Notes under the pieces: model-generated | What the model was told of the DNA's origin: nothing | What the model saw: only the letters and a program-made list of their open reading frames with translations | Databases searched by the model: none | Assembly (NCBI GenBank): GCA_012517385.1 | Contig: JAAYUZ010000099.1 | Coordinates: 1-60,174, forward strand | Length of the DNA stretch: 60,174 nt | Reading direction: 5' to 3' | From: Treponema sp. | GTDB taxonomy: Bacteria; Spirochaetota; Spirochaetia; Treponematales; Breznakiellaceae | Shown: piece after piece, positions 1 through 60,174 of the stretch | Position numbering within the stretch: the first letter of the stretch is position 1 | How the letters are laid out: each line of letters begins with the position of its first letter | Program-made: the position numbers and the translations under genes

Positions 1-725
1 AAAGGAACAGGGTCCGGGTCATTGAATGTAACCTGCGGGCAAGCCGGAGTTTCCCCTTCTGTTCCAAGGTAAGCCGGGTTAATATGATAGAAATGGCTAC
101 CAGGGCCATATTGGATGAACCGGTCCAAAAAACCCCCGCTTCGGCTCTGGATCTGGAATGGGTTGGAGTAAAGGCGGCCCAGTTCAGTTTCTCCCGGCTG
201 CATGGAGCCGACCCGGTCACCGGCGTAGAAATGGCCAGTACTGGCGAAGTAGGCTGTATCGGCACCGATCTGGATGACGCCTTCCTAAAAGCCATGCTCT
301 CCGTCGGCTACCGTATCCCAAAGAAAAGGATCCTCCTTTCCACGGGCCCCATAGAGGATAAGGTGGACTTCCTTGATTCAGCCAGAAAGCTCGTAGAGAT
401 GGGATATGAATTATTTGGTTCCCGGGGGACGGTGAAATTTCTTGAGTCGAACGGGGTAAAGGCTACGGCCCTGAACTGGCCCCTGGAATCCAAGGAGCCC
501 AACATAGCTACCATGATAAAGTCCAGAGCGGTGGATATGGTCATCAATATACCTAAGAATAATCGGCAAACGGAACTGAGAAATGACTACCTGATTCGCC
601 GTTTAGCGGTCGACTTTGATATACCCCTCTTTACCAACATAAAGGTGGCCCGCCAGTTTATCGATTCGCTGGTATACAAAGAAGAAAAGGGGCTTGAGAT
701 TAAGGCCTGGGAGGAGTATCGGTAG
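1..725 (+). CDS. carB: Carbamoyl-phosphate synthase large chain, C-terminal part
   Basis: This is the 3' end of a gene that begins before the window; the open frame runs from base 3 without a start. The first residues, VIECNLRASRSFPF, are the characteristic end of the second ATP-grasp domain of CarB. The rest matches the MGS-like allosteric domain, with ILLSTG followed by FGSRGTVKFLESNGVKA. CarB joins ammonia derived from glutamine, bicarbonate and two ATP to make carbamoyl phosphate for pyrimidines and arginine. The last 26 bases overlap the convergent gene on the other strand, so no separate terminator lies between them. ArgA at 42.8 kb belongs to the arginine side of the same metabolism but is far away. 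Identification is by motif and is firm; only about the last 240 residues are visible. Confidence 0.95.
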   Translation, partial: RNRVRVIECNLRASRSFPFCSKVSRVNMIEMATRAILDEPVQKTPASALDLEWVGVKAAQFSFSRLHGADPVTGVEMASTGEVGCIGTDLDDAFLKAMLSVGYRIPKKRILLSTGPIEDKVDFLDSARKLVEMGYELFGSRGTVKFLESNGVKATALNWPLESKEPNIATMIKSRAVDMVINIPKNNRQTELRNDYLIRRLAVDFDIPLFTNIKVARQFIDSLVYKEEKGLEIKAWEEYR

Positions 726-1710
726 TCCCGGATGCCGGGGGTGCAGCAAAGCGCTCCCGGTATTCAGGGATGGTAATCATGGCAGGCCGTTCAATGCTGG
801 GGATTTCGGTTTCTATAATTCGGTGATCCGTTTCCTGGCTTTCCAGACTGATATGGCAGGCTCCAAGGGTTTTTAACAGCTGAGCATCACCGTACTCTCC
901 AGCACGTTTAAAGAAGGTATTCAGTATTCCATAGGCCATTTTTCCTAAAGCCTGGGTTGTCTGATTACGGTGAATTCGGATATCCAGATCTACCTGGGCA
1001 AGACTTTCAATTCCAAAATGGTGGTAAATATCCAATAGATGGCCCAGCTCTACCCCATACCCTACAGAAAAGGGCAGTTTTTCCAGTAGACTTCTTCTGC
1101 CTGCATATTCACCGGACAGGGGTTGAATGAGGGCAGCCAATTCGGGGTAAAAAAGGGAAAAGAGGGGTCGAACCAGTATTTCCGTGACCCGGCCGCCGCC
1201 GGAAGGTTTAAGTTCACCGCTGCTGCGAATAGGCCGTTCATAAAAAGCTTTAACATAACCAATTGAGTCATCTTCCAGGAGGGGCCCCACCAGGGCATAC
1301 ACAAATTTGGGAGATATATTTGCGATATCCGCATCAACCCACACCACAATATCACCCTGGAGCACATAGAGACTTTTCCAGAGGTTTTCCCCCTTTCCCC
1401 GGTAGGAGCCATAGGCGGGGAGAATATTCTTTGACTGATATACCTTTGCACCATAACGTTCCGCAATGGCCCGGGTATTATCCTGGGAGGAAGAATCGAT
1501 AACCACAATTTCATCTAAAAGAGGATACCTATCCATTAATTCGGTTCGAATTACAAGGATCTCCTTACCAATGGTAGCTTCTTCATTTAATGTAGGAAAA
1601 GCCAGAGATATTTTAATGTTCTTCTTCATCTTTAAATCTACGAGGCGTCCGATATCTGCAAACCGGGAATGGTGCCAGGTTCTCTGTAACAAGGAATCTA
1701 TCTGCGGCAT
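700..1710 (-). CDS. gpgS: Glucosyl-3-phosphoglycerate synthase-like GT81 glycosyltransferase
   Basis: A 336-residue GT-A fold glycosyltransferase. SLAFPTLNEEATIGKEI marks the nucleotide-sugar binding start, VDADIANI is the metal-binding DxD-type motif, and PLSGEYAGRRSLLEKLPF with GYGVELG matches the acceptor region of GpgS/mannosyl-3-phosphoglycerate synthases. The family transfers glucose from an NDP-sugar to 3-phosphoglycerate, giving the precursor of glucosylglycerate, a compatible solute. Its ATG at 1710 overlaps the stop of the upstream gene as TAATG, so the two are translationally coupled. No phosphatase for the second step (GpgP) is visible in the window. The 3' end overlaps carB by 26 bases. 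The substrate (glucose rather than mannose) is inferred from overall resemblance. Confidence 0.82.
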   Translation of the reverse strand: MPQIDSLLQRTWHHSRFADIGRLVDLKMKKNIKISLAFPTLNEEATIGKEILVIRTELMDRYPLLDEIVVIDSSSQDNTRAIAERYGAKVYQSKNILPAYGSYRGKGENLWKSLYVLQGDIVVWVDADIANISPKFVYALVGPLLEDDSIGYVKAFYERPIRSSGELKPSGGGRVTEILVRPLFSLFYPELAALIQPLSGEYAGRRSLLEKLPFSVGYGVELGHLLDIYHHFGIESLAQVDLDIRIHRNQTTQALGKMAYGILNTFFKRAGEYGDAQLLKTLGACHISLESQETDHRIIETEIPSIERPAMITIPEYRERFAAPPASGTTDTPPRP

Positions 1711-2906
1711 TAAAGGACCCCTTCTTTATCAGATTTTTCAAGCAGGGTAAACAATAATTTTCTCCCCAATTCAAGGCTTTCAATTTCTATCTCGTCATAG
1801 TCGAGCCCAATATGTCCTCGGGACATCCCGATGACCAGGGCAGGTACATTTTTAGTAGTAAAATAGGAAACCGCCGATACAGCGGGTTTCTCTTTAATTT
1901 TTATATGCAGGTCCTTCATAATAGAAGTTACCATTTTACTGAGCTTATGATTTATTTCTGGATTTCCAACGGGTATATAGCTTACCACATCGATCTTAGC
2001 CTTTGTTTTGTACTGGGCTGCGGTTTTTTCTGCAGTAGCTATAGCAGCATTTCTTGCCATCTCAAGGACTGCAGGATCTGAAGAATACAGTTCAATCTCA
2101 ATGAGACCTTCTGTCGGGTGTTTGCCAAAGCCAAAACCAGCTTCAATTCTGCTTATAATTGATGTAGTTTCTCCCTTTTCATCCCATTGAACCATAGAAA
2201 GACTTTGTGCAAGCTGGGTAATTGCATCTACTGCGGATGTTCTGGAATCGCCTTCTTCTGAGTCATCCAGGGTTATATCTACCCTGATATGATAGGTTCC
2301 CTTATAGGAGGTATTAAGCACCCCGAGGGACAAACCTCGGATAGAGAAAACAACTTCCGGAACAGTATCAGCCCCATTAAGCAAGGTATTAAAGAGTTCA
2401 AGAGGAACCTTCCCCGGAGAAGTAATAGTAAAGAGTAAAAGCAGGTCCCTTTTAAGGTGAAGATTTCCTGTTTTTATAGCCTCTGCAATCGCAAGCAGGG
2501 TTGCAGGGCCAATGGCATCTGCAAGTCCAAATCCATAGGCTTTTTCTGTATCAAGCCGCCCCAGGCTGCCTGTGGGATGCCAATGCTCACTTGGAAGGGC
2601 AGAGACTAAGAGTATTGGCTTTCCGTTCTCTGAATCCTGAGAATGGAGCCTTGCAATAAGATGCCCCGATTCATCTATTGATGAAGGGATTCCCAGACTT
2701 GCAAGTCGTTCCACAATAAATGTAACACGGGTTTCCTCCCGTTCAGTGGGAGAAGGAAGACTACTTAATTGCAGGGCATCGGAAAGAATCCGTTCGGAGA
2801 GGGGATACTTGGCACGCCGTAAGGAAGCCAATATGGTTTTAGAGGTTTTCTTCAGCTGATTTATTTTATCAGAAATAGATTGGGCGATTTTCGAAAAAAT
2901 ATTCAT
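1710..2906 (-). CDS. Degenerate M20-family peptidase-like protein
   Basis: A 398-residue protein with the length and layout of M20/PepT-type di-zinc peptidases, but with key residues missing. The segment ILLVSALPSEHW stands where the family has its HxD zinc motif. YGFGLADAIGPATLLA keeps the bridging Asp region. LLLLFTITSPGKVP replaces the catalytic Glu-Glu. A late His (SRGHIGLDYDE) is kept. It may therefore be a non-catalytic relative or a binding protein. The first 40 residues are basic and amphipathic with no signal peptide. It is transcribed first in a two-gene unit with gpgS, with a TAATG overlap. A G-rich Shine-Dalgarno sequence lies about 4 bases before the ATG. The fold call is moderate; loss of activity is inferred from motif alignment by eye. 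Confidence 0.6.
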   Translation of the reverse strand: MNIFSKIAQSISDKINQLKKTSKTILASLRRAKYPLSERILSDALQLSSLPSPTEREETRVTFIVERLASLGIPSSIDESGHLIARLHSQDSENGKPILLVSALPSEHWHPTGSLGRLDTEKAYGFGLADAIGPATLLAIAEAIKTGNLHLKRDLLLLFTITSPGKVPLELFNTLLNGADTVPEVVFSIRGLSLGVLNTSYKGTYHIRVDITLDDSEEGDSRTSAVDAITQLAQSLSMVQWDEKGETTSIISRIEAGFGFGKHPTEGLIEIELYSSDPAVLEMARNAAIATAEKTAAQYKTKAKIDVVSYIPVGNPEINHKLSKMVTSIMKDLHIKIKEKPAVSAVSYFTTKNVPALVIGMSRGHIGLDYDEIEIESLELGRKLLFTLLEKSDKEGVL

Positions 2907-2972
2907 ACTACCCCCTTTTTATAATTTATATAGTATAATGCTTCGATAGTAAACCTAAAGTGGAGGATGAAG
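2907..2972. promoter_or_regulatory. Divergent promoter region; start choice for the SpoIIE phosphatase
   Basis: A 66-bp A+T-rich spacer separates two divergent genes. On the + strand a perfect TATAAT lies at 2934-2939; no convincing -35 box is seen. GGAGG at 2962-2966 directly abuts an ATG at 2967 but is 6 bases before an in-frame ATG at 2973, so 2973 is the likely true start. Confidence 0.55.
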
Positions 2973-4142
2973 ATGACTACAAAGGCCCGTGATATCGGTA
3001 GACTTTTTTCGCCCCTGCAGGTAGGCTATATTGCCGACTGTGTAGAACCCTTGAGTGCAGGTTCTGAGGCAGGCTGGGCGCTGGAACTGCTGAAGGATCG
3101 GCCGGAACTTAAGGTGCTTCCTATTGAACGGGATGGGGCTGTACTGGGGGTAGTCCCCCGGCATGTACTCGAGGAAATAGTCGAATCCACCTGGAAACGA
3201 TTCTGGCAAAAGGATCTGGATGCCTATGTTATCCCTGCCCTAAAAACGGTGGAAGCCACCGACTTTGTAGACCGTATCGTTGCCGAGGGACTTAAAGAAA
3301 CCCAGGAAGATGACCCGGGGTGGTATATCGTACAACACCATCGAAGCTACCTGGGGATAGTGAACCTGCGGCAAATGCTGGAACATCTGAATGAAATCCG
3401 CGCCCAGGACTTGAGACGGGCTGGAGAGATTCAGCAATATCTACTGAGCAAACCGATCCCTGAGGATCCGCGTTATAAGATTCTCTTTTACAACCGGATG
3501 GCCCACGAAGTGGGGGGAGATTTTTATCGAGCGGCCCGCATTGGACCAAACCGTTATATGGTTGCCTGCTTTGATGTGGCAGGAAAAAATATATCCGGCT
3601 CTCTGGCCACCACAGCCTTAGGAGCTTTTTTTGCAGCCTTTAAGCTGTTTTCCTATGAAGGGGATCCGCGAAAAACTACGGGACTCCTCAATGCCATGAT
3701 TAAGGATGTAAATCCCGATGATGTCTTTGTGGCTGCGGTCCTGTTCTATATTGATTTTGACACTAATATAGTAGAAGTACATAACTGCGGATTTTCACCA
3801 GTGCTTGCCTTTATTCCCCAGGAGGAGGAAAAGAAAATATCCTGCAAGATTGCCCGGCCAAATCTTCCTCCTCTGGGAATAGAAGAAAAACTTGTTAATG
3901 AAGCGCCGATTTCACTTCCTATTATAAAGGGGATGCGTTTAACCGCATATTCTGATGGGCTTACCGATATGACAGACCCCTTCGGCGAACGGTATGGGGA
4001 AGAAAAAACGATAGAACTCCTGCGGGATGTTCACAAAACGCCACTCTTAGAGGTATCACAAAAGCTTGATGAAGAGGTAAACCGCTGGATTGGGGAATCC
4101 CACCTTGCGGATGATATTACCCTGGTGGATATCAGGTTTTAA
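2973..4142 (+). CDS. CBS-pair / SpoIIE-type PP2C serine phosphatase
   Basis: A 389-residue cytoplasmic regulator. The first ~140 residues resemble a CBS-domain pair (LKVLPIERDGAVLGVV and SYLGIVNLRQML mark the two repeats), which usually binds adenine nucleotides. A short helical linker leads to a SpoIIE/RsbU-type PP2C phosphatase domain with its metal ligands in place: EVGGDFYRA, CFDVAGKNISG, YSDGLTDMTDPFG and LADDITLVDIRF. Such enzymes dephosphorylate anti-anti-sigma factors of the STAS type. No STAS or anti-sigma gene is nearby, so the partner is unknown. The start at 2973 is chosen from the GGAGG spacing. It stands alone, divergent from the M20-like/gpgS pair and convergent with mrpD, only 7 bases from its stop. 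Confidence 0.85.
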   Translation: MTTKARDIGRLFSPLQVGYIADCVEPLSAGSEAGWALELLKDRPELKVLPIERDGAVLGVVPRHVLEEIVESTWKRFWQKDLDAYVIPALKTVEATDFVDRIVAEGLKETQEDDPGWYIVQHHRSYLGIVNLRQMLEHLNEIRAQDLRRAGEIQQYLLSKPIPEDPRYKILFYNRMAHEVGGDFYRAARIGPNRYMVACFDVAGKNISGSLATTALGAFFAAFKLFSYEGDPRKTTGLLNAMIKDVNPDDVFVAAVLFYIDFDTNIVEVHNCGFSPVLAFIPQEEEKKISCKIARPNLPPLGIEEKLVNEAPISLPIIKGMRLTAYSDGLTDMTDPFGERYGEEKTIELLRDVHKTPLLEVSQKLDEEVNRWIGESHLADDITLVDIRF

Positions 4143-4149
4143 TACAGCC

Positions 4150-5868
4150 TTAATGACGGAGCAATACCAGAGTCCCCAGGAGACCAATACCCAGTGAAAA
4201 AGCAAAAAGCAGTCCGGCGAAGCTGGGCTGCCGGGTTTCAATTTTATGGGTGATATATTTCCCTGGAGGACTTATTACAAAAAGATATAATAGGACTCCT
4301 TGAGCTAGAAGCGACAATGTTCCTTTTATTGAATTCAGTGTAAAAAGATGGGTTGGCACAGGATTTGTCTCGGTTCCCACGAGCAATCCTGCAAGCCTTC
4401 CAATCTCCTTAGAGAAGAGTCCACCCATAACACAAGCTAAAGCAAAAATTACAAGCGAAACCTTAAGCCAAAATCCGGTAACAGGTTTAAGTACCAATAT
4501 ATTGGGGTTATACTCCGGCCTTGCTTTAGCGGATTTTCCTTCTGGTATAAACGTTCGACTCAATTTAATCATAGAAGCAACCGTACCGACAGAAGCGATA
4601 CTAAGGATAATATATTCCCAGGAGCCCTTGTGCAGATAGGAAATTGCAGCTTTGCTGGCAAAGCCATTAAATGGCGGGAAGGCTGATATGGAAAGGGCTC
4701 CAATAAAAAAAGCAATTGTTGGTATAAGACCTACTTTATAAGCTCCTCGAATGGTATACACATCCTTTGAACCAGATGCATCGATAACCGTCCCAACACT
4801 AAGGAACAGGAGCCCTTTAAAAAGGGCATGATAAAAGGCATGCATCCAGGCTGCAGCTATTGCCATAGGACTTGCAATAGCCCATGCGCTGACCACATAT
4901 CCAATCTGACTTATAGAGTGATAAGCTAATAACCGTTTTGCTTCTCTCTGAGAAAGGGCAAATATCACCGCTACCAGAGCTGTGAGGGTCCCCGATAGTT
5001 TTAATACATCCAGAATTTCCTTAAAAACAATATCTATAGCTGATACATTGGACATGAGCAGAAATAAGAAGCGCCCCAGAGCAAAGAGAGGAACCTTGAT
5101 GAGAACACCGGAAAGCACCGCAGAAATTGCATGAGGAGCCGTTGCATGGGCTTCCGGAAGCCAGCCATAGACCGGCAAGATGGCAACCCGAACTGCGGTG
5201 GCAATGACGATACAAACCAGAGAAAGACCGAGCCCAACAATCTGGGCTTCGGTAGTTATCCTGGTTATATATCGGGCTATACCATCATAGGAGAGGGCAC
5301 CAGTAATACGGTAGACACCAAAAACTCCAATGAGAAAAATAGCCATAGCTGTAGAACTCACTGCCATATAGCTAAAGGCAGCCATAAATGCACGACCTTT
5401 GCCGGAAAATGCAGTAAGGGCATAGGAAGCAATACCAAGAATTTCAAAACAGACAAAAAGATTAAATAAATCTGCTGAGGATGCAGTGGCAGTTAATGCA
5501 AAGGTTTGAATAAGAAAAAGGGCAGAAAATTCTGGTGTATGAGGTCCTGCTGTCCGGGAGTATAGCCAGGACGTGGCGGCAGTAATAAAACCCATTACAT
5601 TCAATAACCAGCTCACCCCATCAAAACGTAGTTCAATTCCGATAAGAGGATGCTGATTACCAACATAAAATTGAATAGGATGTTGACTGACCGCAGGATA
5701 GAGAAAAAATAAAAGGCCCAGAGGTACAAACAACCCCAAAAAAGCAGCAAACCAATCTATAAGCCGTTGAAGAGTCTGGCTTTTCATCATTTTAGAAACA
5801 AAACAGAGGGCCGCACCCAAGAGGGGTAATATAATTTGAATCACTATTAGATTCTCGCTATTCATCAT
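4150..5868 (-). CDS. mrpD: Mrp/MBH-type antiporter subunit D (MrpD/NuoN-like)
   Basis: A 572-residue polytopic membrane protein of the proton-conducting NuoL/M/N-MrpD family and the last gene of the operon. LFNLFVCFEILGIASYALTAF contributes the conserved TM5 glutamate (about E142). LPVYGWLPEAHATAPHAIS is the family signature in TM7-8, and GVLIKVP supplies the TM8 lysine (about K258). The position normally held by the TM7 lysine (KAAIFP in typical MrpD) reads RVAILP, so arginine replaces it. The C-terminus is longer than usual (MrpD is mostly ~490-500 residues), with two extra membrane segments. It overlaps mrpC by 11 bases. The complex exchanges Na+ or K+ for protons across the inner membrane; which ion cannot be told from sequence. 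Confidence 0.87.
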   Translation of the reverse strand: MMNSENLIVIQIILPLLGAALCFVSKMMKSQTLQRLIDWFAAFLGLFVPLGLLFFLYPAVSQHPIQFYVGNQHPLIGIELRFDGVSWLLNVMGFITAATSWLYSRTAGPHTPEFSALFLIQTFALTATASSADLFNLFVCFEILGIASYALTAFSGKGRAFMAAFSYMAVSSTAMAIFLIGVFGVYRITGALSYDGIARYITRITTEAQIVGLGLSLVCIVIATAVRVAILPVYGWLPEAHATAPHAISAVLSGVLIKVPLFALGRFLFLLMSNVSAIDIVFKEILDVLKLSGTLTALVAVIFALSQREAKRLLAYHSISQIGYVVSAWAIASPMAIAAAWMHAFYHALFKGLLFLSVGTVIDASGSKDVYTIRGAYKVGLIPTIAFFIGALSISAFPPFNGFASKAAISYLHKGSWEYIILSIASVGTVASMIKLSRTFIPEGKSAKARPEYNPNILVLKPVTGFWLKVSLVIFALACVMGGLFSKEIGRLAGLLVGTETNPVPTHLFTLNSIKGTLSLLAQGVLLYLFVISPPGKYITHKIETRQPSFAGLLFAFSLGIGLLGTLVLLRH

Positions 5869-6199
5869 TTGCTTTCCTCTGAATCTCTTCTACATTCAGG
5901 CTTTCGTACTTCTGGTACAAACGGTACACAAGGGCTAAGGCAAGGGCAGTCACACAAATTCCGACCACTATGGCGGTCAACATGAGGGCCTGAGGAATGG
6001 GATCCACATATCTGACCCGGTCTTCTGAAAGAATTGGGGCATGATCTCCAATACGACTCCCCTCTACAATAAAGAGCAGAATGACCGCTGAGTTCTGGAT
6101 TGACAGGGCGAATACTTTTTTAACCAGATTTTTTTGCACCATAAGGCCATAAAAACCAAGCAGAAAGAGACAAAGTATAAGTATTCTGTTAATCATCAT
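5858..6199 (-). CDS. mrpC: Mrp/MBH antiporter subunit C (MrpC/NuoK-like)
   Basis: A 113-residue protein with three membrane segments, matching the MrpC/NuoK family in size and layout. The middle segment ends SAVILLFIVEG, followed by the loop ILSEDRVRYVDPIPQALMLTAIVVGICVTAL; DPIPQALMLTAIVIG is a family signature. In Mrp complexes MrpC packs between MrpA/B and MrpD in the membrane ion path. It overlaps both its upstream neighbour (11 bases) and mrpD, showing tight translational coupling. No anomaly is visible. Confidence 0.9.
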   Translation of the reverse strand: MMINRILILCLFLLGFYGLMVQKNLVKKVFALSIQNSAVILLFIVEGSRIGDHAPILSEDRVRYVDPIPQALMLTAIVVGICVTALALALVYRLYQKYESLNVEEIQRKANDE

Positions 6200-6899
6200 G
6201 TTGCATATCCATCATAAGCAAACCCAGAATAGAAAGGCCTGAACCAACCTTTAGCCCTATTGCCATATTAAATCCGATGATATAGATCACCCTGGGTATA
6301 GAATCTCCGATTTTTGTAAGGGGATTCTCTAGTATAGCAGCTCCTAACGTGAGGGGAATGCAGACTAGCAGCAGTATGAGCAATAGGGATAACAGCTCGA
6401 TACGATGGAGCCTGTTCTTTGTTAATTGAGAATCTCTTTTGTGATGTTCCCTTCCCAGGGCTATGAATAACATACCCGATGCAAGCACTACCCCGCCCTG
6501 GAAACCACCGCCTGGTGATTGGTGCCCAAAAAACATCACATACCAGCCAAAAAGCATAACCACCGGGGCAAGTTTACCGGTAGTCATGCTTATAATATTA
6601 GTTCTGATCCCTCCTCTTTTATGTGAGGGAACAGGGTCTTGATGGGGAGATCCGGAACCCTTTATGAGAAAAACGGCTCCTGTGACTGCTGCTAAAAGTA
6701 CAATAGTTTCTCCAATGGTATCGTAGGCCCGGTAGCCTAAATAAATGGCTGAAACTAAATTACTTGCTCCCGTATCTCTATACCCATTATACAGCAGAAA
6801 GTCCCGGGCATTCTGAGACCAGGGATGTTCGGTAATAATGATTGGGCCTAAGACCGCTGAAAGTAATATTATACTGACTATACCCATCAGATTTGTCAT
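6189..6899 (-). CDS. mrpB: Fused MbhE-MrpB antiporter subunit
   Basis: A 236-residue membrane protein. The first ~95 residues match the MbhE module, which in group 1 Mrp systems is the very C-terminus of MrpA; YRAYDTIGETIVLLAAVTGAVFLIKG is its signature. The remainder is MrpB: WYVMFFGHQSPGGGFQGGVVLASGML is diagnostic, followed by further helices and GFNMAIGLKVGSGLSILG. In archaeal MBH complexes these are two genes (mbhE, mbhF); here they are fused. The start overlaps the upstream small gene by 4 bases (ATGA). Confidence 0.88.
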   Translation of the reverse strand: MTNLMGIVSIILLSAVLGPIIITEHPWSQNARDFLLYNGYRDTGASNLVSAIYLGYRAYDTIGETIVLLAAVTGAVFLIKGSGSPHQDPVPSHKRGGIRTNIISMTTGKLAPVVMLFGWYVMFFGHQSPGGGFQGGVVLASGMLFIALGREHHKRDSQLTKNRLHRIELLSLLLILLLVCIPLTLGAAILENPLTKIGDSIPRVIYIIGFNMAIGLKVGSGLSILGLLMMDMQHDD

Positions 6900-7126
6900 G
6901 GGTCGCTCCGTTTTGTATGCTTGATAATCCAGATAAAAACAACCGTAGAAAGACCAGCTCCTACCGCCGCCTCAGTAATTGCCACATCGGGGGCATGTAA
7001 AAGATAAAAGATGAGGGCCGAGACAACACTGGTCATGGAAAGCACTATGGTACTATGTAAAAGATCTCTGGAAAATAGTGCATAGGCAGAGCCGATTACA
7101 ATAAAAAAGAGCAGTACCGTGATCAT
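6896..7126 (-). CDS. mbhD: MbhD-like antiporter subunit (DUF4040)
   Basis: A 76-residue membrane protein with two to three helices. SMTSVVSALIFYLLHAPDVAITEAAVGAGLSTVVFIW contains the DUF4040 signature HAPDVAxTEAAVGAG, which in large MrpA proteins lies after the antiporter domain. Encoding it alone is the MBH arrangement. It overlaps mrpG by 4 bases and the MbhE-MrpB gene by 4 bases, inside the seven-gene antiporter run. The acidic residue in the motif is thought to contribute to the ion path in Mrp/MBH structures. Confidence 0.88.
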   Translation of the reverse strand: MITVLLFFIVIGSAYALFSRDLLHSTIVLSMTSVVSALIFYLLHAPDVAITEAAVGAGLSTVVFIWIIKHTKRSDP

Positions 7127-7440
7127 AGGAGCTTACCAGGCTTTGTCCATGGAGTTATGCCAGAAAACCAGGCATAACGGCTAATAATATGGGTACTAGT
7201 TGGCGAAGAAACGAGAAAAAACAACATAAGCAGGAGAATTCTGAATGCTGAAGCCACATCTGCTGCATTAACGAGGCTGAGAAGGAAAATGGTAAACGGA
7301 GCGGTAGAACTGGCTAATGAAGAAGCCTGCAGACGGGTATAGCAATCGGGAAAACGGAATAAGCTGAGGGTTCCAGCAATGGCAAACACACTGGCTAATA
7401 CAGCTAAAATAAGAGAAATGACATCAAACATATTCCCCAT
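7123..7440 (-). CDS. mrpG: Mrp antiporter subunit G
   Basis: A 105-residue protein with three predicted membrane helices. FAIAGTLSLFRFPDCYTRLQASSLASS matches the MrpG signature (GxxxLxRFPDxYxRLHAxxxA). The conserved histidine of many MrpG proteins is glutamine here (LQAS). It lies between mrpF and the MbhD-like gene with an end-to-start overlap on both sides. Its individual role is not well defined in any system; it belongs to the small-subunit E-F-G end of the complex. Confidence 0.88.
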   Translation of the reverse strand: MGNMFDVISLILAVLASVFAIAGTLSLFRFPDCYTRLQASSLASSTAPFTIFLLSLVNAADVASAFRILLLMLFFLVSSPTSTHIISRYAWFSGITPWTKPGKLL

Positions 7441-7718
7441 TAAAACCTCCGATCATCCGTTTCCTTTTCCCGGAAAAAACGTGCAATAGCTAATATTCCT
7501 AGAAACCCGAATACATCATAAAGCAATGCCACATCAAGGTAGAGCAGCCGGCCTTCCTGAGTTCCATATAATACAAGCAATGATAAAATAAGAGATGAAA
7601 TAACCGCTAACGCGGTAAGCCGATCCGCTCCTCGGGGACCAAGGATCAGCCGGATGATTGCCACACCGATACACCCGATAAAAATCCAACTGGTAGTAGT
7701 AAAAATCCATTCCTTCAT
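7440..7718 (-). CDS. mrpF: Mrp antiporter subunit F
   Basis: A 92-residue membrane protein with three helices. IRLILGPRGADRLTALAVISSLIL contains the family pattern GPxxxDRxxAxxxxxxL, and LDVALLYDVFGFLGILAIARFF the closing pattern with DVALVxAxxxFxxxxAxARF. MrpF is the subunit tied to cholate and cation efflux in some bacteria. Gene ends overlap mrpE (4 bases) and mrpG (1 base). Confidence 0.9.
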   Translation of the reverse strand: MKEWIFTTTSWIFIGCIGVAIIRLILGPRGADRLTALAVISSLILSLLVLYGTQEGRLLYLDVALLYDVFGFLGILAIARFFREKETDDRRF

Positions 7719-8233
7719 ATCCAGATCTTCCGTAATTGATGTTCTAATCTTCCCTTTATTTCGTTACCTGCCTGTTTTGCATGTTTTGTGCTTACAAACA
7801 TCCAATGGATCACATACTGATCCTCATCCAGATCCATTGTAATCGTTCCTGGACTGAAGGTTATAGAATGGGCCAATACTACCCGGGCCAGATCTGACCT
7901 CAGAGTACTTTTGAAATGGACTATCCCGGGACGTATCCTGCCGGTAACTATTGCGCCGAACATTTTAAAACTTGCACTATAGAGAGCCCAGATTAGCAGG
8001 GGAAAATAAAAAAGCAATGGAAAAATCCGAGGTATAACAGACCGTTTCCCCGCTTCATATTCTTCGATAAACACATTGTACACCACACCGGCTATAATAA
8101 TTGAGCCCACCAGTCCAATTACTAAATAAGGAATGTCCAAAGTTGCAGAAAAGAGGATCCAACAGATAAAAAGAAAGAGAACAGTAAGGCCATATCGTAT
8201 CAGGTTCCAACGGATCCGTGTCTTCGACAACAC
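7715..8233 (-). CDS. mrpE: Mrp antiporter subunit E
   Basis: A 172-residue protein with two to three N-terminal membrane helices and a C-terminal cytoplasmic domain. RIRPGIVHFKSTLRSDLARVVLAHSITFSPGTITMDLDEDQYVIHW contains the MrpE hallmark, in which the ALSITLTPGT motif is replaced by AHSITFSPGT. It is the first structural gene of the antiporter, three bases after the PTS IIA gene. The order E-F-G-MbhD-MbhE/B-C-D that it opens is that of the antiporter half of archaeal membrane-bound hydrogenases, but no hydrogenase genes follow. Confidence 0.9.
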   Translation of the reverse strand: MLSKTRIRWNLIRYGLTVLFLFICWILFSATLDIPYLVIGLVGSIIIAGVVYNVFIEEYEAGKRSVIPRIFPLLFYFPLLIWALYSASFKMFGAIVTGRIRPGIVHFKSTLRSDLARVVLAHSITFSPGTITMDLDEDQYVIHWMFVSTKHAKQAGNEIKGRLEHQLRKIWI

Positions 8234-8236
8234 TAT

Positions 8237-8692
8237 TTAATCCTTTTCTAAAAGCAAAGCCGCCAGTTCTTCCGCATTCGATGCAGCTCGGGCCCGTTCT
8301 CGAAAATGGGGATCATGAAGAAGCCGGGCTAACCTGGATAAAAGCTTAAGATGATAGGCGGTGTCATTTTTAGGGCCCGCCATAATAAAAAAGAGATCCA
8401 CCGGTTTTCCGTCGGGGGCATTATAGTCTATCGGAGTTTTTAATCGTAACACCGCCATCACGGTACTCTGCATGGCATCACTTAATGCATGGGGGACCGC
8501 AATCCCTTCCCCTATGGCGGTAGAAGCCAGCTGTTCTCTTGCCATGATATCATGATACATAGAGTCGCCCTGGCTGATTTTACCTGACTTTTCTAAAAGC
8601 TCTATCGCTTTTCTTATAACCTCATCCCTACTGGCTGCTTCCACATCTATTTCAATACACGAAACATCAAGGATTCCGGAAAAATCTACCAT
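8237..8692 (-). CDS. PTS EIIA-type regulator (fructose/nitrogen family)
   Basis: A 151-residue single-domain PTS IIA protein of the mannitol/fructose/Ntr fold. The phosphorylated histidine lies in IGEGIAVPHALSDA (H68), and DGKPVDLFFIMAGPKND and LLSRLARLLHDPHFRERA are family blocks. There is no IIB or IIC partner nearby, so it is likely a regulator. It is encoded between a P-II-like protein and seven antiporter genes with gaps of 5 and 3 bases, and has a good GAGGAG ribosome site. In proteobacteria the related PtsN controls potassium transporters by its phosphorylation state; control of the Mrp complex here is an inference from position. Confidence 0.85.
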   Translation of the reverse strand: MVDFSGILDVSCIEIDVEAASRDEVIRKAIELLEKSGKISQGDSMYHDIMAREQLASTAIGEGIAVPHALSDAMQSTVMAVLRLKTPIDYNAPDGKPVDLFFIMAGPKNDTAYHLKLLSRLARLLHDPHFRERARAASNAEELAALLLEKD

Positions 8693-8697
8693 AACAA

Positions 8698-9045
8698 CTA
8701 CTCCTCTTTACTAATTTTTGATATTCCACGGGCCCAATCGACCGGAAGGGTAAACATGAGCCCGGTACCTGGCTGTTCTAATGAACCAATTGTCTTTTCT
8801 ACAAGCGGCACAAGCTGATCTAACATAGCCTCATCTTCGATAACTGAAAGGATGGTTTTGTTATAGGGCTTATTTCCCTTCATAAAATCCTTAAAACCGG
8901 CAAAAAGGGGAACCTCGTAGGAAAGAAACCGGCCCATTCCTTCAGAATCAAGAATGGTAGCCCGGGATATTCCCGCTTCGACATAGGCTTCTAAAATTTC
9001 TTCTAAATAGTTTTCATCATTAACAATAAATACTAGAAGCTTCAT
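8698..9045 (-). CDS. P-II-like small regulatory protein, first gene of the Mrp operon
   Basis: A 115-residue protein starting MKLLVFIVNDENYLEEILEAYVEAGISRATILDSEGMGRFL and ending in an acidic-basic tail. The beta-alpha-beta start, the mid-protein YNKTILSVIEDEAMLDQLVPLVEKTIG and the length suggest the ferredoxin-like fold of P-II proteins, though the canonical T-loop tyrosine and ATP motifs are not seen. An upstream TTG at 9081 is in frame but sits inside a TTGACA -35 box, so the ATG at 9045 is preferred. It leads the operon PTS IIA-mrpEFG-mbhD-mbhE/B-mrpC-mrpD. Its role may be to sense a small molecule or membrane energy state. Function is not established. Confidence 0.65.
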   Translation of the reverse strand: MKLLVFIVNDENYLEEILEAYVEAGISRATILDSEGMGRFLSYEVPLFAGFKDFMKGNKPYNKTILSVIEDEAMLDQLVPLVEKTIGSLEQPGTGLMFTLPVDWARGISKISKEE

Positions 9046-9169
9046 ACCCAAAGTATCCGGGGCCCCGGTTGGTATTGTCAAGTTTTTTTAGTATTATTGA
9101 CAGAGGTTCTTGCAAAAGTAACGTATTTTTGCAATTGTCACCCTATAATCGTTAACAAAGGAGTTCCCC
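9046..9169. promoter_or_regulatory. Divergent control region of the Mrp operon and gpmI
   Basis: On the minus strand TTGACA (9081-9076) is followed after 18 bases by GATACT, and only six bases later comes the ATG at 9045, with no Shine-Dalgarno sequence. On the + strand TATAAT lies at 9144-9149 and AAAGGAG at 9157-9163 before the gpmI start at 9170. A palindrome, TTGCAAAA (9110-9117) with TTTTTGCAA (9126-9134), sits just upstream of that -10 box and belongs to the window-wide repeat family. Confidence 0.5.
9104..9134. repeat. Class I intergenic palindrome (degenerate copy)
   Basis: Arms TTGCAAAA and TTTTTGCAA flank GTAACGTA. The centre AAAAGTAAC and the leading GAGGTT agree with the perfect copies at 14.5 and 35.7 kb. 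It lies in the gpmI promoter region, so it could affect transcription there. Confidence 0.55.
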
Positions 9170-10837
9170 ATGGTGGAAGCCCTCAAAAAAAATCCGGCCT
9201 GGAAGGGCCGGCGCGGTCCGGTGGTCCTCGTTATAATGGACGGGGTCGGATACGGTAAATATAAGGAAGGCGATGCGGTCGCCGATTCCAAAATGTACAA
9301 TCTGGAGGCTATAAAAGCAAAGAGCCCCCATACCCGCTTAAAAGCCCACGGTAAGGCAGTAGGGCTCCCTTCAGATGAGGATATGGGCAACAGTGAAGTT
9401 GGTCATAATGCGATTGGCTGCGGCCGGGTATTTTCCCAGGGTGCAGCCCTGGTATCCAAGTCCATCGAAACAGGAGCCATGTTCCAGGGCAAGGCCTGGC
9501 GGGAGGTAATTGACAATGTTAAGGCCTCCGGCGGAGCCCTTCATTTTATCGGCCTCTTTTCCGACGGAAACGTGCACAGTCATATTGACCACCTAAAGGC
9601 TATGATTCAAAAAGCAAAAGATGAAGGGGTTAAGAAGGTCCGAATCCATGTGTTATTCGATGGACGGGATGTGGGCGAAACCAGTGCGCTGGACTATGTG
9701 GATCCCTTTGAGGCCTTCCTTAAGGGATTGAATGATGGCAGCTTCAACGCCCGCATTGCCTCAGGCGGAGGCCGCATGTGGATTACCATGGATCGCTACG
9801 GTGCCGACTGGTCCATGGTTGAACGGGGCTGGAAAACCCACGTACTCGGCATGGGACGGCAGTTCGGCTCCGCCAGGGAAGCGGTGGAAACCTACCGCAA
9901 AGAGATCCCTGGAATTATCGATCAGGACCTGAAGGAATTTGTCATTGCTGAGCAGGGCAAACCTGTTGGAACTATAGAAGACGGAGACTCGGTTATTTAT
10001 TTTAATTTCCGGGGTGACCGGGCATTGGAAATGACCGCAGCCTTTGAACAGGACGATTTTGACAAGTTCGACCGGATCCGCAGGCCAAAGGTTGTCTATG
10101 CGGGCATGATGGAATATGACGGGGATATGCATGTTCCTAAGCGGTACCTGGTCAGTCCCCCGGCAATCGACAGAACCATGGGAGAATACCTGGCAGCCAG
10201 CGGTGTTCGAACCCTTGCCATCTCGGAAACCCAGAAATACGGTCATGTAACCTATTTCTTTAACGGAAACCGGACCGGAAAATTCGATGAGAAGCTGGAA
10301 GATTATGTCGAAATTACCAGCGATGTACTACCCTTTGAACAGCGTCCCTGGATGAAATGTGCAGAAATCACCGACGCAGTACTGGAAGCGATCTCATCGG
10401 GGAAATATAACTTTATCCGGCTCAATTATCCCAACGGAGATATGGTAGGCCACACAGGCAACTATGAAGCGGTAGTCTGTTCAATGGAAGCCATGGACCT
10501 GCAGCTGGGACGCCTCGCCAAAGCCGTGGAAGCCGCCGGCGGTATCATGGTTATTTCTGCAGACCACGGAAATTCCGATGATATGTTTGAACATGACAAG
10601 AAAACCGGCGCAGTAATTTACAAAGAAGATGGACAGCCAAAGGCAAAAACCAGCCACAGCCTGAATCCCGTACCCTGTATCATCTACGATCCTGAGCATA
10701 AGGGTGAATATACCTACAAGGCAGGCGAAGGGGTTCTGAAAACAGGCCTTGGGATAAGTTCCCTGGCAGCTACCTGCATTCAGCTCCTCGGCTTCATCCC
10801 CCCGGAGGATTATGATCCTTCGGTACTTCCCATGTAA
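9170..10837 (+). CDS. gpmI: 2,3-bisphosphoglycerate-independent phosphoglycerate mutase
   Basis: A 555-residue enzyme of the alkaline-phosphatase superfamily that interconverts 3- and 2-phosphoglycerate in glycolysis using two Mn2+ or similar metals. VVLVIMDGVGYG gives the first metal Asp, DMGNSEVGHNAIGCGR holds the phosphorylated serine (S75), FDGRDVGETSALDY and NYPNGDMVGHTG lie in the active site, and ISADHGNSDDM and TSHSLNPVPC give further metal ligands. It is about 40 residues longer than usual iPGMs, with inserts late in the protein (DKKTGAVIYKEDGQPK). It has a strong AAAGGAG site and ends at a bidirectional hairpin terminator. Confidence 0.96.
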   Translation: MVEALKKNPAWKGRRGPVVLVIMDGVGYGKYKEGDAVADSKMYNLEAIKAKSPHTRLKAHGKAVGLPSDEDMGNSEVGHNAIGCGRVFSQGAALVSKSIETGAMFQGKAWREVIDNVKASGGALHFIGLFSDGNVHSHIDHLKAMIQKAKDEGVKKVRIHVLFDGRDVGETSALDYVDPFEAFLKGLNDGSFNARIASGGGRMWITMDRYGADWSMVERGWKTHVLGMGRQFGSAREAVETYRKEIPGIIDQDLKEFVIAEQGKPVGTIEDGDSVIYFNFRGDRALEMTAAFEQDDFDKFDRIRRPKVVYAGMMEYDGDMHVPKRYLVSPPAIDRTMGEYLAASGVRTLAISETQKYGHVTYFFNGNRTGKFDEKLEDYVEITSDVLPFEQRPWMKCAEITDAVLEAISSGKYNFIRLNYPNGDMVGHTGNYEAVVCSMEAMDLQLGRLAKAVEAAGGIMVISADHGNSDDMFEHDKKTGAVIYKEDGQPKAKTSHSLNPVPCIIYDPEHKGEYTYKAGEGVLKTGLGISSLAATCIQLLGFIPPEDYDPSVLPM

Positions 10838-10860
10838 TAGCAGCTTTGGTTTAATATAAA

Positions 10861-10894
10861 AAAGCGACCAGCCATATGGCTGGTCGCTTTTTTT
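10861..10894. terminator. Bidirectional rho-independent terminator
   Basis: A perfect 13-bp stem, AAAGCGACCAGCC and its complement, closes on the loop ATAT (10874-10877) and is followed by T residues on the + strand. The preceding A-run gives a T tract on the other strand. It serves both gpmI and the convergent chemoreceptor gene. Confidence 0.95.
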
Positions 10895-10929
10895 GTATAG
10901 ATCTACCCTAAAGGGTACCAGTTGCAGTT

Positions 10930-12969
10930 TTAGAACTCCTCAAAATCATCATCACTTGTGGTTGGAGGAGGTATGATGGTCGGTGAGTTATCTAATTTTG
11001 AAGTCTCAGGCTTATGTTCAGGCATTGGCATTTTATGTTCCGCAGGCAGCGGGATAGGCTTTTTTGGTAATGCCTTTGGGGTCCGGTCCGACTTCGGAGC
11101 CCCCTGAGGGATAGGTCCCTTAAGGGTACTCGTACGGGTATCGGATCTGTTCACCAGATGCACATCCGCTTCTTTTAACGAAAAATACTGAACGGTCTGC
11201 CTTAGATTCATAGACTGGGATGAGAGTTCCTCTGCCATGGAAGCCAATTCTTCACTGGAACTGGCATTCTGCTGAATGACCGAATCCAGCTGCATAATTG
11301 CCGATACAATCTGTTCTATACCTATGCTCTGTTCACGGCTGGCTGCGGAGATTTCCTGGACCAGTTCGGCGGTTTTTTCTACATCGGGCAGGACATTGGT
11401 AATCCGATGCCCCGCTTCTTCTACGGTCTGGACACTCTGTTTTGATATACCCAGTATCTCATTAGCGGCGGTCTGACTACGCTCAGCCAGCTTGCGAACC
11501 TCGCTGGCTACTACCGCAAAGCCCTTGCCAGCCTCACCTGCCCGGGCTGCTTCAATGGCTGCATTGAGGGCTAGCAGATTAGTCTGCCGTGCTATTTCAT
11601 CAATAATACTAATTTTCGCCGCTATAGATTTCATCGCCTCTACAGACTGAAGAACCGCCTCTGCACCCTGGCGGGCATCCTCCAAAGCCCGGCGGGCCAA
11701 CTGTTCCGTGCTGGCCGCATTGTCTGCGCTTTGTTTAATAGTTGAGCTGATCTCCTCAATCATGGAAGAGACCTGCTCAGCGCTGGCAGCCTGTTCGGTC
11801 GACCCCTGGGAAAGGTTCTGGCTTGTCTGGCTTATGGCCGCAGCGCCTTTTTCCACCTCAAGAGCTGCGGTTTGTATGTTATGGACAATATCGGTCAAGG
11901 TATGCATCAGGGTGCTTGTTGCCTGCACCGCTTCTCCAATCTCATCCCGCTGGGTCTGGGTTCTCTGCAGCTTATGTTCCGTAGACTCATCAACCCAAAC
12001 CTGTCCTTTACCCACCTGCTGTATCACCGCAGAAACAAGCTGTATGGGGTTTGTGAGGGAATTGATCGCAAAAAGAATGATAACCACGAGGATTAATAAA
12101 ATAATAACTGATATAACAACTACTATGGAAACAATGCGCATGGGAGCTTCATTTATCTGGCTCGCAGGTATAACCATGGCAAAGTTCCAGCCCTGACTTA
12201 AAGGAATGGGGTTAAATACTATGTATTTTTCGATTCCCTTGTCATCCCAATAGCGCTGACTGCCGGTTTTACCTTCCTTCATCCGCTCGATAGCCCCTTC
12301 CATCTCGCGGTACCCCAATTTAGAAGGTTCAGAAAAATTAGCCTTTAACACCAGGTCTTTATTCGGATGGGCAATGACATTGAATTTGCTGTCAACAATA
12401 GTTGCATAGGCCTGGCCATACTTTATATTTGCAACAATGTCAGAAATGGTTCCGAGATCGACCGCTGCAGCGGTAAGACCGATCCGCTTACCGGCTGAAT
12501 TCAGCTGTGGTAACACGATAAAGGTCATGGCCTTGCCAGTTGAAAGGGAAATCAGGCCTTCGCTGACCACATACTCGGCCCCGTTTGCGATTTGTTTAAA
12601 ATACTCCCTTGTAGAAAGATTCCCCTTCCCTCCTGCGGAGGTAAAATAGTCACCGTTCAGATCCCCAAAATATTCGTAGGCCACATCCTTTGGTAAGTTC
12701 GACTGGCGGGAAAGAATATAGTTTTGAATCCGCGACAGATCTCCGCTTTTCATCTCGCTGTTACCAGCGGTACGTTTCACATTATTCAGGTGCCCTTCGA
12801 GCCAGCGTCCAATTTCCGCAGCCCAGCTCTGCACATTTAGCTCCGTAAGAGTTAATACGGATTCACGGCTCATAGATGCAACTGAAAACCCCACAATGAG
12901 GGCCAAGCCAATTAAGCCAAGGGCCGAAGGCAGCGCGAGGTAGAGAATCATTTTTCCTTTAAGTTTCAT
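10930..12969 (-). CDS. Methyl-accepting chemotaxis protein with dCache-type sensor
   Basis: A 679-residue transmembrane chemoreceptor. One N-terminal membrane helix is followed by a ~260-residue periplasmic dCache-like domain ([34 protein letters not shown]), a second helix near residue 300, HAMP, and a long signalling coiled coil whose hairpin tip reads [43 protein letters not shown]. The tail is proline-rich and ends DDDFEEF; no NWETF-like CheR tether is seen. The ATG at 12969 is chosen over an upstream TTG because AAGGAGG lies 5-8 bases before it. It is downstream of the phospholipase-C-like gene by 55 bases. Its ligand cannot be deduced. Confidence 0.94.
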
Positions 12970-13024
12970 AGAGCCTCCTTTTAAAACTATAGTCAATTTT
13001 TTGTCGAATGCAAGGCTGGAACAG

Positions 13025-14128
13025 CTACAGAGGAATCAGCATACCCTGGCAGCGCTTGAACCAGCCAGTCCTTAATTGGTACTGCTGTTCCAGGACCTGA
13101 TTCAGGGGCAGCGGGTCGGCCCAGACCGGTTTGCAGGGGTGGCCAGTCCTGTCGCAGATAGAGAGGCCCCCATTGCCGATGCGATCAGCCGCATCGGCAG
13201 GAACGTGACCGGTATCTATAAAACTGGAAATAAACTGGAATAAAAACTCCGCCCCTTCCCGGCAGGCATCCAGGAACAGGTTGATGAACGAACGGGTATC
13301 TTCCTTACCTTCCTGACAGGGATGTCGCCAGCTCTGGTGAGCCAGATTAAGGTAATCGATGGTAAGCGGGAAGCCCTCTGGATAAATAAGAGCCACCGAT
13401 GCGGGGGTCTGGTCATTCCGTAAATAGAGCCCCTCATCCTTTTTTCTTTGGTTCATAGAAGTTCTCTGAGGATTGGTTGAGCGATAAAAGCTAGCCGCAT
13501 CCAAGAGGGCATTTTCGATCCTCTGAACCAGCAAAGGATCCTTGCCGGCCCGTTCAGGATAGGCGGTACGCAGCGCATCGGCCAGAGTTTCTATCAGGTA
13601 AACAGGAGGTTCTTCACAGGCCCGGGTAAGAACAGCATCCTGGTTCCAGGCAGAAATATGCATACCCTGCAAGAGTTCCAGCAGTTGCACATCGAGAATT
13701 CGCTCAAAAAAGGCATGGAGCCTGCCATATTTTGCGGTTTCAGGCTTATCCGGCGAAACCCAGCCGGCCTTATAGACTATGTAAGGATGGGCTACCCGAT
13801 CCAGGTATGCATGGGTGAGAAATCCTAATGAGTAGGCACCAAGGCTTGTCAGGGCTGAACTGAGGGTCCTTTTCAGCAGTACGGTCATAAAGGTGCCAAA
13901 ACCGCGGCGGTGCAGCAGGCTTCCATATTCTATTGCCACAGGTCGGCGTCTTTGGCTGTGATAAAAAATATCCGGCCCCTGACAACCCAGGGCAAAGGAT
14001 GAACTATACAGGCTTTTTAGTTTAGCTATGGGATCATCAAAACGGTGACCATACTTTTCCTGTAACAGTCCTTCGCAGATGCGTATCAGTTCCTTTCCAA
14101 ACAGGATATGGGCAATTTGAGCAGGCAT
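13025..14128 (-). CDS. Zinc-dependent phospholipase C family protein
   Basis: A 367-residue protein of the Zn-dependent PLC/S1-P1 nuclease-like helical fold. [14 protein letters not shown] gives the N-terminal His, [13 protein letters not shown] the second metal region, and [17 protein letters not shown] and [11 protein letters not shown] further His/Asp ligands. There is no signal peptide, unlike secreted phospholipases C, which matches the group of cytoplasmic homologues of unknown substrate found in Firmicutes and spirochaetes. The ATG has no Shine-Dalgarno sequence; instead TATCCT lies 7 bases upstream. A repeat palindrome sits directly before that. Confidence 0.75.
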
Positions 14129-14145
14129 ATAGGTAAGGATATCAA

Positions 14146-14182
14146 AGGTTTTTGCAAAAGTCTGTTATTTTTATAAAAACCT
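14146..14182. repeat. Class I intergenic palindrome, imperfect, reverse orientation
   Basis: It reads AGGTTTTTGCAAAAGTCTG on the + strand and continues to AAAAACCT. On the minus strand the core is TAACAGACTTTTGC, as in the perfect copy at 14516. The arms pair with two or three mismatches. It lies between the phospholipase-like gene start and the tRNA. Confidence 0.7.
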
Positions 14183-14328
14183 CCTGCAATATTTTTTTGT
14201 GCTAAGCCATAGCCCTGACCAGCAGGAGCATTGATGGGCCGGGCTACGGCACTACTTATAAGGGCTTCTCCATATTAACCAAGCCCTGTATCTGACCATT
14301 AAAAAATCTTCAGGTCGGGCTGCTTCTG
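14183..14328. other. Non-coding spacer with inverted repeats
   Basis: No credible reading frame is visible here. GCCATAGCCC (14206-14215) pairs with GGGCTACGGC (14241-14250) at 9 of 10 positions, and AGGGCTT (14261-14267) pairs with AAGCCCT (14281-14287). The stretch could encode a small structured RNA or be the remains of a lost gene; nothing decides between them. Confidence 0.35.
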
Positions 14329-14387
14329 TTGACACACCGAGCCTTGATATGCTATGTTCCTTTTCGTTCCGCAGAATGAAACGGAAA
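14329..14387 (+). promoter_or_regulatory. tRNA-Pro promoter and leader
   Basis: TTGACA at 14329-14334 is followed at about 17 bases by the TATGCTATGT region (14349-14358) as -10. The 5' leader of the tRNA follows, containing TTCCGCAGAATGAAACGGAA. Confidence 0.55.
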
Positions 14388-14461
14388 CGGGCAATAGCGC
14401 AGGTGGTTAGCGTACAAGTCTGGGGGACTTGGGGTCGGCGGTTCGAGTCCGCCTTGCCCGA
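14388..14461 (+). tRNA. tRNA-Pro(GGG)
   Basis: A complete cloverleaf of 74 nt. The acceptor CGGGCAA (14388-14394) pairs with TTGCCCG (14454-14460), with A as discriminator. The D stem is GCGC/GCGT. The anticodon stem CAAGT/ACTTG encloses CTGGGGG, giving anticodon GGG at 14422-14424. The T arm is GGCGG-TTCGAGT-CCGCC. CCA is not encoded. It reads CCC (and CCU by wobble). It is a single-gene unit with its own promoter and terminator. Confidence 0.95.
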
Positions 14462-14468
14462 AAACAAG

Positions 14469-14515
14469 AGGCTTTTAGAAGGGCTTAAAAACCTTTTCTA
14501 AAAGCCTTTTTTTTT
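14469..14515 (+). terminator. Terminator of tRNA-Pro
   Basis: AGGCTTTTAGAA (14469-14480) pairs with TTCTAAAAGCCT (14496-14507) and is followed by eight T residues. Confidence 0.9.
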
Positions 14516-14554
14516 GAGGTTTTAGCAAAAGTAACAGACTTTTGCTAAAACCTC
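14516..14554. repeat. Class I intergenic palindrome, perfect copy
   Basis: The 17-base arm GAGGTTTTAGCAAAAGT (14516-14532), loop AACAG and the exact complementary arm (14538-14554) form a flawless 17-bp hairpin. It sits between the tRNA terminator and the stop codon of the DUF4349 gene. Neither strand has a T tract after it, so it is not a standard terminator. The AACAG loop and AAAAGT/ACTTTT core recur exactly at 35747-35785. Confidence 0.9.
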
Positions 14555-14556
14555 AT

Positions 14557-15444
14557 TCACTTCCTGTTACTCATCAAAGAAAACAGCTTTTTAACAAGCC
14601 CAATCCTGCCAAAAGCAAGCATCCAAAGCAGAGCAAGAACGAGAATCAGCGGAATACCATAGATAATGAGGGCCACAATAATAACTATGCCCGTTTGCAC
14701 TATAGATCCGAAGGATACAAAGAGGTTACGAAGCCGTTCCCATAAAGTGGGCTGACCACTTGTGCCCTGCACTTGGCTTTCCATGGTCAAGGAAATGGTA
14801 GCAAAGTCCACCTGTTTTACAAGACCCCGAAAATTGCCCTCCAGGCTTTCCAGCTCGGTGGTTGCATCGTTCAAAAATCGCTCCACATTAAGGAGATCTT
14901 CCACATTTTTAGCATTTTTCAGGTACGTTTGGTATCGCTCTACCAGAATTCGCTTATTTTTCACCCGGTTTTCCAGGTCATAATAGTATTCAGTCACATC
15001 CCTGGCCTGTACATTCTTATGCCGTATTTTGCCCTTTGACCCAAGGGCGTCCAACAGGGCATTAAAATGCTCAACCGGAACCTTTATTTCAAAGGATACG
15101 GAGTTTTCATACCAATCCTGCGAAGCCGTATAGGCCTTATATTCCGCAAGCTGGGATTCAAGCTTTTTTGCAGCATCCTGAATATCCTGAACCGCAATGG
15201 TAAGGTTTGCGGTGTAAATCAGCTTTCTGCCATCAACCTGAGCGTCAGCCCTTTTTGGATCCGGCATACTATCACCCGCCCCCGAATCGCTTAACGCTTT
15301 GCGTTCTGCAACAGCGGGGGCGCTTTCTGACATGAGGGCTACACTTTTACTCGATATGCCCGCTTCGGAAGGAGTCCTGCTGCATCCGGACAAAAGGGCA
15401 AGGACTAAGGTCGATACCATTACTCTACCATACATCTGTTTCAT
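14557..15444 (-). CDS. DUF4349-family lipoprotein
   Basis: A 295-residue envelope protein. The signal LVLALLSGCSR has a lipobox with Cys about residue 21. A Ser/Ala-rich linker follows, then the DUF4349 domain (LIYTANLTIAVQDIQDAAKKLESQL, KVPVEHFNALLDALG and a coiled coil around ENRVKNKRILVERYQTYL). A C-terminal membrane helix pair (GIVIIVALIIYGIPLILVLALLWML) ends with basic residues. The family's role is unknown; it is widespread and envelope-anchored. The ATG at 15444 is preferred over an upstream in-frame codon at 15510 because AGAGGTG precedes it and a signal peptide follows it directly. It is divergent from the ferredoxin gene. Confidence 0.85.
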   Translation of the reverse strand: MKQMYGRVMVSTLVLALLSGCSRTPSEAGISSKSVALMSESAPAVAERKALSDSGAGDSMPDPKRADAQVDGRKLIYTANLTIAVQDIQDAAKKLESQLAEYKAYTASQDWYENSVSFEIKVPVEHFNALLDALGSKGKIRHKNVQARDVTEYYYDLENRVKNKRILVERYQTYLKNAKNVEDLLNVERFLNDATTELESLEGNFRGLVKQVDFATISLTMESQVQGTSGQPTLWERLRNLFVSFGSIVQTGIVIIVALIIYGIPLILVLALLWMLAFGRIGLVKKLFSLMSNRK

Positions 15445-15563
15445 ACTATGGCACCTCTTGTTAGATTGTAGCTCACTTTTAAAAATGTATCTAATGTGGC
15501 CCTTGCACAATGTATAAAAAATGTGTTATTTTCACTTATCCCACCTTATTTGCGAGGTTTTTC

Positions 15564-15734
15564 ATGGCATACAAGGTAACCGATGCCTGTGTTAACTGTG
15601 GCGCCTGCGAAGGCGAGTGCCCAGTAGAGGCTATTTCTGAAAAGGACGGAATGCGCTGGATAGATCCTGACAAGTGCCAGGATTGCGGTGCCTGCGCTGG
15701 GGTATGCCCCACCGAAGCCATTATTGCTGGCTAA
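15564..15734 (+). CDS. 2[4Fe-4S] ferredoxin
   Basis: A 56-residue clostridial-type ferredoxin with two classic clusters, CVNCGACEGECP and CQDCGACAGVCP, carrying electrons at low potential in the cytoplasm. The ATG at 15564 follows GAGG by six bases; an earlier in-frame start at 15510 would add 18 hydrophobic residues unlike any ferredoxin. It is monocistronic, divergent from the DUF4349 lipoprotein and closed by its own terminator. The partner oxidoreductase is not in the window. Confidence 0.96.
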   Translation: MAYKVTDACVNCGACEGECPVEAISEKDGMRWIDPDKCQDCGACAGVCPTEAIIAG

Positions 15735-15758
15735 GGCATTCCAACATCCTTTGCGTGA

Positions 15759-15820
15759 GCCGTTCAAGCATGGTCATTACCGGCAAAGCTGGTTTTAGAC
15801 TGGACTTGAACGGCTTTTTT
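15759..15820 (+). terminator. Terminator of the ferredoxin gene
   Basis: GCCGTTCAAG (15759-15768) pairs perfectly with CTTGAACGGC (15805-15814), followed by six T residues. The loop is long (36 bases). Confidence 0.8.
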
Positions 15821-15833
15821 AATATTGGGCAGC

Positions 15834-16796
15834 ATGAATAAACAGCACCTGTATCTTAATTTTTGTTTTGTTATATACTACGCGGTTTTACCAATCTTAT
15901 CTGTCCATGCTTCACCCCATCCATTAATTAAATTATTACAAAGTAACGATCCAATGTTCCTTCAGTACCAGCAAGACGTTGAGGAAAACCGGATTCTGAT
16001 TGCCCGCTATCGTCAGGGGCTCTATAAAAATGATACGGAAGCCTCCAGCAAACTAGCCCAAAGCCTGACCATTTATAGATATATTGTTAAGAGCGGTGAT
16101 GACATCTTTTCTATCGCAGCCCGATGTACCATACCCTATGAGTCAATTGCCACCCTAAACCGCCTTGAACACCCTTCTTTTATACAAGCAGGTAAAGAAA
16201 TACTTCTGCCGTCTCTGCCATCCCTCTTCATCCCAGAAACTGCAGAGACTGATCTGGAACGGCTTCTCATCAGTGCACATACAGAGGATACATCTTTTAT
16301 CATACGGGTTTATCCTGAGGGAAAAAGTCTGGAACTTTACTGCCTGCCCGATCAGGGGTTCAGTGGAACAGAACGGGCCTTCTTTCTGAACACCGCATTC
16401 CGGTATCCCCTTCCGATAATCCGCATCACCAGTGGTTTTGGTCTGCGAAAGAACCCCATCTCAGGGACCATAAAGCTCCATGAAGGCCTCGATCTTGCAG
16501 CACCTATAGGTACACCGGTCTATGCATGCCGGGAAGGAAGGGTTAGCAGCACCGGATGTAATGATCTTTATGGGAACTTCATTGTAATCACCCATGAAGG
16601 TGGATGGTCCAGTCTCTACGGACACCTTTCAACTATCGAAGTGAGCTTGCAGAGCTCTGTACATTCGGGTACAGTAATTGGTACTGTAGGAATGACTGGA
16701 CAAACCACCGGTCCCCATTTACATTTTGAATTACGGCAGGATGGCAAAGCCCGGGATCCGGCCCCATTCTTGCCTGGAAAAGGGAGCAATCGATGA
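15834..16796 (+). CDS. LysM-M23 metallopeptidase (murein hydrolase)
   Basis: A 320-residue exported protein. A hydrophobic signal stretch (LNFCFVIYYAVLPILSVHA) is followed by a LysM peptidoglycan-binding domain near residues 80-130 (YIVKSGDDIFSIAARCTIPYESIATLNRL) and a C-terminal M23/LytM domain with intact zinc ligands in LHEGLDLAAP and GPHLHFELR. It probably cuts or remodels peptidoglycan in the periplasm. The ATG at 15834 is used; an in-frame TTG lies three codons earlier. Ribosome-site pairing is weak, and a TAATAT lies 8 bases upstream, straight after the ferredoxin terminator. It overlaps the next gene as ATGA. A second M23 gene is at 48.3 kb. Confidence 0.9.
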   Translation: MNKQHLYLNFCFVIYYAVLPILSVHASPHPLIKLLQSNDPMFLQYQQDVEENRILIARYRQGLYKNDTEASSKLAQSLTIYRYIVKSGDDIFSIAARCTIPYESIATLNRLEHPSFIQAGKEILLPSLPSLFIPETAETDLERLLISAHTEDTSFIIRVYPEGKSLELYCLPDQGFSGTERAFFLNTAFRYPLPIIRITSGFGLRKNPISGTIKLHEGLDLAAPIGTPVYACREGRVSSTGCNDLYGNFIVITHEGGWSSLYGHLSTIEVSLQSSVHSGTVIGTVGMTGQTTGPHLHFELRQDGKARDPAPFLPGKGSNR

Positions 16797-17770
16797 AGCT
16801 CAGGCTTTATGCCGCGCTCTGTTTACTATCTATTCTCAGCCCCCTCGGAGCAGAAACCTTCAGGACTACCCTTAAAGGTTCAGTCGAGATATCTCCTCTT
16901 AAACCAGAAGGTAAAAGCCTTACACTGACCTATATAGATGCGGTATTGGTTACCCTCTCACCGGAATCGGCGTTTCTGAGAGGTATAGAGGTAGAACTGA
17001 AGGTCCCCCAGGTTTACCTGAAATACCGCAGCAGTGTAGGCATGTCCCTGTATAATGGTTTAAAAGAAATACAAAAACCTGGGGTAGTTGATTTTCAGCT
17101 TGAACGGCTTGCATTTGAGATTATCCCAGCAAAACTCCAGGCCGTATATCATATCCCGCTCAGGCAAGGACATGGCTTAAAAACAAGCCCCTATGTTACG
17201 GTGCCCACCGGAATAGTACAGCCCCAGACCTTTCCGCTTCTCATCAGACTGATGCCTCTTATAAAGGGCTTATCAGAAGAAGTGGAAACCATGGAATTTG
17301 GGCTGACTATCCGCCCTATTATTGCCGATGAGGGAGCTCTAAAACTACATATCAGAACCCCCGACTCAAAGAAAGACAAACCCTTTACAGTATTAATTGA
17401 CGATACGGTAATTCAAGATTTTTCCAAGGAACAGATATTAAAATCCGGGGAACATCACCTGAGTATCATCTCTGAGGATTACCGTTCAGAAAGTCGTACC
17501 TTTATCATTGAACGGGCCCGGACTTTGGATGTATCCATTGATTTACGGGATACGACCCCCATACTCCAATTCGAAGCCCCGGACAACACAAAGGTTTATC
17601 TTGATGATGACCTTATTAATAATCTGCGTCAGCTTAAAACCGTAGAACCTGGGGTGCATACGGTTCGTTTCCAGGTTGGCGATTATTCAGTGGTAAAACA
17701 GCTGACAATCGAAAAGGGAAAAACCTATAAAGTCGTTCTAACTGTAGATGTGTCTGTAAACGAAGAATAG
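16793..17770 (+). CDS. Exported protein with PEGA-like repeats
   Basis: A 325-residue protein with signal peptide (LYAALCLLSILSPLGAET). The first half is a beta-rich domain that I do not recognise. The second half has two PEGA-like units: KPFTVLIDDTVIQDF to LDVSIDL (about 200-260) and PDNTKVYLDDDLINN to VVLTVDV (about 265-320), each with the pattern of a short surface-exposed strand followed by a turn. Such domains are found in envelope proteins. It is coupled to the M23 gene by a 4-base overlap, which suggests a shared role in cell-wall or surface work. Function is unknown. Confidence 0.7.
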   Translation: MKLRLYAALCLLSILSPLGAETFRTTLKGSVEISPLKPEGKSLTLTYIDAVLVTLSPESAFLRGIEVELKVPQVYLKYRSSVGMSLYNGLKEIQKPGVVDFQLERLAFEIIPAKLQAVYHIPLRQGHGLKTSPYVTVPTGIVQPQTFPLLIRLMPLIKGLSEEVETMEFGLTIRPIIADEGALKLHIRTPDSKKDKPFTVLIDDTVIQDFSKEQILKSGEHHLSIISEDYRSESRTFIIERARTLDVSIDLRDTTPILQFEAPDNTKVYLDDDLINNLRQLKTVEPGVHTVRFQVGDYSVVKQLTIEKGKTYKVVLTVDVSVNEE

Positions 17771-17880
17771 CGGAACTTGATAAAATTAAGTAAAGAAGTT
17801 TTCTTTAAATCCGATGATATCAATGTCGGACCTATAGTTCCCCTCCCAAACCGCTATACTTCCGACGGCCACATTGGCAG

Positions 17881-17908
17881 GGCTGCCCCAAAAAGGCAGC
17901 CTTTTTTT
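17881..17908 (+). terminator. Terminator after the LysM-M23/PEGA unit
   Basis: GGCTGCC (17881-17887), loop CCAAAAA, GGCAGCC (17895-17901) and seven T residues. The 110 bases between the gene end and this hairpin hold no gene. Confidence 0.9.
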
Positions 17909-17924
17909 ATCAAACCTTTCATGC

Positions 17925-17960
17925 TTGACAAAAGGGCAAGGCTTCCGTAGGCTCATGGTC
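17925..17960 (+). promoter_or_regulatory. Promoter of PBP1A, start-codon-proximal
   Basis: TTGACA (17925-17930), spacer of 17, then TAGGCT (17948-17953). Seven bases later is the ATG at 17961. Transcription would begin at about the start codon, giving a leaderless message. Confidence 0.5.
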
Positions 17961-20537
17961 ATGGCATTTACGTTTAAGAAACCAAAGCGAAGAACCATTG
18001 TTGGCCTTATTACCCTGTTTGTACTCTTTATAGCAATTTTTCTCGGTATTGGAGTTGGTCTATTTGTAGCAGAAACGGTAAATATAAAGAATCAGGAAAA
18101 TTTCACCGATTTCGCCCCAGCCTTACCTACTAAACTTCTGGATATTAATGGGAATCTGATCACCGAATTTTCCGCCGAAGAAAAGCGGGAAATCATTGCT
18201 TTAAAGGATTTACCTCCCCATTTAATACATGCGGTTATTGCCCGGGAAGATCCAGACTTTTATAAGCATCATGGCTATAGTTTAAAGGCTATTGTACGGG
18301 CTGTTTTTGGTCAAATTATAGGGAAAAACCTCGGTGGTGGCTCAACCATTACACAGCAGTTAGCGGGAACTCTCTATCTTGACCGTTCAGAACGATCTAT
18401 AACCAGAAAATTGCGAGAGTTATGGTGGGCCCTGCAACTGGAGAGACGGTATAGCAAAAACGAAATTCTTGAATTGTACCTTAATAAGATGTACATGGGC
18501 GCCGGCACCTATGGGGTAGAAGCAGCCAGTAAGTATTTTTTTGGCCATAGTGCACGGGAGATAACCCTGGCAGAAGCGGCAATTCTCGTTATTCAGCTTT
18601 CAAGCCCGGCTAGATACAATCCCCTGGATAATCCAAATATCGCCCGGGATCGGCAGAAGGCCGTTCTGGATAAAATGGTAGAGCTTGGATATACCACAAG
18701 GAAAGAGGCTGATGCATCCTTTGAAGATTATTGGGCGAATTATGACTATACCAGGGTCTCCACATCTGCCTATTTTGCCCGGGATGATAAAGCCCCCTGG
18801 TTCAGTGAGTATGTCCGCCGACAGCTGGAAAACATGCTCTACGGTTCCCTCGATCTATATAAGGACGGTTTTGTTGTTAAAACGACTTTAGACCTGAATT
18901 TTCAGGCTGCAGCGGATCGGCAGATGGCTCTGGGGCTTGCCCAGGCAAACGAAGAATATAAAAAGACCATTAATACCCGGCTCGATGCTGCTGAAGCACT
19001 ATATGTGCCTATTATAGACCTTCTCTCGCTATCCTTTGGAATTGACGAGATTCATGCTACATCGGAAACTAAAAGTAGCCAGAATGCCATGGACCGTTTT
19101 GTAAAACGGCTTAATCCGGTGCTCGACGTAGCAGCCCTTATGTTTAACATTCAAAATGTAAAAATGATTACCAATACAGCCTATGGAAAACTTAAAACTA
19201 TTGCAGAAAAGAATACCGTAGAAGGGGCTCTCATCTCTATTGAAAACGAAACCGGCTATATTAAGGCCATGATCGGAGGTTCAAAATACGATCAGAGCAA
19301 CCAGCTGATCCGGGCTGTGCAGGGAAAGATCATGCCGGGAAGCTCCTTTAAGCCCCTTTACTATTCAGCAGCTATCGATTCCAGAAAATATACCCCCGCA
19401 TCCCTCATATACGATTCACCGGTGGTATTTTATAACGAAGACGGAACCCCATATATACCATTAAATTACAAGGGGGAATGGAAAGGACCGGTCCTGCTTT
19501 GGTATGCCCTTGCCCAATCTATGAACGTACCATCCCTAAAAATACTCGATGGTATCGGATTCGATGCGGCTATAGACCGTGCAGCCCTGCTGCTCGGCAT
19601 TACAGACCCGGAAGAAAAACGAAAAACCTTTCCCCGTCTGTATCCCCTGGGATTGGGTGTTATCAGTGTAGCTCCGATTCAGATGGCCAGGGCCTTTGCG
19701 GTCTTTGCCAATCAGGGCAGAGAGGTAAGTCCCATTGCCATACTTCAGGTGGAGGACCGGAACGGCAAAATATTCCTGGACCCTGAAAAGGAACTGCGCC
19801 TGCAGCAGAAACGAAAGGGCTCGTCAATCCAGCTTATCAGCCCCCAAACAGCCTATGTAATGACGGCCCTTCTAGAAAAAACCGTACAGAGCGGTACCCT
19901 GGCATATGCATCGGGCTATGGAACCAAGTTTACCTACACCGACACTAATGGTAAAAAATATACTATTCCTGCAGCTGGTAAAACCGGCACCACCCAAAAC
20001 TGGGCCGATGCCTGGACCGTCGGTTATACGCCCTACTATACCACCGCAGTCTGGTTTGGTTTTGACCGGCCAGGGAATTCTCTTGGTGTCACCCAAACGG
20101 GTGCAACTATCGCAGGCCCTGTCTGGGCTAACTACATGAGGGAAATTCATCGGGGACAGCCGATGAAAGATTTTGTTCGCCCCTCAACAGGTCTTATTGA
20201 TGTTACGGTCTGTGCAAAATCGGGCTTATTGCCTACACCTTACTGTACTGATGGCACCATTACACTGACCTTTCTTGAAGGCACCCAGCCTCAGAAATAT
20301 TGTGACATTCATGATGCAGGGGGCCAGTATACTCAGCAGGCTCTGGAGATCATGAAACAGGATACGTTCCATATTGATGATACGGAATTGCAAAATAGTT
20401 TAAAACTGCCTTCTCTGAATCTTGACACCCTCCCTGCAACAGGTCCTGCCAATAAAACTGGAAGTGAAAATAACAGTGATGGCGGCAATATACCCACTAA
20501 TCCTGTTAATCAGGATTACAATCCTCTGTTAGACTAA
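17961..20537 (+). CDS. Penicillin-binding protein 1A, bifunctional glycosyltransferase/transpeptidase
   Basis: An 858-residue class A PBP that polymerises and cross-links peptidoglycan at the outer face of the inner membrane. A basic N-terminus and one membrane helix (TIVGLITLFVLFIAIFLGIGVG) are followed by the GT51 domain with the catalytic Glu in VIAREDPDFYKHHGYS, GGGSTITQQLAGTLY and RKLRELWWALQLERRYSKNEILELYLN. The transpeptidase has PGSSFKPL (SxxK), SMNVPS (SxN) and AAGKTGTTQ (KTG). The C-terminus is rich in Asn, Gly and Pro. The ATG at 17961 is favoured by promoter position; another ATG at 17955 is possible. The ParB-domain gene follows by 9 bases. Confidence 0.95.
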   Translation: MAFTFKKPKRRTIVGLITLFVLFIAIFLGIGVGLFVAETVNIKNQENFTDFAPALPTKLLDINGNLITEFSAEEKREIIALKDLPPHLIHAVIAREDPDFYKHHGYSLKAIVRAVFGQIIGKNLGGGSTITQQLAGTLYLDRSERSITRKLRELWWALQLERRYSKNEILELYLNKMYMGAGTYGVEAASKYFFGHSAREITLAEAAILVIQLSSPARYNPLDNPNIARDRQKAVLDKMVELGYTTRKEADASFEDYWANYDYTRVSTSAYFARDDKAPWFSEYVRRQLENMLYGSLDLYKDGFVVKTTLDLNFQAAADRQMALGLAQANEEYKKTINTRLDAAEALYVPIIDLLSLSFGIDEIHATSETKSSQNAMDRFVKRLNPVLDVAALMFNIQNVKMITNTAYGKLKTIAEKNTVEGALISIENETGYIKAMIGGSKYDQSNQLIRAVQGKIMPGSSFKPLYYSAAIDSRKYTPASLIYDSPVVFYNEDGTPYIPLNYKGEWKGPVLLWYALAQSMNVPSLKILDGIGFDAAIDRAALLLGITDPEEKRKTFPRLYPLGLGVISVAPIQMARAFAVFANQGREVSPIAILQVEDRNGKIFLDPEKELRLQQKRKGSSIQLISPQTAYVMTALLEKTVQSGTLAYASGYGTKFTYTDTNGKKYTIPAAGKTGTTQNWADAWTVGYTPYYTTAVWFGFDRPGNSLGVTQTGATIAGPVWANYMREIHRGQPMKDFVRPSTGLIDVTVCAKSGLLPTPYCTDGTITLTFLEGTQPQKYCDIHDAGGQYTQQALEIMKQDTFHIDDTELQNSLKLPSLNLDTLPATGPANKTGSENNSDGGNIPTNPVNQDYNPLLD

Positions 20538-20546
20538 GGGTAGGAT

Positions 20547-20936
20547 ATGCAAATTCCTATTGAAGACATAAAAATTAAAAGGAGAATACGAAAGGATCTG
20601 GGAGATCTCAACGCCCTCTCTGAAAGTTTAAGGCGTTATGGACAGATGCATCCTATTCTTATCAATAAAAAGAATGTGCTCATATCAGGCCGGCGCCGCT
20701 TAGAGGCCGCAAAACGTTTAGGGTGGCGGACCATCAATGCCCAGCTTATCGATGCGGGGGATGAATTAGCAAAACTTGAATTTGAACTGGAAGAAAACAT
20801 TCAGAGACAGGGTTTAACCAATGAAGAAATACAAGCAGCCATGAACCGTATACAAAAACTGCGCAACCCCGGTTTTTTCCGCCGCATCTGGAACAGTATT
20901 GTCAGATTTTTCAGGAACCTGTTTCATTTAGATTAG
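20547..20936 (+). CDS. ParB N-terminal-domain miniprotein
   Basis: A 129-residue protein. IPIEDIKIKRRIRKDLGDLNALSESLRRYGQMHPILI and LISGRRRLEAAKRLGW are the ParB/sulfiredoxin-like nuclease domain (the GxRR-type box is ISGRRRLEAAK), and LEFELEENIQRQGLTNEEI the following helix. There is no helix-turn-helix or dimerisation domain as in true ParB. Instead it ends with a basic aromatic amphipathic stretch, FFRRIWNSIVRFFRNLFHLD, that looks membrane-binding. True ParB binds CTP through the GxxRxxA box; whether this one does is untested. It lies 9 bases after PBP1A with a GGATATG-type start context, so it is probably co-expressed with cell-wall synthesis. Confidence 0.75.
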   Translation: MQIPIEDIKIKRRIRKDLGDLNALSESLRRYGQMHPILINKKNVLISGRRRLEAAKRLGWRTINAQLIDAGDELAKLEFELEENIQRQGLTNEEIQAAMNRIQKLRNPGFFRRIWNSIVRFFRNLFHLD

Positions 20937-20971
20937 AACTCTGGGCTTACCTTGGTTACTTTGCCGATGTT

Positions 20972-21007
20972 AGGGGCTGGCTCACCACAATAAGTCGGCC
21001 CGCCCCT
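20972..21007. terminator. Hairpin between convergent genes
   Basis: AGGGGCTGGCT (20972-20982) pairs with the arm at 20997-21007 ending GCCCCT, with one mismatch. There is no clear T tract. It lies between the ParB-domain gene and EF-G, which end toward each other. Confidence 0.5.
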
Positions 21008-21019
21008 ATTATAAGCCTA

Positions 21020-23047
21020 TCACCCCTGCTTTTTCTCGAAGTGGGAGAATTCCATGGAGAAGGTAGCCCGGCCCTGGCTGACCGAACGGAGGGCTGTCAT
21101 AAAGCCGAACATTTTTGCCATGGGGGCCTGGGCCTTTACATGGTCTACTGTTGCCTTGGAATCCATACTGTGAACAATTCCACCCCGCTGGATAATAAGG
21201 CTGATCACATCCCCTACAAACTCCTTGGGGGATATGAGGGTTACGGCCATGATGGGTTCCAATAAGAAGGGATCCGCATTCCGGCAGGCTTCATCAAAGG
21301 CCATGCTGGCGCAGGCTTCAAAGGCAAACTCTGAACCGGTAAGCTCCGAGTATTCCAGATCGACGAGGGTCACCCCAATATCGATACAGGGGTAGCCCAT
21401 AACAATCCCCGAAGGGAAAGCCCCATTGATGCCCCGTTCAATGGCATCGAATATCTCTTCCGGAGCTTTATTCTTTTTGGCTGCACAGGTATAGCGATTT
21501 CCCGAACCTCGGGGGAGGCCTTCTACTTTTAAGGTCAGTTTTGCCTCATGTTCCTTACCAGCCAGAACCCGGGAGAACTGTTGTGTATGCTCCACCGTTT
21601 TGGCGATCGATTCCCGATAGGTAACCTGAGGATTTCCAACCTTGGCTCCCACATTATATTCCTTCAGGATCCGGGTTACCAGCACATCCAGATGCAGTTC
21701 CCCCATGCCGGAAATGATGAGCTGTCCCGTTTCTTCATTTTCCTTGGTGGTAAAGGTGGGATCTTCCTTGGCAAGTATGGCGAGAACCTCCCGCAGTTTA
21801 TCCTGTTCAGAGATACTTTTTGGTTCAATAGCCACAGAAATAACCGGTTCTGGGAAATGCATCTTTTCAAGTACCACTGGCCAGCCTTCGCTGCCGATAG
21901 TATCCCCGGTCTGAGCCTCCTTCATACCGATAATAACACCGATATCACCGGCAGAAAGTACATCCATGGGTTCACTTTTATTGGAATGCATCCTCAGGAT
22001 CCGATTAGCCCTTTCCCGCTTTTTCTTTCCCACATTAAAGACTACTGTACCAGGTTTAAAACTACCTGAGTACATACGAACATAGCAGAGGCTGCCCGCT
22101 TCCCTATCATATTGAATTTTAAAAACCAGCCCCAGGGGAGTTCCATGGGGATCACAGGGAACCTGTACTTCCTCTTCTTTTTTTAGATGGTGGCCGATCG
22201 CGGGTCCAACCTCATCGGGGGCGGGAAGAAAATCTACGACCGCATCGATCAGAGGCTGGACGCCCATATTCCGTCTTGAGGCTCCGCAGAGAAGGGGCAC
22301 AAATTTATCCTTAATAACCGCCTTCCGCAATTCCTTCTTCATCAAATCCAATGGTATTTCCTGCCCGTTTAAATACAGGTCCGTAATAGCCTCTGAATGT
22401 TCAGAAAGGGCATCGATAAGTTTTTCCCGCCATTCCCGGGCTAATGCTGCATGTTCCTGAGAAAGGGGGCTGAATATCATTTTTTCACCATCAGTTGCAG
22501 AATCCCAGCGAATTTCCCGCATTTCAAGGAGATCGATTACCCCTTCAAAAGCGCTTTCCCTGCCGATTGGTAATTGTATCGGGACCGCCTGGGCTCCCAG
22601 TTTTGTTTTAATATCTTCCAAAACCTGAAAAAAATCAGAACCCATCCGGTCCATTTTATTGATATACCCGATACGGGGAACCTTGTATCGGTCAGCCTGG
22701 TGCCAGACCGTTTCTGTCTGGGGTTCTACACCACTTACGGCACAAAAAATACAGATCGCCCCGTCAAGAACCCGGAGGGACCGCTCTACCTCGGCGGTAA
22801 AATCCACGTGTCCGGGGGTATCGATTATATTTATCTGATGATCCTTCCAATACGTTGTAGTTGCGGCACTCTGAATGGTGATGCCCCGCTCCTGCTCCTG
22901 CTCCATCCAGTCCATAATGGCTTCGCCGTCGTCTACTTCGCCGATACGATGGCTTTTTCCGGTATAATAGAGGATCCGTTCTGTAGTAGTTGTTTTTCCG
23001 GCATCTATATGGGCCATTATGCCGATGTTGCGCATCCGTTCCAGCAT
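21020..23047 (-). CDS. fusA: Elongation factor G paralogue
   Basis: A 675-residue translational GTPase. The P-loop is [13 protein letters not shown], switch I lies near [11 protein letters not shown], and [17 protein letters not shown] and [11 protein letters not shown] complete the G domain. Domains II-V follow, with the domain IV tip at [19 protein letters not shown]. Spirochaetes commonly carry two EF-G genes, one for translocation and one for ribosome recycling. This one stands alone, not next to rpsL, rpsG or tuf, which suggests a paralogue, but the window cannot say which role it has. GCAGGAGA precedes the ATG. The gene has no unusual features in motifs or length. Confidence 0.9.
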
Positions 23048-23157
23048 TCTGTTCTCCTGCGGGGATTTTACCCGAAGAAGGGTCTACGTTGCAAGGGAAG
23101 TAAGTATTCGCAACATCGGCTGAGCGTATCTGTAAAGTGGGACCGGGGTTACACTCT

Positions 23158-23904
23158 TTATAGACGGAACAATTTTCGTAGAGAAGCTTTTTTCATAATA
23201 CGGTAATGCAGATAAAAGAGGAGCCCCCCCATAGGAATACAAACAAAGGAAACTATCACTGACCAGTCCAATGATAGCCTGTGGTAGAGGTTTAAATCGA
23301 TAATTCCTTCCAGACCGACACACAGGAGGCTTACCGCAAGCAACAGAATTGCGAACACATTTAAGCCCTTCCTGCGGGAAATTCCAATAAAGAGAGCGGC
23401 CAGGGTAATACAGAGTTCAACAAGAATCGTGATCGGGAGTCCATAGTTCAAATACCAGCTGATGTGTCCATCCAAAACATCCAGGACAAAGATGAGCAGG
23501 GGAATACTCGGGCCCAGAACTGCAAATATTATCCAGGGATACTTTTTTAAAATCAATGGAATGCAGATGACGAGCCATAACATAAGGATGCCAAGGCCTG
23601 CATACAGGGACCAGGAAAGCTGATGTTCAGCAAAGAGATTAGCAAGGACAGTAACAATCAGGGCAATACCCAAAAAAACGGAGATTAGCTCAACAGCAAT
23701 GATGCTGTTGAGCTTCGGTTCTATTTCATCAACCTGCACAGGTCGTTTCTCTTTTCCCGATCTAAAGGATGGATATTCTGTTGAACCCGGTAGGTGTTGT
23801 GTTTCTGTGCGTTGCAATTCCCCCTCCACCGTTGCTTTGCCGCAGAGTGGACACCGTTCATCGGTTTCACGCACTATAACTAAACAATACGGACAATGTC
23901 TCAT
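23158..23904 (-). CDS. Zinc-ribbon membrane protein (DUF6320-like)
   Basis: A 248-residue protein. An N-terminal zinc ribbon (CPYCLVIVRETDERCPLC) is followed by a ~40-residue linker and about seven membrane helices (LNSIIAVELISVFLGIALIVTVLANLF and onward), ending with a short basic tail. Its ATG overlaps the stop of the upstream acyltransferase gene. I recall proteins of this type being found beside condensation-domain acyltransferases in Firmicutes, which fits the pair here. The role may be to hold or supply substrate at the membrane; no catalytic residues are visible. Confidence 0.6.
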   Translation of the reverse strand: MRHCPYCLVIVRETDERCPLCGKATVEGELQRTETQHLPGSTEYPSFRSGKEKRPVQVDEIEPKLNSIIAVELISVFLGIALIVTVLANLFAEHQLSWSLYAGLGILMLWLVICIPLILKKYPWIIFAVLGPSIPLLIFVLDVLDGHISWYLNYGLPITILVELCITLAALFIGISRRKGLNVFAILLLAVSLLCVGLEGIIDLNLYHRLSLDWSVIVSFVCIPMGGLLFYLHYRIMKKASLRKLFRL

Positions 23905-25223
23905 AGGTGGTACTCTCCTTCATTCTGACTACTTATTACAAAAACATCGATATCAAAAGATGACAGTTTGGAAAAAAACCGGCGTTCAAAATCCTTATCC
24001 CGGACCATACTCCCGATATTGATGTAGAGCCGATTCTGCCAGGTAAGGGCCCCCACATTAGCCCCGGTAGTTCGCGCCCTGGATGGAATAAAGCTGAAGC
24101 GAACCACATGGGAAGCAAAGGGTTCTGGCAGGTCTATGATACCCACATTAGAAAGAGAGCCAGAATAGGCCCCCACACCGATTATGGCATTAATAATCCT
24201 TAGCACCAGGGTTTTTACGGGCAGAATGACAATCTTGCCTAAGGGGTTCCGTTCACCCCCAACATTCCGTTTAAGCTGCCGCACCAGTTCCTTCTCTTCG
24301 AGGCCAATCTGCATTTGATGATGAACCCGTCTCAGAAGTTCCTCGAATGTCCAGTGTCCAAGTCTTACATCAATATAGGGGGCTACAAACAAAAAGAAAT
24401 TCCGCAAGGATTTAGAAGGATAGTTTTTCCTTAAATTTACCGGGACCTGCACAGAAATGATTTTTTTTGCCTTCTTTTGGGCTCTCCACGGAAGAGCTTC
24501 GTACAAATCCTGAAGCACATCCAGATGAACCGCTGTTAGGAATTCTGTCAGCGAAACCTTATAATTCTTTGCTACAGCCAACACCTGCTGCACATCCATG
24601 GAACCCAGGGTTTCTCGATAGGCGATAAACATACGGGGGCCAGGGATAGTGAAGGCTTGCCCTGTTTTATCGGGGACCGTGGCGGTGGGTCTGAAATATT
24701 TATTATATCCGTCTTCGGCCTCTTCGCTATCTGCCGGCTCCCGGGGATGCTTAATACCGGCCGCTTGCAGGGTACTATCATCAATATCGGTACCGATGCC
24801 TATTCTACGAAGGTATTCCACCGTGAGGGCCCGCATAAAGGCGATGGCACCAGTACCATCGGTGATCACATGATGAAATTCTACGGATATACGCCTGCCA
24901 TAGGCAAAAATCCGTACCGCTGGGCGGTCCCCACCCCTGGGCATGGGAGCACAGGGATACGGTAATTCCTTTTCTACCCGGGGAGGCTTTGATACGGGGT
25001 CAAGATAATGCCAGAATACTCCACTGCGAAGGCGTACAAAAAAATAGGGGAACCGGGGAAACAGGGCATCTACCGCATCCTGCAGGGCAGGCACAACTAT
25101 GGGTGCATCTAACTCACCATAAAATCTGAAAACAAATGGTCCCGAGGCTCCAGCGATGGCAGCCATAAAAATGGCACTATTATCCAGGGAATAAAAAATA
25201 TCGTCGTGTTTTTTCAGGGCCAT
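23901..25223 (-). CDS. Condensation-fold acyltransferase (alcohol acetyltransferase-like)
   Basis: A 440-residue protein of the chloramphenicol-acetyltransferase/condensation-domain superfamily. The catalytic motif HHxxxDG is intact in SVEFHHVITDGTGAIAFMRAL (about residue 130). VPVNLRKNYPSKSLRNFFLFVAPYIDVRLG and YSGSLSNVGIIDLPE correspond to the floor-loop and the conserved NxG region. Members join an acyl-CoA to an alcohol or amine. The ATG at 25223 is preferred to an in-frame TTG at 25241; it lacks a Shine-Dalgarno sequence and has TATAAT 7 bases upstream. It is coupled to the zinc-ribbon membrane protein by a 4-base overlap. The substrate is unknown, with no biosynthetic cluster around it. 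Confidence 0.75.
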   Translation of the reverse strand: MALKKHDDIFYSLDNSAIFMAAIAGASGPFVFRFYGELDAPIVVPALQDAVDALFPRFPYFFVRLRSGVFWHYLDPVSKPPRVEKELPYPCAPMPRGGDRPAVRIFAYGRRISVEFHHVITDGTGAIAFMRALTVEYLRRIGIGTDIDDSTLQAAGIKHPREPADSEEAEDGYNKYFRPTATVPDKTGQAFTIPGPRMFIAYRETLGSMDVQQVLAVAKNYKVSLTEFLTAVHLDVLQDLYEALPWRAQKKAKKIISVQVPVNLRKNYPSKSLRNFFLFVAPYIDVRLGHWTFEELLRRVHHQMQIGLEEKELVRQLKRNVGGERNPLGKIVILPVKTLVLRIINAIIGVGAYSGSLSNVGIIDLPEPFASHVVRFSFIPSRARTTGANVGALTWQNRLYINIGSMVRDKDFERRFFSKLSSFDIDVFVISSQNEGEYHL

Positions 25224-25342
25224 ACCGCTAATTATAGACAATTTTTACAATTTTTTGTTGCATTTTTTTAATTGCCCCCTTTTCATTTTCCTGGATTCCA
25301 ATTATTTTACTAATAAAGTCAACTTTAACCGGGAGGTTATCT

Positions 25343-26641
25343 ATGGCAACAGCACCACAGAAAGGGCCTTACTTTGGCACCAGCGCGGTTCATGGCGGAC
25401 AAAAGCCAGATCCCACTACCCTATCCAGGGCTCCGGCGGTTTACAGGACCAGTTCCTTTGTGTTCAAAAATGCGGAACATGCGGCAAATCTTTTTGCACT
25501 TAAGGAATTCGGCAACATCTATTCACGCCTGGGAAATCCTACCAATGATATGCTGGAAGCCATGGTAAGCGAACTGGAGGGAGGAGCCGCATCGGTTTCG
25601 GTTGCCTCGGGAACGGCAGCCATATTCAATACAGTTATTACCATAGCCCGCGCCGGTGACGAAATAGTTTCGGCCAGCAATCTCTACGGCGGGACCTACA
25701 CCATGTTCGATGCAATTCTTCCGGATCTGGGGATAACAACCCGGTGGGCGGATATCAAGGAACTTGTCAGTTTTGAAAGGGCTATTACCGAAAAAACCAG
25801 ACTTATTTATATCGAAACCATTGGGAACCCCTCCCTTGATATGGCAGATGTACGGGCCATAGCGGATATAGCCCATAAACATCGGCTTCCCCTCGTTGTT
25901 GATGGGACCTTTACCACTCCCTATCTTTTAAGAACCATTGAACATGGAGCAGATATCGTCATAAATTCTCTGACCAAATGGATGGGAGGACATGGGACAG
26001 CTATCGGCGGCATTGTCACCGATGCAGGAACCTTTGACTGGTATGACCCCAAATTCTCTCTTTTTACTCAACCGGATAAAAACTATCACGGACTCCGCTG
26101 GGCTATCGATTTACCGGAAGAACTCCGTAAAATCGCCTTTGCACTCCGATTCAGGACTGTACCCTTACGAAACCTGGGGGCCTGTCTGTCTCCGGACAAT
26201 GCCTGGCTCTTTATTCAGGGGATAGAAACCCTGCACCTGAGGATGCCCCGGCATAGTGAAAATGCCCTGGAAGTAGCCAAATTTTTACAGAAACACCCTG
26301 CAGTCGCCTGGGTGCGTTATCCGGGACTGCCTGAAGACCCCAGTTACCCCACAGCTTCCAAATATTTAAGCCGGGGCTTTGGTGGTATGGTGGTGTTTGG
26401 GGTAAAAGGCGGTAAGACGGCAGGGGAACGATTTATAGATAAACTACGGCTCTTTTCCCATCTGGCCAATGTGGGGGACGCTAAATCCCTGGCACTGCAT
26501 CCTGCCAGCACGTCCCACTCACAGCTTACTGAAGAACAGCAGCGTTCAGGAGGACTAACACCGGATCTGGTACGGCTTTCAATAGGTCTTGAGGATATCA
26601 GGGATATTATCGCTGACCTTGACCAGGCCCTCTCTATGTAA
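25343..26641 (+). CDS. metY: O-acetylhomoserine sulfhydrylase
   Basis: A 432-residue PLP enzyme of the Cys/Met metabolism family. SVASGTAAIFNTVITIARAGDEIVSASNLYGGT binds cofactor phosphate, VVDGTFTTPYLLRTIEHGADIVINSLTKWMGGHGTAIGG has the Schiff-base lysine in SLTKW, and NVGDAKSLALHPASTSHSQLT is the typical C-terminal block. It makes homocysteine from O-acetylhomoserine and sulfide. The start has GGGAGG seven bases upstream. The stop codon TAA lies inside a 33-bp segment repeated at 37.7 kb. It is convergent with the galactan locus and is itself not transcriptionally linked to it. Confidence 0.95.
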   Translation: MATAPQKGPYFGTSAVHGGQKPDPTTLSRAPAVYRTSSFVFKNAEHAANLFALKEFGNIYSRLGNPTNDMLEAMVSELEGGAASVSVASGTAAIFNTVITIARAGDEIVSASNLYGGTYTMFDAILPDLGITTRWADIKELVSFERAITEKTRLIYIETIGNPSLDMADVRAIADIAHKHRLPLVVDGTFTTPYLLRTIEHGADIVINSLTKWMGGHGTAIGGIVTDAGTFDWYDPKFSLFTQPDKNYHGLRWAIDLPEELRKIAFALRFRTVPLRNLGACLSPDNAWLFIQGIETLHLRMPRHSENALEVAKFLQKHPAVAWVRYPGLPEDPSYPTASKYLSRGFGGMVVFGVKGGKTAGERFIDKLRLFSHLANVGDAKSLALHPASTSHSQLTEEQQRSGGLTPDLVRLSIGLEDIRDIIADLDQALSM

Positions 26642-26667
26642 AGCCCAGAGAAAAGTCGCTAATAATT
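26635..26667. repeat. 33-bp direct repeat, left copy
   Basis: It matches 37708-37740 at 31 of 33 positions in the same orientation. The two differences are C/T transitions. The copy on the right is the 3' end of a gene; this one covers the metY stop and the bases after it. On the minus strand it would encode IISDFSLGFT and a stop codon, against IIGDFSLGFA and a stop in the right copy. Confidence 0.9.
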
Positions 26668-26669
26668 GA

Positions 26670-26702
26670 GCTCTTTTAAAACTAAGGGAGTTTTGAAAGA
26701 GC
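26670..26702. repeat. Class II intergenic palindrome
   Basis: GCTCTTTTAAAACT (26670-26683), loop AAGGG, AGTTTTGAAAGAGC (26689-26702): 14 bp with one G-T pair. The core AAAACT/AGTTTT and loop match the copies at 35638 and 35823. It lies just after metY and at the left edge of the galactan segment. Confidence 0.8.
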
Positions 26703-26713
26703 CCCTTTTATCA

Positions 26714-26751
26714 GGCCGGATCTTTTACATTTTTCGATGAGAGGTCCGGCC
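26714..26751. terminator. Convergent terminator, metY / GH35
   Basis: GGCCGGA (26714-26720) pairs with TCCGGCC (26745-26751) across a 24-base loop. It lies between two convergent stops. The T tract is short on both sides, so strength is uncertain. Confidence 0.5.
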
Positions 26752-26752
26752 T

Positions 26753-28774
26753 TTAAAGATTCTCCTTGTATTCCAACTCTGATGTAATTCCAATACATTT
26801 AGCAACCATACCTTCTTCTAAACCCGGCCAGGATTCAAGATAAACAGGGGTATTATGATACAGAGGCTCGATTTCTAAAATAAATTCGTGTCCAAGCCCT
26901 TTACCGAATCGCTTGAGCCCAATCTCCCAACCATGTCCTGCACCGGTACAGAAATCATCCGCAATAGGACTTCCTTTTTCATAAAGGGTAGCAGCATCCC
27001 CTTCCCAAAGTATGTAGATAAACATATCTTCACCAGACCATGCAGGAACATGAATGTTCCAATATTTGCACGATGATTTATAAAAAGGCAATGTTGTATC
27101 TTGAGATGGTTCCAAAAATATAGGGGGCCCAGACCTTCGTATATAACGATAGATGAGCCTATCCTCGTTGATCAGAAGGTTTTCATCAATTAAAAGCCGA
27201 TTCTGTATCTTCCATGCATTAAGGGCCTCTTTTCTGGTGAGAGTGACTATTTCACAGCCAGAGGGCCATTCATCATTTTTAAATTGATATAACGAAGCGG
27301 GACCGTTTTTTATTAATAGCTCCTCGGCATATGGAAAGGCTGTATAGAAAATCCATTGAGGATGGGGTCCGGAGATTATACAGAGGGGTGTTACAAGGGC
27401 GGTTTCCAGAAGGGCGTCTCCAATTGTCATATTAAGGGGAAGGAAAAAGTAATCCCCGTTGTTGATATCTATTGGAGGAAACTGCACATACCTTCCCTGG
27501 GCCTCGGGGACTGGAGAAGTAAAAACTACCTGTCTATGTTGAGCCTGAATTTGCCGCCTTTGATAATTGTTCACAAATAAATAGCCGCTTCCGTTTTGTA
27601 TTCTCCATGAATAACGAATATGGTTAACATCTGAAGGATGACCTGGATTATCTTCAGGAATTATAGCGGGCATAGCACATAGAGATTCACCAAAATCATG
27701 GATAAAATACGAAAATAACTTTATTTCACGATAAGTATCAGAGATTTGACCGTATTCACGGATTGGGGCACAGAAATCATAGGACAATTCAGGTAAATCA
27801 TTAATTGAACCCGTAGCACGTGATTCCTGAAGACTGCTTAATGTTCCCTTTGGATTGGTCCCACCATGATACATGTAATATCCTAAAAGATTCACTCCAC
27901 TGCCTAATTTTACCAATGTCATAGCACCGATATCCCTGGCAGTGGCAACCGGTCTTCTGTGACGGGTGACCTGCAGTCCGCCACCTAATTCAGCGGTAAG
28001 ATAGGGAAATTTTGATAAATCAAAGGTGATACCCGTACCAAAACGAAAATCGCTGCCAATATTATGATCGTTACGCTCATGGGTAAAAATATAATTGCCG
28101 CTAGGTTCAATGTCTGTAAGCCGCTGATCCCAGGGGGCTTCACAGTAGCCGCCCATAACAGGGAGAAGGCCTCCTGTGACTGCCCCTCCCCAACCGGTCG
28201 CAGTCCAATAGGGTACATCAAAACCTATATGGCGGGCCAGGGATGTGAGCCTTTGCATATGATATTCCCCTTCCTCACCACCAAGACCGCCGCAATGTCC
28301 AAATTCATTTTCAATCTGAATGCCTATAATAGGTCCCCCATCCCGGTAAAAAAGCCCTTCTACTTGTGCATAGATAGCTTTATACCATTTCTCAACCGCG
28401 GAAAAGTAAACTTCGTCATTTGTCCTTAGCGGGAAGGGTTTAGCAAGCAGCCAGTCAGGGAAACCACCATTTCTAACCTCGCCGTGGCACCAGGGCCCGA
28501 TTCTAATAAAAAAATATAAACCACAGTCCTGAACCGTTTCTATAAAGGCCCGCAAGTTTTTTGATCCGGAAAAATCATATTCACCTTCGATTTCTTCATG
28601 ATGTATCCAGATTACATAGGATGAAATTATATCAATCCCTCCCGCTTTCATTTTTAAAACCGCTTCTTTCCAAAAAGGCTCAGGATATCGGGAATAGTGG
28701 ATTTCTCCCATCATGGGAAACCAGGGTCGATTATTTTTGGTGAGATATTGGGGTGTAAAACTAAATATATCCAT
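26753..28774 (-). CDS. GH35 beta-galactosidase
   Basis: A 673-residue cytoplasmic glycosidase (no signal peptide). The opening FPMMGEIHYSRYPEPFW and RIGPWCHGEVRNGGFPDWL are GH35 hallmarks. The acid/base Glu is in IIGIQIENEFGH and the nucleophile Glu in FPYLTAELGGG. It should release galactose from beta-1,4-galacto-oligosaccharides brought in by the adjacent transporter. The start ATG at 28774 is chosen over an upstream in-frame TTG at 28789. It is the last gene of the operon, 22 bases after GH53. Codon use is visibly A/T-rich compared with recJ or dnaE. Confidence 0.9.
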   Translation of the reverse strand: MDIFSFTPQYLTKNNRPWFPMMGEIHYSRYPEPFWKEAVLKMKAGGIDIISSYVIWIHHEEIEGEYDFSGSKNLRAFIETVQDCGLYFFIRIGPWCHGEVRNGGFPDWLLAKPFPLRTNDEVYFSAVEKWYKAIYAQVEGLFYRDGGPIIGIQIENEFGHCGGLGGEEGEYHMQRLTSLARHIGFDVPYWTATGWGGAVTGGLLPVMGGYCEAPWDQRLTDIEPSGNYIFTHERNDHNIGSDFRFGTGITFDLSKFPYLTAELGGGLQVTRHRRPVATARDIGAMTLVKLGSGVNLLGYYMYHGGTNPKGTLSSLQESRATGSINDLPELSYDFCAPIREYGQISDTYREIKLFSYFIHDFGESLCAMPAIIPEDNPGHPSDVNHIRYSWRIQNGSGYLFVNNYQRRQIQAQHRQVVFTSPVPEAQGRYVQFPPIDINNGDYFFLPLNMTIGDALLETALVTPLCIISGPHPQWIFYTAFPYAEELLIKNGPASLYQFKNDEWPSGCEIVTLTRKEALNAWKIQNRLLIDENLLINEDRLIYRYIRRSGPPIFLEPSQDTTLPFYKSSCKYWNIHVPAWSGEDMFIYILWEGDAATLYEKGSPIADDFCTGAGHGWEIGLKRFGKGLGHEFILEIEPLYHNTPVYLESWPGLEEGMVAKCIGITSELEYKENL

Positions 28775-28795
28775 CTTAAATACCCACAAGTGGTG

Positions 28796-30841
28796 TTAAT
28801 CCTGGACTGGATTGAGGATAAAATCGTCCAGGGATCCCCAGCCATTTGGATCACAGGAAATATAAGCCCCAACGGTAACCGAACCGCTCTGGACTGTAAT
28901 ATTTGAAATGACAGGATTCTTAAAATTTCTCCATCCATCTACGGTTGTTTCTGTGCGATATTCTTTACCGTCCGCAATGGCAAAGATATACATATGTGGA
29001 TTTTTAGCATCGCCTCCATGAATCTGAATGCTGAATTTGTACAAACCTTTAGAGAGTCCTGTTATGGTCTGTTCAACCCTAAAGGCAACCTTATTTTTTG
29101 ACCAGAAATGAAGTGCCTTTGTTCCTGTTTTAGCATCCGATACCTTATCCTGAACAAACAATTCCGTAGTGACCCCATCGATGTTTTCTATCCGCCACAT
29201 GGAAAGATTCTTATCTTCAAAACTGGGATTATCCACATAGTTTTTTTCAACTACCGAAATTCGGGCAAGGGCTCGAACAGGACTTATTTCTTCGCTACCT
29301 GAGACAACTGAGCCAAACACTAGATAATCTGCAACGCCATTAAATGGCATATTGTTAATTCCACAGGGTTTCCCATAATCAGGGCTAGGATCTGATCGGT
29401 TGCCGAAGGTTTCCCATTGAACCGGCATGGTTTGTTTTGTTCCATCATTCATGAGTACTGTAACCGATTCCGGGAGCAATACCGGGTCTCCTAGACGGAC
29501 ACGGATCTGTAATTCATCGGCCGAATCCGGCTGTACCGTCGTCTTTGCACCAGTTCTGACCAAACGCCAAGTATAAAGGGATGGTAAGGGTTTTCCATTA
29601 AAATCAAATAATGCCTGGTTATCCCATGAGGACCCGCCAAAGTATGTTCCCGCATCTTTAGGATCATACTCAGCGGAAAAGCTTGAGGCCCAGCCAGAAC
29701 CCCATTGTTCCCAAAGGGTTTTACGTTCTTCCAGCGTTTTTCCCGGAACAGGAATCCAAGCCCCCTCCCAGTAATAGACCCCAATTCCGGCTTTTCCGAC
29801 CGAAGCTACCGCTGCAATGGTATCCCGGATCACGTTAGCCTGGCCTTGAATTGTTATGGGATAGGGCTTTTCGACCATAGAATCCCGTGAAATTGTGTTG
29901 GGAAACCCATCCCCATCATCATAAGTGTAGGCATAAGAGGTTTCTACACACATGACTTTTTTCCCCGAAAGATTCGCTACACTTTCAAGTACTTCTGCCA
30001 ACTGAGCAAAGGTTCCATGCCAATAAGGATAATAGGATGATGCAAAGATGTCATAATCTACGTGCTGCTTTTCCAGTATTTTTACATACCGTTCATATTC
30101 ACCAGCCTTTTCTGGATTAGTAAAGTGGATGGCAATTTGAATATCCTTCTTTTTTTTCTTTCCAATTTCTCTAATAGCCTGACTGGCAGCCCGCATAAGG
30201 GTACCGATTTGGATCCAGTTATTTTCACCGCAGAAGGTACCGGTTGTCTCGTTACCAATTTGCACAAAACGTACATTAACCCCTGCATCCAAAGCCATCC
30301 GTAATGTTTTTTTTGTATATTCGTAGAGGGCCTTAGTTTTTGCTTCGAATGACAGATTTTTCCATGCCTTTGGAGGCTGCTGTTTGGATGGGTCTGCCCA
30401 GAAATCGGAATAGTGGTAGTCAAATAAAACTGACATCCCCCATTGTGTGGCCCGTTTCCCAATTTCAATTGCGGTATTAATATCATTGTTTCCGCCTCCA
30501 TAACCCTTACCATCTGCAGAAAATGGATTATTCCAGATACGAACCCGTATAGAGTTTATACCCGCTTCTGAGAGGGTTTTAAAAATATCCTGTGGATCCC
30601 CATGGGAATTTCTGAATACCACTCCGCTTTTTTCAAGGGCAATCAGACTTGAAATATCCATACCCATGATAAAATCCGGTGGCAGATTTTCTACCGGTTT
30701 TACAAAGAGTCCGTAATCCTTTAAGACATCAAAGGGTTCACTCTGCGCCGGGATGGTTGCTGCATCCTTATATACTGGAACCTGCGCACATGAAAATAAA
30801 AAGATAATGGTAAAAAGTCCTACAATGGATACCTTCTTCAT
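28796..30841 (-). CDS. GH53 endo-beta-1,4-galactanase lipoprotein with CBM61-like domain
   Basis: A 681-residue exported enzyme. IVGLFTIIFLFSCAQ is a lipoprotein signal (Cys about residue 17). The GH53 barrel spans about residues 50-420, with the acid/base Glu in FVQIGNETTG and the nucleophile in CVETSYAYT; GMDISSLIALEKSG and VRIWNNPF are family starts. A linker domain with an Ig-like feel (ADELQIRVRLGDPVLLPESVTVLMNDGT) is followed by a C-terminal carbohydrate-binding module starting NPSFEDKNLSMW that resembles CBM61, a galactan binder. It cuts beta-1,4-galactan at the cell surface. The ATG at 30841 follows AAGGAG embedded in the malG stop; an in-frame 5' extension is rejected. Confidence 0.9.
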   Translation of the reverse strand: MKKVSIVGLFTIIFLFSCAQVPVYKDAATIPAQSEPFDVLKDYGLFVKPVENLPPDFIMGMDISSLIALEKSGVVFRNSHGDPQDIFKTLSEAGINSIRVRIWNNPFSADGKGYGGGNNDINTAIEIGKRATQWGMSVLFDYHYSDFWADPSKQQPPKAWKNLSFEAKTKALYEYTKKTLRMALDAGVNVRFVQIGNETTGTFCGENNWIQIGTLMRAASQAIREIGKKKKKDIQIAIHFTNPEKAGEYERYVKILEKQHVDYDIFASSYYPYWHGTFAQLAEVLESVANLSGKKVMCVETSYAYTYDDGDGFPNTISRDSMVEKPYPITIQGQANVIRDTIAAVASVGKAGIGVYYWEGAWIPVPGKTLEERKTLWEQWGSGWASSFSAEYDPKDAGTYFGGSSWDNQALFDFNGKPLPSLYTWRLVRTGAKTTVQPDSADELQIRVRLGDPVLLPESVTVLMNDGTKQTMPVQWETFGNRSDPSPDYGKPCGINNMPFNGVADYLVFGSVVSGSEEISPVRALARISVVEKNYVDNPSFEDKNLSMWRIENIDGVTTELFVQDKVSDAKTGTKALHFWSKNKVAFRVEQTITGLSKGLYKFSIQIHGGDAKNPHMYIFAIADGKEYRTETTVDGWRNFKNPVISNITVQSGSVTVGAYISCDPNGWGSLDDFILNPVQD

Positions 30842-30845
30842 GATA

Positions 30846-31691
30846 TTACTCCTTGACTGCAGCACCGCTGAAACTGGTGACCATAAGTTTCTGAGATATG
30901 AGGAAAAACAGGATAAACGGAATAGCAACAATGAGAGAACCCGCTGCAAAGGTAGTAAATTCATTCTTCTTATCGGTTACAAAACCGAAAAGTCCCAATG
31001 CCAGGGTCTGGTTTTCGACTGACCGTAACACCATCCTCGGAAATATATAATCCATCCAGGGGGCAGTAAAACTTGTTATGGCTAGAAATGAAATAATCGG
31101 TTTTGCAATGGGCAGCATAATAGAAGTGAATATTTTAAAATGACCTGCACCGTCAATTCGTGCAGCCTCATCCAGATTTCTAGAAACCGTATCCATATAA
31201 TTCTTTACAAGCCAGGTGTTATAGGGTAGATTCCCCGCTACATAGACCAGCACCAATCCCCAGAGTGTATCGAGTCCATTTATACGTAGAAGTATCACAT
31301 AAATTGCTACCATTCCTACAAACGACGGGAATATTTGTAAAATGAGATAGGACATGAGCAGAGGTTTTTTAAAGGAAAAATGAAACCGGGAATATACATA
31401 AGCTGCCAGAGAGGTAATAAACACGGTTAAAAGGGAAGTACTTGCAGCAATATACAGGGTATTCAGAAACCACCTTCCGTAAAGAGTTTCAGTAAAAAGA
31501 CGCTGAAAATGCTTAATGGTAAACCCATCCCCAAAGGGTATAATATTAACCGAGGCAATCCCGGTGCCAGGCGAAAAGGCAGCGCTTACCACATACACAA
31601 GCGGATAGAGGACAAAAAGAGCAATTAACGTAAAAATAATGGTAGAGATTGTTTTATTGAGATATTCTGTCAATCTATAATCAGTTTTCAT
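30846..31691 (-). CDS. malG: Oligosaccharide ABC transporter permease, MalG type
   Basis: A 281-residue inner-membrane permease with six helices. The EAA loop that contacts the ATPase is NLDEAARIDGAGHFKIFTSIMLPI, and ALGLFGFVTDKKNEFTTFAAGSLIVAIPFILFF is a MalG-type end. With MalF and the binding protein it imports oligosaccharides, here most likely galacto-oligosaccharides. The ATG overlaps the malF stop (ATGA). No ATPase gene occurs in the locus. Confidence 0.9.
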   Translation of the reverse strand: MKTDYRLTEYLNKTISTIIFTLIALFVLYPLVYVVSAAFSPGTGIASVNIIPFGDGFTIKHFQRLFTETLYGRWFLNTLYIAASTSLLTVFITSLAAYVYSRFHFSFKKPLLMSYLILQIFPSFVGMVAIYVILLRINGLDTLWGLVLVYVAGNLPYNTWLVKNYMDTVSRNLDEAARIDGAGHFKIFTSIMLPIAKPIISFLAITSFTAPWMDYIFPRMVLRSVENQTLALGLFGFVTDKKNEFTTFAAGSLIVAIPFILFFLISQKLMVTSFSGAAVKE

Positions 31692-33010
31692 AAATCACCC
31701 TCCTTAAATGCCTTTGTCTGCCTGAAATTGAAAACTGCAAAGGGAGCCAGAACGATAAATATCATGACCGCTATTACTGAGGCATAATTATATTTCAACA
31801 GGGTGATAGTTAGCTTATAAATCCAGGTAACTAAAATATCAGTACCGCCTGCACTGGTAATCGTACTGTCAGCAACCGTAGGACTTCCCCCAGTAAGGAA
31901 GAAAATGGCTCCAAAATTATTGATGTTGTAAGTAAAAGACATAATGATAAGAGGCATGGTCTGATACAAGACAAGGGGTAAGGTAATATGACGCAAAACC
32001 TGGAACCTGCTTGCACCATCTATTCTGGCGGCTTCAAAAATATCCTGGGATACAGCGGTCATCGCCCCACTGGCAAGCAGCATAAAATAACCAAAACCAG
32101 CCCAAAGATTTATAAGAATCACCACCAGTTTTGCAAGTTCAGGGTGACCAAGCCATGGAATCGGCTCAGAGATTACATTCAAGGTCATAAGAGTTCTGTT
32201 AATGGTCCCAAAGGTACCATTTAAGAGGTTTCGCCAAACCAGCATACTTACTACAGAGGGAACAGCGTAGGGAAGAATGAAAATAAGCCGAAAAACAGGG
32301 ACCAATTTTATTTTGCTCTCCCGAAGTAAAATTGCTACAAATAGACCTCCGAAATAACACGTAAGGGTAGCAAAAAAAGCCCAGACGACGGTCCAGAGAG
32401 CCACCCTTACAAAACCGGATGTCCAGGATGCTTCACCACCGAGAAGGGTTTTGAAATTGTCAAACCCTACCCAATCAACGGTGTTATTGGGCGGTATATG
32501 ATCCGGTGCTGAATAATTGGTAAAAGCGACACTGGCAGAAAACACCAGAGGAACCACCACAAGGACTAGTATTAAAAGAAAGCTGGGAGCTAAGCCAAAG
32601 ATAGGAAAGGCCTTAGATTGGGTTACTTGGAGAGATTCGGCATTTGTCAGATACCGTTTACGTCTGCAATATTCATTATATCCAGCTTGAGCACTTTTAA
32701 TAGAAATATAATAGAGAGTAAAGAAAAGTATAACAATGGCAATGGTCAATATACCATCAATCAACATAAAAACCGAATTATCCCGAAGTTTGATTGGCAC
32801 ATCCGGCTGGGGAGATCCAAGGGTGATGAGATTTATAATATTCATAATAATTTTGGGAGAAAATACCAGGAAGATAAGTTCGATGGTAAAGAATATCCAC
32901 CCTTTAACATAGTCTTTAAGGTAGATGATATGGGCTGCACCCATACATAGTATTGAACTAAGCCATATCCTTTTTCTTTCCCGTCCATCCAGGGCTAATG
33001 CATTTGCCAT
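31688..33010 (-). CDS. malF: Oligosaccharide ABC transporter permease, MalF type
   Basis: A 440-residue permease with about eight helices. The EAA motif is DIFEAARIDGASRFQVLRHITLPL. The N-terminal 120 residues add two extra helices and a cytoplasmic loop (SIKSAQAGYNEYCRRKRYL), as in Thermotoga and Firmicute MalF proteins with long N-termini. The ATG at 33010 follows TTGGAGGAG by four bases; an in-frame start at 33079 has no ribosome site. A 122-base spacer with a stable hairpin separates it from malE. Confidence 0.9.
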   Translation of the reverse strand: MANALALDGRERKRIWLSSILCMGAAHIIYLKDYVKGWIFFTIELIFLVFSPKIIMNIINLITLGSPQPDVPIKLRDNSVFMLIDGILTIAIVILFFTLYYISIKSAQAGYNEYCRRKRYLTNAESLQVTQSKAFPIFGLAPSFLLILVLVVVPLVFSASVAFTNYSAPDHIPPNNTVDWVGFDNFKTLLGGEASWTSGFVRVALWTVVWAFFATLTCYFGGLFVAILLRESKIKLVPVFRLIFILPYAVPSVVSMLVWRNLLNGTFGTINRTLMTLNVISEPIPWLGHPELAKLVVILINLWAGFGYFMLLASGAMTAVSQDIFEAARIDGASRFQVLRHITLPLVLYQTMPLIIMSFTYNINNFGAIFFLTGGSPTVADSTITSAGGTDILVTWIYKLTITLLKYNYASVIAVMIFIVLAPFAVFNFRQTKAFKEGDL

Positions 33011-33068
33011 TACTCCTCCAACTCCCAGATCACAAAGGGTTCTATTCCTACTACTTATCCCATTCTTT

Positions 33069-33113
33069 CCGGCTATCAATCTGAACCGATTTTGGCTTCA
33101 GGTTGATAGACGG
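33069..33113 (-). promoter_or_regulatory. Hairpin in the malE-malF spacer
   Basis: CTATCAA (33073-33079) pairs with TTGATAG (33103-33109), CTGAA (33081-33085) with TTCAG (33097-33101), and CCG (33069-33071) with CGG (33111-33113). There is no T tract, so it is more likely an mRNA-stabilising structure at the malE 3' end than a terminator. Such spacers raise binding-protein over permease yield in known mal operons. Confidence 0.6.
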
Positions 33114-33132
33114 TTAGTTATATTAGGGTTAT

Positions 33133-34344
33133 TTATTTTTTACCTAGAATTGCAGCATTACATGCATCCAGTTCTTTTTTAACATCCGCTCCGTCCCAGA
33201 TATTCTTACTGGCATTTCCCATAGCTTCCCAATAGGCCCCCATCTGAGGAATTGAAGGCATCGGAAAGGCGTACTCCAGTTGTTTTAGGAAACCTGCCAT
33301 ATATGGACTATCAACCTTTATATTAATTGCAGGAAGGGCACCTGTAATTTTAAAGCGAAGCTGCTGCATTTCTGGTGAAACCAGGAATTCTGCAAAAAGA
33401 TTTGCTTCATCGGGATGGTCTGAATAAGCAGAGACAAACATTGCCCGAGTCCCGGAAAAAGAAGCTGCGGGGGTTTTATCTCCCGGCAGAGATGGTAATG
33501 GAGCAACCCCGAAATCTATATTGGCATTCTTAAAGGGAACCACATTCCATAGACCAGTGATATACATGGCAGCTTTTCCCGAAGAAAAGGCCGTATCTGC
33601 GACCGAAGTAGTTAAATCCGCAGCGGGCACATTCAAGATAAACTTAAGACTCTGAAAAAACTTCATGCCCTTGATTGATTTATCGGAGTTTATATTGGTA
33701 TTGGTAATATCGTTTCCGTTTGGACCGAACAGCCGATTGCCATCACTGGTAGTAAAAATAATGGTATAATAGGCGTTTCCGACATCCATTATAAAGGCAT
33801 ATTTCCCAGGATTTGCGGAATTAAACTTTTTAGCGAAGGTTACCAGGTCTTCCCAGGTTTTTGGGACCTCCGAATCTTTTATTAAGGCACGGTTATAGAA
33901 AAGTGCATAGGTTTCTGCTGAGACAGGATAACCATACATTTTCCCATTATAAGTCAGAGCGGTGGCACAGGAACTTAAAATCTGTTTCTTTATTGCATCC
34001 GGATTTTTAGTTGCAAGAATATGACCGCCTGAAACCAATTCACCAAGCTTGTCATGGGGTGCAGCAAAAACATCGGGACCAACTCCTGCAGGACCATCTA
34101 GGGCTATTTGACCTGCCGCATCTCCAAGCTCAACATTTACATATTTTATTTTGATGAATGGATATTTTTGTGTAAATGCAGATCCCGCCTGTTTGATAAA
34201 CTCATCGGGGCCATTGGTGGATTCCCAAACAGTCAAGATCACCTCTTTTCCTGAAGTCCCCGCCATTTGCTTTTCATTTTCTCCCGCACCGAAAACCAGC
34301 CCAGGAACCAGCAACAGGACCACATAGAGCCATTGCTTTTTCAT
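33133..34344 (-). CDS. malE: Oligosaccharide-binding protein, MalE type
   Basis: A 403-residue periplasmic solute-binding protein. The signal peptide is QWLYVVLLLVPGLVFGAGENEK. The mature part starts VILTVWESTNGPDEFIKQAGSAF, with GPDVFAAPHDKLGELVSGG, PVSAETYALFYNR and KAAMYITGLWN as family blocks. It is the first transporter gene, before malF and malG, and probably binds galacto-oligosaccharides because GH53 and GH35 follow. The ribosome site is AGGAGG with seven bases to ATG. The upstream region has an ACCGGT operator-like centre. Confidence 0.92.
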   Translation of the reverse strand: MKKQWLYVVLLLVPGLVFGAGENEKQMAGTSGKEVILTVWESTNGPDEFIKQAGSAFTQKYPFIKIKYVNVELGDAAGQIALDGPAGVGPDVFAAPHDKLGELVSGGHILATKNPDAIKKQILSSCATALTYNGKMYGYPVSAETYALFYNRALIKDSEVPKTWEDLVTFAKKFNSANPGKYAFIMDVGNAYYTIIFTTSDGNRLFGPNGNDITNTNINSDKSIKGMKFFQSLKFILNVPAADLTTSVADTAFSSGKAAMYITGLWNVVPFKNANIDFGVAPLPSLPGDKTPAASFSGTRAMFVSAYSDHPDEANLFAEFLVSPEMQQLRFKITGALPAINIKVDSPYMAGFLKQLEYAFPMPSIPQMGAYWEAMGNASKNIWDGADVKKELDACNAAILGKK

Positions 34345-34393
34345 ACCTAACCTCCTATAGTGTTGGATCCCCTAAAAAATGGACCCATGTATT

Positions 34394-34427
34394 TAAACCG
34401 GTGCTTCTCTCACCAGTAAAAACCAAA
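34394..34427 (-). promoter_or_regulatory. malE promoter with LacI-type half-operator
   Basis: On the minus strand TTTACT is followed by a 17-base spacer and TTTAAA. The centre ACCGGTT (in TAAACCGGTGCT, 34394-34405, + strand) overlaps that -10 and shares seven central bases with the perfect operator in front of lacI at 35514. Repression of the transport genes by the local LacI protein is a reasonable inference. Confidence 0.4.
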
Positions 34428-34436
34428 ACACAGACA

Positions 34437-35501
34437 TCATTCCCTCAGGGATGATTCACGGATAATAAATTCTGCAGGCAACATATTTATTGTGCTAAAT
34501 GGACGGCCTTCGATCATATCAACAATAGTTTTTCCAGCCATTTTCCCAAGTTCATCAATATGAACATGGAGAGCAGAAATTGGAGGGAAATTATGCTCCA
34601 TGGCAGCACTGTCATGAAAAGACACAAGACGAATATCTTGAGGGATGCGTATGTGATGACGGGTAAGATAATGCAGTGTCTTTACCGCAATAACATCATC
34701 CATGCAGATGAGACAGGACGGTTGATATGGCAAAATCTCATGCAGTACTGCATCTACAGCACTTTGACTGGATATATTCCAGATTGCGATCGGATTTCCT
34801 TCTGTTATTTTATTAACAGTAAGCTCTTCATGACGCACATATTCTATACATTCCGTGATACCGTGACTCTGGAGTGCTTGTGTATACCCTGAAAATCGGT
34901 TTTTATTAACCCGGTGATGAGCATTACCGGCCAATAAAACATGGTTGATATACCCTTGATCTAAAACATGGTTCGTTGCATCTCTGCAGCCTGTAATATG
35001 ATCACTATCTACTTGAACAATAGATTCGTCTCCAGGATTACCAATAATGAGAAATGGCAGATCCGTTTCTTTTAAAAAGGATATAGCCTTATCATCCACA
35101 AGAGGTCTTGTTAATATAATTCCGTCTACCTTTCTATTTCTTACTAACCGTTTTATTGCAGATATATTATGCTCTGTTGCTACCGACAGGATTACATCAT
35201 AATCCCATTGGGTGATTGTTTGTGAAATAGCATGAAGACAACCTTGAAAAAAAGGAATCTCCTGAACTTCTGTATCCGTTGGAGTGACCACTGCGATATT
35301 AAAGGTTTGAGAAACTGCAAGGCTCTTAGCAATTAAATTAGGCTTAAAACCATGTTCTTCAATGAAGGCAAGTATTTTGCTTCTTGTTTCTTCCCCTATG
35401 CGACCTTTTCCAGATATTGCCCGTGAAACTGTAGATTTTGAGACTCCCAATTGTTTAGCTATCTCATCGATATTGGAAATTCTTTTCTCCACCTTTTTCA
35501 T
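34437..35501 (-). CDS. LacI-family transcriptional regulator of the galactan locus
   Basis: A 354-residue repressor. The helix-turn-helix is NIDEIAKQLGVSKSTVSRAISGKGRIGEETRSKILAFIEEHG (about residues 10-50), with hinge KPNLIAKSLAVS. The C-terminal part is a periplasmic-binding-protein-like sugar sensor (SCLICMDDVIAVKTLHYLTRH). The ATG at 35501 has AAGGAG before it; an apparent TTG start at 35564 is the -35 box of its own promoter. It is 92 bases upstream of malE on the same strand, and carries its own operator, so it should repress itself and the transporter in the absence of galactan breakdown products. Confidence 0.92.
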   Translation of the reverse strand: MKKVEKRISNIDEIAKQLGVSKSTVSRAISGKGRIGEETRSKILAFIEEHGFKPNLIAKSLAVSQTFNIAVVTPTDTEVQEIPFFQGCLHAISQTITQWDYDVILSVATEHNISAIKRLVRNRKVDGIILTRPLVDDKAISFLKETDLPFLIIGNPGDESIVQVDSDHITGCRDATNHVLDQGYINHVLLAGNAHHRVNKNRFSGYTQALQSHGITECIEYVRHEELTVNKITEGNPIAIWNISSQSAVDAVLHEILPYQPSCLICMDDVIAVKTLHYLTRHHIRIPQDIRLVSFHDSAAMEHNFPPISALHVHIDELGKMAGKTIVDMIEGRPFSTINMLPAEFIIRESSLRE

Positions 35502-35513
35502 CGCTCCTTTTGC

Positions 35514-35564
35514 GCAACCGGTTGCTCTTACATTGATAGTACCATAGGTATTGCGGACTGTCAA
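35514..35564 (-). promoter_or_regulatory. Promoter and perfect operator of lacI
   Basis: On the minus strand TTGACA (35564-35559), 17 bases, TACTAT (35541-35536). Downstream lies the exact 12-bp palindrome GCAACCGGTTGC (35514-35525), a classic LacI/GalR-type site. Its place after the -10 would block transcription, giving autoregulation. Confidence 0.8.
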
Positions 35565-35637
35565 ATAAGTTTTTTACAAAAACCTCTTACGGGATTTTTA
35601 TATCAACAAAATTATTTTTTAGAATGATATAGGAGGT

Positions 35638-35666
35638 TTTTTCAAAACTCAGGGAGTTTTGAAAAA
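35638..35666. repeat. Class II intergenic palindrome
   Basis: TTTTTCAAAACT (35638-35649), loop CAGGG, AGTTTTGAAAAA (35655-35666): a perfect 12-bp stem. The loop differs by one base from the AAGGG of the other class II copies. Confidence 0.8.
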
Positions 35667-35683
35667 GCTACGTTAAATGTATA

Positions 35684-35745
35684 TGCAGTATTTTTGTTAT
35701 TCTTTATTAGGTAAATATTTATATTTATATTACAAAAATACTGCA
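35684..35745. repeat. Long-loop perfect inverted repeat
   Basis: TGCAGTATTTTTGT (35684-35697) is exactly complementary to ACAAAAATACTGCA (35732-35745). The 34-base loop is almost pure A+T. It does not resemble class I or II and directly abuts a class I copy. Confidence 0.8.
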
Positions 35746-35746
35746 A

Positions 35747-35785
35747 GAGCCTCTTTCAAAAGTAACAGACTTTTGAAAGAGGCTC
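35747..35785. repeat. Class I intergenic palindrome, perfect copy
   Basis: GAGCCTCTTTCAAAAGT (35747-35763), loop AACAG, then the exact complement (35769-35785). The stem is 17 bp, the same length, core and loop as at 14516-14554, but the outer arm differs while staying fully paired. Confidence 0.9.
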
Positions 35786-35822
35786 ATAGAATAATAAATA
35801 CTGATGTACATCTAAGGTTGCC

Positions 35823-35849
35823 CTTTTAAAACTAAGGGAGTTTTAAAAG
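35823..35849. repeat. Class II intergenic palindrome
   Basis: CTTTTAAAACT (35823-35833), loop AAGGG, AGTTTTAAAAG (35839-35849): a perfect 11-bp stem, extended by two more pairs after one mismatch. Confidence 0.8.
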
Positions 35850-35900
35850 AGCATTAATTTTTCTTAATCTGAAACTGACAGGAGCTTAATTAAAGGTATT

Positions 35901-35957
35901 ATGATTCAGTTTTCCGTTAAGAAACACAAAGATAAACTCATTGAGATTAAGATTTAA
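35901..35957 (+). CDS. Possible 18-residue peptide
   Basis: A short frame coding MIQFSVKKHKDKLIEIKI, a basic amphipathic peptide. AAAGG precedes the ATG by four or five bases and the stop is followed at once by a hairpin. It may be a real small gene, the start of a lost gene, or chance; no homologue is recalled. Confidence 0.25.
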   Translation: MIQFSVKKHKDKLIEIKI

Positions 35958-35959
35958 AG

Positions 35960-35990
35960 CCTTACAAAGCCCTTCTCGGGCTCTGTAAGG
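35960..35990. terminator. Hairpin between small frame and chemoreceptor end
   Basis: CCTTACA (35960-35966) pairs with TGTAAGG (35984-35990) and AGCCC with GGGCT inside, loop TTCTC. It could end transcription of the leftward chemoreceptor gene or of the small + strand frame. The T tract is weak on both sides. Confidence 0.55.
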
Positions 35991-36014
35991 TATAGAACCC
36001 CATTTTTTAAAAAT

Positions 36015-37622
36015 TTATTCATTAAGAGCTTGTATCGCCCGGTGAAGTGATGCAGCATGCTCTCGGCTTTCAGCACTGAGCTGTGCTACACCGTGTACCG
36101 AACCGAGAATTGCATCTGTATCCTGTTTTATCACCTGGGTTCCCGTACGCAGATCCGACAGTACAGACATTGTCTTAATCTGCAACGCTTCTAGCTTTTT
36201 CTGGGCCGTATCAATTTCAACCCCTCCAGACTTTAATTGACTTGACATATCGCTCAGGGTCTGCAGGGCTTCCAGTATCTGCCTTCCACCTTCAGCAAGC
36301 TCCTCCGTGGCAGTAGATATTTCAGTAAAGGCATCGATTACGCTATCAATTTCATGACGAATTTCCTGAAAGGCAGTGCGGGTGATATCGCTTTCTTCGG
36401 CTGCGGTTTTAATAATTTGAATGACTTCTTTAAGCTGCCGGCCTATTTCTTTGGCATTTTTGCCGGTGGTATCCGCAAGATTACGTATTTCATCGGCAAC
36501 CACCGCAAAACCCCGTCCCGCATCTCCCGCATGGGCTGCCTCTATGGCTGCATTCATAGACAGCAGATTAGTAGATCCAGCTATAGAATTAATGACGGCT
36601 ACCATCTGCTGAATAGAACCGATGCTGCCTTCGATCCGTGAAATATAACCAAGCAGACTGTCGAGACGCTGCATGCCGCTGTCGGTGGTGCCGGTAAGTT
36701 GTTCCAGTGCAGTCCTGCGCCGCGCTGCCGATTCTGCCACATTTCTAATAGATGCAACCATTTCATTGATAGAAGCAGAGGATTCAATCTGTGCAGCCGA
36801 CTCATTTTCTATACTTTGATTCAATTCAGAAATCCGCTGAGCGATATGTTCCGCTGCTGCGGTAGAATCGGTGCTATTTTGTTCAAGGTTATTTATATGG
36901 TTTTCTATTTTTATAATTGCAGTTCCCGTATCAGCTACCAGTCTTCGAATTTCATCCAACTGGGCATTAAGATTTCCCAAAGAATCTAAATTTTTAAGAG
37001 CTGCATCGATAACTTCATTCAATTTTTCTGACCTTTCTTTTAATTTATTTCGTTCACCTTCAAGTTCAGCATAAAACTGAGAAGAAATAGTAGCGGCAAT
37101 AATGAGAAAAAAGCTGAGCAAGCCATATATTACGAGACTTATTACAAGTTGATTCACTATGGCTCCCAGACTGACACCGGATGGCAAAAGTCTGCCGAAT
37201 GCAAAACCAATTAACGCGAGGGTTCCCGTACCGATCACCGTATAGGCTGTAAGGGGGGTAAAATTAAAGAGGATAACCAGAGCCAACACAAGAGTATAAT
37301 AAGAAATATTCCTGAATAATTGAGTAGTGCTTGGTGTATCCCCGGTGACCATGGACATGAGCAGCAGCAGTATTCCAGCCGCAAGGATGACAATTCTGCT
37401 TGCCCTGTTATAATTGCCCCTTTGTAAAATAAAAAAGGCAACAACCATCACAAAAAAAACAGCTGCTTCAAAAGCAGAATTAACTACATCCCCGGTAAGG
37501 AAATCCGAAATAAAGGCAACAGGAAGCACCAACAGAATTACAATCAAAACACGTCGTAACAGGCTTTCCTTGCGCTGAAGTTCCCGTTCAGACATAGGTC
37601 GTGTAGATACTGAGTCTTTCAT
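36015..37622 (-). CDS. Methyl-accepting chemotaxis-like protein with multi-helix membrane domain
   Basis: A 535-residue receptor. The N-terminal ~190 residues hold about six membrane helices (VLIVILLVLPVAFISDFL and onward) with only short loops, so there is no periplasmic sensor. The cytoplasmic part has the MCP hairpin tip INSIAGSTNLLSMNAAIEAAHAGDAGRGFAVVADEIRNLADTTGKNAKEI. It probably senses membrane or cytoplasmic state. ATG at 37622 is proposed as start: TACAAT lies eight bases upstream and there is no Shine-Dalgarno sequence; an in-frame ATG two codons earlier would lie two bases from that box. It sits inside the segment flanked by 33-bp repeats. Confidence 0.85.
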   Translation of the reverse strand: MKDSVSTRPMSERELQRKESLLRRVLIVILLVLPVAFISDFLTGDVVNSAFEAAVFFVMVVAFFILQRGNYNRASRIVILAAGILLLLMSMVTGDTPSTTQLFRNISYYTLVLALVILFNFTPLTAYTVIGTGTLALIGFAFGRLLPSGVSLGAIVNQLVISLVIYGLLSFFLIIAATISSQFYAELEGERNKLKERSEKLNEVIDAALKNLDSLGNLNAQLDEIRRLVADTGTAIIKIENHINNLEQNSTDSTAAAEHIAQRISELNQSIENESAAQIESSASINEMVASIRNVAESAARRRTALEQLTGTTDSGMQRLDSLLGYISRIEGSIGSIQQMVAVINSIAGSTNLLSMNAAIEAAHAGDAGRGFAVVADEIRNLADTTGKNAKEIGRQLKEVIQIIKTAAEESDITRTAFQEIRHEIDSVIDAFTEISTATEELAEGGRQILEALQTLSDMSSQLKSGGVEIDTAQKKLEALQIKTMSVLSDLRTGTQVIKQDTDAILGSVHGVAQLSAESREHAASLHRAIQALNE

Positions 37623-37706
37623 AGCCATATATTGTAATAAGGCGTCTTAAATTACAAGTAGTTTGCCTTGGACTAAAAAGAGAATAAAGAGGGTTCCCTG
37701 CTTTAG

Positions 37707-38108
37707 TTATGCAAAGCCCAGAGAAAAGTCGCCAATAATTTTAAAACGGTTTCCATCCCGGACCACCTGCAGGGAACGTTCCGGAAAATATCGGGGAAGC
37801 AGGCTTTTTACAATTTCCGCCGTTTCCTTCATAAACATTTCATACTGTTCCGGCGCCAATCGGTCCAGGGTTGCGACACGGAGGCTTATGATATACCCCC
37901 GGCCCATTTCAGAGCCAATGCCGGGGGTAAAATCGGCGGCAACCTCAAAGAGGCCGTCCATTTCCGGATCCGCCGTTTCACCCCGCCGGGGCCGGTTGGG
38001 GTGAACTGAATACAGGTTTCCCCAGCGGTCCTCCATCTGATGGTCCACTTCGTTAAAAAGGGCCTTAAGCTGATTTTCAAAGGCCCTGAGTTTTGCATGC
38101 TGGTACAC
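37707..38108 (-). CDS. Uncharacterised 133-residue protein downstream of Lon
   Basis: I do not recognise this protein. It is acidic-basic mixed, with LRAFENQLKALFNEVDHQMEDRWG at the start, then SEMGRGYIISLRVATLDRLAPEQYEMFMKETAEIVKSLLPRYFPERSL and the C-terminus RFKIIGDFSLGFA. No membrane segment or known motif is seen. A GTG start at 38108 is chosen because AAGGGAAGG lies just after the lon stop and six bases upstream of it; an in-frame ATG at 38168 lies within lon. It is therefore the second gene of a lon operon. Its last 11 codons form the right copy of the 33-bp repeat. Confidence 0.7.
   Translation of the reverse strand: MYQHAKLRAFENQLKALFNEVDHQMEDRWGNLYSVHPNRPRRGETADPEMDGLFEVAADFTPGIGSEMGRGYIISLRVATLDRLAPEQYEMFMKETAEIVKSLLPRYFPERSLQVVRDGNRFKIIGDFSLGFA
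37708..37740. repeat. 33-bp direct repeat, right copy (3' end of a gene)
   Basis: It covers the last codons of the gene downstream of lon, including nearly all of its stop codon. It matches 26635-26667 at 31 of 33 positions, 11 kb away in the same orientation. Confidence 0.9.
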
Positions 38109-38121
38109 AGGCCTTCCCTTT

Positions 38122-40695
38122 TTATTTTTCGGGCCTATCGGGGAGCACCAGCGCGAGGACCTCTTCATACCGTTCTACAGGATGGAATTCCAAACCCTTT
38201 TTAACATGGTCCGGTATTTCATCCAGATCCCGGAGGTTCTTTTTGGGAATGATAATATGTTTTGCCTTGTTCCGCTGGGCAGCAATGGTCTTTTCCTTAA
38301 GGCCCCCGATGGGCAATACCTGCCCGGTAAGGCTGAGTTCACCTGTCATGACAATTCGATCCACAATGGTCCGATTTGTAACCAATGAAATGAGGGCGGT
38401 AGCCATGGTGATCCCCGCCGATGGTCCATCCTTGGGGGTAGCTCCTTCGGGGATATGAAGATGGATGTGGTTTTTCTCGAACCATTCCTGACCGATACCA
38501 TATTTTTCGGCCACCAGTTTTCTGGTGTAGGTATAGGCGATGGTGGCACTTTCCTTCATCACCTCCCCCATCTTGCCGGTGAGGGTGAGTCCTTCCTTAC
38601 CGGGGGTGGCAACTGCTTCGATGATGAGGGTATCGCCCCCCATGCTGGTCCATGCAAGGCCTACTGCCATTCCCGGCCGGTCCGCCCGTTTTACCTCTTC
38701 TTCAGCAAAGATTGGTTTACCCAGGTATTTTTCTACCGCAGCCTTATCGATCGTAAATTTTTCGTTTTCCTTTAGCTTTAAGATATTGGGGCGTTTCTTT
38801 GGCTGCTCGGGTCCTGGAGGGTTCTGGTCCGGATACTGAATTGCTACCGTAAGGTCCCCCACCTGCCGTTCTGTCGGGAAAATGGGTGGTGCAGCTTTTG
38901 CTTCTCGTATCTTTTCTTCATCAACCTTAAGAGCCCTGGCCATTTCCTTTATCTTCTGGTTTTCTATCCGCTCCACGTAATCGGGGATAGTTTCCAGGAT
39001 ATGTTTCGCTAATTTTCGATGGATCTTATCCAGATTCTTTTCAAAGTTACGGACCCCCGCTTCCCGGGCATAGCCGTTGGCGATAAAAAGGAGCGCATCC
39101 CGGGTATACCGGACCTGGTTTTGCTGGAGCCCATTTTTTGCCAGGCTCTTGGGGATAAGATATTGCTTAGCTATTTCGAGCTTTTCCAGATCGATATAGC
39201 CTGGGATTTGAATGACCTCCATGCGGTCCAGAAGGGGCACAGGGATAGTATCCAGGGTATTAGCGGTTACAATAAAGAAGACCTGGGATACATCAAAGGG
39301 GAGATCCAGGTAATGATCCCGGAATGCATAGTTCTGTTCAGGATCCAGAACCTCCAGGAGCGCACTGGATGGGTCTCCCTGATAACTGGAGCCCATTTTA
39401 TCAATCTCATCGATCATAAAGACCGGGTCCTTGGTCTTTACCTGTTTTAAGCCCTGAATAATTTTGCCCGGCATGGCCCCAACATAGGTTCGCCGGTGAC
39501 CCTTTATTTCTGCCTCATCCCGCATGCCTCCTACGGAAAAGCGGAAGAACTGCTTGTTCAGAGCCCGGGCAATGGATCGGCCCACACTGGTTTTTCCGAC
39601 CCCCGGGGGGCCCACAAGACAGAGGATAGAGCCCTTCGAATCATTGCGAAGTTTACGGACCGCAAGGAATTCCATGATGCGATCCTTTACATCCTTTAAG
39701 CCGTAATGGTCCTCATCCAGGACCTGGCGGGCATAATCCATATCCAGGGGTTTGCTGCTTACCGCATCCCAGGGAAGGTTTACAATGGTATCAAGATAGT
39801 TTCGGGTTACAATGAATTCACTGGAATTGGGATCCATCAGGCTGAACTTTTCCAACTCCTGCTCCACCGCTTCCCGGATCTCATCACTAAGGTTTATCTC
39901 GCTTAACTTGTCCCGGAATTTCTGATATTCACTGCTTTTTGAATCGGTGGTCATGCCGAGCTCGTTCTTTATTGCCTTGAGCTCTTCCCGCAGGAAATAT
40001 TCCCGCTGGCTTTTTTCTATTTTCTCGTTAATTTCCTTTTGAATCTTCTTCTGTATCTTAAGAAGCTCCTGTTCCTTTTTAATGAATACCAGCACCTGTT
40101 CCATCCGCTTCCGTACATTCAGGATTTCCAGTATTCGCTGCTGTTCTGTCTTGTCTATATTAAGGATGCTGGCAATAAAGTCCGCGATTTTGCCGGGATG
40201 ATCTATGTTGATCATGTTAAGCCGCATCTCTTCGGAAAAAAGCGGATTGTTTTCCGAAACCTGTTTCATTTCGCTTATGAGGGCCCTCGTCAGGGCTTTT
40301 ACCTCGCTGGTGTCATCCTCCTCATCTTCCAGATACTCCACGGCAGCTACAATCGGATTGGAGGCATTTAAGGTCTTTTTAATACGGAACCGCTTCAGGG
40401 TGGAAATAAAGATATTCACCCCGCCATCGGGCAGGTTTATTTTTTTAACAATCTTTGCCACCGTCCCAACCTTATACAGGTCTTCGATGTCAGGACTTTC
40501 AGTCTCGTTCTGAAGCATCACGAGCCCGATAAGGCCGTCCCCTGCCAGTGCTTCGTCCACCACCTTTACATCGGCGGGATTGCCGATCATGATAGGGGTA
40601 AAAATACCGGGGAATATGGGGCGACCCATGAGGGCAACCAGATATAATTTATTCGGAAGGATCTGATCAATAGGAATTATACCCTGCTCTGACAT
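38122..40695 (-). CDS. lon: ATP-dependent protease Lon
   Basis: An 857-residue cytoplasmic protease that degrades misfolded and regulatory proteins. The N-terminal LON substrate domain (LYLVALMGRPIFPGIFTPIMIG) is followed by a coiled coil (KKIQKEINEKIEKSQREYFLREEL), the AAA+ module with Walker A LVGPPGVGKTSVGR and Walker B PVFMIDEIDKM, and the peptidase with Ser in TPKDGPSAGITMATAL and Lys in LKEKTIAAQRN. A ~60-residue proline-rich stretch between the AAA+ lid and the peptidase (PPIFPTERQ to KLKENEKF) is longer than in E. coli Lon. AGAGGT precedes the ATG. A small gene of unknown role follows. Confidence 0.97.
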   Translation of the reverse strand: MSEQGIIPIDQILPNKLYLVALMGRPIFPGIFTPIMIGNPADVKVVDEALAGDGLIGLVMLQNETESPDIEDLYKVGTVAKIVKKINLPDGGVNIFISTLKRFRIKKTLNASNPIVAAVEYLEDEEDDTSEVKALTRALISEMKQVSENNPLFSEEMRLNMINIDHPGKIADFIASILNIDKTEQQRILEILNVRKRMEQVLVFIKKEQELLKIQKKIQKEINEKIEKSQREYFLREELKAIKNELGMTTDSKSSEYQKFRDKLSEINLSDEIREAVEQELEKFSLMDPNSSEFIVTRNYLDTIVNLPWDAVSSKPLDMDYARQVLDEDHYGLKDVKDRIMEFLAVRKLRNDSKGSILCLVGPPGVGKTSVGRSIARALNKQFFRFSVGGMRDEAEIKGHRRTYVGAMPGKIIQGLKQVKTKDPVFMIDEIDKMGSSYQGDPSSALLEVLDPEQNYAFRDHYLDLPFDVSQVFFIVTANTLDTIPVPLLDRMEVIQIPGYIDLEKLEIAKQYLIPKSLAKNGLQQNQVRYTRDALLFIANGYAREAGVRNFEKNLDKIHRKLAKHILETIPDYVERIENQKIKEMARALKVDEEKIREAKAAPPIFPTERQVGDLTVAIQYPDQNPPGPEQPKKRPNILKLKENEKFTIDKAAVEKYLGKPIFAEEEVKRADRPGMAVGLAWTSMGGDTLIIEAVATPGKEGLTLTGKMGEVMKESATIAYTYTRKLVAEKYGIGQEWFEKNHIHLHIPEGATPKDGPSAGITMATALISLVTNRTIVDRIVMTGELSLTGQVLPIGGLKEKTIAAQRNKAKHIIIPKKNLRDLDEIPDHVKKGLEFHPVERYEEVLALVLPDRPEK

Positions 40696-40831
40696 ATATA
40701 CCTCTGTTGTATAAGCTACTCAAAATATCCTAAATTTCGGTTAAAAAGGCAAGAAAAGCGGGCAAAGCTTTGATTATGCCAGGTAAAACTCTAAAAAAAG
40801 CGGGGACAAACAAAAAAGGTTTAGGATACAG

Positions 40832-42676
40832 CTACCGGGGGAAATGGATAGAAACCTTCGTGCCACCGGGCCCCGTTTCCAGAGCCAGTGTTCCCTTAAT
40901 TTGTTCTGTGAGGCCCTGCATAATGACGCTTCCGGTTCCGCTGCTCTTTGAAATTCCTTCGGCACCTTCAGGGTCAAAACCGCAGCCATCATCCTGAACA
41001 GCCAGGGTAAAAAACTCGTCATGGCTTTTTAATGTAATCTGGATATGCCCCTCGGTTTTTCCATTAAAGGCATACTTAAAGGCATTGGTAACCAGTTCTA
41101 CAAGAATGAGGGCACAGGGAATTGCCCGGTCAAGGGGTAAGTGGATATCATCCGTATCGACTGATATGAAAAGCGGAATAAACAGGGAATGGTAAGATTC
41201 CAGGCTCTCCGCAAGACGGTTCAGGTAGGAAGCCATAGGTACGGCGCTGAAGGAATCGGAGGTGTAGACCGTCTCATGAACCATGGCCATGGCATATACC
41301 TTTTCTTCCAGTTCTAACAAGATCTCCCTGGTTTGATTATCATCAGAATTATCCGCTTCCAGGTGCAGGAGGCTTGCAATAACCTGAAGATTATTCTTAA
41401 CCCGGTGATGAACCTCCTTAAGGAGGATATCCTTATCCAGAAGCGACTGTTTCAAAGAATCCAGGGTAGCCTGCAGTTGAGAGAGCAGCCCTTGAAAGGA
41501 CCTGGCTAATGACCCCAGTTCTGTTTTTCGGTCCGCAATGGTATGTAACAGGGTCTCCTCTTCCTTAGAAAAGGCAAGCGAATGCTGGGCTTCCAGACTC
41601 AGCCGACTCACCAGGGCGGTAAATTGGCGTATAGGGGTATCCACTGCAGAAACTATGCCGTACACCAGGAGGGAGAATAGGAACAACGCCACCATATAGA
41701 CGAGCGAAAGGTTAGAAAGGGTAGATCGGAGCTGGCTGCGAAAGGCAGTCTCCGGCAATGCAACGGTGATAAGCCAGGATGATCTAATCCGCCCCTGATA
41801 CTCCAGGGTTAAAAACCTGTAGGGTTCACCATTAATAAAGAGCGTCTTTAACCCTGCTGAAGGATCCGGTGCAAAGGAATATATGGTGGGCTCCTCCCGA
41901 TTAGCATTGATTATCAGTTTTCCATCCCTGTCCCGAATCAGCACATAGCCATTAAATTCATCAGCCAGTTCCCCTACTGTTTTTATAATATCATCCAGAA
42001 GTATATCGACCGTAAGTACTCCACGGACCTTCCCCTGTTCGGAATACAGGGGCTTGCTGGCGGCAATTACCTTGCTGCCCGTAGAAACCAGGTTATAGGG
42101 GTCGGAAAAGGAAATTTGTCCCGCCGCTATTGCGCTTTCATACCAGGGCCGCTTCCGGGGATCGTAGGAGGTCCGGCGATCCAGTATTTCCTTTGTCCCC
42201 TCCGGGGTATACCTGAACCATACAAGATCCCCGCCGGTTTCCTTTCCAGCCCTGCCATACCGGATGCTCCCATCCTCCATCCGCTGAGCCTCCGCATACT
42301 CACCGTCAGCAAAGCCTGCTGAAACGATATGCAGGGCAGGGAACGACTCAAGTTCCTTCCCAAAAAGCACAGGAAGCTCATCAGGATGGATTGCAGGACC
42401 ATATTCAAATAGGATGCGGTTTGTCTCCAGCAATGTGATATTACTGTCCAGATAGGATGAAAACTGTTCAAATACAAGCCGGGAAGAACGTTCCGCCAGG
42501 TCTTGTATACTGGCATCAGAAAAGGACCGCAAGCCCCGGGAAGTAAAAAACCATGAGACGGAGAAAACAATTGCAAGCAATAAAAAAAAAGTCCCAAAAA
42601 GGGTCCGTTTTAATTTGCCTCTGCTGAATATATGTAAAAAAAAATCCTTAGGGATTCTTAGTAGGTCGTGAATCAT
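40832..42676 (-). CDS. HisKA_2-type sensor histidine kinase with dCache sensor
   Basis: A 614-residue membrane kinase. Helix one is at about residues 25-45, then a ~270-residue extracytoplasmic dCache domain (RRTSYDPRKRPWYESAIAAGQISFSDPY is the typical core). The second helix is near 325-345, followed by a HAMP-like linker, HisKA_2 with phospho-His in LLKEVHHRVKNNLQVIASLL (about 423) and an HWE-like ATPase with ELVTNAFKYAF and DDGCGFD. No response regulator gene is adjacent; the family often signals through stress-type regulators. The ATG at 42676 has no Shine-Dalgarno sequence but a perfect TATAAT six bases upstream. Confidence 0.93.
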   Translation of the reverse strand: MIHDLLRIPKDFFLHIFSRGKLKRTLFGTFFLLLAIVFSVSWFFTSRGLRSFSDASIQDLAERSSRLVFEQFSSYLDSNITLLETNRILFEYGPAIHPDELPVLFGKELESFPALHIVSAGFADGEYAEAQRMEDGSIRYGRAGKETGGDLVWFRYTPEGTKEILDRRTSYDPRKRPWYESAIAAGQISFSDPYNLVSTGSKVIAASKPLYSEQGKVRGVLTVDILLDDIIKTVGELADEFNGYVLIRDRDGKLIINANREEPTIYSFAPDPSAGLKTLFINGEPYRFLTLEYQGRIRSSWLITVALPETAFRSQLRSTLSNLSLVYMVALFLFSLLVYGIVSAVDTPIRQFTALVSRLSLEAQHSLAFSKEEETLLHTIADRKTELGSLARSFQGLLSQLQATLDSLKQSLLDKDILLKEVHHRVKNNLQVIASLLHLEADNSDDNQTREILLELEEKVYAMAMVHETVYTSDSFSAVPMASYLNRLAESLESYHSLFIPLFISVDTDDIHLPLDRAIPCALILVELVTNAFKYAFNGKTEGHIQITLKSHDEFFTLAVQDDGCGFDPEGAEGISKSSGTGSVIMQGLTEQIKGTLALETGPGGTKVSIHFPR

Positions 42677-42757
42677 GAGATAATTATACCATGATTAGTA
42701 TGCGAAGTAATACTAGAGACTTTTCATTTTAGCCAAATTCGACTTACAATATCCTGT
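42677..42757. promoter_or_regulatory. Divergent leaderless-type promoters of the sensor kinase and argA
   Basis: Only 81 bp separate two divergent start codons. Leftward: TATAAT (42688-42683, minus strand) and six bases to ATG. Rightward: TACAAT (42745-42750) and seven bases to ATG. Neither side has a Shine-Dalgarno sequence. Both predicted transcription starts fall at the start codon. The -35 boxes are weak. Confidence 0.55.
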
Positions 42758-44080
42758 ATGGATGAACAAAACCGGAGCCAGGTGGACCTCATACGGGAAG
42801 CCTTTTACTACCAGAGCCGCTTTGATGGCACCACCATGGTCTTTAAGATTGATTTTCCCGTTACCGAGGACCCCCAGTTTAAGTATCTCATGAAGGATCT
42901 GGCCCTGCTTGCCCAGACAGGGATACGGATCGTGATTGTTCCCGGAGCCAAAGAATGGATAGATGCGGTGCTTAAGGAGTACGACATAGAATCATCCTAC
43001 GAAGGTCCGATCCGTATTACCACAGAAGATGCTATTCCCTTTGTTAAAATGGCGGCCTTTGAGGTGGCGACCCGGTACATGACCGAGTTATCTGCCAGCC
43101 GGGTCGATGCGGTAATCGGCAACTTTGTACGCGCCCGGGGTATCGGTGTGGTGAAAGGAGTGGACTTTGCCCATTCAGGGATGGTGGATAAAATACAGGT
43201 GGATAGCCTTAAAAGATTGATGGATCTGGGGATGGTGCCGATCCTGCCCTGTATCGGCTGGAGCCGCGCGGGTAAGCCCTACAATCTGCCAAGTGATGAG
43301 ATTGCCCTCGCTGCCTGTGAAGCCCTGGGGGCTGTCAAATTCTTTATCGTGTCCAACCGGCCGCCTATATCCAGCGAAACCTGTACTATCCCTGACTCTG
43401 TGCTTCCCGGTCCATCAAACCGCATTGCCCGCCTTACTCCCCAGGAAGCTGAAGAGATACTCAAGCTTAATCCTGAACAGGCGGATGGTCCCACTCTCAG
43501 GGAACTAGCCCTGGCGATTCGGGCCTGCCGTCTTGGGGTTGAACGGGTCCATATTGTAGACAGCCGCATAGAAGGGGCGGTACTTCGGGAACTGTTCTCC
43601 AACCTTGGGGTAGGCACCATGGTCTATGCGGATGAATATGAATCGATCCGGCCCCTTAAGACGGGGGATGTAACCGAGGTACTCAGACTCATGGGGCCCC
43701 TTATGGAAAAGGGTATCCTCCTGCAGCGAAATGCGGAACATATCCTTGAAAAAATTGATGACTATGTGGTTTACGAAGTAGATGGTTCAGTCCATGCCTG
43801 TGGCGCCCTCCACGACTGGGGGGAAGCCCAGGGAGAAATCGCCGCCCTTGCAACGGACCCGAACTACACAGACCTGGGCCTTGGCCGCAGAATCGTAGGC
43901 TTTTTAATAGACCGGGCCAGGAAACGGGGCTTCCGCCGGGTTTTTGTACTCACCACCCGGACCCATGACTGGTTTGAATATCTGGGCTTCAGGGAAATTC
44001 CCGTGGAAGCCCTCCCTGAAAAAAAACGACGGGTCTACAACCAGGAACGGAGAAGCAAGGCCTTCGCCCTGGATCTCTAG
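42758..44080 (+). CDS. argA: N-acetylglutamate synthase, kinase-like plus GNAT
   Basis: A 440-residue enzyme. The N-terminal amino-acid-kinase fold spans about 20-290 (RIVIVPGAKEWIDAVLKEY, LGMVPILPCIGWSRAG) and a GNAT acetyltransferase the last 150 residues (IAALATDPNYTDLGLGRRIVGFLIDRARKRG is the acetyl-CoA loop). This is the long ArgA of E. coli type, which acetylates glutamate to start arginine synthesis and is often inhibited by arginine through the kinase-like part. It heads a rightward cluster with recO, the pyrimidine phosphorylase and recJ. No Shine-Dalgarno sequence precedes it. Confidence 0.92.
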   Translation: MDEQNRSQVDLIREAFYYQSRFDGTTMVFKIDFPVTEDPQFKYLMKDLALLAQTGIRIVIVPGAKEWIDAVLKEYDIESSYEGPIRITTEDAIPFVKMAAFEVATRYMTELSASRVDAVIGNFVRARGIGVVKGVDFAHSGMVDKIQVDSLKRLMDLGMVPILPCIGWSRAGKPYNLPSDEIALAACEALGAVKFFIVSNRPPISSETCTIPDSVLPGPSNRIARLTPQEAEEILKLNPEQADGPTLRELALAIRACRLGVERVHIVDSRIEGAVLRELFSNLGVGTMVYADEYESIRPLKTGDVTEVLRLMGPLMEKGILLQRNAEHILEKIDDYVVYEVDGSVHACGALHDWGEAQGEIAALATDPNYTDLGLGRRIVGFLIDRARKRGFRRVFVLTTRTHDWFEYLGFREIPVEALPEKKRRVYNQERRSKAFALDL

Positions 44081-44109
44081 TCCTATCAGAGATTCATCAC
44101 GAGCGGCTC

Positions 44110-44868
44110 ATGAGCAGAAGTAAAACCTATAGAGCACTGGTATTGCAGGTTCGGCAAAGCGGGGAACAGAATCGGGAAGCGGTATTTTTTACCCAGGAGG
44201 AAGGTATCATCCGGGCTACCCTCTTCGGGGGCCCAAAGAGTAAGCTCCGTTCCTATGTATCGTCCTTTCATCAGGGAACCCTCTGGGTTTACGAAGACCC
44301 GGTACGGAATTCAAAAAAAATCACCGATTTTGATGTCCAGTTCTGGAGGCCCGCCCTCCGGGAGTCCTATGCACGGCTTATGGCGGGTTCTACCCTGCTC
44401 GAAATCGTCCTTGCAAGCCAGGGTGGAGGCAGCTCATGGGAAGAAGCCTTCACACTGACAACTGAAACCATCGAGACCCTCAATACCATATCAGAACAGA
44501 GCATACCATCCCTGGTAACCTATTTTTTCTGGAACTGGCTTAAACAGCTCGGTCTGCTTCCTGAGCTTGACCAGTGCCAGCATTGTGCTTGCACAGTCCG
44601 ACCCGATGAAGTAGTATGGTACTCTTCCCTGAAACAACAGGCCCTCTGCTGGTCCTGCATTACCGGGGAAGAGCACACTCAGAAAGCGGGTCTTTTTCCG
44701 GTAAATGGGGGAGGACGGCGGTGGATACGGAGAATATTGGAGCTTCCCCCCAGCCAGATCGAGCGCTACCGGCTGGACGAGCCCAGCCTGATGCAGGTAC
44801 AGCAGCTCGGAACCGAACTGCTGCAGCATGCCCTGGGGGAGCCTATCCGGTACTGGGAAACCCTGTGA
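44110..44868 (+). CDS. recO: DNA repair protein RecO
   Basis: A 252-residue recombination mediator. YRALVLQVRQSGEQNREAVFFTQEEGIIRATLFGGPKSK is the OB-fold start of RecO. The zinc finger has paired Cys in CQHCAC and ALCWSC. With RecR and RecF it loads RecA onto SSB-coated single-stranded DNA. It lies 29 bases after argA, with only weak pairing to the ribosome (GAGCGG), and before the phosphorylase gene. recJ follows two genes on, so two members of the RecF pathway are clustered. Confidence 0.9.
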   Translation: MSRSKTYRALVLQVRQSGEQNREAVFFTQEEGIIRATLFGGPKSKLRSYVSSFHQGTLWVYEDPVRNSKKITDFDVQFWRPALRESYARLMAGSTLLEIVLASQGGGSSWEEAFTLTTETIETLNTISEQSIPSLVTYFFWNWLKQLGLLPELDQCQHCACTVRPDEVVWYSSLKQQALCWSCITGEEHTQKAGLFPVNGGGRRWIRRILELPPSQIERYRLDEPSLMQVQQLGTELLQHALGEPIRYWETL

Positions 44869-44893
44869 TCTATCAAAAGGAGAAGGAGAAACT

Positions 44894-46201
44894 ATGAGAG
44901 CAGTCGACATTATCATGAAAAAACGTTCCGGAAAGGAACTGAGCAGGGAAGAAATCGAATTCTTAATCGGCGGTTATGTGGCTGGCACTATTCCTGACTA
45001 CCAGGTATCTGCCTGGGCTATGGCCGTGTACTTTCAGGGGATGACCCCCGCTGAAACCGGAGTCCTCACCGAAGTGATGCTCAAGTCAGGGAAGGTAATC
45101 GACCTGTCCGGCATTGCGGGGCCCTTTATCGATAAGCACTCCACCGGCGGTGTGGGGGATAAAACCAGTTTAATCCTGGCCCCCCTCGTGGCCAGCCTGG
45201 GCATCAGGGACCCCATGATGTCCGGCCGAGCCCTGGGACACACCGGAGGCACCCTGGATAAGCTTGAGTCCATTCCCGGCTACCGCACAAATCTTACCGT
45301 AGAAGAATTCCGCTCCATTATAAGCAAAGATGGCTTTGCCATGACCGGTCAGACCAGGGAGATCGTGCCTGCGGACCGTCTCCTCTATGCCCTCCGGGAT
45401 GTGACGGCCACGGTAGAATCGATCCCCCTCATCACCGCCAGTATTCTTTCTAAAAAGGTCGCAGAAGGTGCTGAGGGTCTTGTGTTCGATGTAAAGTTTG
45501 GTTCCGGCGCCTTTATGAAGGACCCCGTGGACGGTGAAAAACTTGCCCGTTCCCTGGTAAACACCGGGGCTGCCATGGGTAAAAAGATCATCGCCCTCTT
45601 AACCGATATGAATGAACCCCTGGGAAACATGATGGGTAACTTCCTGGAAGTTGAGGAATCTTTAGATTGTCTAGAAGGCAAGGGACCGGCGGACCTGATG
45701 GAGGTTACCCTGGAATTGGCTGCCCGGATGGTAGTCCTGGGCGGCAAATCCAGAACCGCCGCAGAGGGCAGAAAGCTTTGCGAAGAAGCCCTTGCAGGCG
45801 GAAAACCCCGTCAGCTTTTCCTGGATAATGTCCGCAGTCAGGGCGGAAATCCGGACCAGCTTCTGGAACTGAGGGGCAAATACCGCTCCGAATTCTCCAT
45901 GGAAATCCGCGCCCCCCGTTCCGGGTTCATCAACCATATCGATGCCTTCCAGATTGGACTCGCCGGTGTGCACCTGGGGGTGGGCCGAAACAGAACCGAG
46001 GATGTGGTCAGCCCCACCGCGGGGATCCAATTCCACAAACGGTATGGAGATCCGGTTCAATCCGGTGATATAGTAATGACTGTCTGGGGCAAGTCGGCCC
46101 AGAGCCTTACGGACGCGAAACCCCTTATCGAAGGGGCCCTCCAGATTCAGGATACAAGGCCGGCCCCAAGAACACTGATACTTAAGGAAATTGCCTCTTA
46201 A
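44894..46201 (+). CDS. Pyrimidine-nucleoside / thymidine phosphorylase
   Basis: A 435-residue enzyme that splits thymidine or uridine with phosphate to base and ribose-1-phosphate. DKHSTGGVGDKTSLILAPL is the phosphate- and nucleoside-binding signature, SGRALGHTGGTLDKLESIPG and KFGSGAFMK further active-site blocks. The start at 44894 follows AAGGAGAAGGAG by five bases; an in-frame start at 44828 lies inside recO. It overlaps recJ by one base. Whether it is the thymidine-specific (DeoA) or general (Pdp) type cannot be told. Confidence 0.93.
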   Translation: MRAVDIIMKKRSGKELSREEIEFLIGGYVAGTIPDYQVSAWAMAVYFQGMTPAETGVLTEVMLKSGKVIDLSGIAGPFIDKHSTGGVGDKTSLILAPLVASLGIRDPMMSGRALGHTGGTLDKLESIPGYRTNLTVEEFRSIISKDGFAMTGQTREIVPADRLLYALRDVTATVESIPLITASILSKKVAEGAEGLVFDVKFGSGAFMKDPVDGEKLARSLVNTGAAMGKKIIALLTDMNEPLGNMMGNFLEVEESLDCLEGKGPADLMEVTLELAARMVVLGGKSRTAAEGRKLCEEALAGGKPRQLFLDNVRSQGGNPDQLLELRGKYRSEFSMEIRAPRSGFINHIDAFQIGLAGVHLGVGRNRTEDVVSPTAGIQFHKRYGDPVQSGDIVMTVWGKSAQSLTDAKPLIEGALQIQDTRPAPRTLILKEIAS

Positions 46202-48324
46202 TGAATTGGGAAAAGAAAGAAATCTCCGCAGAACTCGTAAAGGATCTTGCAAACCGTTATGGCTGTGATCTCCTTACCGCCTCTATTTTAGTCCGACGGG
46301 GCATCACCGCGGGAGAAGAAATACGATACTTCCTGGAATCGGATGTCCGGCACCTGAGAAACCCCTTTCTGCTGCCCGGCATGGAAGATGCGGTGGAACG
46401 GATTCTTGCTGCCAGGGATGAGGGGGAACGGGTTCTTGTATTCGGCGACCGGGATGTGGACGGCATTACAAGCACAACCCTTCTGGTCAGAAACCTGCGG
46501 AAGCTCGGCATCGATGTACGCTGGCAGGTTCCCCAGGGAGATGATGCCTATGGCCTCTCCCTGGAAGCGGTCGAACAGTTTGCCGCCGACTACGGGACCC
46601 TCATTATCACCGTGGACTGCGGCATCTCAAATATAGAGGAAATTGAGAAAGCCCGGTCCCTCGGCATCGACGTGATTGTGGTGGATCACCATAACCCCCA
46701 GGAAACCCTGCCTGAAGCCTATGTGATCATCAACCCAAAACTGAAGGATTCCCCCTACCCCTTCCGGGACCTCTGCGGCTGCGGGGTAACCTATAAACTG
46801 GTGTCGGCCCTCCGTTTTGCTCAGAAGAGCGAACTCTACGGCCAGAATATCTGCCTCCTCACCACCAGGCCGACAAACGAGGCCTTTGTGGTCGAAGCGG
46901 TCCAGCTTCGAAACCTGGTAGAGGTGGGCCGGCTTACGGAAACCATTATTCCCGGCATGGTGAACCTGGAACAGACCCGGCTCCTGCCGTTCCTGAAGGA
47001 CCAGCAGATTCTGACCTGGGATGGAGCCCAGCAGAAAAAGGCCTTTGCAAAAATGTTCGGCACCGGAGTCGAGGTGTATATGCTGGACGTTGCCCCGGAG
47101 ATCGGTAAGGTGCTGCCCGCCGTGGCCGGTAAGAGTCTCCTCCGTATAAAGGAATTATCCCGCATCGCTAAATACGCCGACAAGCCCGCCAGCGAACTTG
47201 ATGTATTTATCAATCTTTTTGTCTCCTTTGTGCAAAAACGGGAAGCCTGGTATGGCGAGGAAGACCAGGAGGATCTGCAGCTTGCGGCCCTGGGTACCAT
47301 TGCGGACCTCATGCCCCTCCGGGATGAAAACCGCATCATTGTCCGCTCGGGTCTTGCGGCCATGGAAACCAGGGCCCGGCCCGGTGTTTCGGACCTGCTG
47401 TTTAAACAGGGCCTGGCAGGCCGGCACCTGCGGGCGGTGGATCTGGCATGGCAGCTGTGCCCCGTGATCAATGCGGCGGGCCGGATGGGCAAACCAGACC
47501 GGGCGGTCCACCTCCTGCTGGAAGAGGAAAGCGCAAAGCGGGAAGCCCTGGTTAACGAAGTGCTCGAAATGAACGAGAGCCGGAAAAAGCTGGGAGCCGA
47601 TATCTGGAACATCGTGGAGCCCATGGCCCAGGCCAGCCTGGAAGCCTATTCAAACAAACTCGCCATTGCCTTTGGACCGGAAATTCACCGGGGAGTCACG
47701 GGCATCATGGCCAGCAAGATGGTGAACCGCTTTAAGGTGCCATCCCTTGTAGTGGCCTTTAACGGTGAACATACCGTCACGGGGTCCCTCCGCTCAAGCC
47801 GGGGCTACGACCTACGCTCCCTTTTAGAACAGTGCGCCGACCTCTTTCTGGATTGGGGCGGCCATGATTTTGCCGCGGGCTTCAGTATGCTGAAATCCAA
47901 CTGGGAGGCCTTTCTGGAGCGGCTGAAACTCGTGGCGGCCGCCATGGAACTGGCAGACTCGGAGGACGAAGAGCTCATCCAGATTGATGCCGAACTGCCC
48001 CTGAAATTCATGAATGCGGACCTGCTTAATATCGTTGACCTTTTTGAGCCCTACGGCGAAGAGAACGAGCCCCTCACCTTCCTGGTTAAAAACGTAAAAA
48101 TCATCGACATATCCCTAATGGGTAAAAACGAAGCTAAACATGTGAAACTGACCATAGACGCGGGAGCCTATAAATGGCCTGCGGTGTACTGGCAGGCGGC
48201 AGAGAAGGTTAAACGGGACTTTGACCTGAACGATACGGTAGATATGGTGTTCCGGGTAAACCGGAATTATTTTAATGGGAATGAGACACCACAGCTCATC
48301 ATTACGGACATTAAACGATCCTAA
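46201..48324 (+). CDS. recJ: Single-stranded-DNA exonuclease RecJ with an inserted domain
   Basis: A 707-residue protein, well above the usual 550-580. DHH motifs are intact: FGDRDVDGI (81-89), TVDCGIS (137-143), VVDHHNPQ (161-168), ALGTIADLMPL (363-373) and DHHA1 GGHDFAAGF (553-561), followed by the C-terminal OB-like part. The RecJ core makes 5'-3' single-strand cuts in recombination and mismatch repair. Residues ~212-350 are extra: LRNLVEVGRLTETIIPG, a stretch ending LDVAPEIGKVLPAVAGKSLLRI, and ELDVFINLFVSFVQKR look like a DnaQ-type exonuclease that has lost its acidic DEDD residues. It starts on the stop of the phosphorylase gene (TAATG). Confidence 0.92.
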   Translation: MNWEKKEISAELVKDLANRYGCDLLTASILVRRGITAGEEIRYFLESDVRHLRNPFLLPGMEDAVERILAARDEGERVLVFGDRDVDGITSTTLLVRNLRKLGIDVRWQVPQGDDAYGLSLEAVEQFAADYGTLIITVDCGISNIEEIEKARSLGIDVIVVDHHNPQETLPEAYVIINPKLKDSPYPFRDLCGCGVTYKLVSALRFAQKSELYGQNICLLTTRPTNEAFVVEAVQLRNLVEVGRLTETIIPGMVNLEQTRLLPFLKDQQILTWDGAQQKKAFAKMFGTGVEVYMLDVAPEIGKVLPAVAGKSLLRIKELSRIAKYADKPASELDVFINLFVSFVQKREAWYGEEDQEDLQLAALGTIADLMPLRDENRIIVRSGLAAMETRARPGVSDLLFKQGLAGRHLRAVDLAWQLCPVINAAGRMGKPDRAVHLLLEEESAKREALVNEVLEMNESRKKLGADIWNIVEPMAQASLEAYSNKLAIAFGPEIHRGVTGIMASKMVNRFKVPSLVVAFNGEHTVTGSLRSSRGYDLRSLLEQCADLFLDWGGHDFAAGFSMLKSNWEAFLERLKLVAAAMELADSEDEELIQIDAELPLKFMNADLLNIVDLFEPYGEENEPLTFLVKNVKIIDISLMGKNEAKHVKLTIDAGAYKWPAVYWQAAEKVKRDFDLNDTVDMVFRVNRNYFNGNETPQLIITDIKRS

Positions 48325-48326
48325 TC

Positions 48327-49415
48327 ATGGAAAAACGGGGGCACCACATTACGAGAAAAACCTTTCAGAGACTTCTTGTCGGTATAACAGCCCTTGCCTG
48401 CATGCTGCTGTTGCTCGGATCGGGTACATTCCAGAGCCGGGAAACCCATATACTGGTCTTGCAGGATGAACTCTCTCCTGGTTCGCCGATTTCGGTCATC
48501 CTTGTAATTCCAACCCCCCATCCACCACAGTATAAAGCCGGGGATATGCTTCCCTTGCAGGGGCTGCTCAGCTCCAGCGAAAAAAGACCGATACAAAAAG
48601 CACCCTTCTTTTATACTGATCAGATCCAGCTTGCGGGCCAGGACTATATCCTTGCCATGGCCATACTTGTGGTACCGAATACCTACGAAGAAAAGACTGT
48701 ACATCTTGATGTACAGTTCGAGAAAACCGCCAGCATCGCATCCTCTTTCTTTGCCGGCCTAAACCTGCCCCAGACACACAATTTCCCGGTAAGCCCAAGG
48801 AGCTTTAACTCCGAAACCATAGCCCTGGGACCGGAAAATACGGACATTAAAACCAAGCCGGACCCGCAAAAAAACAAAGAGGCGGCGGAGCTCTGGAAAC
48901 TCCTCACCAGCACCGATGCTGGTCTATTCAATACAGCGGGTTTTACTGCCCCGGTAGATTCTCCCCGGCGGACCAGCTATTTTGGAGACCGGAGGGTCTA
49001 TCAGTATACCGACGGAAGTTCCGAAAGAAGTATCCATGGGGGTATCGATTTTGGTGTACCCCGGGGTACACCGGTCCGCGCTTCCGCCCCAGGTCTGGTG
49101 CGGATGGCCCGTTTCCGGATCGTGACGGGCAATACGGTGATCATTCAGCATGCGCCGGGACTCTATTCCCTCTACTATCACATGGATTCCCTTTCGGTGA
49201 AGGAGGGCGATCTGGTTCAGACCGGGACCGAACTGGGCAAGTCCGGCTCCACGGGCCTCTCTACAGGCCCCCACCTGCACTGGGAATTCCGCATTCAGGG
49301 GGAATTTGCCGACCCGGACCTGATGATACAGGCCGCACCCCTTGACAAGGAGCGCATTATAAGTAAAATCACAGAAAAATTAGGAAAAACTGACCGGTCG
49401 ACGGAAGGGAGGTGA
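48327..49415 (+). CDS. M23 metallopeptidase, membrane-anchored
   Basis: A 362-residue exported protein. RLLVGITALACMLLLLGSG is an uncleaved anchor or signal. A ~200-residue beta-rich region (VILVIPTPHPPQYKAGDMLPLQG onward) resembles the N-terminal domain of other spirochaete M23 proteins. The M23 domain closes the protein, with zinc ligands in IHGGIDFGVP and GPHLHWEFR intact. It should cut peptidoglycan cross-links. It starts two bases after the recJ stop and is the last gene before rpsU. Confidence 0.9.
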   Translation: MEKRGHHITRKTFQRLLVGITALACMLLLLGSGTFQSRETHILVLQDELSPGSPISVILVIPTPHPPQYKAGDMLPLQGLLSSSEKRPIQKAPFFYTDQIQLAGQDYILAMAILVVPNTYEEKTVHLDVQFEKTASIASSFFAGLNLPQTHNFPVSPRSFNSETIALGPENTDIKTKPDPQKNKEAAELWKLLTSTDAGLFNTAGFTAPVDSPRRTSYFGDRRVYQYTDGSSERSIHGGIDFGVPRGTPVRASAPGLVRMARFRIVTGNTVIIQHAPGLYSLYYHMDSLSVKEGDLVQTGTELGKSGSTGLSTGPHLHWEFRIQGEFADPDLMIQAAPLDKERIISKITEKLGKTDRSTEGR

Positions 49416-49421
49416 ATTACA

Positions 49422-49625
49422 GTGGCCCATATTGTCGTGGATGACAACGAGATGCTGGAAAAGGCAATCAAGCGGTTTAAACGTATGGTTGAAAAGGAAG
49501 GCATCATTCGGGAATATAAAAAGCGGGAATATTATGAAAAACCTTCCACCATCCTGAACCGGAAAAAGAAGGCTATCCAGCGCAAGCTGATGAAAAAAAA
49601 CCGCAAGGGTAAATCCGAATACTAA
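49422..49625 (+). CDS. rpsU: Small ribosomal subunit protein bS21
   Basis: A 67-residue basic protein: [26 protein letters not shown] is the S21 signature and the tail [19 protein letters not shown] is typically lysine-rich. It binds the 30S platform beside the anti-Shine-Dalgarno region. The start is GTG with a very strong GGGAGGTGA seven bases before. It ends in its own terminator. S21 is involved in Shine-Dalgarno selection, which may matter given how many genes in this window lack one. Confidence 0.95.
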
Positions 49626-49632
49626 GATATAA

Positions 49633-49657
49633 GCCGCCACAAGGGCGGCTTTTTTTT
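49633..49657 (+). terminator. Terminator of rpsU
   Basis: GCCGCC (49633-49638), loop ACAAG, GGCGGC (49644-49649) and eight T residues. Confidence 0.93.
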
Positions 49658-49679
49658 CGATACGGGGCCATGTTTCACC

Positions 49680-50747
49680 CTAGCGCATGGACCGCAGGAA
49701 CTCCCCGTAGGCCCGGTACACAGCTCCGTTCATCAATATGGTACTGTGACTTTCTTTAAAATACCAAACCACCGGCTTCAGCCCATCAGGCTTCGCAAAA
49801 CCTTGCATATACCCGTTGGTGATATCCAAAGGGGTAAGCTGGTCATAATCGGCGACGAGAAAGGCAATACGCTCCGGGGGTATATTAGGCCTCCTGGCAT
49901 AGCGGGGGCTGATAGAAGCCAGCATCGATTCTACTTGCGCGGACCCAATGCCCGCCGCCTGGAACTCCCTTCGGATCTCCGTAAAGGGACGAGAAGCCCA
50001 TATCGTGTTCCAATCCAGGAGAGGGATCATGACCGCCAGATGATCCAGATCCACATCCTGGGCGAGCCTGAGCAGATTTGCAGCGCCGAAACTGCCGCCC
50101 CAGGCTCCGATACGTACGTATCCCTGGGATTTAAGCCACCCATATCCCCGGCGCAGTTCCTCTAGCGCAGCGTTCATGTTCGCCACAAGGATATTCAGGT
50201 CCGGTGAAATAAGACCCGCTCCGGGGGCCTTACCTGGGATCTGACGCTCCAGATGAAAGGGAGGCACCCAGACCAGGACCGCCCAGCCAGATTCAAGCTC
50301 GGTCCGGAAGAATCGTTTAATAAATAAAAAAGCCAGGTCCGAAACACCGAAACCGGGAGCCCAGAGAATGGCCTTTGTAAAGGGTTTTCCCTCTGGATGA
50401 AAATAATAAAAATAGCTTGGTCCCAGGCTTGCTCCTCCCACGGGGGGAAAGCTGAGCAGTTCCCCCACAACGTTCATGTGGGGGACCGAAAGTTTCCACC
50501 GTTGTAGGGGCCGCCGCTCAAGCGGAAGATCCAGGTGAAGCTCAGCAGGAACAGGGCTATGTAGCCCCCTCGATCCCACATCTGGTAGAGGCTGGTCTGA
50601 AACCTTCGGGGGATTCACCGCTAATTCGGTTTCGAGGGATCGGGCATAATCACCAAGCCCATTAAGATCCATATTGGCTTTAAAACTTTGGCAGGACCAT
50701 AGACCCATAAGGCTCACCCCACATATAAGGATTTTCATATACTTCAT
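49680..50747 (-). CDS. Alpha/beta hydrolase lipoprotein
   Basis: A 355-residue exported protein. ILICGVSLMGLWSCQSF is a lipoprotein signal with Cys about 19. The hydrolase has the nucleophile elbow GAWGGSFGAANLL, the acid in FLVADYDQLTP and the His in KESHSTILM, so the triad looks complete. AILWAPGFGVSDL gives the oxyanion strand. Its substrate is unknown. It is convergent with rpsU and divergent from the phosphodiester glycosidase gene, also a lipoprotein. No Shine-Dalgarno sequence is seen; TATATT ends six bases before the ATG. Confidence 0.8.
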   Translation of the reverse strand: MKYMKILICGVSLMGLWSCQSFKANMDLNGLGDYARSLETELAVNPPKVSDQPLPDVGSRGLHSPVPAELHLDLPLERRPLQRWKLSVPHMNVVGELLSFPPVGGASLGPSYFYYFHPEGKPFTKAILWAPGFGVSDLAFLFIKRFFRTELESGWAVLVWVPPFHLERQIPGKAPGAGLISPDLNILVANMNAALEELRRGYGWLKSQGYVRIGAWGGSFGAANLLRLAQDVDLDHLAVMIPLLDWNTIWASRPFTEIRREFQAAGIGSAQVESMLASISPRYARRPNIPPERIAFLVADYDQLTPLDITNGYMQGFAKPDGLKPVVWYFKESHSTILMNGAVYRAYGEFLRSMR

Positions 50748-50804
50748 TATTATAATATACTACTCTTTCTTGTGCTCCCGGCGGCTTTTTGCTAAATTTA
50801 CACC
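50748..50804. promoter_or_regulatory. Divergent promoter region of two lipoprotein genes
   Basis: A 57-bp spacer. Rightward TTGTGC (50770-50775), 17 bases, TAAATT (50793-50798), six bases, ATG. Leftward TATATT lies six bases before the ATG at 50747. Neither gene has a Shine-Dalgarno sequence. Confidence 0.45.
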
Positions 50805-51719
50805 ATGTATCGATCCTTCAGGTTGATGCACACCTGCTTTCTCTGGGGCCTGTGTCTCCTCTCCTTCTCCTCCTGTACGACGGTGCGCATTGGTACAGAA
50901 ATCCTCTCTGGCCGCGACCGGGACCGGCAAATCACCCTGCCGCCCCTCAGTTGGCAGGACCTGGGACCCATCCGCTATGCTTCGGGCCGTATTAGCAACC
51001 CTCCCCTTCTTTTCTGGGCAGCGGCGGTGAATCTGGAGGACCCAGCCATACAGGTGCTGGTTGTCCCTGAACCTGTCGAATACGGTGTCGTACCTTCCAT
51101 AAAAGTTTCGACCTTCGCGGAATCCTATAACTGCATCATAGCAATCAATGCTAATCCCTTTGACCGGGTATCAGACCAGGAAGGGGAAGCCCGGCAGCTT
51201 GTCGGCATCGCCATGGCGGAGGGTCGGCTCATGGCGGACCCGGCTCCCCGATACGGGGCCCTGCTCATCGACAGTGATCGGAGGGCCCGTATAGTTTCCC
51301 AAAAAGACCTGTTGTTACACGATGGGGCCATAGACTGGAGAGCATTAGAAAAAGTCCGATTTGCCGTGGGAGGTTTTTTTCCGGTGTTGCACGAAGGACT
51401 TGCCCAGGGAGAACGGAAGATACGCTATCCCCGCAGTGCGGTCGGTGTGAGCCGTGATGGGAAAACCCTCTATCTTCTCGCGGTGGACGGCAGGCTCCTC
51501 GATAGTATTGGCACCACCGAAATGGAGACGGGCCAGATTCTGGCAGACCTCGGTGCCTGGGATGGGCTCCTCCTGGACGGCGGCGGCTCCACAAGTCTTG
51601 TAATCCAGGAGAAGGATGGAATCAGGAGGGTTCTGAACCACCCGATCCATGAAGGAACGCTGAACCGGGAACGGGCCGTGGCAACCTGCCTGGGCTTTTC
51701 TATTTCAGGCTCCTGGTAA
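50805..51719 (+). CDS. Phosphodiester glycosidase family lipoprotein
   Basis: A 304-residue exported protein of the NAGPA/phosphodiester glycosidase fold. The signal CLLSFSSCTT has a lipobox (Cys about 25). IIAINANPFD, AVGGFFPVL, PRSAVGVSRDGKTLYLLAVDGR and LLLDGGGSTSLV are family blocks, the last holding the catalytic Asp-Gly-Gly loop. It likely removes sugar phosphodiesters from a surface polymer. No operon partner; it is convergent with the aminotransferase, 13 bases away. A weak T-tailed hairpin (AGGCT at 51707-51711 with AGCCT at 51725-51729) may end it. Confidence 0.82.
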   Translation: MYRSFRLMHTCFLWGLCLLSFSSCTTVRIGTEILSGRDRDRQITLPPLSWQDLGPIRYASGRISNPPLLFWAAAVNLEDPAIQVLVVPEPVEYGVVPSIKVSTFAESYNCIIAINANPFDRVSDQEGEARQLVGIAMAEGRLMADPAPRYGALLIDSDRRARIVSQKDLLLHDGAIDWRALEKVRFAVGGFFPVLHEGLAQGERKIRYPRSAVGVSRDGKTLYLLAVDGRLLDSIGTTEMETGQILADLGAWDGLLLDGGGSTSLVIQEKDGIRRVLNHPIHEGTLNRERAVATCLGFSISGSW

Positions 51720-51732
51720 GGTAAAGCCTTTT

Positions 51733-53076
51733 TCAGGATTCCAGGTAGGCCTCCGCCGCCTCTGCCAGGGTCCTATAGATCCAGCGCCGTTTTTCATCAT
51801 CCTGCTCAAGCAGGGTAAAACGGAAACCGGGGAGCTCGCTGACAAAGCCCGAAAGGGGAACCACACAGATACCGGTAGCGGCGAGGAGCCAATAGACAAA
51901 GCGTTTATCCGGTGCGAGGCCTTCGGTCCGCCGGGTGATAAAGTCCGCAAGGCTCCTATCCTTTACGGGCAGGGTTCGGCTCTGTTCCCGGCCATCAAAA
52001 AACCGTTCCGGATCAAACAAGGCAGTAGCATACAGGGCACCCCGGGGCGGAATGAGCTTGAGGCCTCCTCTGCCGGCAAAGGCATCCGCTGCTTCCTGGG
52101 CCCGACCTTCAAACATACGGGCCCGCCGTTCCAGGTGGTCCGGATACCGGCTATCCGACATAATTTCGGGGATACAGAGCTGGGGTAAGGTGGTGGCGCA
52201 GACCTCAAGCCGCTTTGCATCCACAAGGCTCTGCACATACCTTTCAAACTGGGGGTCCGAATGCCGGTTGTACACTTCTATCCAGCCGGAACGGGCTCCC
52301 GGCCAGGGGACTTCTTTAGAGATGGACCTGAGAGCCAGGGCAGGCACATCCCCAACCACCTGGGAAAGGGCCGCAGTTTTTGTTCCCGGAAACACAATGT
52401 TGGCATAGGTTTCATCGGCAATGATAAAGAGCCCGTAGGTTTTTGCAATCCGGACAAATTCCTTTAAAATTTCCACGGGGTAGACCGCTCCGGTCGGATT
52501 ATCAGGGTTGATGAATAGAAGCCCCGCGATGGCATCGTTGTATTTTACCTTGTACTCCACGTCCTCCAGGTCGGGCATCCAGTCGCGCTCCGGATCGAGC
52601 CGGTAGGTCAGGTGCTTATAGCCTGAATGGGCAGCCTCCGCAGAAGAAAGGGTAGAATAGGCCGGCGAGGGCCCCAGAACCCGGGCTTCCCGTTTTAGGA
52701 AACCAAAGACCTTGGCTACCGCATCTCCCAGGCCGTTAAAAAAGATGATATCATCGGCGCCCAGGGGCTCACAGGGATTTGCCATTGCCCCGATAGGGTT
52801 CGAAATTGAACGTTGATTTGCCAGTCCCGCTAAAAAGGCTCTGGTTTCCCTGACACCCTCCGTATCGGAATAGGCGTAGGATAGGTCATCCATGACCCGA
52901 TTCCGTACTATATCCTTAATCCAGCCCTCTATGGCTTCGCCTTTTTTTACCGGGTCCCCGATGTTCTCCCACACAATGGGAATATTCCACCGGCTTAATT
53001 CTCTGGCAAAGGAAACAATCTCCCGGATCTCATACCGCAGTTCTCCCGCCCCTGGATGTACCATATCCCTTCTCAT
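51733..53076 (-). CDS. Class I/II PLP-dependent aminotransferase
   Basis: A 447-residue fold-type I aminotransferase. LFINPDNPTGAVYPVEIL binds the cofactor ring, LRSISKEVPWPGARSGWIEVY holds the Schiff-base lysine and the phosphate-binding Arg, and IIADETYANIVF the Asp-x-x-Tyr pair. It has a long C-terminal part (RTLPVKDRSLADFITRR) seen in the group with unusual substrates. The ATG at 53076 follows GGGGAG; the open frame extending to 53280 covers a structured leader and is rejected. A rod-shaped hairpin lies 90-170 bases upstream and may control its transcription. The amino-acid substrate is unknown. Confidence 0.85.
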   Translation of the reverse strand: MRRDMVHPGAGELRYEIREIVSFARELSRWNIPIVWENIGDPVKKGEAIEGWIKDIVRNRVMDDLSYAYSDTEGVRETRAFLAGLANQRSISNPIGAMANPCEPLGADDIIFFNGLGDAVAKVFGFLKREARVLGPSPAYSTLSSAEAAHSGYKHLTYRLDPERDWMPDLEDVEYKVKYNDAIAGLLFINPDNPTGAVYPVEILKEFVRIAKTYGLFIIADETYANIVFPGTKTAALSQVVGDVPALALRSISKEVPWPGARSGWIEVYNRHSDPQFERYVQSLVDAKRLEVCATTLPQLCIPEIMSDSRYPDHLERRARMFEGRAQEAADAFAGRGGLKLIPPRGALYATALFDPERFFDGREQSRTLPVKDRSLADFITRRTEGLAPDKRFVYWLLAATGICVVPLSGFVSELPGFRFTLLEQDDEKRRWIYRTLAEAAEAYLES

Positions 53077-53167
53077 ATAAAACTCCCCTGGGCTGTCGCC
53101 CTGGGCCGTTCCTTTCTGTATGTCAGGGATTGTACTTTTGCATGTCCAGCCATCGGGACATAAAAAA

Positions 53168-53247
53168 AGCCGCAATCCCCGCTCAGGAGGATCACGGCCC
53201 TGATATGCTTTTGTATCAGCTAACCGCGATCCTCCGGGATAGCGGCT
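53168..53247 (-). terminator. Rod-like hairpin with T tract upstream of the aminotransferase
   Basis: Paired segments in + coordinates: AGCCGC 53168-53173 with GCGGCT 53242-53247, ATCCC 53175-53179 with GGGAT 53236-53240, GGAGGATC 53186-53193 with GATCCTCC 53228-53235, and CTGATA 53200-53205 with TATCAG 53214-53219. The minus strand then has seven T residues. It lies after lacI (54.3 kb) and before the aminotransferase, so it may be the regulator's terminator or an attenuator in the aminotransferase leader. It does not fit a known riboswitch I can recall. Confidence 0.75.
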
Positions 53248-53330
53248 GCTGCTGCGAGACTGATAGAATTGGTTATACAAAACCGTATAAACATACGACT
53301 ATTTTGCATAAGAATACGAATATGTCAAGA
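53248..53330. other. Spacer between the rod hairpin and the second LacI gene
   Basis: On the minus strand TTGACA lies a few bases after the regulator's stop codon, followed at 16 bases by CAAAAT, a possible promoter for the aminotransferase leader. TTATAC and GTATAA form a small repeat (53273-53290). No gene is visible. Confidence 0.4.
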
Positions 53331-54344
53331 CTAAATTTTTCTGCAGCTATCCCGTTCAATAAGCTGAACCGGCACCAGCACACGGGGGGGGACCTTTTCA
53401 CCACTTAAAAGCTGCTTCATCATTTCCGCCGCCTTTTTACCTATGGCCTGCCGGTCCTGGCGGAAGGTTGTTAAGGGTGGATGGGCAAAACTGGCCCACA
53501 GGTTATCATCAAAACTGATAATGGATATATCCTGGGGTATGCTGAGTCCCAGGTCTCTGCAGGCATTCATAACTCCCATGGCCATGATATCGCTGGCGCA
53601 GAATATGGCGGTTGGTTTTTCATCCCGTTTCCATAATTCCATCATCGCCTTGTAACCCGATTGACCGTTCCAGAAATCGGCGACGACTATTAATTCATCC
53701 CTGAGGGGCAGCTTTCTCGAAATCAGTCCCGCTTTGTATCCCTCCAAACGTTCATATCCGGCAGCTGCTATGCTATTCTGGGGTCCCGCAATATGGGCAA
53801 TAGAACGGTGTCCCAGGCTATACAGATACTGGACCGCCTCCACAGAAGGGCGGATATTTTCGGAAGTAACGGTGGATATATCGGGAAAAACGATGTTCGA
53901 TGAAATGCACGGTACATCACTTTGAGTTACCTCTAAAACCTCCGTATCCTTGGCATCGGAGTTTACAATAAGGACCCCATCCACATGACGATACCGGCAA
54001 TGTTCGAGGAGGCTCATTCTTCGGCCTCCTAAATTCCGGGCTATAAAGATGAGTTCATACCCTGTGGCTTCCATATCCTGCTTAAAGGCATTGATGATAC
54101 TTGCAAAAAGAGGGTGTTCTATACCAACTCCCATATCATCTTCCTCGTAGATAAGGCCGATAAGCCAGGATTTTCTGGTAACGAGCCCCTTGGCACTGGA
54201 ATTGGGAACATACCCCAGATCTTTAGCCACCTGGAGTATCTTCTCTTTGGTTTTCTGACCGATATCACTCTGATTATTTAATGCCTTTGAAACAGTGGGG
54301 GCAGAGTAACCGGTAATTTTGGCAATATCATATATGGTAACCAT
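53331..54344 (-). CDS. LacI-family transcriptional regulator
   Basis: A 337-residue repressor. The helix-turn-helix is TIYDIAKITGYSAPTVSKALNNQSDIGQKTKEKILQVAKDLGYVPN, and the sensor domain includes HVDGVLIVNSD, FCASDIMAMGVMNAC and SIISFDDNLWASFAHPPLT. The start at 54344 is chosen because a -35/-10 pair ends nine bases upstream of it; an in-frame ATG at 54362 lies upstream of the -10. It has no Shine-Dalgarno sequence. An exact palindrome GCAATCGATTGC overlaps its -35 box. Its regulon is unknown, with no sugar genes next to it; the aminotransferase is downstream. Confidence 0.9.
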   Translation of the reverse strand: MVTIYDIAKITGYSAPTVSKALNNQSDIGQKTKEKILQVAKDLGYVPNSSAKGLVTRKSWLIGLIYEEDDMGVGIEHPLFASIINAFKQDMEATGYELIFIARNLGGRRMSLLEHCRYRHVDGVLIVNSDAKDTEVLEVTQSDVPCISSNIVFPDISTVTSENIRPSVEAVQYLYSLGHRSIAHIAGPQNSIAAAGYERLEGYKAGLISRKLPLRDELIVVADFWNGQSGYKAMMELWKRDEKPTAIFCASDIMAMGVMNACRDLGLSIPQDISIISFDDNLWASFAHPPLTTFRQDRQAIGKKAAEMMKQLLSGEKVPPRVLVPVQLIERDSCRKI

Positions 54345-54353
54345 AACAGTACT

Positions 54354-54382
54354 ATGATACATCCTTACGCAATCGATTGCAA
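54354..54382 (-). promoter_or_regulatory. Promoter and operator of the second LacI gene
   Basis: Minus strand: TTGCAA (54382-54377), 17 bases, TATCAT (54359-54354), then nine bases to the ATG. The perfect 12-bp palindrome GCAATCGATTGC (54369-54380) overlaps the -35 and spacer, so binding there would block the polymerase. It differs from the other LacI operator (GCAACCGGTTGC) only in its centre. Confidence 0.7.
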
Positions 54383-54413
54383 TCTTTTTTTAATCCTATA
54401 GAGTACGGGCCCC

Positions 54414-54453
54414 TTGAGACCCCGCGCTTTCACCGGTACAATAGGGACTATCT
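54414..54453 (+). promoter_or_regulatory. Promoter of dnaE
   Basis: TTGAGA (54414-54419), 17 bases, TACAAT (54437-54442), then 11 bases to the ATG at 54454. AGGGA at 54443-54447 could act as Shine-Dalgarno only if transcription starts earlier. Confidence 0.55.
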
Positions 54454-57400
54454 ATGACCGATTTTGTCCATCTCCATGTCCATTCGGATTACTCACTCCT
54501 GGATGGAGCCGCCTCTGTTAAAAGTCTTATCTCTAAAGCTAAAGCCCTGGGCATGAAACACCTGGCCCTCACGGACCACGGGAATATGTTCGGGGCCCTC
54601 AAGTTCTACAAGGAATGCAAGGCTGCCGAAATCAATCCCATCATCGGCAGCGAATTCTATATGACCACCGGCTCCAGGTTTGACAAGAAGGGCTCAGAAA
54701 CGGGGAATGCCTACCATCACCTGGTACTCCTGGCCACCAACGAACAGGGCTACCGCAATCTGATGAAACTCTCATCCCTTTCCTACACGGAGGGTTTTTA
54801 TTATAAGCCCCGGATCGACGAAGAACTCCTGGTTCGTTACCACGAAGGGCTTATCGGCCTTTCTGCCTGCCTGGGAGGCGAAATTCCGAGCCTCCTTCTA
54901 GAGGGAAAAGCTGAGGAAGCCCTCTCCCGGGCCCGGCGACTCCGTGATATTTTGGGGGATGACAATTTTTACCTTGAACTCCAGGACCATGGTTTGCCGG
55001 AACAGAAAAAGGTGAATCCCCTCCTGATTGAGCTTTCTAAACGGACCGGCATACCCCTGGTGGCTACCAACGATATCCATTATTTAGACAAGGAAGATTC
55101 GGTAGCCCAGGACATACTCCTCTGTATATCCACCAATAAGAAACGGAATGAATTGAGCCGCATGCGCTTTGAAACCAGCGAATTTTATCTAAAAAGCGGC
55201 GATGAAATGGCAGCCCTGTTTCCAGATACACCCGAAGCTATTCTCAATACGGTCCGGATTGCCGAACGCTGTCATACCAGCATCCCCCTTCCAGGCCCCA
55301 TGCTACCGGATTTCGAACTCCCCCCGCCCTTTACCAATGGGGCTGACTATATCCGGCACCTGACCTACGAGGGACTTAAAAAACGGTATCCGGAAATCAC
55401 CGAAGAGATTAAAAAACGGGCCGACTACGAACTGGACATCATCATCAAGATGGATTTCGTGGGCTACTTCCTCATTGTGGCGGACTTTATCAACTGGGCC
55501 AAGGAACATGATATCCCCGTAGGCCCCGGCCGCGGTTCCGGTGCGGGCTCCATTGTAGCCTATGCCATGCGGATCACCGACATAGACCCCCTTAAGTATA
55601 ACCTGCTGTTTGAACGATTTTTAAACCCCGAACGGGTGTCCATGCCCGACTTTGACGTAGACTTCTGCTTCGAACGGCGGGGAGAGGTCATTGACTATGT
55701 AACACAAAAGTACGGCCGCGAACGGGTCGGACAGATAATCACCTTTGGAACCCTTAAGGCCAAGGCGGTCATCAAGGATGTGGCCCGGGCGCTAGACATA
55801 AGCCTTGAGGAATCGAACCGGATTGCCAAGCTCATTCCTGAGGATCCCAAGATGACCCTGGCAAAAGCCTTTGAACAGGAACCGGAACTTGCAAAACTAG
55901 CAGAAGACCCGAGATATCAGGAACTGTTTGCCATCGCAAAACGGCTCGAAAATAAAAACCGCCATTCATCCCTCCATGCAGCGGGAATCGTCATCGGCAA
56001 GACAGAACTCACCGACTATGTGCCCCTCTATCGGGATGCTAAAACCGGGACCGTGGCCACCCAATTTACCATGGATCAGATTGAGGAATGCGGCCTCGTA
56101 AAGATGGACTTCCTGGGCCTCAAAACCCTGACCCTCATTAAAAACACCCAGGACCTGATCCGAAAACGGGGCGGTGAATATGCTCATTTCGATGCAGACT
56201 CGGTAAGCGAAACTGACCCGGCTACTTATAAACTCCTCGGAGAAGGCCAGAGCACCTGTGTTTTTCAGTTCGAATCTTCGGGGATGCAGAGTATTCTGAA
56301 ACAGGCAAAACCCAACAAAATAGAGGATCTTATTGCATTAAACGCCCTGTATCGGCCGGGGCCCATGGCCTACATTCCCCAATTTGTCGACTCAAAGTGG
56401 GGCCGGAGACCCATCGAATATCCGGACCCCTGTCTGGAATCCATCTTAAAGGAGACCTACGGGGTCATCGTTTACCAGGAACAGGTTATGCAGGTTGCCC
56501 AGATTATCGGCGGATACAGCCTGGGACAGGCGGACCTGCTGCGGCGGGCCATGGGAAAGAAAAAACCCGAGGTCATGGTAAAAGAAAAGGCCCGATTTAT
56601 TGAGGGTGCTAAAAAGAAGGGCTTCTCCGAGGCTGACGCGGACCGGATCTTTGAAATTCTTGTCCCCTTTGCAGGGTACGGTTTTAACAAGAGCCACGCT
56701 GCGGCCTATTCGGTGGTAGCCTACCGGACCGCCTACCTTAAGGCTAACTTTCCCGCCGAATTCATGGCTGCCAATCTGACCAACGAAATTACCAGCACTG
56801 ACAAACTACCCGAATATATTGATGAAGCCCGCAGGATGGGCATTACGATAGAGCCGCCTGACATCAACCGTTCTGAAAAATACTTTACCGTTGTGGATGG
56901 CAAAATCATCTATGGACTCCTCGGCATTAAGGGACTTGGGGATGCCGCTGCAGACGAAATTGTAAGCAAGCGTATCCAGGGCGGGCCCTACAGGGACTTA
57001 ATCGATTTTCTTGACCGGGTAGACATAAAAACCGTGGGGAAAAAGGTCATCGAACTGCTCATAAAAACCGGAGCCTTTGATAAACTAGGTCAAAGCCGCC
57101 CCACACTTCTGGCTAACCTGGAACGGGCTGTAGAATATGCTCAGAACAAAAAGGATGATAAAAAGTTCGGTCAATCCAGCCTGTTTGAAGAATCGGGCGA
57201 AAAGGAATACCCCGATTTTGAGTTCGAGGCAGCCCCGGACTGGGATAAACAGGATCAGCTTGCCATAGAAAAGGAACTTATCGGTTTTTATTTTTCGGGC
57301 CATCCCATGGATGATTACCGACAGACCTGGGAACGTTCGGTGAGCCTTGACCTTTCCCATCCGGAACGTTCAAGCCCTGACAAGGAATACATCATTCTGG

Positions 57401-57882
57401 GGCAGATAAAATCGCTGAGACCCTTCCAGGCCAAGAACGGCAAATGGATGGGTTTCTCATCCCTGGCGGACTTTAAGGGCCAGATAGACCTTACACTCTT
57501 TTCAGATGTGTGGGAAAAATTGCGGGATAAACTTCATATTGATGAAATTGTCGCCCTGAAAGGCAAGGTAGACCGTTCCAGGGGAGAAAAGATAAGCTTT
57601 ATTGTGAATGAAATGCTCGATATTCAAAATCTGACAGAAAAATCCTATCGGGAAATTCACATTCGGCTCACAACCGATGCGGCGGAGAAAGAAGAAAACC
57701 TGTATCCCCTCCGGGATCACCTCTTTGAGCATTCAGGCCCCTGTTCGGTCTTTATCCACATTCCGGTGCCGGGAGGAGAATCGGTAGTTCGGACCGCCAC
57801 CCAGATCACCAGCGCCGCTGATCAGTGGGCCCTGGAATCCATCGGCATGCTCCCCGGAGTGGCTGAGGTCTGGCGGGAATAG
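54454..57882 (+). CDS. dnaE: DNA polymerase III alpha subunit
   Basis: An 1142-residue replicative polymerase of the DnaE1 type. The PHP domain opens with FVHLHVHSDYSLLDG and LALTDHGNMFGALKF. The polymerase active-site acids are in MPDFDVDFCFERRGEV, with GRGSGAGSIVAYAMRITDIDPL before it, and GFNKSHAAAYSVVAYRTAYLKANFPAEF is a thumb/fingers block. The C-terminal OB domain (KEYIILGQIKSLRPFQAKNGKWMGF) and tail complete it. No proofreading domain is fused, as expected. It stands alone and is convergent with the GGDEF gene; its terminator reaches into that gene. Confidence 0.97.
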   Translation: MTDFVHLHVHSDYSLLDGAASVKSLISKAKALGMKHLALTDHGNMFGALKFYKECKAAEINPIIGSEFYMTTGSRFDKKGSETGNAYHHLVLLATNEQGYRNLMKLSSLSYTEGFYYKPRIDEELLVRYHEGLIGLSACLGGEIPSLLLEGKAEEALSRARRLRDILGDDNFYLELQDHGLPEQKKVNPLLIELSKRTGIPLVATNDIHYLDKEDSVAQDILLCISTNKKRNELSRMRFETSEFYLKSGDEMAALFPDTPEAILNTVRIAERCHTSIPLPGPMLPDFELPPPFTNGADYIRHLTYEGLKKRYPEITEEIKKRADYELDIIIKMDFVGYFLIVADFINWAKEHDIPVGPGRGSGAGSIVAYAMRITDIDPLKYNLLFERFLNPERVSMPDFDVDFCFERRGEVIDYVTQKYGRERVGQIITFGTLKAKAVIKDVARALDISLEESNRIAKLIPEDPKMTLAKAFEQEPELAKLAEDPRYQELFAIAKRLENKNRHSSLHAAGIVIGKTELTDYVPLYRDAKTGTVATQFTMDQIEECGLVKMDFLGLKTLTLIKNTQDLIRKRGGEYAHFDADSVSETDPATYKLLGEGQSTCVFQFESSGMQSILKQAKPNKIEDLIALNALYRPGPMAYIPQFVDSKWGRRPIEYPDPCLESILKETYGVIVYQEQVMQVAQIIGGYSLGQADLLRRAMGKKKPEVMVKEKARFIEGAKKKGFSEADADRIFEILVPFAGYGFNKSHAAAYSVVAYRTAYLKANFPAEFMAANLTNEITSTDKLPEYIDEARRMGITIEPPDINRSEKYFTVVDGKIIYGLLGIKGLGDAAADEIVSKRIQGGPYRDLIDFLDRVDIKTVGKKVIELLIKTGAFDKLGQSRPTLLANLERAVEYAQNKKDDKKFGQSSLFEESGEKEYPDFEFEAAPDWDKQDQLAIEKELIGFYFSGHPMDDYRQTWERSVSLDLSHPERSSPDKEYIILGQIKSLRPFQAKNGKWMGFSSLADFKGQIDLTLFSDVWEKLRDKLHIDEIVALKGKVDRSRGEKISFIVNEMLDIQNLTEKSYREIHIRLTTDAAEKEENLYPLRDHLFEHSGPCSVFIHIPVPGGESVVRTATQITSAADQWALESIGMLPGVAEVWRE

Positions 57883-57883
57883 G

Positions 57884-57923
57884 AACCGGGTCTGGAGATC
57901 CTCAGGACTCCACCCGGTTTTTT
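57884..57923 (+). terminator. dnaE terminator inside the end of the convergent gene
   Basis: AACCGGGT (57884-57891) pairs with ACCCGGTT (57912-57919), with GGAG and CTCC pairing inside, followed by T residues to 57923. The 3' half codes for the last residues of the GGDEF protein on the other strand. Confidence 0.85.
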
Positions 57924-59149
57924 CCGTTCCGTTTAGCCGTATAGAGCTTTGCATCGGCCCTGTTAATAAGGGCTTCAAAGGATTCACCCTTTTCAGCCTC
58001 CGCAACACCGGCTGAAATCGTAACAGCCAGATCCTTTGTTTCAAACTGCAACAGGGCCACGGTATTTCGTATTTTTTCTGCCACTATATGGGCAGCCTTC
58101 AGGTCGGTTTCCGGCAGCAGCACAAGAAATTCTTCACCCCCGTAACGGCCCGCCACATCGGTTTTACGCAGCGATGCCATGATCGCATGGGCTACCGAAA
58201 GAATAACCTCATCTCCAGCACGATGGCCAAAGGTATCATTCACCTGTTTAAAATTATCAATATCGAGCATAATGATAGAAAGGAGCCTTCCATACCGGGC
58301 CACCTTGGCGGTTTCCTCTTCGAGCCGTTCAAAGATAAACCGGTGATTATAAAGCCCCGTTAGACCATCGGTAACAGCCATAAGTTCCAGCCGCTTTTTG
58401 TACTGATAGGATCGGACATTTATTTTGATACGGGATATTAAGGATGCTGCATCAAAGGGTTTATGGATATAATCATCAGCCCCGGCCATTAAAAGGGTGG
58501 TAATAGATTTTTCGCCAGTAAACTGGGACATACCGATGATAATTGAATTAGGCTGGTGGACTCGGATATCCATGATGACCTTATCGCCGGTCAGTTCAGG
58601 CAGAACCATATCAACAAGGTACAGATCATAGGCTTTGCCACTTTCTAAAAGTTCCCGCGGCGTCACATAAAAATCTGCAAACCGGAAACCATTCATATCC
58701 AGAATACGATGTACCACTTTTAAAATAATTGGCGAATCATCCAGTATGGCAACCCGCATATCCCGCATAAACCGGGATAATTCGTCCTCCGCAGACAGGG
58801 TTGCAAAAAAGTGTTTAAAATGGTCTTCGTTTACTTCAGACTTGAGGATATAATCGACCACTCCAAGGCTGAAGAGCCGTTCCCGCAATTCCAGGGAGTC
58901 ATTGGAGGTAACAACCACCACGGGGATATCCTTTTTAGATGCCTGGGGCAAATCAAGAATAAAAGATTCCGCATCCCCATCATTGAATTCCATGGCAGTT
59001 ATAATAAGATCCACCGATTGTTGAGCAATATACGCTAATGCTTCCTGCTTTGTTGCAACACTCTTAACTGAGTGCCCGCAGCGGAGAATGATCTCCTGCA
59101 TTACTTTTCTAAAGAGCTCACTTCTGTCAACATGTAAGATCTGTAACAC
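57902..59149 (-). CDS. Double-receiver diguanylate cyclase
   Basis: A 415-residue response regulator. Receiver one (1-115) has lost its phospho-acceptor: VDLIITAMEF has Ala at 52 where Asp is expected. Receiver two (130-250) is intact with DD at 137-138, phospho-Asp at 180 in YDLYLVDMVLPE and Lys in DDYIHKPF. The C-terminal GGDEF domain has RYGGEEF (337-341) and the product-inhibition site RKTD (328-331). It should make cyclic di-GMP when receiver two is phosphorylated, with receiver one a partner-binding module. The start is GTG with GAGG nine bases earlier. Its partner kinase is not adjacent. Confidence 0.93.
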   Translation of the reverse strand: MLQILHVDRSELFRKVMQEIILRCGHSVKSVATKQEALAYIAQQSVDLIITAMEFNDGDAESFILDLPQASKKDIPVVVVTSNDSLELRERLFSLGVVDYILKSEVNEDHFKHFFATLSAEDELSRFMRDMRVAILDDSPIILKVVHRILDMNGFRFADFYVTPRELLESGKAYDLYLVDMVLPELTGDKVIMDIRVHQPNSIIIGMSQFTGEKSITTLLMAGADDYIHKPFDAASLISRIKINVRSYQYKKRLELMAVTDGLTGLYNHRFIFERLEEETAKVARYGRLLSIIMLDIDNFKQVNDTFGHRAGDEVILSVAHAIMASLRKTDVAGRYGGEEFLVLLPETDLKAAHIVAEKIRNTVALLQFETKDLAVTISAGVAEAEKGESFEALINRADAKLYTAKRNGKNRVES

Positions 59150-59275
59150 TTTGTTAACCTCAGCATTAAATATAATCTATTTATATTTTATTGAAAAGAA
59201 GGGCCCTCGACTAAGAGACAGCCTTTTAGTATGCTTAATGTGATACATTCTTGTTTGAAGCTAAAGGAGGAACCT

Positions 59276-59866
59276 ATGGGCATACTCATGCGTATATTGG
59301 CATCGATCACTACGGTATATATGATCCTTTTGTTTTTGCGGATCATGCTTACCTGGTTTAACAGTCCCTTTACGCTTGGTCGTACAACCGAGTTACTCAG
59401 TAGCATCACCGACCCTTATCTGAACTGGTTCCACCGTTTTCCCCAACTGAGAACCGAACTTATGGATTTTTCCCCCGTAGCAGCCCTGGCGGTACTTGCC
59501 TTAGTTAATAATATTTTTCTTACCATTGCCGTATATGGCAGAATCACCCTGGGTATTATCCTTTCTATGCTGCTTTCGAGTGTCTGGTCTGCCATTGCCT
59601 TTGTGTTAAGTTTTTTCATTGTTATACTGGTAATCCGTTTTATTGCCTACACACTGGGAAGCAATAATGTACATCCTATCTGGCGTGCTATCGATGCGCT
59701 TTCCAAACCTATGTTATACCGGGTAAACAGATTGATATTCCGGGATCGGCTCGTCACCTATAAGACCGGTATTTTCACCACAGTCGTAGTTTTACTTGCA
59801 CTTCGTATCCTGGGAGCGGTCATCATCAGCTTACTATCGAACCTTCTCATCAGGCTTCCCTTTTAA
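59276..59866 (+). CDS. YggT family membrane protein
   Basis: A 196-residue integral membrane protein with two YggT repeats, each with two helices (LASITTVYMILLFLRIMLTWFNSPF and LNWFHRFPQLRTELMDFSPVAALAVLALVNNIF; then IVILVIRFIAYTLGSNNVHPIWRAIDALSKPMLYRVNRLIF and TTVVVLLALRILGAVII). YggT proteins are linked to cell-envelope shape and osmotic stress; the precise function is unknown. The ATG at 59276 has AAAGGAGG before it; a longer in-frame start at 59231 is rejected. recG follows 24 bases later. Confidence 0.88.
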   Translation: MGILMRILASITTVYMILLFLRIMLTWFNSPFTLGRTTELLSSITDPYLNWFHRFPQLRTELMDFSPVAALAVLALVNNIFLTIAVYGRITLGIILSMLLSSVWSAIAFVLSFFIVILVIRFIAYTLGSNNVHPIWRAIDALSKPMLYRVNRLIFRDRLVTYKTGIFTTVVVLLALRILGAVIISLLSNLLIRLPF

Positions 59867-59890
59867 ATTGCAGGCTTATCAGGTGCATCG

Positions 59891-60174
59891 GTGTTTCTTA
59901 AGGAGATAAAAACTCCCGTCAGTCATCTTAAAGGCGCCGGGACCCAGACCTGCCAGAGCCTTGCCAGGCTGGGTATCAAAGATATTGCATCCCTTTTAAG
60001 CTACTATCCCCGGGATTGGGAGGACCGCAGTCAATTTGTCCCCCTCGCCTATTGGAACAGGGGCAAACAGATCTATACGGTAGTAACGATCCTGGCCCAT
60101 GAATGGTTTGGATATCCGAAAAAAATTCTGAAGGTCCATATAGAAGATGATACAGGCCGGGCTGAACTAATCTG
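59891..60174 (+). CDS. recG: ATP-dependent DNA helicase RecG, N-terminal part
   Basis: The frame runs off the end of the window. It codes MFLKEIKTPVSHLKGAG, then LARLGIKDIASLLSYYPRDWEDRSQF, the wedge/helical start of RecG that recognises replication forks. The GTG start has AGGTG six bases earlier. RecG rewinds and reverses stalled forks. About 94 residues are visible. Confidence 0.9.
   Translation, partial: MFLKEIKTPVSHLKGAGTQTCQSLARLGIKDIASLLSYYPRDWEDRSQFVPLAYWNRGKQIYTVVTILAHEWFGYPKKILKVHIEDDTGRAELI

Follow-up and report, generated by a model that had tools for sequence, protein, structure and literature searches.

Placement of -10 promoter boxes points to leaderless mRNAs in a Gracilinema genome

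About 9% of the ATG-start genes in a Gracilinema genome, and about 8% in a complete congener, are very likely transcribed into leaderless or near-leaderless mRNAs, as judged from the placement of their promoters. We propose that these genes are served by sigma-70-type promoters whose -10 box precedes the start codon by 6 nucleotides (nt), or in fewer cases by 7-9 nt, such that RNA polymerase would begin at, or no more than about 3 nt from, the A of the ATG. The resulting messages, which have no Shine-Dalgarno (SD) site, would be leaderless or nearly so. If they behave like their counterparts in studied bacteria, 70S ribosomes would bind their 5'-terminal AUG to begin translation. Where transcription starts from the start codon itself, the message lacks a leader that the ribosome could recognise. 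The distance peak of the boxes, the -35 spacing, the pyrimidine-purine initiator context, the restriction of the effect to ATG, the position of box genes first in their transcription units and the orthologues together favor the original prediction that such messages begin at the start codon.

Genomes and counting procedure

The window is a contig (C6) of 60,174 nt from a Gracilinema (Treponema caldarium clade) genome of 2.97 Mb in 201 contigs; its argA protein is 90-91% identical to those of metagenome-assembled genomes of Gracilinema caldarium and Treponema sp. The source genome (G000) was sampled as 745 kb in stretches, with gene calls made by a hexamer coding score and gene starts taken, from the open reading frame (ORF) and coding score, as the most upstream plausible ATG. 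This yielded 563 ATG-start genes, 306 with an SD tetramer and 257 without. The same-genus comparison set consists of three genomes, of which G001 is complete (3,239,340 bp). Our strict box test called for TAnnnT with at least one further match to TATAAT, 6-9 nt before the start, in the absence of an SD. The chance level was obtained by shuffling the 30-nt upstream stretches 200 times with dinucleotides preserved.

A distance peak in genes without a Shine-Dalgarno site

In the 745-kb sample, 38 of the 257 non-SD genes have TAnnnT exactly 6 nt before the ATG, against 5.8 +/- 2.3 in shuffled sequence (maximum of 13 in 200 shuffles). The counts at 7, 8 and 9 nt are 14, 13 and 16, with about 5 per position elsewhere, and a box at any distance from 6 to 9 nt precedes 74 genes against 22.0 +/- 4.5 after shuffling (maximum 33). 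This excess of 52 among 563 corresponds to about 9% of the ATG-start genes of the source genome. The complete congener G001 has a box at 6 nt in 40 of 360 non-SD genes against 8.6 in the shuffles, with 25, 12 and 26 at 7, 8 and 9 nt, and the excess comes to about 8%. An earlier run over 442 kb recovered the same peak from coding-score starts as from the longest ATGs. G018, G020 and G022 were each sampled too thinly (59-117 genes) for a peak to emerge from any one of them.

From some ten genes in the window, it had been argued that boxes and SD sites exclude each other in a way hard to ascribe to chance, and that a genome-wide count peaking 6-8 bases before the start among non-SD genes would support leaderless messages. 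The peak is clearly present in both genomes, among non-SD genes but not among SD genes, and the shuffles bear out the argument against chance both at 6 nt and over the 6-9 nt range. Its spacing is narrower than foreseen, with a sharp maximum at 6 nt only and a weaker shoulder at 7-9 nt. As for exclusivity, the 306 SD genes are indeed nearly devoid of boxes (4, 0, 1 and 1 at 6, 7, 8 and 9 nt), but some of that split follows automatically, since either motif takes up bases that the other would need; what counts as real evidence is the excess over shuffles, rather than the contrast between the two classes.

In the same stretches, out-of-frame ATGs (+1 or +2) show no 6-nt peak, and neither do in-frame GTG, TTG and CTG codons. 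Boxes at 6 nt precede 53 of 891 ATGs as against 5 of 536 GTG and TTG codons taken together. Missing as it is out of frame and at the other codons, the peak belongs to genuine start codons, and specifically to AUG. The same script run on a small sample from E. coli found a box at 6-9 nt in 0 of 54 non-SD genes.

An artefact of reading frame or stop codons was considered separately and rejected, as the hexamers at 6 nt are almost all led by TAT or TAC, not TAA or TAG, and there is no peak at 0, 3 or 12 nt. Part of the 9-nt class, in which 5 of 16 hexamers begin with TAG or TAA, may have this origin.

Promoter architecture

For the anatomy of these promoters we pooled 78 genes with a box at 6 nt from G000 and G001. 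The best -35 match at spacers of 16-18 averages 3.63 of 6 positions versus 2.5 at spacers of 10-12 or 22-24 (p ~1.6e-14). The mean match to TTGACA is 2.22, 2.59 and 2.27 at spacers of 16, 17 and 18, respectively, and about 1.1-1.7 elsewhere. TTG occurs at the -35 position in 33 of the 78, compared with 4-5 in controls, and the -35 signal is confined to these three spacers. A 6-nt gap places the -10 box at -12 to -7 and therefore the +1 on the A of the ATG. The base at -1 is a pyrimidine in 69 of the 78 genes versus 281 of 444 other non-SD genes (p ~6e-6); a pyrimidine before a purine start is the usual initiator context. Further, 63 of 70 box genes are divergent from, or at least 40 nt away from, the upstream gene, as against 339 of 733 SD genes, a spacing that is expected if box genes are the first genes of their transcripts.

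The divergent kinase and argA genes

The pattern can be seen at close quarters in a divergent gene pair of the window:

40832..42676, minus strand: sensor histidine kinase gene (Cache, HisKA_2 and HATPase domains; ORF and Pfam), predicted to be leaderless
42683..42688, minus strand: kinase -10 box TATAAT with an extended TG (TGGTATAAT), 6 nt before ATG 42676
42745..42750, plus strand: argA -10 box TACAAT, 7 nt before ATG 42758
42758..44080, plus strand: argA-type N-acetylglutamate synthase gene (AA_kinase and GNAT domains; ORF and Pfam), predicted to be leaderless

Both arrangements were read correctly in the original prediction: TATAAT-6-ATG (42688..42676, minus strand) and TACAAT-7-ATG (42745..42758, plus strand) are exact in the sequence. 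The kinase upstream region on the minus strand reads TGGTATAAT-TATCTC-ATG, with no other ATG ahead of the transmembrane segment, and that of argA on the plus strand reads TACAAT-ATCCTGT-ATG.

We aligned argA from 15 loci: four within the genus (the window genome and its three congeners) and eleven in other genera of its family. TAnnnT lies 6-7 nt from the ATG in 11 of the 15, including the window, and one further locus shows GATAAT at 6 nt. The distance from the ATG to the conserved VDLIREAF motif ranges across these loci from 7 to 12 residues, a variation of 5 residues, and the box tracks the ATG. Since it moves with the ATG as the N-terminal length varies, the box appears to be set by the start codon, and we regard this as the strongest single piece of evidence for such a relationship.

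The extended -10 of the kinase is kept in 4 of 4 genomes. In the window genome an ATG lies 6 nt from it; two congeners have the extended -10 TATGGTATATT with a GTG at 6 nt and lack an ATG ahead of the membrane helix; and in G001 the box and the ATG are 15 nt apart, with AAGG close to the latter. The acyltransferase gene (below) has TATAAT-7-ATG unchanged in its congener orthologue, and the G001 counterpart of the second chemoreceptor has no box. More broadly, 8 of 12 boxes of the source genome recur in the G001 orthologue among 35 non-SD pairs, with 3.8 joint boxes expected, a comparison that is weak alone because control distances also exceed expectation, owing to the sequence shared between relatives.

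At 42671-42696, a 13-nt inverted repeat (AATCATGAGATAA/TTATACCATGATT, 85%) covers the kinase -10 and start codon; it is possibly an operator, or else a product of chance. No such repeat was seen by eye upstream of the kinase in two congeners.

Other genes in the window

Eight further boxes had been proposed:

9052..9057, minus strand: weak -10 GATACT of a P-II-like gene (8698-9045), 6 nt before ATG 9045
14136..14141, minus strand: -10 TATCCT of a phospholipase C-like gene (Zn-dependent, Pfam; 13025-14128), 7 nt before ATG 14128
17948..17953, plus strand: weak -10 TAGGCT of the PBP1A gene, 7 nt before ATG 17961 and 1 nt before ATG 17955
25231..25236, minus strand: -10 TATAAT of an acyltransferase-like gene (23901-25223), 7 nt before ATG 25223
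37631..37636, minus strand: -10 TACAAT of the second chemoreceptor gene, 8 nt before ATG 37622 and 2 nt before ATG 37628
50754..50759, minus strand: -10 TATATT of a hydrolase-like gene (49680-50747), 6 nt before ATG 50747
50793..50798, plus strand: -10 TAAATT of a phosphodiester glycosidase gene (Pfam; 50805-51719), 6 nt before ATG 50805
54354..54359, minus strand: -10 TATCAT of the second LacI gene, 9 nt before ATG 54344, with TTGCAA 17 bp upstream (54377-54382)

All ten boxes exist, though not with equal strength: eight pass the strict test and two, those of PBP1A and the P-II-like gene, are weak. The passes comprise the kinase, hydrolase and glycosidase at 6 nt, argA, the phospholipase and the acyltransferase at 7 nt, the second chemoreceptor at 8 nt, only from ATG 37622 (not 37628), and the second LacI at 9 nt, only from ATG 54344 (not 54362). 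For the latter, ATG 54344 is favored because the helix-turn-helix begins at residue 3 counted from it (Pfam). The failures are TAGGCT of PBP1A, which is so placed only for ATG 17961, and GATACT of the P-II-like gene, which is not of the form TAnnnT. Both have TTGACA upstream, at 17925-17930 for PBP1A, whose start (17955 or 17961) is uncertain, and 18 bp upstream at 9076-9081 for the P-II-like gene, whose P-II match falls just below the curated cut-off. In all, four of the ten carry a weak box or hinge on the choice of start codon, the start-dependent ones being PBP1A, the second chemoreceptor and the second LacI. The genes offered as SD-bearing contrasts held up in the case of gpmI, metY, malE, EF-G and yggT, while the GGAGG of malF lies near an alternative start; in malE, lon, yggT and metY the SD is kept wherever orthologues were found.

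The hydrolase and glycosidase genes are divergent, and as their start codons are separated by only 57 bp (50748-50804), their promoter regions must overlap. On the minus strand at 54368-54383, a LacI-operator-like palindrome, ATTGCAATCGATTGCG, overlaps the -35 of the second LacI gene, and a part of it, AATCGATTGCG, is also found upstream of the congener orthologue (L066); autoregulation of this gene through the palindrome is possible. At 54437-54454 on the plus strand, dnaE has TACAAT 11 nt before its ATG in the window genome and 9 nt before it in G001, and because of these short distances it probably has a very short leader with no SD.

Alternative explanations

The boxes could be -10-like hexamers thrown up by chance in upstream DNA rich in A+T, given that TAnnnT is a loose pattern and that about 30% of the boxes at 6-9 nt (22 of 74) would be accounted for in this way. 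For a single gene this is possible; as a general account it is refuted by the shuffles, and we consider it extremely improbable, for it would yield neither the sharp peak at one position, nor its loss out of frame and at non-ATG codons, nor the coupling of boxes to a -35 element and a pyrimidine at -1. Alternatively, the boxes might be real promoters with the start codons wrongly assigned, the true starts lying downstream of normal leaders. The alternative starts in PBP1A, the second chemoreceptor and the second LacI, and the more distant ATG of the G001 kinase with its nearby AAGG, speak for such errors in individual cases, but the peak is locked to ATG and frame, the argA box follows its ATG through changes in N-terminal length, and in the kinase no second ATG precedes the membrane helix. 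Further, the argA start cannot lie further in because VDLIREAF begins within 7-12 residues. Misassigned starts are hence a very unlikely explanation of the whole.

A third reading grants the promoters and the starts, and holds that the messages have short real leaders of 3-9 nt with SD-independent initiation (through S1 or unstructured mRNA), rather than being strictly leaderless. It draws on the 7-9 nt shoulder in both genomes and on dnaE, but the main peak at 6 nt and the pyrimidine at -1 would fix the +1 at the A of the ATG for most genes, making this reading rather unlikely.

Distribution across spirochaetes

For a survey of the phylum we compared TAYAAT 6 nt before ATG with the same motif at 12 nt in 198 genomes and summed the counts for the class; a reversed pattern was dropped as a control because its dinucleotides differ. 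The resulting ratios show presence, not frequency, since the raw counts take in ATGs inside genes: 1.64 in the family of the window (4 genomes), 1.70 and 1.38 in two genera of the Treponema-like family (a large one of 13 genomes and another of 5), 2.4-3.6 in three single-genome families and 1.01 in family f6. In family f7, with seven small genomes that by their size look like Borreliaceae, the ratio is 0.86 (366 at 6 nt versus 425 at 12 nt), making it the only spirochaete family in the survey with many genomes and no 6-nt excess; on these counts it has possibly lost the leaderless mode. We tentatively raise the idea, for which the case is nearly balanced, that the Treponema-side spirochaetes (the Gracilinema family, Treponema-like genera and several sister families) share leaderless initiation as a standing, inherited mode of gene expression, which the Borrelia-like family has lost.

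Comparison with known leaderless systems

Leaderless expression is well mapped in Mycobacterium, Deinococcus and Leptospira; our results would add the treponeme branch, in which annotation based on start sites or SDs would mis-handle about one gene in 10. The findings suggest that spirochaete families differ in this trait, whose distribution could be set against changes in initiation factors or ribosomes, and they furnish a concrete gene list for RNA-end mapping in a culturable relative. Among the titles and abstracts of the open-licence papers searched, none reports leaderless mRNAs in Treponema or Gracilinema.

The 'TA-led' genes of Zheng et al. 2011 (PMC3160421), defined by TANNNT about 10-12 bp upstream of the start codon and no SD, show the same signal; they were recorded in 6 of 18 Spirochaetes genomes, at a mean of 3.9% of genes, and are negatively correlated with operon-distal genes, while the excess in the source genome and its congener is about 8-9% of ATG-start genes. 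Leptospira interrogans, a spirochaete of a distant lineage, has about 440 mRNAs with a 5'UTR of <10 nt mapped by dRNA-seq (PMC5243855), an experimental result set beside our sequence-derived one for Gracilinema. Binding of 70S ribosomes to the 5'-terminal AUG and a preference for AUG are general features of leaderless messages (reviewed in PMC9031893). In M. tuberculosis, leaderless transcripts start at the initiation codon behind a TANNNT -10, with a pyrimidine flanking the purine start (Cortes et al., PMC3898074). The TANNNT box and pyrimidine context are thus common to both organisms, whereas the M. tuberculosis transcripts have no conserved -35 and amount to 22-26% (PMC3898074), as against the clear -35 and about 8-9% in Gracilinema.
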